Virus record (IMG/VR): IMGVR_UViG_3300033153_002119
Span: 1-27,774 of that record
Reading direction: 5' to 3' (one strand)
Length of the DNA: 27,774 nt
Source of the DNA: a virus
Part shown: in pieces, positions 1-27,774 of the stretch
How positions within the stretch are numbered: position 1 is the first letter of the stretch
Layout of the letters: each line of letters begins with the position of its first letter
Notes under the pieces: generated by a model
What the model saw: only the letters and a program-made list of their open reading frames with translations
Databases searched by the model: none
Told to the model about the DNA's origin: nothing
Position numbers and translations under genes: made by a program

Positions 1-1
1 A

Positions 2-661
2 GAGGAGACTAAGGTTACTACAGATGTGATACCATTGGTTAAAGGCCAAGTAATCGTAGTACCTTACACACCATTCTCAGAAACTCTTGAAGCATACCTC
101 AACTCTGAGATGCCTGCTAACCTTGTACTAAGTATGGATTACCGTAACCAAAGGATCATGTATTGGAGAAGGGTACTCCAAGAAGCCTTTGAAATTCTGG
201 ATGCAGACCTAAACATAGAATCGGCTTGGCCTACTCTAGTGAACGCTTTAATTGCAAAGTTAGTTGTATATGATGCAATGATGATGGCAGCTAGAGGTAG
301 CTTTATACAATTCATGGGTGGATCCTACCAGGATACTGCATCAGTTAGTGGAGGAGGTGCTGTTAAGAGTGTAGAGACCGGACCAGCTAGGGTCGAGTAT
401 TATGATGCTGCAGCCTCGGCAAAGAGTGCCTTCTCCGCTTCATCAGGACACCCCAGTATGTTCGAAGCTCTTATGGATAGTACTTGTGGGTTAGCAAGCC
501 AGCTACATGTTAAACTTAGTATGTGTCCTGGTAATAAAGTACCCATTGCTCCACAGTACCATCAGAATCCAGATTGGGATTATCCTACCCTGGATGAGAT
601 CACAGACCTTACTTTATTGGGGCAGAGGTTGGACTTCTTGCTGATAATATTATTGTATTAA
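2..661 (+). CDS. Head-tail connector/adaptor protein, 5' end outside window
   Basis: The frame is already open at base 2, so the gene starts upstream; the GTG at 26 is probably an internal Val codon. The 220 visible codons look like a neck adaptor that sits under the portal. There is an alpha-helical stretch (WRRVLQEAFEILDADLN, then WPTLVNALIAKLVVYDAMMM), a Gly-rich loop SVSGGGAVKSVETGPARVEY resembling the 'K-S-x-x-x-G-x-x-x-V-x-Y' loop of gp6-like connectors, and another helix. Its place directly before head-closure and tail-completion genes agrees. The last ~20 codons in this frame (after the PTLDEITD stretch) look non-native, while a well-formed Ig-like domain continues in the -1 frame from about 598. 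A portal- or capsid-associated decoration protein is the alternative. Confidence 0.6.
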   Translation, partial: EETKVTTDVIPLVKGQVIVVPYTPFSETLEAYLNSEMPANLVLSMDYRNQRIMYWRRVLQEAFEILDADLNIESAWPTLVNALIAKLVVYDAMMMAARGSFIQFMGGSYQDTASVSGGGAVKSVETGPARVEYYDAAASAKSAFSASSGHPSMFEALMDSTCGLASQLHVKLSMCPGNKVPIAPQYHQNPDWDYPTLDEITDLTLLGQRLDFLLIILLY

Positions 662-906
662 AATATAGCAAGAGCCCAGACCCAGCTTCTGAGCCAGCCA
701 CTACGGATTTTGCAGTGGCAGGGACTGCCCAAACTATAACAGATATTATATTCTGGGGTAATGATGTTAGGTTGGTTATGAGTGCGGTCTTATTAAATAC
801 AGATACCCTAACTGTAAGCTATACAAAGGGGGCTAACCCTCTTCAGGACACAAGTAAGAAAGAAAGTGTAAACCTGGTAACAGAACCAGTAACGAATAAC
901 ATCTAA
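598..906 (+). CDS. Ig-like (SwmB-type) domain in -1 frame, probable frameshift extension of the adaptor
   Basis: This frame opens after TGA 595-597 and ends at TAA 904-906, overlapping the next ATG. It encodes about 102 residues containing AEVGLLADNIIVLKYSK, TTDFAVAG and a late segment reading DTLTVSYTKGANPLQD. That matches the strand order of bacterial/phage Ig-like repeats (fs.al...dF.V.g......g..v.l.ls......DTvtVsYt...NPlqD). There is no ATG, GTG or TTG in this frame before GTG 715, yet the first strand of the fold (616-714) lies upstream of it, so starting at 715 would delete about a third of the domain. A -1 shift from the adaptor frame within 598-661 would join them. Phage Ig-like domains are known to be appended to structural proteins by frameshifting. 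No canonical slippery heptamer was found here, so a natural or assembly indel is also possible. Confidence 0.55.
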   Translation, partial: DHRPYFIGAEVGLLADNIIVLKYSKSPDPASEPATTDFAVAGTAQTITDIIFWGNDVRLVMSAVLLNTDTLTVSYTKGANPLQDTSKKESVNLVTEPVTNNI

Positions 907-1163
907 TGAAAATAACCTGGGCTAAAATAAGGGACTATGTCTATATACTAACCCTACTAGGAATAGGATGTGGTTGGTATGTTGATCATAGGATTACCAA
1001 GGTTAAGAATGAAATGCATGAGCAGTTGCAGGATGTAAAGATTGAAGCCCAAGCTCAGGAAATTACTAGGTTAAATTTAGTCACTAAAACCCAAGAAGGG
1101 TATGTTCAAGAGAACGCTAATAATATTGATTGGATTGTTCGTATTTTTGTGGTCGAGCCCTAA
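906..1163 (+). CDS. Small membrane-anchored protein with coiled-coil tail (possible i-spanin-like)
   Basis: An 85-residue protein starting at ATG 906, which overlaps the preceding stop (TAATG). Residues 11-26 (YVYILTLLGIGCGWYV) form one membrane segment preceded by basic residues, so an N-in orientation is expected. Residues 28-75 are charged and likely helical/coiled coil. The last ~20 codons overlap the next ORF in another frame. One N-terminal anchor, a periplasmic helix and an overlapping partner recall Rz-type inner-membrane spanins, but the location among neck genes is unusual and no family was recognised. It could equally be an unrelated small virion or membrane protein. Confidence 0.5.
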   Translation: MKITWAKIRDYVYILTLLGIGCGWYVDHRITKVKNEMHEQLQDVKIEAQAQEITRLNLVTKTQEGYVQENANNIDWIVRIFVVEP

Positions 1164-1305
1164 TAATCAGGACCCACCCAAAAAACAAGAACCCCAGGAT
1201 ACTACTCGTATCGTAGTAGAGCGTCATGCTGACAGCCTACATATCCAGCAAAGTATTACAAAGATGAAACTGGATTCTATTTATAATAAAAAGAAACAGA
1301 AGTAA
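1102..1305 (+). CDS. Small secreted or membrane-anchored protein overlapping the previous gene (possible spanin partner)
   Basis: A 67-residue protein whose first 62 bases overlap the end of the upstream membrane protein in the +1 frame; its stop overlaps the next start (TAATG 1303-1307). Residues 5-18 (TLIILIGLFVFLWS) form a signal or anchor segment after a basic N-terminus. A Pro/Gln/Lys-rich linker follows, then a helical C-terminus. The overlapping arrangement resembles Rz/Rz1 spanin pairs, but there is no lipobox cysteine, so a classical outer-membrane lipoprotein o-spanin is not supported. The tight TAATG junction at its end favours real translation. Confidence 0.45.
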   Translation: MFKRTLIILIGLFVFLWSSPNNQDPPKKQEPQDTTRIVVERHADSLHIQQSITKMKLDSIYNKKKQK

Positions 1306-1763
1306 TGTTAACAGCAGCACAGTGGGCATCATATAAGGCAATCATTAACCGGGCATCGGAGAGCTTTAACCAAGACATCGTTATCTGGAGAAGGCAGACT
1401 CGTAATTTCCAAAGGCATGGTGAGGATACTCCTTCAGTACCCGCTACTGAGGATATTAATCTAGATTGCCTGATTGCTTATAATATCTTCAGGACTTGGC
1501 CAATGACCGATGAGACTGTTTCAGGTGCATTAGATAAGGAAAATATCACTATGCTTTTGAATAAGAAATATCTCCTTGATAATGGTTACCTAAATGCCGA
1601 TGGGTTCTTTGAAATCGATCCTGGTGTGGATATCTTTTTCCATCATGGTATTACATACAGGTCCGCAGGGGAAACAGAAGTTGCACAAGCAGGGGATGAT
1701 CCTCTAATGTTCTACATAGTATTAGCCAGAGAAGAAACTCCAACCGGATCAGCTAAGTACTAA
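1305..1763 (+). CDS. Head-closure-like neck protein
   Basis: A 152-residue protein starting at ATG 1305 (overlapping stop) and ending in a TAATG junction with the tail-completion gene. The C-terminal half has DPGVDIFFHHGITYRSAG followed by QAGDDPLMFYIVLARE. This beta-strand pattern, describing a 'request a valid range' OB/beta-barrel type fold with the Gly-Asp-Asp-Pro-Leu turn, is seen in phage head-closure (stopper) proteins. Its role would be to sit below the adaptor ring and receive the completed tail. Assignment rests mainly on gene order (adaptor, closure, completion, terminator, sheath) plus this weak motif. A neck protein of another type remains possible. Confidence 0.45.
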   Translation: MLTAAQWASYKAIINRASESFNQDIVIWRRQTRNFQRHGEDTPSVPATEDINLDCLIAYNIFRTWPMTDETVSGALDKENITMLLNKKYLLDNGYLNADGFFEIDPGVDIFFHHGITYRSAGETEVAQAGDDPLMFYIVLAREETPTGSAKY

Positions 1764-2365
1764 TGGCAATTAAAGGTGCACAACATGGTCTTAGGACTAG
1801 GGGTGGTTATAGTATAGGAATAAAACTTGAAGGGAATTGGTACGCATTCCAAAGTTTAATGGACCGGTTCGGACCTACTGTAATGGCTTTAGCAAAAGCA
1901 TCTCAGAAGGACTTCGCAAAAGAATATAAAAAGAAAGTACAGGGACATATTTCTTCAGGTGGTAAAAGGTTTGGGTACCCCGGTCATAGTCCTAAGTATA
2001 GTTCTTACAAGGGACGTAGGGGTGGAGGTAGCCGGGTATTGGTTTGGAGTGGTACTATGAGAAACTCAGTAACGGTAATGGATCTCCCTAAAGGTAGGGT
2101 TGGAGTTGGAATCCCAAGAGACATATCCAGAGAGAGGTACCCAAGAGAAACAGGAGATTTACTTACAGTAAGTGAGTATGCTAATATATTAGAACATGGA
2201 ACCTTCGGAGGGCTAAGAGTCCCAGCAAGGCCAGTCTTCGGAGATACCTTTAAGAAAAGCACAGGAGAAGGGGGTATGGGTGGAATGAAAGGCCTACATA
2301 AACACATGTCAAAGGGAATAGCTCTTGGGTTAAGAGCTCAAGGTATTAATATAACAAAGATATAA
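1763..2365 (+). CDS. Tail completion protein, HK97 gp10-like / virion morphogenesis family
   Basis: A 200-residue basic protein overlapping both neighbours by TAATG. Residues ~137-159 (SEYANILEHG..., then VPARPVFGDT) carry the hallmark of the HK97-gp10 / Mu-gpG type family: Y-A-x-x-x-E-H-G-T followed by a V-P-A-R-P-(V/F) turn and a final helix. The N-terminal helix (MALAKASQKDFAKEYKKKVQ) and the central Gly/Arg-rich segment ending in LVWSGTMRNSVTV (the 'L-x-x-[TS]-G-x-[ML]-x-x-S' element) also fit. This protein helps finish the tail top and join it to the head. Position two genes before the sheath agrees. Confidence in the family is good; the exact structural role is inferred. Confidence 0.75.
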   Translation: MAIKGAQHGLRTRGGYSIGIKLEGNWYAFQSLMDRFGPTVMALAKASQKDFAKEYKKKVQGHISSGGKRFGYPGHSPKYSSYKGRRGGGSRVLVWSGTMRNSVTVMDLPKGRVGVGIPRDISRERYPRETGDLLTVSEYANILEHGTFGGLRVPARPVFGDTFKKSTGEGGMGGMKGLHKHMSKGIALGLRAQGINITKI

Positions 2366-3072
2366 TGTCAGCAACAGCACTAACAGATATACAAGAACTC
2401 ATAGAACGCAGCTTATTCCATGCAGTGCGTCAGGAGGTCGTAGATAAAGGTTACTTACCAGATGTATCTGATGATGTAACTTACACTGATGACCAAGCTG
2501 GGTGGGATCAATGGGAAGCAGACATAACTACTATCGTTGCTGGTCTGGGTTTTGCTATCGAAGTATTTAATGCAGGTAGTAATGAGGCTAAGGGAATTAA
2601 GAAAGTCCCCAGGATAGTTATAGAGACCGGGAACTTCTTACCTGGAGCATTGGGTGGTGATCCACGTAGATTCTTCGTAGATGGTGGATCAGATTACCAA
2701 GCTAAAGTAACCCCTCCTCAGACCACGGACTTCTACTTAAATTTCTGTCTAGTATCTAATACTGCTGCTCAGGCCAGAATTCTTAATGCAATTTTAGCAT
2801 TGGCTATACCACGTAGGGGTTACATACCATGGTGGACTGATGGTACTAAAACCTTTTTTGCAAGGTACTTAAATTATTATAATCGTACAGATACTGACGA
2901 AGGTATTATAGAACATGTGTATGCATACGAGATTCCAGATGCTTGGGATCATGAAGATATTGAAGTCATTGCATCTGTTGCCAAGATCAATGAGATTACT
3001 CTGAACACCAATTTGCAGAAGTATATGGATAGGACCTGGGGTCATGATACAACACCTCTGATCGTAACTTAA
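2365..3072 (+). CDS. Probable tail terminator protein
   Basis: A 235-residue protein starting in a TAATG overlap with the tail-completion gene and followed by a 61-base gap before the sheath. The centre (KKVPRIVIETGNFLPGALGG and TDFYLNFCLVSNTAAQARIL, then LALAIPRRGYIPWW) looks like a compact alpha/beta neck protein, with a strand carrying the substrate edge and a helix 'A-R-x-L-x-A-x-L'. In myovirus gene order the ORF just before the sheath is usually the terminator (T4 gp15 / Mu gp37 position), which caps the tube and sheath. No catalytic or diagnostic motif is visible, so the call is positional. Confidence 0.5.
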   Translation: MSATALTDIQELIERSLFHAVRQEVVDKGYLPDVSDDVTYTDDQAGWDQWEADITTIVAGLGFAIEVFNAGSNEAKGIKKVPRIVIETGNFLPGALGGDPRRFFVDGGSDYQAKVTPPQTTDFYLNFCLVSNTAAQARILNAILALAIPRRGYIPWWTDGTKTFFARYLNYYNRTDTDEGIIEHVYAYEIPDAWDHEDIEVIASVAKINEITLNTNLQKYMDRTWGHDTTPLIVT

Positions 3073-3133
3073 GTACAATACTGCTAATTTATATACATAT
3101 AAGCAAAGTTTAAAACCATAAAATTTTATAGTT
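3073..3133 (+). promoter_or_regulatory. AT-rich leader of the sheath-tube unit with a 12-bp palindrome
   Basis: The first non-coding gap in the window. It is strongly AT-rich and contains the perfect palindrome ATAAAATTTTAT at 3118-3129, four bases before the sheath ATG. No Shine-Dalgarno sequence is visible. A promoter for the abundant sheath and tube transcripts would fit here, but no clear -35/-10 or Bacteroidota TAnnTTTG element was found. Confidence 0.35.
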
Positions 3134-4660
3134 ATGCCAGATGCAGCTAAAGTTCAATTCAACGTAAAGAATTTTACACCTGGGGTTTCAACACCTGCAC
3201 CAGGGATCTTTTACGTCATAGGGCCTACTAAGCGTGGTCCAGTGGAGCAGCCAATATTGGCGGTTTCTCTTATTAACAACTGGCCCCAATTCGAAAGGAT
3301 CTTTGGAGGTCTCATGGAAACTTCAGATTTTCCATATCTCTGTAAGCGGGCTTTTGCCAGGGGTGCTACTCTTAGGATATCTAGAGTAGATGCCGCTGCA
3401 ACTCCAGCTGTACTTGCTACGGCTAAGACTATTCCGAATGCGGATGGAGTACCAGTTAATATGTTCTCAGTAGTACCTAAATATAAGGGGGTTGATTATA
3501 ACAACTTCTCAATCACGATTGAGGCTGCATCCAATGGCCAAACCAATGCTTGGAATATGACCTTGACACATGGCCTTGAGTCTGAGTTAAGTGAATTCTA
3601 TGAAAACATTCCTGCATTTATTGCCACCACTGCCGATGGCCAAACATGCCTTGATGAGGTAAAGGCAATGTCTCAGAACTTTGATTTCACTTATCTGGAT
3701 GCCTCTGCCGCAGTTCTTCTGATTCCCGAAGCTGCTGTTGCTTCTGCCTTCACTGGTGGAGTAGATCCTGCCGGGTATGTTGCTGGGGATTACACTGCTG
3801 CCATGCCTACCTTTGATGGAGTAGATGACGGGCTTATCATGGCTGTCCCAGAACAAGATGATGATGCAATTAATTCCGCTGGTATTACTTATGCTGCTGC
3901 AAGGCAAGATATCGTATTCTTTGCCCACTTACCAAACTCACTTATCACAGCAGCTACTCTTGCTACGGAGAGAACGACAGTGGCAAGCAATTCCAAACAT
4001 GGAGCCTTCTATGGAGGAGGAATTAAGATTAGGGAAGAGAGAACGCTTCTGGAAAAGCAAATGTCTGAGATGGGGGATGTACTGGGAGTAGCTGCTTATG
4101 TTCACCAGCAATTTGGGGAATGGTATTCACTGGCCGGTCAAACAAAGGGTAATGTACCCGATGCCATTGGGGTAGTAAATAACTTCGGTACTCCTGCTGG
4201 ATTTGCAGATCTTAACCTGCTGGCTAACTCCCAGATTAATATGATGGTTCAGAAGAACAACATCGTACAGATCTCCGGTAACTTCTCAGCTCAGTATGAA
4301 AACAACCAGGAGAAATACCTGAACGTTGTATTCCTGGTTCTCTGGATGAAGAAGACATTGAAGCCTATCCTGGAATCATATTTGGAAGAACCCAATGATC
4401 CGATCACCTTCCAAAAAATATATTACCATCTCAAGCCTTACCTTGATAAACTGGCTTCACCAGCATATCGTGCTATTTACAAGTACGAATATTATGGAGA
4501 TCAGGAGGCAAGCACTATCGATGATCTTCAGGTCAATGATCCGGTAGATGTACAGAATGGTAAGTACAAGATTAATCTTAAGATATGGCCTATCCCATCT
4601 CTACAGGAATTAACTTTTAACCTGATGCTCGTACAGGGTGAAGGAGTATACATCGACTAA
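3134..4660 (+). CDS. Contractile tail sheath protein
   Basis: 508 residues, a normal length for a sheath subunit. The N-terminus (GVSTPAPGIFYVIGPTKRGP, then SLINNWPQFERIFGGL) has the classic sheath start: a Pro-Gly handshake arm followed by 'f-x-G-x-x-x-x-G-P' and a segment aligning the subunit to 'W-x-x-F-x-x-x-F-G'. The C-terminal ~150 residues contain NVVFLVLWMKKTLKPILESY and the closing strand IWPIPSLQELTFNLML, matching the conserved inner C-terminal domain that contacts the tube and ends in a beta arm. The tube gene follows 22 bases later. Sheath subunits polymerise around the tube and contract at infection to drive the tube through the envelope. Confidence 0.9.
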   Translation: MPDAAKVQFNVKNFTPGVSTPAPGIFYVIGPTKRGPVEQPILAVSLINNWPQFERIFGGLMETSDFPYLCKRAFARGATLRISRVDAAATPAVLATAKTIPNADGVPVNMFSVVPKYKGVDYNNFSITIEAASNGQTNAWNMTLTHGLESELSEFYENIPAFIATTADGQTCLDEVKAMSQNFDFTYLDASAAVLLIPEAAVASAFTGGVDPAGYVAGDYTAAMPTFDGVDDGLIMAVPEQDDDAINSAGITYAAARQDIVFFAHLPNSLITAATLATERTTVASNSKHGAFYGGGIKIREERTLLEKQMSEMGDVLGVAAYVHQQFGEWYSLAGQTKGNVPDAIGVVNNFGTPAGFADLNLLANSQINMMVQKNNIVQISGNFSAQYENNQEKYLNVVFLVLWMKKTLKPILESYLEEPNDPITFQKIYYHLKPYLDKLASPAYRAIYKYEYYGDQEASTIDDLQVNDPVDVQNGKYKINLKIWPIPSLQELTFNLMLVQGEGVYID

Positions 4661-4682
4661 TTAACATTATAAAATCTATAAA

Positions 4683-5144
4683 ATGGCTAAGTTTGCAAAC
4701 CCACGGAAAAAATTTAATTTTTCCATACAGATCAGCCCCGACCCGATTAACCCTTTCATGTTTCAGAAGGTTAACTTGCCGGATGCAGAGATTGAACAAG
4801 TGGCCCACGGAGATACCAATCATGATATCAAAACAGCTGGTAGGGTAACATACGGAAATATCGTATGTGAGAAGCTCTTACCTTCTGACCAAGGCGATGC
4901 CTATATGTGGTCATGGTTCGATACCTGCCAGAGTGCAGTCCTCGGAGGTGGAGCCCCTCCTGCAATCTACAAGAAGGTTATTACCATTGTAGAGATGGCA
5001 GAGGATGGAGCCACTATCCTTAATACCTGGGTAGCAGAAGGAGTATGGCCTTCTTCATTACCAGGACATGAGCTTGATCGTCAGGCCTCTGACAACACAA
5101 TTGAAAACGTAGAGTTCGCAGTAGACAAGCTCACGAAGATTTAA
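4683..5144 (+). CDS. Tail tube protein (T4 gp19-like)
   Basis: 153 residues, typical for the tube subunit. It starts with a strand FNFSIQISPDPINPFMFQKV and the 'sGl-x-x-E-x-x-E-y-x-x-G' equivalent (LPDAEIEQVAHGDTNH). A middle helix follows, then the C-terminal signature WVAEGVWPSSLPGHEL with IENVEFAVDKL, equivalent to 'W-x-x-x-x-a-W-P-x-k-l-x-g-x-d-L ... v-x-i-E-x-v-e-f-a-x-e' in gp19 and Pvc1-type tubes. It stacks as hexamer rings inside the sheath. The start codon lies 22 bases after the sheath stop with no Shine-Dalgarno; a Rho-independent terminator follows directly. Confidence 0.88.
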   Translation: MAKFANPRKKFNFSIQISPDPINPFMFQKVNLPDAEIEQVAHGDTNHDIKTAGRVTYGNIVCEKLLPSDQGDAYMWSWFDTCQSAVLGGGAPPAIYKKVITIVEMAEDGATILNTWVAEGVWPSSLPGHELDRQASDNTIENVEFAVDKLTKI

Positions 5145-5172
5145 CTTCTCTCGGTTTTAGTCCATAGCTCTT

Positions 5173-5206
5173 AAAAGGGTTCTAGCAATTGTTGGAATCC
5201 TTTTTT
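5173..5206 (+). terminator. Rho-independent terminator after the tube gene
   Basis: AAAAGGGTTCT (5173-5183) pairs with GGAATCCTTTT (5194-5204) over 11 base pairs including two G-U wobbles, with a 10-base loop. The 3' arm merges into a six-T tract at 5201-5206. It lies 29 bases after the tube stop, so it separates the highly needed sheath and tube from the chaperone and tape-measure genes. Confidence 0.75.
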
Positions 5207-5254
5207 GTAGATAGGCTAGATCAGAGAAGTACTATTACTAATAAATTATAAGCT
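5207..5254 (+). promoter_or_regulatory. AT-rich leader before the tail assembly chaperone
   Basis: 48 bases between the terminator and ATG 5255, ending in AATAAATTATAAGCTATG. There is no Shine-Dalgarno. The same AGCTATG start context recurs at 22556 and 25725. Since a terminator lies just upstream, either read-through or a promoter in this stretch is required; no promoter hexamers could be assigned. Confidence 0.3.
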
Positions 5255-6049
5255 ATGAAAAACCTTGAGAAGTTAACAGATGCTTATGGTGAAGTACAAA
5301 AACTGATAACACCATCAGGTCACGAAGTAACCATAAGAATGCAAACCGGGGAGGACGATGATGTCATCTCTAATGCTAAGGGAGCCATGGATGGCACCTC
5401 TTCAAACAAGTTTATTGCTAGTATAGTTATTGATACCGACATTACTGAGAACCGTAAGATGAACCTGGATAATGCCAGGGACTTAAAGCTTTGCGATAAG
5501 TATTTCATAATGGTTGCCAGTAGAATTTTCTCCATCGGACAACACCTTAAATTCGTATATAAATGGAATGACGTAGGTGAACAACCTTATGAAGAAGATC
5601 TTGGGTTATATATCTGGGATTACTTTAATGAAGCAGAACCCTTTCCAGAATTGGGTCACGAGGAATATTTCCCATATAGAATACCCCCACATAAAGGTGG
5701 TAAAGAAACTACTAGGGTTGTAAAACTTAGTACTGGTAAAATGCTTAGGTATAAATATTTAACCGGGCATGGTGAAAAGTATTTAATGAATTTGCCAGAA
5801 GAAAAACACACAGTCAACGCTGGTATCATAGCCAGAGGGTTAGAACAGGAAATGGGTAAAGACAAATGGGTAAAGGTCTCAACATTTAAAACCTTTACTC
5901 CACGGGAAATGATGGATATCAGGAAGGACATCGATGAGATGGATCCAGCAATTGACTTGGTAACAGAATTAGAACACCCGGAATCAGGAGCAGTGGTCCC
6001 TTATCCAGTAGTGGGGTCACCTGATTTTTTCTTTCCACGGGAGATATAG
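5255..6049 (+). CDS. Tail assembly chaperone, short zero-frame product
   Basis: 264 residues between tube and tape measure, the standard position of the tail assembly chaperone (lambda gpG, Mu gp41). Residues ~18-30 (ITPSGHEVTIRMQTGEDDD) and ~150-175 (VKLSTGKMLRYKYLTGHGEK) show two 'L-x-S-G-x-x-[VL]-x-[YI]-[RK]-x-[LM]-T-G-x-[DEG]' elements. The C-terminus ends in SPDFFFPREI, the 'FFFP' ending shared with gp26/TAC-like proteins of myoviruses. Stop is TAG 6047. The protein would coat the tape measure during tube assembly and is normally absent from virions. A -1 frameshift near codon 259 makes a longer form of about 313 residues. Confidence 0.75.
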   Translation: MKNLEKLTDAYGEVQKLITPSGHEVTIRMQTGEDDDVISNAKGAMDGTSSNKFIASIVIDTDITENRKMNLDNARDLKLCDKYFIMVASRIFSIGQHLKFVYKWNDVGEQPYEEDLGLYIWDYFNEAEPFPELGHEEYFPYRIPPHKGGKETTRVVKLSTGKMLRYKYLTGHGEKYLMNLPEEKHTVNAGIIARGLEQEMGKDKWVKVSTFKTFTPREMMDIRKDIDEMDPAIDLVTELEHPESGAVVPYPVVGSPDFFFPREI

Positions 6050-6067
6050 AAGGAGAATACTTCCGTG
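6025..6067 (+). promoter_or_regulatory. Programmed -1 ribosomal frameshift signal
   Basis: The heptamer T TTT TTC occupies 6025-6031 with TTT (6026-6028) and TTC (6029-6031) as zero-frame codons, i.e. the canonical X XXY YYZ pattern. Four bases later an 8-bp stem can form: CACGGGAG (6036-6043) with CTTCCGTG (6060-6067), one G-U pair, 16-base loop. The -1 frame opens at 6025, immediately after TGA 6022-6024, and the zero-frame stop is at 6047, so the slippery site lies inside the only overlap between the frames. Confidence 0.85.
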
Positions 6068-6195
6068 TCTCTCAGTACAATCTGGCCTTCAGCTTTTCTG
6101 AATACATAAAATTCACAGTCAGACGTCGTAAAAGATTCATTGCCCTATGTGATGAATACGAAGTAGAGATGGAGAAACTCAAAAAGAAAAAATAA
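6025..6195 (+). CDS. Tail assembly chaperone C-terminal extension (-1 frame, gpT-like)
   Basis: A -1 frame ORF entered at the slippery site; from codon 6031 it adds 54 residues (LSTGDIEGEYFRVSQYNLAF, then SFSEYIKFTVRRRKRFIALC, ending in a Lys run). It has no ATG, GTG or TTG before the internal Met at 6169, so independent initiation is not plausible. Its stop TAA 6193-6195 overlaps the tape-measure ATG 6195. The acidic-aromatic start followed by a basic helix resembles the T-type extensions (lambda GT, Mu gp41-42) that bind the tube subunit and bring it to the tape-measure complex. Fusion product: 259 shared codons plus 54. Confidence 0.8.
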   Translation, partial: FFLSTGDIEGEYFRVSQYNLAFSFSEYIKFTVRRRKRFIALCDEYEVEMEKLKKKK

Positions 6196-8225
6196 TGGTA
6201 GGTGGTTCAGCACTAGGTATAGGTGTAACAATGTTCTTGAGAGATCAATTCTCAGGTCCAGCTGCCCGTGTTAGGAATGCTGCTCAGATGACCAGCAGGG
6301 AAATGATGCGAATGCAGGAGCAGCAAATGCGCCAGCAACGTAATATGTACGCTGGCCTTGCAATGGCTGGCGGTATGGCGATTCGCAAAATGGGCAAGGT
6401 CATTGGGTCTGCAGCGAAGTTCGGTTATGAAATGGAATTTGTTAAGCAGATTTCAAAATCATCCGATGTGGAGATGGGCAAGATGTCCAGACAGGCGATG
6501 GAATTGGGTCAGAGTACTATCTTCCTTTCCAAAGATGTTGCAGAGGGTATGCGATTCATGGCAATGGCCGGTATGGATTTCAATGAGGTTCAGGGTAACA
6601 TTGCTGCTGCTGTAGATTTAGCCGCTGCTGCCAACCTAAGTATTGCAGGTCGAGGAGGATCGGCTGACATCATGACTAACATCATGAAGGCCTTTCAGAA
6701 GGATGCATCTGAATCTTCCTATGTTGCGGATATCCTGGCTGAAGCGGCCACCAGTGCAAACACAAATGTTTTTGAATTAGGTGAAGCTTTAAAGTATGCA
6801 GGCTCCACAGCAATGGACCTTAATATACCATTGGAATCTGCTGCTGCCATGGCTATGACCCTGGCGAATGCTGGTATGCAGGGATCAATGGCTGGTGTTG
6901 CAATGGAAAATTCCATGAGGTACCTTGCCAGGTCTATCTCCTCTTTCGCAACAGGTACTCAGAAGAAGGCACTGGCAGCTGCTGGAGTGTCATCAATTGA
7001 TTTCCAGGATGCCAATGGGAACCTATTACCCATGGTTCAAAATATAGGTAAACTTAAAAAAGCCCTTTCTGGAATGGGTAACGTTCAGAAACAAGCTATC
7101 CTACAAACCCTATTCGGGGTTAGGGGTAAGAGGGCAGGATCATTGCTTATCAGAAACTTCGAGGAATATCAAGGCCACCTACAAACATTCCAGGGTGCAC
7201 AAGGAAGGTCAGCAGAAATCTCTGCTGGTATGATGGATACACTGGAAGGTGATTTCTTAAGAATCAAGGCTTCTTGGCAGAATATGGGTCTATTCTTTAC
7301 TCAGAGTTTAGAACCAGTATTAAGACCACTACTTTCAATCCTAGAGAAGGTCATCACTTCTATGCAGAAGATCTTCTCAACCCCTATACTGGGTAGTGCC
7401 TTGGCTACTGGTATTGCTGCTTTCTTGGTTATAAAGACCGCAGCTTGGGCTTACAAAGCAGTGGTATTAGGTATAAGACTTGTTACCATGCAGGCTGGAG
7501 CTTCTACTGCTACAATGATGGCCAATGGAATAGCCGGTTGGAATAGTATGACTGTTGCAGCTAAAAGGTATTCTACTGCCGCAATGGTAGCAGGTATGTC
7601 AGGGAGAACTGCAGGCTATGGGGGCATGGCTCAAATGGCAGGTAGAGGAAAACTTCGTGGGGTAACTACCAATATCCATGGTAGGATGATTGCAAAACAA
7701 GGTGGCAAATTCGTATCAGGGGCTTCTGCTGCCGGTATAGCTGCTGGTACCATGAGGATGGTTGGTGGTAAAGCAGTAGCAGCTGGTGCCACTAGGATGG
7801 TCCTCGGTAAGATTCTTGGGGTACTGGGTGGGCCAATAGGTTTAGCCCTATCATTCGTATTACCCGCTGCTATCGGAGCATTGGTCGGGGCCCTTGGTAG
7901 AAACAAAGATTCACAAGATGCCGGAGTAGAGGCTATGAAGGAAATGAATCGTGCCAAGATGTCTGAGAACATGCAATATACCAGGATGGGCCACATGATC
8001 AAATTCCAAGATATCAATGAACCTGCAATGAAAGTAATAGGTACTACTGGAATAGGTGAGACATCTAGGCAAATGGACCAAGCCCAGCTAAAGAGGTTAG
8101 CTGATACCCTTGAACAAATCTTAGCCACTCCTTCACATACCACTGTTCAGTTAGACTTGGATGGGGAAGTTATAGATGAGAGAATTATAAAATACCAAGC
8201 GGATGGACTTCAAATGTTTCAATAA
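6195..8225 (+). CDS. Tail tape measure protein
   Basis: 676 residues. Residues ~75-330 match the phage tail tape-measure core: KQISKSSDVEMGKMSRQAME, then GQSTIFLSKDVAEGMRFMAM, VFELGEALKYAGSTA and a later block ending ILQTLFGVRGKRAG. Hydrophobic stretches lie near residues 396-430 and 538-567 (GGPIGLALSFVLPAAIGALV). They could be the membrane-active segments released with the tape measure on DNA ejection. The N-terminus is helical and Met/Gln/Arg-rich. Using the usual ~0.15 nm per residue relation, the tail would be roughly 100 nm, an inference only. No lysozyme or peptidase motif was seen in it. It starts in a TAATG overlap with the frameshifted chaperone. Confidence 0.9.
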   Translation: MVGGSALGIGVTMFLRDQFSGPAARVRNAAQMTSREMMRMQEQQMRQQRNMYAGLAMAGGMAIRKMGKVIGSAAKFGYEMEFVKQISKSSDVEMGKMSRQAMELGQSTIFLSKDVAEGMRFMAMAGMDFNEVQGNIAAAVDLAAAANLSIAGRGGSADIMTNIMKAFQKDASESSYVADILAEAATSANTNVFELGEALKYAGSTAMDLNIPLESAAAMAMTLANAGMQGSMAGVAMENSMRYLARSISSFATGTQKKALAAAGVSSIDFQDANGNLLPMVQNIGKLKKALSGMGNVQKQAILQTLFGVRGKRAGSLLIRNFEEYQGHLQTFQGAQGRSAEISAGMMDTLEGDFLRIKASWQNMGLFFTQSLEPVLRPLLSILEKVITSMQKIFSTPILGSALATGIAAFLVIKTAAWAYKAVVLGIRLVTMQAGASTATMMANGIAGWNSMTVAAKRYSTAAMVAGMSGRTAGYGGMAQMAGRGKLRGVTTNIHGRMIAKQGGKFVSGASAAGIAAGTMRMVGGKAVAAGATRMVLGKILGVLGGPIGLALSFVLPAAIGALVGALGRNKDSQDAGVEAMKEMNRAKMSENMQYTRMGHMIKFQDINEPAMKVIGTTGIGETSRQMDQAQLKRLADTLEQILATPSHTTVQLDLDGEVIDERIIKYQADGLQMFQ

Positions 8226-9082
8226 TGGCAGTATTTAAACCAAGCTCGTTATTCAGCAAATATCATACCTTCATTCCCCCGAAGCCTGCTTCAAGGGGAA
8301 TTCAGTGGGGGCTAGATGCCCGTAGAGCTATCATATTTTTCCGTAGGGTACAAGCTCAGGATCCTAATCTTGAGGCAGGGATAGATACTAAGATCTTTGG
8401 GTCATTCTCTCCTGATACATCAGACCATCAACTAATCACTCCAGCTCATGCTCAGCTTGAATCCCAGAAGGATGCACTTAGGTATGGAGAGGGTGCTGAC
8501 AATTCTCTACAACATACATCACTGTCCATTAACAAGGGTAGTGCTATCGATAACTACGTTGCCTTAATAGATATAGATGCTGGGGGTCCAGATCAAGGTC
8601 ATGAGGTTATAAAATTACCATTCATTCCTAAGGAGTTAAATTATAATTCTGAATCTTCATTCGTAGCTATCAAACCTATTGGGGCTAATAACCCAAGGTA
8701 CCAATTTACTGGGGCTGAGGATAAACTAGAGTTTGAGATTGACTGGCATTCCTTTGACAACGATCGTAGGGATGTAATAACCAATTGCAGAAAAATAGAA
8801 TCCCTATCAAAGGCTGATGCCTATACAGGTAACCCACATAGGGTAATTCTTAAATGGGGAGAAGAAGATATTTTATTTGCAGCCCATGAATTCATTGTAA
8901 CTGCTGCCCCATATAAGATGACTCAGTTCAGTAATGGTCACCATACTCCAGACGGAGAACTCCATTTCACTGGGATGCTTCCGGTACAGGCCTACCAGAA
9001 GATTACACTTTCCAGAATTACTAGCGCAAATTTAAGTAAAGTGCAGATAGAATTTGTGCAAGAAACATTGGCAACTAGATAA
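8225..9082 (+). CDS. Tube-initiator / CIS tube-domain protein (Pvc7-like, without LysM)
   Basis: 285 residues in a TAATG overlap with the tape measure. From ~128 onward, IKLPFIPKELNYNSESSF is followed by GAEDKLEFEIDWHSFDN, then NPHRVILKWGEEDILFAAHE and GELHFTGMLPVQAYQKI. This is the order seen in the CIS tube domain of Pvc7/Afp7-type proteins (f-x-[FI]-x-P-x-E-L, F-x-x-x-D, P-x-x-x-x-x-W-G, P-x-G, x-A-x-x-x-L). Such proteins form the first ring between baseplate hub and tube. In extracellular contractile systems a LysM domain is fused at the C-terminus; here it is the next, separate gene. The first ~120 residues were not recognised. Confidence 0.6.
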   Translation: MAVFKPSSLFSKYHTFIPPKPASRGIQWGLDARRAIIFFRRVQAQDPNLEAGIDTKIFGSFSPDTSDHQLITPAHAQLESQKDALRYGEGADNSLQHTSLSINKGSAIDNYVALIDIDAGGPDQGHEVIKLPFIPKELNYNSESSFVAIKPIGANNPRYQFTGAEDKLEFEIDWHSFDNDRRDVITNCRKIESLSKADAYTGNPHRVILKWGEEDILFAAHEFIVTAAPYKMTQFSNGHHTPDGELHFTGMLPVQAYQKITLSRITSANLSKVQIEFVQETLATR

Positions 9083-9096
9083 TGATTACATGAACC

Positions 9097-9396
9097 ATGG
9101 GATATACCGAAGGACTTTACGATAGGGGGTATTTAATTGATTTTGGTGATGGTGAGACTGTAGTGTATAGGACCCCCATTAACTATAGATTATCTGTAAG
9201 AGATGTCTACCACGTAATCAATTATGGAGAGGACCTGTATATGATAGCAAGAAAATACTATCAGTATTCCTCACTCTGGTTTATTATCTCAGATGTCAAT
9301 GATAACATAGAAGATATCTTTGACTTGCCAGTAGGTGATACCATATTAATACCTAACGTATCAGCAATCCAATCCAGCTATGGCCAGCAGGCATGA
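9097..9396 (+). CDS. LysM-domain baseplate protein
   Basis: 99 residues. Residues 38-86 (YHVINYGEDLYMIARKYYQY, followed by a D-V-N-D-N-I segment and LPVGDTILIP) form one LysM motif: Y-x-V-x-x-G-E-x-L-x-x-I-A, W-x-x-I-x-x-x-N-x-x-x-x-x-x-x-L-x-x-G-x-x-L-x-I-P. In myoviruses and contractile injection systems such small LysM proteins help fix the hub to the tube or to the wedge (T4 gp53 position, P2 gpX-like). The stop TGA overlaps the hub gene, which begins 17 bases earlier at 9380. ATG 9097 is the first ATG in frame; an ATG at 9082 gives only three codons. Confidence 0.7.
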   Translation: MGYTEGLYDRGYLIDFGDGETVVYRTPINYRLSVRDVYHVINYGEDLYMIARKYYQYSSLWFIISDVNDNIEDIFDLPVGDTILIPNVSAIQSSYGQQA

Positions 9397-11305
9397 TCCA
9401 CTAAAGACCCCGTGGGTGGGGGTATTTAATAAGTCTGGGAAAATGATTTCCCAGAACTTTGGTGATGGTGATATAATTGTAACTCAATTTAGGTATAAGT
9501 ATGATGATGAAGATGATGATATCTGTACTATTAAAATGCAAATGTCAGATCCCCAAGCCCTTGACCAGCTGGACATACAACGTGGTACTGAACTTAGGAT
9601 AGTATGGGGATACCTTAAGAATGTGAAAAGCCCAGAAGTAACCGTGGTGGTTAGGGATATGATTAGCAAGTATGGTCCCAATGTTATATACACGGATTTA
9701 GAATGCACAGACTACCTAACCTTTATCAAAACTTTCAGGTCACCAGATGTTGATGAGATATCTATTCTGGATTATTTAAAGGGCCAAGCTTATGGGAAAT
9801 ATAAAATAGTTTTAACCGATCGAGGGGAAAACATATATACCCAAAGAACCCTTAAGAAACAAGATAAAACCCATGAACTCCATTATGTTCAGGACTGGGA
9901 TGCTGGTCCAGAGGGTAGAGCTCCTGAAGCTTTCGATCCTATACTCAGGCATCTAAATCATAACGCTGAAGTACCAGAGGGTACTAAAGTTGTAATAAGC
10001 CCAATAAAAAAACCAGAAGCTGGAGTTTGGTATGTCTCAGCTAAAGACCCAGTTAGAGAATTCCTTGAACAACCTATAAGCATACCTACTGCTAATAGAT
10101 CTATTTATATAGTGTTGCAAGACATACTCAAGAAATGCCCTAACGGACCTTGGTATGTAACAGGTAGAGGAGATACCTTAGAAATTCATAACCGTAATTT
10201 GGGAGGAGATATTACTAGGGAATACATTTATAAAAATGAGAGAGCTCAGTTACTGGATTTCCAAGCTAAGACTAAGTTTGAAGCTTTCGAAAAACAAAGC
10301 ATATCCTATTCAGGTATGGATGCTGCTGATAGGAAAAACTATTATGTTGAGGATTATCGTAAAGCCTTAATGAACCAAAGAGATCTCCAAGAAATACTCG
10401 AGGACAAAAAGATTACTGATGCCACAAAGGAAGAACAGATAAATGATTTCCTTGATTTATATGAGGGTGGTTATAATACATACAAAACTGTACGGATAGA
10501 TGGGGCTTTCATTGAACCAGGTACTGAATCTCAAATGTTTATACCAGGGAGATTCCCCCAACCTTTCATTAGTAATATAGATCAGGAAGTTGCAGTAAAG
10601 GATAAGACTTTCATTGACCATACTAAATATGCACCTGGTGTAAAAGCTCCGGAGAGTCTGGATAGGGTAGAATTTAAGGATGACCTTATCCTCAGAGCAA
10701 GTTGGTATACCATACCTCTGCTTACTAGGGATGAAGCTATTAATGTAACCAATAACCGGCAACGGGAATTGGCTATGGAAAAAGAAGAAGGAAAGATTAT
10801 AGTGGAGGGAGATCCTTATCTCATGGATCAACAGAAGGTTATAGTATCCAACGTACATTCTCAACATGAGGGCCAGTATTATATTAAGAAATGCGAACAT
10901 GCAGTAACCCAAAATGGTTATAAAACTACTTTGGATTGCTTAAAGGTAGTTCCTGAGGCTACACTAAATAACATAACTACCCTTACCAAGGAAGCTTATG
11001 AAGGTGGTGAACTCACGGAAGAACAGGAAGAATATTACATTAGAGAAATAGCTTTATATGGTAATAATGTTATAGTAACCGGGGGTTATCGTGAGTATGG
11101 TGGATCACGTCAATCATCAAGTTTATCAACTGTTGGTATTCCTGCACATCCTTCAGTTGTTAAAGAAGATCAAATAAAACTATCAGACCTATATAATCCA
11201 GAACTAAAGTGGACTAGGGATGCTTGGATAACCGAGGTTTTAAGAATTAACCGTACAAAGGATGCCAAGATTACCCAGGTTGCACTAGACCCAGCTTTCA
11301 AATGA
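9380..11305 (+). CDS. Baseplate hub protein (gp27 / gpD-like)
   Basis: 641 residues. The N-terminus (VGVFNKSGKMISQNFGDGDI, then DDICTIKMQMSDPQALDQL and RGTELRIVWGYL) matches the first beta-barrel of late-control gpD / gp27 / VgrG-N hubs. NVIYTDLECTDYLTFIKT and residues with GYKTTLDCLKV near 510-520 match the second barrel. Between ~95 and ~300 there is an insert with helical, charged sequence (residues ~330-360, KALMNQRDLQEILEDKKITD) that is longer than in minimal hubs. The C-terminal ~120 residues extend beyond the hub core and may bind wedge proteins. It trimerises and carries the spike; the following spike gene starts within its stop (ATGA at 11302). Confidence 0.75.
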   Translation: MASRHDPLKTPWVGVFNKSGKMISQNFGDGDIIVTQFRYKYDDEDDDICTIKMQMSDPQALDQLDIQRGTELRIVWGYLKNVKSPEVTVVVRDMISKYGPNVIYTDLECTDYLTFIKTFRSPDVDEISILDYLKGQAYGKYKIVLTDRGENIYTQRTLKKQDKTHELHYVQDWDAGPEGRAPEAFDPILRHLNHNAEVPEGTKVVISPIKKPEAGVWYVSAKDPVREFLEQPISIPTANRSIYIVLQDILKKCPNGPWYVTGRGDTLEIHNRNLGGDITREYIYKNERAQLLDFQAKTKFEAFEKQSISYSGMDAADRKNYYVEDYRKALMNQRDLQEILEDKKITDATKEEQINDFLDLYEGGYNTYKTVRIDGAFIEPGTESQMFIPGRFPQPFISNIDQEVAVKDKTFIDHTKYAPGVKAPESLDRVEFKDDLILRASWYTIPLLTRDEAINVTNNRQRELAMEKEEGKIIVEGDPYLMDQQKVIVSNVHSQHEGQYYIKKCEHAVTQNGYKTTLDCLKVVPEATLNNITTLTKEAYEGGELTEEQEEYYIREIALYGNNVIVTGGYREYGGSRQSSSLSTVGIPAHPSVVKEDQIKLSDLYNPELKWTRDAWITEVLRINRTKDAKITQVALDPAFK

Positions 11306-11940
11306 CATCAGTAAAAGAGATATTAAGTAATATCCTATTCTACGGATTAGAATCTTTCGGTAAGTACTACTCCTCTTACCGGGGTTACGTTGTAGATAAT
11401 GATGATCCTGATGGCTTGGGTAAGATCAAGGTTAAGATACCTTCTATTACCAGAGACAAAGTACACCCCTCATGGGCCTACCCTAAAACTCAGATGGGTG
11501 GAAATGATTGGGGTATGCAGATGCTCCCACTCAAAGGGGATATAGTTTGGCTTGAGTTCGAACACGGAGATACCAGATTTCCATTCTGGTCATTTGCTCA
11601 CAGAGCCAATGGAGAAACCCCAGAAGAATTTGTATCACCACAGATCTATGGTTTTAAGTCACCCAAGGGCCAGACTATAATTATTGATGATCGGGATGAT
11701 ATAGAAAAGATTATAATTAACCATGGAGAAAATGAAGGGTTAGTTAAGGTAATCGAACTAACCGAGAAGTTAAATGGTATAGAGGATAAGGTTAATGATT
11801 TCCTTGCCCACTATAGAGTACACCAGGTAGTAGACCCTATCTCAGGTACAGCAGGACCATTATTACCATCACCACCAGCTCCGATTGATTTGGTTAACAC
11901 CCAACAGTCTGAGATTGAAAATGAAGATGTAGAACACTAA
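11302..11940 (+). CDS. Baseplate central spike, gp5-like OB-fold, no lysozyme domain
   Basis: 212 residues. Residues ~26-100 (YRGYVVDNDDPDGLGKIKVK, then HPSWAYPKTQMGG and LPLKGDIVWLEFEHGD) form the gp5/gpV N-terminal OB-fold: G-x-V-x-x-x-x-D-P-x-x-x-G-R/K-V-K-V, P-x-x-G-x-x-V-x-x-x-F-x-x-G-D. Residues ~113-140 (YGFKSPKGQTIIIDD) begin the beta-stranded repeats that normally form a triangular needle. The rest is short and Pro-rich (GPLLPSPPAP), with no lysozyme motif and no His-x-His tip, so tip and muramidase functions must be elsewhere. It sits on the hub and punctures the outer membrane. Confidence 0.8.
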   Translation: MTSVKEILSNILFYGLESFGKYYSSYRGYVVDNDDPDGLGKIKVKIPSITRDKVHPSWAYPKTQMGGNDWGMQMLPLKGDIVWLEFEHGDTRFPFWSFAHRANGETPEEFVSPQIYGFKSPKGQTIIIDDRDDIEKIIINHGENEGLVKVIELTEKLNGIEDKVNDFLAHYRVHQVVDPISGTAGPLLPSPPAPIDLVNTQQSEIENEDVEH

Positions 11941-14900
11941 TGGCACAAACTCAAGCAGAATTTAGAGAGAACATCAGGGTAGCCATGGTGGATAACTCCA
12001 GGTATCCCATCATAGCAGGTCAACCTATGCCACCAGACATGACGTCAGAGATGGAAAATTCCATGGCTCGTCTTGCTAATCCTATATGGCAGATGGTAGC
12101 CTCATGGGCATTGGGGTTAGAAGGTGATGAGTTTCCAGATGAGAATGTAAGATCAGATGAAGCTGACCCAATACCAGGTTACCTTGATGCTAAGGTTGAT
12201 GATGATACTATAAAGGTTAACCTTAGTACTCATAAGATGTATGTGGCCGGTATACCCTTGGCTTCAGATACAGAAATAGGGGGAGTAGTTATAGGAGCAC
12301 AACCATTTCTCTTCATGACAGGAGCTCAGCTTATGCTTAATGCTGAGACTGATCCTTTATTGGTTGGTGGTGATAGTATGGTACCTACTTCTAGGGCAGT
12401 TAAGCTTTATGTAGATTCACTGATTACAGGGAGTGGGGGAGGTGGCGATATGCTTAAGTCCACCTATGATACCGCAGAGAACGGGGTAGTAGATGATGCA
12501 GAGAGATTGGATAATCAACTACCATCTTACTACCTAGACTGGGCTAATTTTACTGGGACTCCTACAACCATTGCTAACTATGGTATCACAGATGCCTACA
12601 CTATAACAGAAGTTGATGCATTCTTTGAGGGTGAAGACCTTGGTAAGAAACAAGTAGACTGGGCTAGGATACTCAACACTCCTGTAATACCTATAATCTC
12701 AAGTGCTGGGGCTTATCGAATAGCCACAGCAGAATCAGTTAGTTCTGTAGTAGGCCATGCCGATCTTACCTGGGATTCCATAACTCTTACCATAGATGGG
12801 ATTACAGATATCTCTGGAAATCTTCAGGTAGATAGTATTACAGAACATACTGGGGCTAATGGGGTAAATGTTTTAACAGCTCTCCATGTAGATACCATCA
12901 CAGAATACACCACAGATAATGGGGTGTTGATTGATACAGCTCTTATCAAGGACAGTATTATTTATCCTAACTACGCTATTGATCCTAACACCTATCTAGA
13001 TGTATCCACTGCCGATGTACTGAGTTTTGCTACTGGGGGTGGCTGGAGATTGTATGTTGCAAACACCAGTGTGCAGGTTAGTACCAATTTTTTACCTGGT
13101 ACTTCTTACAGCCATGATCTTGGTAATGCCACTAGGTATTGGGCTGAGGCATACATGGATATCATTTATCTTAAAAACACAGCAGGTACTACAGCAGGTA
13201 CCATTCTTCAGGATGCCTCAGATGTATTTAGGATCCAACCTGGTAGTGCCCAAGCAGTACAGGACACAGCTTCATTAAATAATTTCTATGAAGTTCAGGA
13301 CAATACTGTAGCAAATGATTTTACCAGGCAATACGGGGATAGGTTTACAGTAACCACTGATGGTGATGTACTGGTACAAATCCAAGGGGATTATACCCAC
13401 CTTACTAATATTGCAGATTCCAGTTCAAGTTATACCATAGATTTTTATAAGGAAAGGGCTACTGGAAAAACAGCTAATACTAATGATATATTTGGTAGGA
13501 TCAATGGAAATTTTTATAATGATAATGTAACTCCAGGGACAGTACAGGGGGCAGTAATCCAGTTCAGGGCTATAACAGTTACTGATGGTGCAGAAGATTC
13601 AGACATGGAATTCTGGACTTTCAAGGGTGGTGCTCAAACCATACAACTAAGACTTGGAACAGGGGTATACGTAAATAATGTTGCTGCAGATGAAACAGAA
13701 CTCTATGTAGTTGCCATTGATAATACCACTGGGTTATTAAGTAAGAGATTAGTATCTGGGTTAGGTAGTGGGTCTGATGGGTTCCTTAGTGCAGTTGATG
13801 CCTCTGATATAACTGCTGTAGACTTTACAATGTCTGGGGCTACCGATATATTAAATGTAGACTTCGGACATAACTTTACTGTCCATGATGATGTAACCTT
13901 AACCAGTTTGGCTACGGATAACATTATGAAATGGGATGGAGCAGCATGGATTAACGTACCAATACCTACATCCGGAACGGGGAATGCCTATTCTAGTATT
14001 ACAGATGGAACCAATACTGCCAATGCATCTGGTAGCGATACTTTCAAGCTTAGAACAGCTAATAACTTGCTTACAATTCTGGTTACAGATAACGATGCAA
14101 CCCACAATGATAATGTTCTCCTCACTATCAATGAGGCTAATATATCCCATGACAATATTGCAGATGTTTCCATCGATGACCACCATGCTAGGGATCATAT
14201 CTTGTCTGGTTCTACCCACACTGCTTCGGGGTTAACTGCAGGCTGGGTAATAGCTGGTGATACAGCAACCACATTTTCCTGGAGGCAATTATTATATAGT
14301 GAGCTGGGTAGTATTCCCTCATCCTTTAATCCAGATACCCATGCCTCTTCTCACGAGATTGGTGGTGGAGATTTGGTGGACCACGATAACCTTACAAATT
14401 TTGCCACTGCGGAACACTTCCTGCAAACAGCAATTACAAATGTATCAACAGCTCTTGCCACTGGTATACTCACAGTAACTACAGGGACAGGAGCTCTAGG
14501 AAGTATTACTGATAGCTCAACCAATTGGGATACTGCTTATTCACATAGCCAAATAGTAACGGGGAATCCCCACGTTATTGGGTACGCTGATATATCTGAT
14601 TTCTCAACAGGGGTATCTACTCACGAAACTTCTCATGCTGATGTCCTAATAGATGGGGACTTCACTTCTGAGGGGTTAATGAGGAGGGGTGCGAGTGCAG
14701 GGGTATACACTGTAATAACAGATGACTCTACTAACTGGGGTACTGCTTATACTCACAGCCAAGTTACTTCCGGGAATCCCCATGCTGTAACCTATGCAGA
14801 ACTGGGGGGTACTCAACCAGCCCCATTAGCTCACGCCTCATCTCATGCTGATGCTGGGGCTGACTCTGTGGATCATGACACATTAACCAATACTCACAAC

Positions 14901-17900
14901 CTAACAACAGATATCAATCATAACACTATCCTTAATAACCATGACCTTACTACGGATATTGATCATGATACCATTACCAATACTGGGGGCAACAAGCATA
15001 TCGATTGGACCAATGCCACTAATGCCCTGGTTACTACCGGGAATATAACTACCTCTGCCGATATTTATCTTGATTCCAATTCGAATACTTCTCATGCAGC
15101 CCGTAGGATATACTGGGGTGATGCTGGAGACTGGGATACTTTCATCATAGAATCTACTGATGATGCTCTTGGGATTACCGTCGGCGGAGCACAAGCCGTA
15201 TATATTAATTCTAAGAGCTTCGGCTTTGTTAGCTCAGGTGCCCTTGCAGCTAACGAGGGTATGTATATCCAGCACACTGAGGACAGCAGTAGTGGTGGTC
15301 AACTGAATTTCATCAAGATAAGGGCTACAACTAATGATGCTGTCATTGGAGACCACTTTGGTAAGATCTCTGGTTGGTTTTATAATGATGCGACACAATT
15401 ATATGAAGGTGCCAGGATAGATATGGTGGTAAGTGATGAGACTGATGGTACTGAGGATGCTCGTATATTATTCTATGCCTCTAATGCTGGTACTCTTAAC
15501 ACTTACCAACTAGAGATAGCCCAGACTTTTGTAAATGTTACAGGTACTCTTCGTTTTGGGGATGCCAATACTACCATCTACGAGGACGGTTCAAGTAACC
15601 TTACATTCCATGATGATGTATCCGGGATACTAACACTTGCCCAGTTATATGGGGGTAGTACTCCCATGGTATACCCAGGTGCAGGGATAGCTCTTTCAAC
15701 GGGTTCTGCTTGGGGTACTTCGATTACAGATAATAGTGCAGATTGGGATACAGCTTTTGGTTGGGGAGATCATGATGGTCTATATGATACTACTGGGACT
15801 GCAGCTGGGTTGATATCTACTCATGAATCTACCTACAACCATACTAACTATAACACAGCCTATTCCCATAGCCAGATAGTAACTGGTAACCCTCATTCCA
15901 TAGGCTATGCCGATATATCTGATTTCAATACAGGGGTAAGTACCTATGAAACTTCTCATACTGGGGTGGTATCTTGGGGTACCGCATCCAGCCAATATAT
16001 AGTATTAGGGTCTACGGCTGGGGCTATAGAATCTAGTAACTTACTTTATTTTAGCACCGGTGCTACTACTGATCTTAACATTAACCATGCTACTGCTGAC
16101 AGTAGGATAAATTGGAGAAGTGCAGGAAACGTATATTTCTATATATCAGCCGATTCTACCGGGGCACATTTAAATTCAGGAGCTCCTATATTATGGATAA
16201 CACCCACTGGGGCTGCTAATCCAAGAATAGCTTTAGGGTCTAATGCTTCTGGAACTGCCTATATAACAATAAAGGATACTGATACCGTAACCCCATATAC
16301 TAATATAATTCAGGTTAATAATGCGGCTTCAGGACTTTCCGTTTTCAATGTACTTGAATCTGGTGGTTTGATGGCCCCTCAATTGGGTAATGATGAAGCA
16401 GAAACTAACCTCTTAGGATGGGATGTTACCACTGGGTTAATAACATATAGATCGGTATCAGGTCTAGGAATAGGTAGTGATCCTATGGTATACCCAGATG
16501 CAGGAATAGCCTTATCTACAGGGTCCGCATGGGGAACAAGTATTACAGATAACAGTTCTACCTGGGATGCCGCACAAGCCGGACATGCCAACCTAACTTC
16601 TTTATCAGCTCTATCATACGTCTCTGCCTCATTTGTAAAGATGACTGCAGCAGGAACATTCGCTTTAGATACCACAGTATATGGAACTGGGGATGTATCC
16701 TGGGGTACAGTAACCAATGAATATCTATTACTTGGTGGACCTTCTGGGGATATAGCTTCTACTTCTAACCTATCTTATAATACAACTAGTGATCGATTTT
16801 ATATAACTGGTGAAACTTCTATATCTGGTCCAATCGGTACAGATGCACATGTCTTTACTGTAAATACTAATGATAGTGTTTATTCTGGAATAAGGGTAGC
16901 ACAAGGTGGGGCTAATACTGGTCCTCATCTGATCTTTACTGTCTCTGATACTACCCAATACCTTAACTTCAGCCCCCATATCCCTGATGGGGCATCAGCC
17001 ATTTCTTATTACTTTAACACAGTAGATGCCCTTACCACTGCTGGTGCAAAGCTGGTCTCCATAGAAAATAATGATGTAGAGAAATTCTTCATTGATAAAG
17101 ATGGTAACGTAGATATCGAGGCCGGCGCAGAATATCGGATTAATGGGGTGGCTATTGGGGTAGGTGCTGGGGATGTATCCTGGGGTACTGAGACTGGAGA
17201 ACAACCAATAGTATATGGGGCTACTGCTGGGGACATTGATTCTACTGCCTCAGACTTTACCTTTAATACAACAGATAAAATCCTAACTGTAGGGGGTACT
17301 GGTACTGGAAATGCCGGAGGCCAATTGGTTATGGAAAATGGTACTACTACATATCTAAGTATATTTTCAGATGTTGCTAATAACGCCAGAATACGAGGTG
17401 GGGTTCAAGATGCTGCTATTTTAATTTATCCCAATGCAGTCCGAGGTCAGATAGGAATAGGGGCTTCCTCTACTACCAATACTTTTCTGATGATCAGGGA
17501 CCCATCTACCTCAACTAATACAACAACATTAGATCTCCTGGATAGTGTTGGAACATCTATGCTAACTATCTATGAGGCTGGTACTGTATATCTACCAACA
17601 CTGGGAGATGACGATACCGAGGATCATGTGGTAGCCATAGATGACTCCACTGGTCTTCTTACTAAGCGATCAGTAGCCAGTATTTCTGGGACTACTATCT
17701 CTTTCGGTGCAGCAGTAGATGAAATACCTTTTACGAATTCAGGTTTAAATGATTTCGATTATGCTACAGATTTTAAGTATAATGGTACTATTCTTTCCGT
17801 ATCGTCTACCGTTAATATAACACAACCAGGTGGAGGAAATCCTTTCGGGTTAGTTAATTCTGCTGGGAATGGAACCAACACTTTTTCTATTAATACTGGT

Positions 17901-20774
17901 GCGGATGGTTTCTTTATCCAATGGCAAGGGGGACACTCATCAAGTACAACTGCTACCCACCACGGGGGTGCTGCTTATTTAAGAGGCGGAAACCAAACTG
18001 GATTAGGTGGTGGTAATGGTGGGGCTGTTTATCTAATAGGTGGAACTTCAAATTCTGGTGATGGTGGAGATATAAACTTATCACCTGGAGTAGCAGGGGA
18101 TATAAACATAGGAAGTACAACAAGTACTGAAAGTGAATACAGGTTAACCGTAGTAAGTAACGTTGCTGATACTGGTCTTTACTTAACATCAAAAGGTAAT
18201 CAAGGAATTTATTTTAATAATAGTAACCATGCTGGTGTTATAAGGTTAGGTGGGTTCCAAGTTACAGGGGATGCAAATGATTGGTTAATGACAAGGTCTA
18301 ATTCAAATATAGATTCCTTAACCATTAATGCAGGTACTGCTGGAGTTTCAGCCGGTTGGGAAGCAGCTGACCTTATACTTAGAGGTGGGGATGGTGCAGC
18401 AGCAGTTGGCTTTGAAGATGGGGGTCATATATATATGTACCCTGGTCAACTATCTTCCGGGGGTGTTGATGGTAGTCTTTACTTTGGTGATGGAACATCT
18501 ATTGGGGGCTTGGCAGCCAGGTCATCAGAAACTAACGTGATATACTATGATACTACTACTGGGTTACTAACCTATGGATCACCAACAGCTAGTGGTTATT
18601 GGACAGATGGTGGAACCTATCTAATTCCTACTACAGCCGGTGACTCTATAAAAACTGATGGGACAGGAGGGATTTATGTCTCCACGGCATACACAACTGG
18701 ATTTACTCCAAGTGGCACTAATGGATCCCAGATGGATCTTTACACTGGGAATGTAAACACTGTATCATTTTATAATGGGTGGACAGGAATGAATGTTCCA
18801 GTGAGGTTAACTCATAGTACTAATGCCACAATGGAGTTTAATACAGGATCAAGTTATGTTGGTGGAATAAGGTCAGGCGATGAAACTATTAGCCCATCTT
18901 CAGATATAGGGATGTGGACAGGAGATGCAACAGGAACAGGAGATAATACAGGAAGCCTATACATCTATACAGGAGCATCTACCTCAGGTACTCGAGGGCA
19001 AACCTATCTTGGTGATGGTTCAATCGGGGGATTACAAGCCAAAGGGGCTGAGACAAATGTAGTTTATTATAATACCACTAGTGGCCTTATAACTTATGGA
19101 ACTGTTTCAGCTGGGACTTCAGTTGACTTTGGTGCTGCTACCTACATTCCCTACATGCAAACTGATGCCTTGAATTTCGATTACTCATCAGCTTTTAAGT
19201 ATGCATCAGGGATATTATATGCTGACGGAGGAATTGCTGTCTCAGCATTATCGGCTGCTGATGGGGCTCTTGTTATGGCATCAGGGGGCGGGGTAGGATT
19301 ACTCTCCACTGACTCTACATTAACTTGGAGTGGGAATACTCTTATCGTTGACGAATCAGCTGCTACTACCTCTGGTGGGACAATAAGATTATCTAACACT
19401 AACACAGCACAGTCAGCCGGGGCAACAGCAGGGGAGGTTGAATTTTTTAAATCTGACGGCTCAACACAAGGGGCTGGAATAGTTAGTTATGTTAAGTCAG
19501 AAGCTTTTGATGCTGGAGGAACTTATAACCTAATTTTTGCAACAGGTCAGGATGTTTATGGAGCAGGTAGTAACGGATTCTTAGTACTGGATTACCTTGG
19601 TAACCTTAAGCTTAACGAGGATGGGGGTACCAACGGACATTTCTTTACTTATAATAGTGCTAATAATATATCTACAGAACAAGGGTATTTCCCATCTTCA
19701 GGTTCATCATACTTCTCAGGAACTACAGATTATAGCGTAGAGGGGTACATGGCTAGGCCATCAGCATATCAGACTATTGATTATACCTTGATATATCAAT
19801 ATGGTGGTTCTTATGGGGGAATGTTTCACCGTCAAGGGACTTCTGCTTCAGATTTAAGGATAGATTATAATTATCTTGGGTGGGGAATTACCACTACTTC
19901 TACTGCCTGGAGAGAATCCTTTAGAGTTACCGATGGCTATGCCCAAATCAAGGGCCTTACTACAGCTTTCCTTTACGTAGATGCAATCTCAGCTGCTTAT
20001 GATACCAATATATTCTTCAGGCAAGTGTCTACTGCTGTTGGGTTGGTAGGGTGGGATGATTCTGCTGCTAAAATGAAGTATCAATATGGTGCTACCTTTG
20101 GTACTTCTGGTTACTTTGCTCATAACGCCACTAACTTTGATATGTATGGGACTACTACAGCTTACCTTACAGTGGATGCTCTTACGGGAATAGCTACACT
20201 GGCTTTACAGGCTGCAAGTAACCAAGATTCTGAACTACGGTTCAGGTATGATGCATCAACTCAGGCTATGATTGGGTTCGATGCCTCTGCTTCTGCAATT
20301 AAAGTCCAACATGGTTCCGCTTTCTCAACTACTCCCGCCATCTTTATAGGCACTTCGGAACACGTATTCATAGGGGGTGTAACTAATGATACCACCTATG
20401 AACTCAGGGTTGCTGGGGATATCTATGCCTCGGGTAATATAGTAGCTTACTCTGATATTAGGAAGAAGGATATACTTGGGGACATAGAACTGGACTGGAT
20501 AAAGTACAAGGATATTAATCCTATACATTATAAATGGAAGGCCGGTCAATTCGATGACTGGAGGGCTGACGAAGAACATTATGGTTTCTCAGCTCAACAA
20601 ATGCTTACCCTATTCCCCCACACTGCTAGGTATGCGGATGAGTTCGATGAGTATAGCTTAAGGCACATGGGTATTACTGCATTGAATACCGTAGCTATCC
20701 AAGATAACAGAACAGAAATAGAAAGGTTACAGGATAGGGTACAAGAATTGGAAGACGAATTATCTAAAAATTAA
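11940..20774 (+). CDS. Giant tail fibre with C-terminal peptidase S74 chaperone
   Basis: 2944 residues. The N-terminal ~170 residues look like a baseplate-attachment domain. Then come phage fibre repeats (WANFTGTPTTIANYGITDAYT at ~198-220), His/Asn-rich repeats (~980-1040), and long beta-helical or pectin-like repeats rich in Gly, Ser, Thr. The C-terminus is a peptidase S74 domain: SDIRKKD at 2838-2844 supplies Ser2838 and Lys2843 (the i+5 Ser-Lys pair known from endosialidases), followed by EHYGFSAQQM and a final heptad-like coiled coil. S74 domains trimerise the fibre, then cleave themselves off just at the Ser, releasing about 107 residues here. No endosialidase or other depolymerase active site was recognised. 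It overlaps the spike gene at its start and probably binds the host. Confidence 0.85.
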   Translation: MAQTQAEFRENIRVAMVDNSRYPIIAGQPMPPDMTSEMENSMARLANPIWQMVASWALGLEGDEFPDENVRSDEADPIPGYLDAKVDDDTIKVNLSTHKMYVAGIPLASDTEIGGVVIGAQPFLFMTGAQLMLNAETDPLLVGGDSMVPTSRAVKLYVDSLITGSGGGGDMLKSTYDTAENGVVDDAERLDNQLPSYYLDWANFTGTPTTIANYGITDAYTITEVDAFFEGEDLGKKQVDWARILNTPVIPIISSAGAYRIATAESVSSVVGHADLTWDSITLTIDGITDISGNLQVDSITEHTGANGVNVLTALHVDTITEYTTDNGVLIDTALIKDSIIYPNYAIDPNTYLDVSTADVLSFATGGGWRLYVANTSVQVSTNFLPGTSYSHDLGNATRYWAEAYMDIIYLKNTAGTTAGTILQDASDVFRIQPGSAQAVQDTASLNNFYEVQDNTVANDFTRQYGDRFTVTTDGDVLVQIQGDYTHLTNIADSSSSYTIDFYKERATGKTANTNDIFGRINGNFYNDNVTPGTVQGAVIQFRAITVTDGAEDSDMEFWTFKGGAQTIQLRLGTGVYVNNVAADETELYVVAIDNTTGLLSKRLVSGLGSGSDGFLSAVDASDITAVDFTMSGATDILNVDFGHNFTVHDDVTLTSLATDNIMKWDGAAWINVPIPTSGTGNAYSSITDGTNTANASGSDTFKLRTANNLLTILVTDNDATHNDNVLLTINEANISHDNIADVSIDDHHARDHILSGSTHTASGLTAGWVIAGDTATTFSWRQLLYSELGSIPSSFNPDTHASSHEIGGGDLVDHDNLTNFATAEHFLQTAITNVSTALATGILTVTTGTGALGSITDSSTNWDTAYSHSQIVTGNPHVIGYADISDFSTGVSTHETSHADVLIDGDFTSEGLMRRGASAGVYTVITDDSTNWGTAYTHSQVTSGNPHAVTYAELGGTQPAPLAHASSHADAGADSVDHDTLTNTHNLTTDINHNTILNNHDLTTDIDHDTITNTGGNKHIDWTNATNALVTTGNITTSADIYLDSNSNTSHAARRIYWGDAGDWDTFIIESTDDALGITVGGAQAVYINSKSFGFVSSGALAANEGMYIQHTEDSSSGGQLNFIKIRATTNDAVIGDHFGKISGWFYNDATQLYEGARIDMVVSDETDGTEDARILFYASNAGTLNTYQLEIAQTFVNVTGTLRFGDANTTIYEDGSSNLTFHDDVSGILTLAQLYGGSTPMVYPGAGIALSTGSAWGTSITDNSADWDTAFGWGDHDGLYDTTGTAAGLISTHESTYNHTNYNTAYSHSQIVTGNPHSIGYADISDFNTGVSTYETSHTGVVSWGTASSQYIVLGSTAGAIESSNLLYFSTGATTDLNINHATADSRINWRSAGNVYFYISADSTGAHLNSGAPILWITPTGAANPRIALGSNASGTAYITIKDTDTVTPYTNIIQVNNAASGLSVFNVLESGGLMAPQLGNDEAETNLLGWDVTTGLITYRSVSGLGIGSDPMVYPDAGIALSTGSAWGTSITDNSSTWDAAQAGHANLTSLSALSYVSASFVKMTAAGTFALDTTVYGTGDVSWGTVTNEYLLLGGPSGDIASTSNLSYNTTSDRFYITGETSISGPIGTDAHVFTVNTNDSVYSGIRVAQGGANTGPHLIFTVSDTTQYLNFSPHIPDGASAISYYFNTVDALTTAGAKLVSIENNDVEKFFIDKDGNVDIEAGAEYRINGVAIGVGAGDVSWGTETGEQPIVYGATAGDIDSTASDFTFNTTDKILTVGGTGTGNAGGQLVMENGTTTYLSIFSDVANNARIRGGVQDAAILIYPNAVRGQIGIGASSTTNTFLMIRDPSTSTNTTTLDLLDSVGTSMLTIYEAGTVYLPTLGDDDTEDHVVAIDDSTGLLTKRSVASISGTTISFGAAVDEIPFTNSGLNDFDYATDFKYNGTILSVSSTVNITQPGGGNPFGLVNSAGNGTNTFSINTGADGFFIQWQGGHSSSTTATHHGGAAYLRGGNQTGLGGGNGGAVYLIGGTSNSGDGGDINLSPGVAGDINIGSTTSTESEYRLTVVSNVADTGLYLTSKGNQGIYFNNSNHAGVIRLGGFQVTGDANDWLMTRSNSNIDSLTINAGTAGVSAGWEAADLILRGGDGAAAVGFEDGGHIYMYPGQLSSGGVDGSLYFGDGTSIGGLAARSSETNVIYYDTTTGLLTYGSPTASGYWTDGGTYLIPTTAGDSIKTDGTGGIYVSTAYTTGFTPSGTNGSQMDLYTGNVNTVSFYNGWTGMNVPVRLTHSTNATMEFNTGSSYVGGIRSGDETISPSSDIGMWTGDATGTGDNTGSLYIYTGASTSGTRGQTYLGDGSIGGLQAKGAETNVVYYNTTSGLITYGTVSAGTSVDFGAATYIPYMQTDALNFDYSSAFKYASGILYADGGIAVSALSAADGALVMASGGGVGLLSTDSTLTWSGNTLIVDESAATTSGGTIRLSNTNTAQSAGATAGEVEFFKSDGSTQGAGIVSYVKSEAFDAGGTYNLIFATGQDVYGAGSNGFLVLDYLGNLKLNEDGGTNGHFFTYNSANNISTEQGYFPSSGSSYFSGTTDYSVEGYMARPSAYQTIDYTLIYQYGGSYGGMFHRQGTSASDLRIDYNYLGWGITTTSTAWRESFRVTDGYAQIKGLTTAFLYVDAISAAYDTNIFFRQVSTAVGLVGWDDSAAKMKYQYGATFGTSGYFAHNATNFDMYGTTTAYLTVDALTGIATLALQAASNQDSELRFRYDASTQAMIGFDASASAIKVQHGSAFSTTPAIFIGTSEHVFIGGVTNDTTYELRVAGDIYASGNIVAYSDIRKKDILGDIELDWIKYKDINPIHYKWKAGQFDDWRADEEHYGFSAQQMLTLFPHTARYADEFDEYSLRHMGITALNTVAIQDNRTEIERLQDRVQELEDELSKN
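12840..19150 (+). repeat. Internally repeated region of the giant fibre
   Basis: Sequence-level repeats lie inside the fibre gene. A 22-base identical block occurs at 16687-16708 and 17167-17188. The protein blocks beginning VYP(G/D)AGIALSTGSAWGTS occur at residues ~1244 and ~1517. The TAYSHSQIVTGNPH block occurs near residues 860 and 1315, with a divergent copy near 930. A module ending in TTGLLTY-like motifs occurs five times (DNA ~13690, ~16390, ~17605, ~18520, ~19045). The copies are diverged, so they are old duplications rather than an assembly loop. Confidence 0.7.
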
Positions 20775-20777
20775 AAC

Positions 20778-21059
20778 ATGGCAACACAGCAATTTACTAT
20801 ACCAGCCCACGATGAAGAATTCATAACTAATCAGATACAATTAGATTTAGATTCTAAAACAGCTACAGTTCATGTGGCTTATAGGTTGGCTGGTTCAGAA
20901 GTTAAGCCTAAGCTTGAGATGAAGCTGGTAGATGTGGTACCATTATTCCAGGCCGAGCTAACACCTGAAGAGATCCAGGCCTTTAAGAAGGGATTAAACC
21001 TTATCGTATCAACTGCCTGGGAAAAACAATTAAATGATATAACTGAAGACGTACTCTAA
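20778..21059 (+). CDS. Small conserved protein, paralogue of the product at 22226-22501
   Basis: 93 residues, starting four bases after the fibre stop and ending in a TAATG overlap. It aligns along its whole length with the 91-residue product at 22226: IPAHDEEFITNQIQLDLDSK versus IPETIEDQFIRQITFDIETK, A-x-V-x-V-x-Y in both, and KGLNLIVSTAW versus KQVMAKAWDVL near the C-terminus. The fold looks like a small beta hairpin plus a C-terminal helix. No known family was recognised. Being the first gene after the fibre, it might be a fibre assembly or attachment factor, an inference only. Confidence 0.6.
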   Translation: MATQQFTIPAHDEEFITNQIQLDLDSKTATVHVAYRLAGSEVKPKLEMKLVDVVPLFQAELTPEEIQAFKKGLNLIVSTAWEKQLNDITEDVL

Positions 21060-21547
21060 TGCCACTATCACCTACTGCTTCAATCTCAGCTAACCAGATC
21101 AATGTTGAGATGGGTTATTCATCTACTGCTCAGATGAGTATTGCCACTGTGTTATCAGCAGTAGGTAAAGCTACTAACCCCGATTCATATAATGAGATGC
21201 GTGGGTTTGATAGGCTTAACTTTGGACAGAACCCTTCACAATGGCAAGAAGGGTGGGTGTATCCTAGTGGAAATGTTAATTACTTAAAGAGTTTTACTAT
21301 TAGTTTTAATGTTACCCTAACCAATTACTCCCGTACCGATTCCATTTCAGGAACATGTTACTGGTGCGTATCAACCTCCTCAAGTTCTATGGTATGCAGG
21401 GATACAGGATCATTCTCATACTCAGCTGGAGTCTACGCAGCGGCTCATGGTGAATCCAACATATATGGTTCTGGCCCTTTCAATGACCCCATGTATATCT
21501 GGTTAAGTTTGGACAATGTAGACTGGATGTATGTCTTTAGCTCGTAA
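21059..21547 (+). CDS. Small beta-rich structural protein with tail-fibre-type N-terminal repeat
   Basis: 162 residues. The first ~50 (ISANQINVEMGYSSTAQMSI, then NPDSYNEMRGFD) match the short motif found in phage receptor-region proteins: I-S-x-x-x-I-N-x-E-x-G-x-x-S-x-x-x-x-S-[IL], ending in M-R-G. The C-terminal ~100 residues are rich in Ser, Tyr, Trp with a CYWCVSTSSSSMVC cluster of three cysteines, suggesting a compact beta domain. A receptor-binding tip or decoration protein is plausible. The start overlaps the upstream stop, and its last 17 bases overlap the sulfotransferase gene. Confidence 0.5.
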   Translation: MPLSPTASISANQINVEMGYSSTAQMSIATVLSAVGKATNPDSYNEMRGFDRLNFGQNPSQWQEGWVYPSGNVNYLKSFTISFNVTLTNYSRTDSISGTCYWCVSTSSSSMVCRDTGSFSYSAGVYAAAHGESNIYGSGPFNDPMYIWLSLDNVDWMYVFSS

Positions 21548-22229
21548 TTATATAATAAAAGAATACACCCACGAGCTACATGCCCGGTGGAGTGAGGAAA
21601 GGGAGGTGAAGATACGAAACAATTCTGTTCTAGCAACATCAAGGTCGGGTCATTTCTTTACTGTGGCTACTATTAAATCATGGATAGGGGATGCTAAAGA
21701 CCCTCTGCTAATGTTTAATAACTATGAGAATCGGTCCCCAGAAAAGGCAAAAGAAAAAGAGATTGCCTTAGCAAGAGAAGGGGTAAAGGTTATAATAGTA
21801 AGGGATCTTTTGAACTGGGCAAGTTCTCTGGGGAAAAGGACAACCATACCACAGGATGTACTCAATGCTTGGTACCAAATCGCCCAAGAATATATAGAAC
21901 CAAAAGTATTACCAAACTTTATACGGGTACATTATGATACCTTTTTTGAGAGTAAGAAGTACAGACAAACAATCTGCAAGCAAGTAGGGGGCAACTATCA
22001 CGAAGAAGGACTAGATGTTGTATCTGGGCCTGGCAAAGGCAGCTCATTTGATGGATTTGAATTCCAAGGTAAGGGTAGTCAGATGAATGTATTGGAGAGA
22101 TATAAATTATTGGATGAAGATACACTAAGCCTATTAAAAAGGAACCCAGGTATCTTAACCTTCTATTTAAAATATTGGAATCCTAACTCAACCAAAACAG
22201 AAATCATAAATAAGTTATTACAATCATGA
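21531..22229 (+). CDS. Sulfotransferase-like protein
   Basis: 232 residues. SVLATSRSGHFFTVATIKSW (residues 32-51) resembles the 5'-phosphosulfate-binding loop of PAPS-dependent sulfotransferases. VKVIIVRDLLNWASSLGKR (85-103) resembles the 3'-phosphate-binding segment (v-R-D-p-x-N-w-x-A-S-r), with Arg91, Asp92, Ser98/99. Further down come VHYDTFFESKKYRQ (133-146) and GKGSSFDGFEF (168-178) followed by MNVLERY, as in sulfotransferase-fold proteins. The product would transfer sulfate from PAPS to an unknown acceptor, perhaps a host surface glycan or a virion component. Start ATG 21531 overlaps the previous gene; the stop TGA overlaps the next ATG. A catalytically inactive relative cannot be excluded. 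Confidence 0.65.
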   Translation: MSLARNYIIKEYTHELHARWSEEREVKIRNNSVLATSRSGHFFTVATIKSWIGDAKDPLLMFNNYENRSPEKAKEKEIALAREGVKVIIVRDLLNWASSLGKRTTIPQDVLNAWYQIAQEYIEPKVLPNFIRVHYDTFFESKKYRQTICKQVGGNYHEEGLDVVSGPGKGSSFDGFEFQGKGSQMNVLERYKLLDEDTLSLLKRNPGILTFYLKYWNPNSTKTEIINKLLQS

Positions 22230-22501
22230 AAATCACAAAGACCATACCTGAAACAATAGAAGACCAATTTATTAGGCAAATCACCTTTGATATTGAGACT
22301 AAGAAAGCCTTTGTCCAAGTAGATTATACAGGGGAAACTCCACACTCGGAGATGATAGAAGTAGACTTCTCAAATCAATTGGGTTTAGCTACAGCTCTTC
22401 AAAAAACCGTTATTAAAAAGTTTTTTAAACAGGTCATGGCAAAGGCTTGGGATGTTTTAGATACTGAAATACCAGACACTGTCTTCGACCCGAATGACTA
22501 G
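22226..22501 (+). CDS. Small conserved protein, paralogue of the product at 20778-21059
   Basis: 91 residues; starts in an ATGA overlap with the sulfotransferase and ends in TAG before a 54-base leader. It is related to the 93-residue product that follows the fibre (shared IPxxxE-x-[FQ]-I-x-x-[IQ], D-[IL]-[DE]-[TS]-K-x-A-x-V-x-V-x-Y, and a C-terminal helix ending AW). Identity is low but co-linear, so an old duplication is likely. Function unknown. The pair brackets the receptor-like protein and the sulfotransferase. Confidence 0.6.
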   Translation: MKITKTIPETIEDQFIRQITFDIETKKAFVQVDYTGETPHSEMIEVDFSNQLGLATALQKTVIKKFFKQVMAKAWDVLDTEIPDTVFDPND

Positions 22502-22555
22502 CATACCTGAATACTATTATTTAACAACACCAGATTATTAATAATTAATAGAGCT
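22502..22555 (+). promoter_or_regulatory. AT-rich leader with a 12-bp palindrome before the baseplate wedge genes
   Basis: 54 bases without a gene. ATTATTAATAAT at 22534-22545 is a perfect palindrome and AGCTATG carries the start of the next gene, the same context as at 5255 and 25725. No Shine-Dalgarno, and no terminator-like stem with a T tract was seen. Confidence 0.3.
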
Positions 22556-22906
22556 ATGAAGAAGATTAAAATTGAGAGAACAAAGATTACCGAGAACAAG
22601 GTTAAGTTCCAAGGGGATACCGAGAAGACCCTTGACTACAAAGACCTGATCGAGATTGCACTGGACGTGGTACCTCAGGGAGGCTTTGCCCCCAAAGATA
22701 TCAGGGACAGGAATCGTGTACAGGATGCTCTTGACAAGGCAACCACTTCTATTGAGTTAGAGGATGCTGATTTCGAAGCACTGGAGAAGATCATGAAGGA
22801 CTCCCGTTGGACTATCAGGGATCCAGAATTGAATGATTTCCTTAACAATTTCGAAGAGGGTATCTACAAAAAAATAGAAGAAAAGAAACCTGCTAAGAAG
22901 AATTAA
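22556..22906 (+). CDS. Small charged protein of unknown function in the baseplate wedge operon
   Basis: 116 residues, highly charged, Lys-rich C-terminus (KIEEKKPAKKN). The pattern DYKDLIEIALDVVPQGGFAP, RVQDALDKATTSIELEDADF and LEKIMKDSRWTIRDPELNDF resembles small phage proteins with a 'leed-x-[DE]-[YF]-x-x-L-x-x-x-x-x-x-x-x-W-x-[IV]-x-d-x-x-i-x-x-F' layout that accompany structural genes. I cannot name the family or function. The product is probably helical and soluble, possibly a morphogenesis factor. The stop overlaps the gp25-like gene by TAATG. Confidence 0.6.
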   Translation: MKKIKIERTKITENKVKFQGDTEKTLDYKDLIEIALDVVPQGGFAPKDIRDRNRVQDALDKATTSIELEDADFEALEKIMKDSRWTIRDPELNDFLNNFEEGIYKKIEEKKPAKKN

Positions 22907-23280
22907 TGGCAACAGTAAGAACCCAAGGTTTGGAATTCCCCCTCGTACTTACCGGTGGTAAACACACCATAGTCGAGGGGGATGACCTTATTAAGTCGTC
23001 CATAAGAATTATACTTTCCTGGCCACTACATACCAGGGAGTACATTGATGAGTTCGGTTCTCGTATTGATGAGGCAATCGAAGATCAAAATGATGGTATA
23101 CTTATGGCTCTAGTAAAGAGGTTCGTAGTGGGGGCCATAGTTAAATGGGAGCAAAGAATAGAACTCCAGAAATTGTCCTTTGAAAGACCTGGACCAGAGA
23201 AGCTGGTGGTAAACATCAATTTCCTTATCAAGGACATTAATATTGAAGATACACTACGGTATACATTCTATACCAACTAA
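22906..23280 (+). CDS. Baseplate wedge protein, GPW/gp25-like
   Basis: 124 residues, the usual gp25 size. The order LEFPLVLTGGKHTIVEGDDL, IRIILSWPLHTREYIDEFGS (the 'l-x-[ST]-x-x-G-e-r-x-x-x-p-x-f-G' segment, residues ~35-50), then VKWEQRIELQKLSF and LVVNINFLIKD matches the GPW/gp25 fold with its lysozyme-like but non-enzymatic core. gp25 forms the wedge core with gpJ/gp6 and nucleates the sheath. It lies 10 bases before the gpJ-like gene, the conserved W-J order of P2. Confidence 0.85.
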   Translation: MATVRTQGLEFPLVLTGGKHTIVEGDDLIKSSIRIILSWPLHTREYIDEFGSRIDEAIEDQNDGILMALVKRFVVGAIVKWEQRIELQKLSFERPGPEKLVVNINFLIKDINIEDTLRYTFYTN

Positions 23281-23290
23281 TCAATAAGAT

Positions 23291-25042
23291 ATGGCTTTAG
23301 AAAATCAATGGGTAACATACCTACATCGTAGCTATAAGGGTATTAAGGCCGCTATCCTTACCAGGATGCAAACTGTAGTCCCTGAGATTACAGATCAGAG
23401 CGAGAGCAATGTATTTGTGATCATGATTAACTCAGTGGCTGGGCTCTTTGAACAACTAAATTATTATGTTGACCAAGTAGCCAGAGAATCCTATATATCT
23501 ACTGCAAGAAGATACTCATCACTGATCAAGCTTACCAGGTTAATAGACTACAGGGTAAGAGCCAAGATCGGTGCCACTGTAGATGTTACCATTACAGCAG
23601 TAGATGCCTCGGGAGACCCAGTCTTACTGCAGGCAGATGAAACCCTTAATGCTGACATCAGTATAGATGATGGTACAATAGAGTTCCTTACTCAGCAAAA
23701 GATAACCATCCTAGCTGGCACCTCTTCAGTGGTGGTAGGGGCTAGGCAAAGGACTGCAGTTACCAATGAAAACCTGGGTACTACTACTGCAGATGCTAAT
23801 CAGATATTTGCTCTCAACGAGGATTACCAGCATGATACCTTACAGATTACTATTAATGCAGTAACCTGGGAACTTCAACAAACCTTTGCATTCTCTGGTC
23901 CACAGGACAAACATTTCATAGTTGAGGTAGATGAGGATAAACAAGCTTGGTTGGTATTTGGGGATGGTACCAATGGAGAAATACCCCCAACTGGACAATC
24001 AGTACTGGGTACTTATTATTCTTGCAAGGGTATATCAGGTAATCTGGAGGCTAATACTATAACCATATTTAATGCTGCACCAACCCCACCAGTACAAACT
24101 CCAACCATTGATCATTACGAGGTTACCAATGAATTACCTGCAGTGGGTGGTCAGGATGAGGAAGGTATAGAAGAGATAAGAAAACATGCTCCGTTAAGCC
24201 TCCGTACCTTAGACAGGGCAGTAACATTACAGGATCATATTGACTTATGTAACTTGGTCCCTGGAGTTGGGAAAGCAGCAGTAGAATTTGATGAACAGCT
24301 TAAGAAGGTTGTCTTTTATATTGCACCTGCCGAAGGAGGCACTGCCCCCAGCCAACTCTTAACTGATGTGGAGACCTTCTTTGAAGATAAGAAAATGATC
24401 TCTACCATCATAGAAGCACTGGCTGCAGGGGAAACCAAACTTAGGATAACCTTGGATGTAACGGCTAAGTTCAGAAGGAACATAGTAGATACAGAAGCTG
24501 ATATCAGGGAGGCTCTTACCCAAGCCTTTGGGTTTAATGCCTCAGATGTTAATAGAAAAATACGTAGGTCAGATATCATTGCCTTGATAGATAACCTTGA
24601 CAAGGTAGATTTCCTAAGCCTGGATGCACTTACTACTAAACCTTTTCCAAGGATTACTGCTGGCACTAGTCAGCTGGAGGATAACTGGGTAGTAAATGTA
24701 CAGTCTGCTTCAATAGAGATTGCCTCTTGGAGAATTGCAGTAATCGTTCCTGCAGTAGGTACCACTGATGGTACTGCCAGAGTATACAGGACTGTAGTTG
24801 GTTCAACAGAAGAATTCGATGGAACTTTGATCATACACTGGGATGCTCAGGGGGTAACAGATTACACCTCTGCAGACGGATCACTTAAGATTGCCATGTG
24901 GGGACTAACATTTATCCTGGCTGATGAATGGGAATTTAAAACCTATCCTTATAATGAGGACCATGAATTTGATGACTACACTATCCCAATATATGATGAC
25001 GATGAATTAACAATCACAGTTAATGAACAAGTAGGAGTATGA
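23291..25042 (+). CDS. Baseplate J-like protein (gp6/gpJ family)
   Basis: 583 residues. The N-terminal helical region (ESNVFVIMINSVAGLFEQLN, YISTARRYSSLIKLTRLIDY) and residues ~283-335 (LPAVGGQDEEGIEEIRKHAP, then LRTLDRAVTLQDHIDLC) give the baseplate-J signature G-G-x-D-x-E-x-x-x-x-x-R-x-x-A-P-x-x-x-R-t-x-x-R-a-V-t-x-x-D. KIRRSDIIALIDNLDKVDFL lies in the C-terminal half as usual. About 125 extra residues at the C-terminus (from ~460, NWVVNVQSASIEIASWRIAV) are beta-rich and may be a lineage-specific arm. Dimers of this protein link adjacent wedges. It overlaps the gpI-like gene by ATGA. Confidence 0.85.
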   Translation: MALENQWVTYLHRSYKGIKAAILTRMQTVVPEITDQSESNVFVIMINSVAGLFEQLNYYVDQVARESYISTARRYSSLIKLTRLIDYRVRAKIGATVDVTITAVDASGDPVLLQADETLNADISIDDGTIEFLTQQKITILAGTSSVVVGARQRTAVTNENLGTTTADANQIFALNEDYQHDTLQITINAVTWELQQTFAFSGPQDKHFIVEVDEDKQAWLVFGDGTNGEIPPTGQSVLGTYYSCKGISGNLEANTITIFNAAPTPPVQTPTIDHYEVTNELPAVGGQDEEGIEEIRKHAPLSLRTLDRAVTLQDHIDLCNLVPGVGKAAVEFDEQLKKVVFYIAPAEGGTAPSQLLTDVETFFEDKKMISTIIEALAAGETKLRITLDVTAKFRRNIVDTEADIREALTQAFGFNASDVNRKIRRSDIIALIDNLDKVDFLSLDALTTKPFPRITAGTSQLEDNWVVNVQSASIEIASWRIAVIVPAVGTTDGTARVYRTVVGSTEEFDGTLIIHWDAQGVTDYTSADGSLKIAMWGLTFILADEWEFKTYPYNEDHEFDDYTIPIYDDDELTITVNEQVGV

Positions 25043-25713
25043 TAATCTTTGGTAAAACGGCTTCTAAGCCTAACTTCTTATTCGGTAAACTCCCGCAATT
25101 CTTTAAGGAGAATGATTCCTACAAGGATGGGAATGATGAGGGATTACTTGAAAGATATATGGAGATCTTCTGTGCAGAGATTGATGCAGAGGTAAGCCCT
25201 TATATTAGTGAGCTCCTGGACATCACAGATGCAGAAGCCTTACCTAATCTTACAAGGGCTAATCCAACTGAATTACTCCAATACCTATCAGAACTTTTTG
25301 GTAACCCCCCAGATGTAGGTACCACTGCCACATATGCTGGTGGCCCAGACCCCGAGGATGAATACATTACACTGATCAGATACATCAGGCACATCCTGCA
25401 AACTAAGGGTACTATCAAAGGCATTATTTATTTCCTTGCTATATATGGGTATGAGATTGACACCCTAACAGAAAGTGAGACTACTACTGCTCACTATGAT
25501 GAAACACCAACACCTATAGAATATGATGGGGGGTCACAATATGATTTGGGCTTTACATTCTACTCAGGATATGATCTGGTAATTACAGATAAACCTGGTA
25601 CAGGGACTAAGAACCCAACTCAGGCTTGGCTGGACGATTATCTTAAGCCAGCATTACAAAACTTGGTTAGCCCTATTTGGGCTGAACTCGGTACATTAAC
25701 ATATTCACCTTAA
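25039..25713 (+). CDS. Baseplate wedge tail protein, P2 gpI-like
   Basis: 224 residues starting in the ATGA overlap with the gpJ-like stop. FGKLPQFFKENDSYKDGNDE, LLERYMEIFCAEIDAEVSPY and ISELLDITDAEALPN form the N-terminal helical pattern of P2 gpI-like proteins (L-P-x-x-[YF], l-l-x-x-[FY]-x-x-x-x-d-x-x-x-x-x-x-i-x-x-l-x-d-i-x-x-a-P). IRYIRHILQTKGTIKGIIYF (residues ~113-132) matches the 'k-x-R-g-T-x-x-a-i' element. It joins the outer side of the wedge and usually supports fibres. The order W-J-I is conserved, which strengthens the call. Confidence 0.75.
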   Translation: MIIFGKTASKPNFLFGKLPQFFKENDSYKDGNDEGLLERYMEIFCAEIDAEVSPYISELLDITDAEALPNLTRANPTELLQYLSELFGNPPDVGTTATYAGGPDPEDEYITLIRYIRHILQTKGTIKGIIYFLAIYGYEIDTLTESETTTAHYDETPTPIEYDGGSQYDLGFTFYSGYDLVITDKPGTGTKNPTQAWLDDYLKPALQNLVSPIWAELGTLTYSP

Positions 25714-25724
25714 ATTTAAAAGCT

Positions 25725-25940
25725 ATGTTATTAACAATCGTTAAATTTTTAAGAAAGCCATGGATGGTAATGATCGTATGGCAAGTAATGTTCTTCGGTG
25801 GTATTATCATCGGATCTACAGGGGATCTAAAGAGTTGGAACCCAGTACAGTTTATTGTTGCAGCAATCTGGTTCGGGCTCTTTGTAATCTGGGGCGTTGG
25901 CATGTCCAACAAACTGTGGACTGACTTTAAATATAGGTAG
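25725..25940 (+). CDS. Small two-helix membrane protein (holin-like)
   Basis: 71 residues with two predicted membrane segments, residues 13-31 (WMVMIVWQVMFFGGIIIGS) and 41-60 (VQFIVAAIWFGLFVIWGVGM), and basic ends. Start ATG 25725 carries the shared AGCTATG context and no Shine-Dalgarno. Two short TM segments and a small size fit a class II-like holin or antiholin, but no family is recognised and other small membrane proteins look the same. Followed two bases later by another membrane protein. Confidence 0.55.
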   Translation: MLLTIVKFLRKPWMVMIVWQVMFFGGIIIGSTGDLKSWNPVQFIVAAIWFGLFVIWGVGMSNKLWTDFKYR

Positions 25941-25942
25941 TC

Positions 25943-26242
25943 ATGGAAGACTTCACTATACAACTCACAGAGTTAGTCCAGTTCATTGACTGGGTTTATC
26001 TCATCCTATTTATCCTCATCTCGTATGGGGTTAAGCAGGCCTTCGGAAAAATCCTGCAAAGGATTACTAAATTTGTTTGGGAACCAGTATACACGGTATT
26101 GATAGTCGCGACTATCCTTGCTGTACCTTGGTTAATCTGGACAGATGCTACCTGGGTAGAGGTTCTTGTTACCTATACTATTGGGACCACCTTCTATGAG
26201 GTTATCCTAGAAAAACTCATCTCTAAAATTAAAGGGAAATAA
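25943..26242 (+). CDS. Three-helix membrane protein (putative holin)
   Basis: 99 residues with three likely membrane segments: 14-31 (FIDWVYLILFILISYGVK), 48-66 (PVYTVLIVATILAVPWLIW) and 71-88 (WVEVLVTYTIGTTFYEVI), and a basic C-terminal tail (KLISKIKGK). Size and topology are those of class I/II holins, which make the lesion that releases the endolysin. No endolysin is adjacent, so this is a topology-based inference. It overlaps the next gene by TAATG, suggesting the three membrane genes are translated together. Confidence 0.55.
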   Translation: MEDFTIQLTELVQFIDWVYLILFILISYGVKQAFGKILQRITKFVWEPVYTVLIVATILAVPWLIWTDATWVEVLVTYTIGTTFYEVILEKLISKIKGK

Positions 26243-26832
26243 TGAACCCAGATACTATGGTATTAGGCTTAAGTTCTGAATGGGCCATACTACTTGCAAT
26301 CTTTATCCTGACTTCCGTTCAATTGGTTAAGGTAATACTTGACAGCGCAAAAAACAAGAGAGAGAAAGCTGAACGTGAGAAAAGGATGCACACTCTGGAT
26401 AAGATAGAGATTTATCTAAGTATCTTATCCAATAAGTACACCGAGGAGGTAACTGAGAGGCAACTCCCAGTCCTCCTCAAGGAGTGTCTCGGCCATTGTA
26501 GAGGGGGTATAATTATTATGGCCGGTACAGCTATTACTAAGAATGATGTTATAAATAACGAGAGAGAAGTAACAGCTAAGGTTACCCAATATATTCACAA
26601 CCACTTTCATAGTACCACTGTTAACCTTGGTTTATTCAAATGGAAAGGCAGATCACTATCGGAATTCCTACATAGGGATTGGTGTAATGAGGTTACAGAG
26701 GGGGTAGTTGAGATTGTTATAAAAACATCACGTAAGAGCAAGGAAGAGGCATACGATAACCTCGGTACCTTCCTCGAACAGAAGTTCAATCACTTTGCTA
26801 CCGAATCTTTAAGCACAGCTTACGAACTATAG
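26242..26832 (+). CDS. Membrane-anchored coiled-coil protein of unknown function
   Basis: 196 residues. Residues ~13-33 (EWAILLAIFILTSVQLVKVI) form one N-terminal membrane anchor, followed by a highly charged coiled-coil segment at 34-62 (KNKREKAEREKRMHTLDKIE). A soluble domain follows with Cys and His residues (ECLGHCRG; IHNHFHSTTV; FLHRDWCNEV). The domain is not recognised. An N-terminal anchor plus coiled coil next to two putative holins could mean a lysis regulator or spanin-like protein, or a membrane-associated partner of the baseplate. No signal-peptidase or lipobox site is visible. Confidence 0.55.
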   Translation: MNPDTMVLGLSSEWAILLAIFILTSVQLVKVILDSAKNKREKAEREKRMHTLDKIEIYLSILSNKYTEEVTERQLPVLLKECLGHCRGGIIIMAGTAITKNDVINNEREVTAKVTQYIHNHFHSTTVNLGLFKWKGRSLSEFLHRDWCNEVTEGVVEIVIKTSRKSKEEAYDNLGTFLEQKFNHFATESLSTAYEL

Positions 26833-26932
26833 ATAGGTAGTACTAAGAAGCTTTCTTATATACCGTCTAGCAATTAGTACATCTATTATATAATATTCTA
26901 TATATTTAATTAAATTTACAAACTAGATAGCC
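26833..26932 (+). promoter_or_regulatory. AT-rich intergenic leader before the last gene
   Basis: 100 bases, the second-longest gap in the window. A hairpin lies at 26836-26864 (TAAGAA 26844-26849 with TTCTTA 26853-26858, loop GCT, plus outer GGTA/TACC), without a T tract after it. A TATAAT at 26889-26894 has no matching -35. A promoter for the distal structural gene is plausible, but no element can be assigned firmly. Confidence 0.3.
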
Positions 26933-27774
26933 ATGGCGCAAAAACAGTATACCACATATCAAGCCGACATCCTATCCTTTGAGTTAAGAGATGCATTACT
27001 TGGGGTCCTTAAACCTGGGAGATACACTGGCTTTAATCTGATGTCAGAGTATCAAGCTGAGTCAGGAAACAATATTTATTGCAGGTTCTCTCACACTACT
27101 GGTATCAATAAATATGATAAAGCCAGTCCACCAGTTCTTGAGGCTCAGAGGGGAATAGTAGTATCCACACAAGGTACTGTAATTGCGGAAGATGGTGATG
27201 TGGATATCACCATTGTATCAAGTACTGTCTTCGGTGATATCTACCATTTAATATATATGGAACATGAGTACACTGAAGTACAAGGGGCTAACCCTGCTAC
27301 CTATGGGGTAATCACTGGTTCAGAGGGGGGCGGGAGACCAGCCCTTACTTCACCCACCAATAGGATTATTCTTGGGTATGTATTACAAACCTACTATGGT
27401 GGTGCTATTGATTTCCAGATGTTAGAGTGGATCCCTTACCAATCAGAAGGTCAATATGGAGATCACTCACTTGCCCCAAGACTCTGGGGATCAGAAGCTG
27501 AATTCCAATTACTTTCGGGTGAGCTTGGTGCTATCCCTTCAGATGGGATGATAGGAAACAGAAACTTTAATAGCAATCATTATATCACAGACAATGAATC
27601 TATAACTTCTGCGTTAGGGGATCTTGATACTCAAGCTGATGTAGAGGAAACAGCCCGAATTGCTTTAGGTAATAGGGCCATCGATAGTTCTTCATGGGGT
27701 GGTTTAACTGACATCACAACTCAGAACGTAACAGTTGCAACACATGGGCTTATACCTAAGTTACCAAATGATTC
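26933..27774 (+). CDS. Tail fibre or baseplate structural protein, 3' end outside window
   Basis: Open from ATG 26933 to the right edge (280 codons plus two bases). The first ~170 residues (beginning MAQKQYTTYQADILSFELRD, with LLGVLKPGRYTGFNL and later NRIILGYVLQTYYGG) look like an attachment domain of fibre or baseplate-linked proteins: a 'k-x-G-r-Y-x-G-[FY]' start and a 'g-i-v-v-s-t-q-G' segment. Around residue 200, GMIGNRNFNSNHYITDNESI followed by SALGDLDTQ resembles fibre shoulders ('R-N-Y-x-t-x-g-e-S-l-t-x-s-i-x-x-L-D'). It follows wedge and membrane genes, so it is likely another host-contact protein. The C-terminus is unseen, so the binding domain cannot be judged. Confidence 0.55.
   Translation, partial: MAQKQYTTYQADILSFELRDALLGVLKPGRYTGFNLMSEYQAESGNNIYCRFSHTTGINKYDKASPPVLEAQRGIVVSTQGTVIAEDGDVDITIVSSTVFGDIYHLIYMEHEYTEVQGANPATYGVITGSEGGGRPALTSPTNRIILGYVLQTYYGGAIDFQMLEWIPYQSEGQYGDHSLAPRLWGSEAEFQLLSGELGAIPSDGMIGNRNFNSNHYITDNESITSALGDLDTQADVEETARIALGNRAIDSSSWGGLTDITTQNVTVATHGLIPKLPND

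What the first reader, a model, noticed from the sequence alone, without database searches (positions are those of the whole stretch)
21531..22229. Sulfotransferase-like gene inside the fibre-baseplate operon
PAPS-binding-like elements (ATSRSGHFF at 35-43; VRDLLNWASS at 90-99; GSSFDG at 170-175) point to a sulfotransferase fold. It sits between structural genes, tightly overlapped on both sides. A sulfating enzyme could modify fibre glycans, virion proteins or the host surface (superinfection exclusion). No such role is established for tail modules in general.
Basis: partly seen in the sequence, partly recalled or inferred. Interest (0 to 1): 0.7.

Follow-up and report, generated by a model that had tools for sequence, protein, structure and literature searches.

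The report
Unregistered phage sulfotransferase in fibre cassette
A gene squeezed between a virus's tail-fibre and baseplate genes encodes a small enzyme predicted to attach sulfate groups to other molecules; it belongs to a family that no public protein catalogue searched here recognises, shared by environmental phages and bacteria, and probably decorates sugars at a surface.

Summary
No Pfam, PHROG or NCBIfam model and no PDB sequence recognises the protein on its own. Using three plasmid-borne bacterial relatives as a bridge, I found a family with 22 aligned viral and 15 aligned bacterial/archaeal relatives. R38, R91, N95, G168, G170, S171, S172, D174 and R190 are invariant; S99 is kept in 37 of 38 and E66 in 36 of 38. 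AlphaFold2 models (pLDDT 85) match PAP-bound sulfotransferases. Profile comparison with curated sulfotransferases gives E 2e-5; unrelated or reversed controls give 0.19 or worse. Relatives sit beside sulfotransferases, nucleotide-sugar enzymes, glycosyltransferases and, in one virus, an APS kinase gene next door. The sulfotransferase-fold reading is supported. Its place beside the fibre is not a family trait: the two closest relatives lie outside any tail module. In related tail modules gpV and gp25 are adjacent, whereas here an 11-kb cassette (giant fibre, small proteins, sulfotransferase) lies between them. Best explanation: a PAPS-dependent sulfotransferase of a divergent, unregistered family, carried in a fibre cassette and probably sulfating a surface glycan. 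Activity and substrate are inferred, not shown.

The parts
21531..22229 (+). Predicted PAPS-dependent sulfotransferase, 232 aa
   Evidence: ORF; homologue family A2/A5; AF2 model pLDDT 84.8, pTM 0.81; Foldseek; hhalign to curated sulfotransferases
21618..21686 (+). PAPS loop (5'-phosphosulfate site): strand 30-35, loop with R38-S39-G40, helix 41-52
   Evidence: R38 in 38/38, G40 in 37/38; secondary structure of the model; RSG aligned on RSG of curated sulfotransferases. The window protein has Phe at 42 where 34/38 have His
21726..21728 (+). E66, candidate catalytic base at the end of strand 2
   Evidence: Glu in 36/38; role inferred from the Glu base of some sulfotransferases
21801..21827 (+). 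3'-phosphate site R91-xxx-N95-xxx-S99
   Evidence: R91 and N95 in 38/38, S99 in 37/38; same spacing as RxxxDxxxS of PF00685; aligned on the motif of curated sulfotransferases
22038..22055 (+). GSSFDG, family signature; inferred loop over cofactor or substrate
   Evidence: G170, S171, S172 and D174 in 38/38, F173 in 37/38
11940..20774 (+). Giant tail fibre, 2944 aa, with C-terminal S74 chaperone domain; first gene of the inserted cassette
   Evidence: PF13884, E 1.1e-5; absent between gpV and gp25 of collinear relatives
20778..21059 (+). Small protein, 93 aa, paralogue of 22226-22501
   Evidence: Local score 61 versus maximum 51 in 2000 shuffles
21059..21547 (+). 162-aa protein of unknown function directly upstream, overlapping the sulfotransferase by 17 bp; possibly a fibre or tip protein (inferred)
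   Evidence: Weak phrog_26746 match, E 0.0044; no other homologue found
22226..22501 (+). Small protein, 91 aa, paralogue of 20778-21059, overlapping the sulfotransferase by 4 bp
   Evidence: no homologue in phages
11940..22905 (+). Fibre cassette (about 11 kb) between gpV and gp25
   Evidence: gpV and gp25 adjacent or within about 0.5 kb in MT121964, MT121960, KX501134 and MT837143; similar spacing in MT836663 by coordinates
22906..23280 (+). Baseplate wedge gp25-like protein (flank of the cassette)
   Evidence: PF04965 E 1.9e-8, phrog_43

Best explanation
The gene encodes a PAPS-dependent sulfotransferase of a divergent family not yet in Pfam, NCBIfam or PHROGs. Predicted mechanism: R38 in the strand-loop-helix (RSG) holds the 5'-phosphosulfate of PAPS; R91 and S99 (RxxxNxxxS) hold the 3'-phosphate; E66 (or a neighbouring residue) deprotonates the acceptor hydroxyl, and sulfate moves by in-line displacement; GSSFDG closes over cofactor or substrate. 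The most likely acceptor is a carbohydrate hydroxyl, most plausibly on a cell-surface glycan of the infected host. Because the gene travels in a fibre cassette, it probably adjusts the surface chemistry that this fibre meets, for example by masking a receptor against re-adsorption or competing phages. Shown here: sequence family, motifs, predicted fold, cassette anatomy. Inferred: activity, catalytic base, glycan acceptor, biological role.
For: Invariant or near-invariant R38/G40, R91/N95/S99, E66 and GSSFD across phage and bacterial relatives. Confident AF2 models of the window protein and of L024; high-probability PDB matches are sulfotransferases, with E 8e-5 to SULT7A1-PAP for L024. hhalign to curated sulfotransferases E 2e-5, as strong as a known sulfotransferase pair and far above unrelated controls. 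Neighbours of relatives: APS kinase directly adjacent in one virus, Sulfotransfer_2/3, GDP-mannose dehydratases, glycosyltransferases, capsule synthesis. Fibre-cassette anatomy.
Against: No Pfam, PHROG, NCBIfam or PDB sequence match for the single protein. Foldseek for the window protein itself is modest: E 9e-3, TM 0.4-0.5. The window protein differs from its family at position 42 (Phe, usually His) and 47 (Thr, usually Trp) and lacks a segment, so reduced activity is possible. hhalign to the small Sulfotransfer_2 set was not significant, Prob 2%. No glycan or PAPS-making gene is visible in the window, so PAPS must come from the host. Neighbours cannot name the acceptor.
Confidence: 0.55

Rival explanations
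1. It is an active sulfotransferase, but the acceptor is a virion component: the giant fibre, a neighbouring tip protein, or glycans attached to them. Co-expression with the fibre would serve fibre maturation.
For: Position inside the fibre cassette with overlapping genes on both sides; L061/L066 also carry a relative among head and tail genes. Protein-tyrosine sulfotransferases are among the nearest folds.
Against: Closest relatives L047/L048 lie outside tail modules, and relatives cluster with sugar enzymes rather than fibres. Neighbours alone do not distinguish virion glycans from host glycans.
Confidence: 0.22
2. It is a sulfotransferase acting on a small molecule or lipid, or a cargo gene with no link to adsorption; its place beside the fibre is an accident of module exchange.
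For: Placement differs widely between viruses; the closest folds include small-molecule sulfotransferases; L047 carries a PAPS-reductase family gene nearby.
Against: Frequent sugar-nucleotide and glycosyltransferase neighbours in viruses and bacteria.
Confidence: 0.14
3. The protein keeps the fold but is a degenerate, inactive or binding-only relative.
For: Loss of the otherwise common His42 and Trp47 and of an internal segment.
Against: All invariant residues, including R38, R91, S99, E66 and GSSFD, are kept; the frame is intact in both copies of this virus.
Confidence: 0.05
4. It is not a sulfotransferase but another P-loop protein, for example a nucleotide kinase.
For: Guanylate kinases and RecA-like folds appear lower in the Foldseek lists.
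Against: The loop is RSG[HN] without a Walker A lysine; hhalign to APS kinase and GDP-mannose dehydratase is not significant, E 0.19-0.26; R-x7-S matches the sulfotransferase 3'-phosphate motif.
Confidence: 0.04

Closest known systems
Sulfotransfer_3 (PF13469; NodH type, RxG in the PAPS loop, per PMC11625862)
   Same: RSG PAPS loop, R-x7-S 3'-phosphate motif, predicted fold; profile-profile E 2e-5 to a mixed PF13469/PF00685 set
   Different: No member of the family passes the PF13469 or any other Pfam model; invariant N in RxxxNxxxS; GSSFDG signature; short middle segment in the window protein
Sulfotransfer_1 / cytosolic SULTs (PF00685)
   Same: Best structural matches SULT1C3 and SULT7A1 with PAP; 3'-phosphate motif spacing RxxxDxxxS
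   Different: Arg instead of Lys in the PAPS loop; no Pfam match; candidate base Glu rather than His
Protein-tyrosine sulfotransferases TPST1/TPST2
   Same: Arg-type PAPS loop (known to me for TPST), strong fold matches (prob 0.99-1.00); weak direct profile hit E 0.17
   Different: No sequence-level membership; no evidence for tyrosine as acceptor
Phage sulfotransferases of marine phages (OM43 phages, Synechococcus phage S-SRM01; PMC10580990)
   Same: Phage-borne sulfotransferase genes whose role the paper calls unclear
   Different: Those match PF13469; this protein and three relatives tested give no tblastn hit at the limits used (E 0.01 to 1) in 50,697 phage records

Membership tests
PAPS-dependent sulfotransferase superfamily | PAPS loop: strand-loop-helix with catalytic Lys/Arg and Gly | tested here: met
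   E30-35, loop R38-S39-G40, H41-52; R 38/38, G 37/38; definition from PMC11625862
PAPS-dependent sulfotransferase superfamily | 3'-phosphate site: Arg and helix Ser in a strand-turn-helix | tested here: met
   E86-90, R91, H93-101 with S99; R 38/38, S 37/38
PAPS-dependent sulfotransferase superfamily | Central parallel sheet flanked by helices, matching solved sulfotransferases | tested here: met
   Predicted models only; window protein E 9e-3, relative L024 E 8e-5, top matches sulfotransferases
PAPS-dependent sulfotransferase superfamily | His or Glu catalytic base | tested here: inconclusive
   E66 conserved in 36/38 but its place in the pocket was not measured
PAPS-dependent sulfotransferase superfamily | PAPS-dependent sulfate transfer | not testable with these tools
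   Needs an enzyme assay; only context supports it (APS kinase neighbour of a relative)
Pfam Sulfotransfer_1/2/3 (PF00685, PF03567, PF13469) | Score above the curated cut-off of the model | tested here: not met
   No match for the window protein or any of 23 aligned members; hence filed as a separate family within the superfamily
Tail-module (fibre-linked) gene | Kept beside fibre or baseplate in related phages | tested here: not met
   Absent between gpV and gp25 in four collinear records and not found in them by profile (no positive control); nearest relatives L047/L048 outside tail modules

The most novel reading that the evidence does not exclude
The enzyme sulfates the phage's own adhesion apparatus (fibre or tip protein, or a glycan on it), so that a sulfate group becomes part of the receptor-binding surface; to my knowledge phage virion sulfation has not been described.
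Probability: 0.15. Interest if true: 0.85.

Novelty: new variant of a known kind. Interest (0 to 1): 0.5.

Why it matters
What sulfotransferases do in phage genomes is stated to be unclear (PMC10580990). This report defines a family that Pfam, NCBIfam and PHROGs miss, with a diagnostic signature (RSG[NH]H ... RDxxNxxAS ... GxGSSFD), bacterial relatives often near polysaccharide-type genes, and a phage member inside a fibre cassette. If active, it ties a sulfation step to the adsorption apparatus. It gives a short list of residues and a small protein for direct assay, and lets annotators label 'hypothetical' genes in environmental viruses.

Tried and rejected
Direct profile and sequence searches of the single protein (Pfam, PHROGs, NCBIfam, PDB, INPHARED): nothing credible. 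The weak phage hits at E 1-10 (Phabba, ScoobyDoobyDoo, vB_EcoM_APEC, EJP2) were taken as chance; the contexts of the two inspected gave no support. A DNA pattern scan for RSGH...GSSFDG returned 12 stretches, of which only the window's own virus held the motif pair in frame. Alignment A1 misplaced the P-loop because the phage protein lacks the segment before strand 2; later alignments placed it correctly. A Shine-Dalgarno-like AGGGAGG 5 nt before an ATA codon at 21612, about where L020/L021 begin, was considered as the true start; most genes of this virus lack such sites, so it is probably chance. Foreign origin by base composition: GC 0.38 and GC3 0.35 do not stand out. Homologues of the neighbours g21059 and g22226: none found. 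The first curated-sulfotransferase set was read on the wrong strand for some loci and was redone. A repeated viral scan only returned the same 27 loci. A placeholder ticket was sent by mistake.

Full report
OBSERVATION. The ORF at 21531-22229 (+) encodes 232 aa; all three motifs are at the stated residues. It overlaps the upstream gene by 17 bp and the downstream gene by 4 bp. The window is a contractile-tail module: neck, sheath, tube, tape measure, gpV, a 2944-aa S74 fibre, gp25 and baseplate J. The source is a virus record of 27,774 bases, probably a fragment since it holds little beyond tail genes. A second contig, IMGVR 3300033147_000085, is nearly the same virus, with 7 mismatches in 14,244 bp and none in this gene.

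FINDING RELATIVES. The single protein hit nothing credible in Pfam, PHROGs, NCBIfam, PDB or INPHARED phages. tblastn of plasmids gave Gemmatirosa (E 2e-4), Paracoccus (E 1e-3) and, weakly, Jannaschia (E about 1) proteins carrying RSGNH, RDxxNxxAS and GxGSSFD. The Paracoccus copy lies near an annotated sulfotransferase family 2 gene and a mannose-1-phosphate guanylyltransferase. An alignment of these (A1) found 27 viral loci, one of them the virus of the window itself, and 17 loci from bacterial and archaeal genomes: cyanobacteria, Roseobacter, Lutimaribacter, Phycisphaerae, a deltaproteobacterium and a Lokiarchaeota MAG among them. MAG contigs may be misbinned. A tree of 38 proteins puts the window protein with L020 and L021 (support 100/99) and does not separate viruses from cells cleanly (6 label changes; most deeper branches weak).

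FAMILY FEATURES. Over the 38 aligned proteins R38, R91, N95, G168, G170, S171, S172, D174 and R190 are invariant; G40, S99, R145 and F173 are in 37; E66 and Y144 in 36. The review PMC11625862 defines sulfotransferases by a PAPS-loop Lys or Arg with Gly, a Ser on the 3'-phosphate helix (RxxxDxxxS in PF00685) and a His or Glu base. This family has RSG, RxxxNxxxS and a candidate E66. The window protein departs from its family at position 42 (Phe; His in 34) and 47 (Thr; Trp in 34), and, like L020 and L021, lacks a segment between P-loop and strand 2.

FOLD. AF2 with the 23-row alignment gave pLDDT 84.8 and pTM 0.81. Against the PDB the high-probability matches are sulfotransferases (SULT1C3-PAP, Teg12, olefin synthase domain, estrogen sulfotransferase, TPST2), though E is only 9e-3 and TM 0.4-0.5. 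Viral structure matches include several sulfotransferase-annotated proteins. A typical relative, L024, gives pLDDT 85.0 and SULT7A1-PAP at E 8e-5; its first 19 matches are all sulfotransferases. hhalign of the family against 25 PF13469/PF00685 proteins gives E 2e-5 (score 42.6), whereas GDP-mannose dehydratase, APS kinase and reversed alignments score 10.6-16.5; the known pair Sulfotransfer_1/3 versus Sulfotransfer_2 scores 45.7, but the family itself against Sulfotransfer_2 was not significant. That local alignment covers the 3'-phosphate motif and the C-terminal half; the P-loop piece, aligned separately, puts RSG on RSG over 14 columns.

CONTEXT. Among 128 neighbours of viral relatives are GDP-mannose dehydratase/epimerase (5), Sulfotransfer_2 (3), Sulfotransfer_3 (2), glycosyltransferases, methyltransferases and one APS kinase. 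In record G017 the APS kinase (71797-72243) is directly next to the relative (71027-71710), with a weak Sulfotransfer_2 match nearby. GDP-mannose dehydratase genes adjoin the relative or lie within about 6 kb in G005, G009, G019, G021, G022 and G024. L057 and L063 carry tandem copies. Bacterial neighbours include glycosyltransferases, capsule synthesis proteins and Sulfotransfer_3, but also unrelated genes. This points to PAPS-dependent sulfation, most often in glycan pathways. L061/L066 carry the gene among head and tail genes. The nearest relatives do not: L047 is near SSB, a methyltransferase, a PAPS-reductase family gene and terminase, and L048 is surrounded mainly by genes on the other strand.

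CASSETTE. The window's tail module is collinear with MT121964, MT121960, KX501134 and MT837143; there gpV and gp25 are adjacent or within about 0.5 kb, and MT836663 has similar spacing by coordinates. In the window 11 kb (11940-22905) lies between them: fibre, two paralogous small genes (20778-21059 and 22226-22501; score 61 versus shuffle maximum 51), a 162-aa protein, the sulfotransferase and one more small gene. The family profile finds no relative in the four records searched (which had no positive control among them). So the gene is part of a fibre cassette that these relatives lack, not a core tail gene. Whether the cassette was gained here or lost there was not tested.

MECHANISM AND CONFIDENCE. 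My estimates: sulfotransferase fold about 0.93; active PAPS-dependent enzyme about 0.8; carbohydrate acceptor about 0.6; host-surface rather than virion acceptor about 0.4. Everything after the fold is inference.

NOVELTY. Phage sulfotransferases are known, and their role is stated to be unclear (PMC10580990). This is a divergent family outside the Pfam, PHROG and NCBIfam catalogues: a new variant of a known kind. I cannot exclude that it is described in a source not held here.

Noticed in passing
20778-21059 and 22226-22501: Two small genes on either side of g21059 and the sulfotransferase are paralogues (score 61, shuffle maximum 51), so the inner pair is bracketed by a duplicated gene.
   Followed up: partly
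1-27774: Nearly all predicted genes lack a Shine-Dalgarno sequence, as in Bacteroidota and their phages; the closest tail modules are from human faecal phages. Host not determined.
   Followed up: partly
21601-21614: Shine-Dalgarno-like AGGGAGG 5 nt before an ATA codon inside the sulfotransferase ORF, near where the N-termini of L020/L021 align; a possible internal start, probably chance.
   Followed up: partly
L057:6809-8432 and L063:7004-8462: Tandem pairs of family members in two large viruses; record G015 (L063) carries further copies.
   Followed up: no
L018:1969-3513: Paracoccus plasmid protein in which the family domain forms the C-terminal half of a longer protein with an unassigned N-terminal part.
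   Followed up: no
L065 (record G017, 71027-73719): A virus of 177 kb carries APS kinase, a family member and a weak Sulfotransfer_2 match close together, suggesting it may make its own PAPS.
   Followed up: partly
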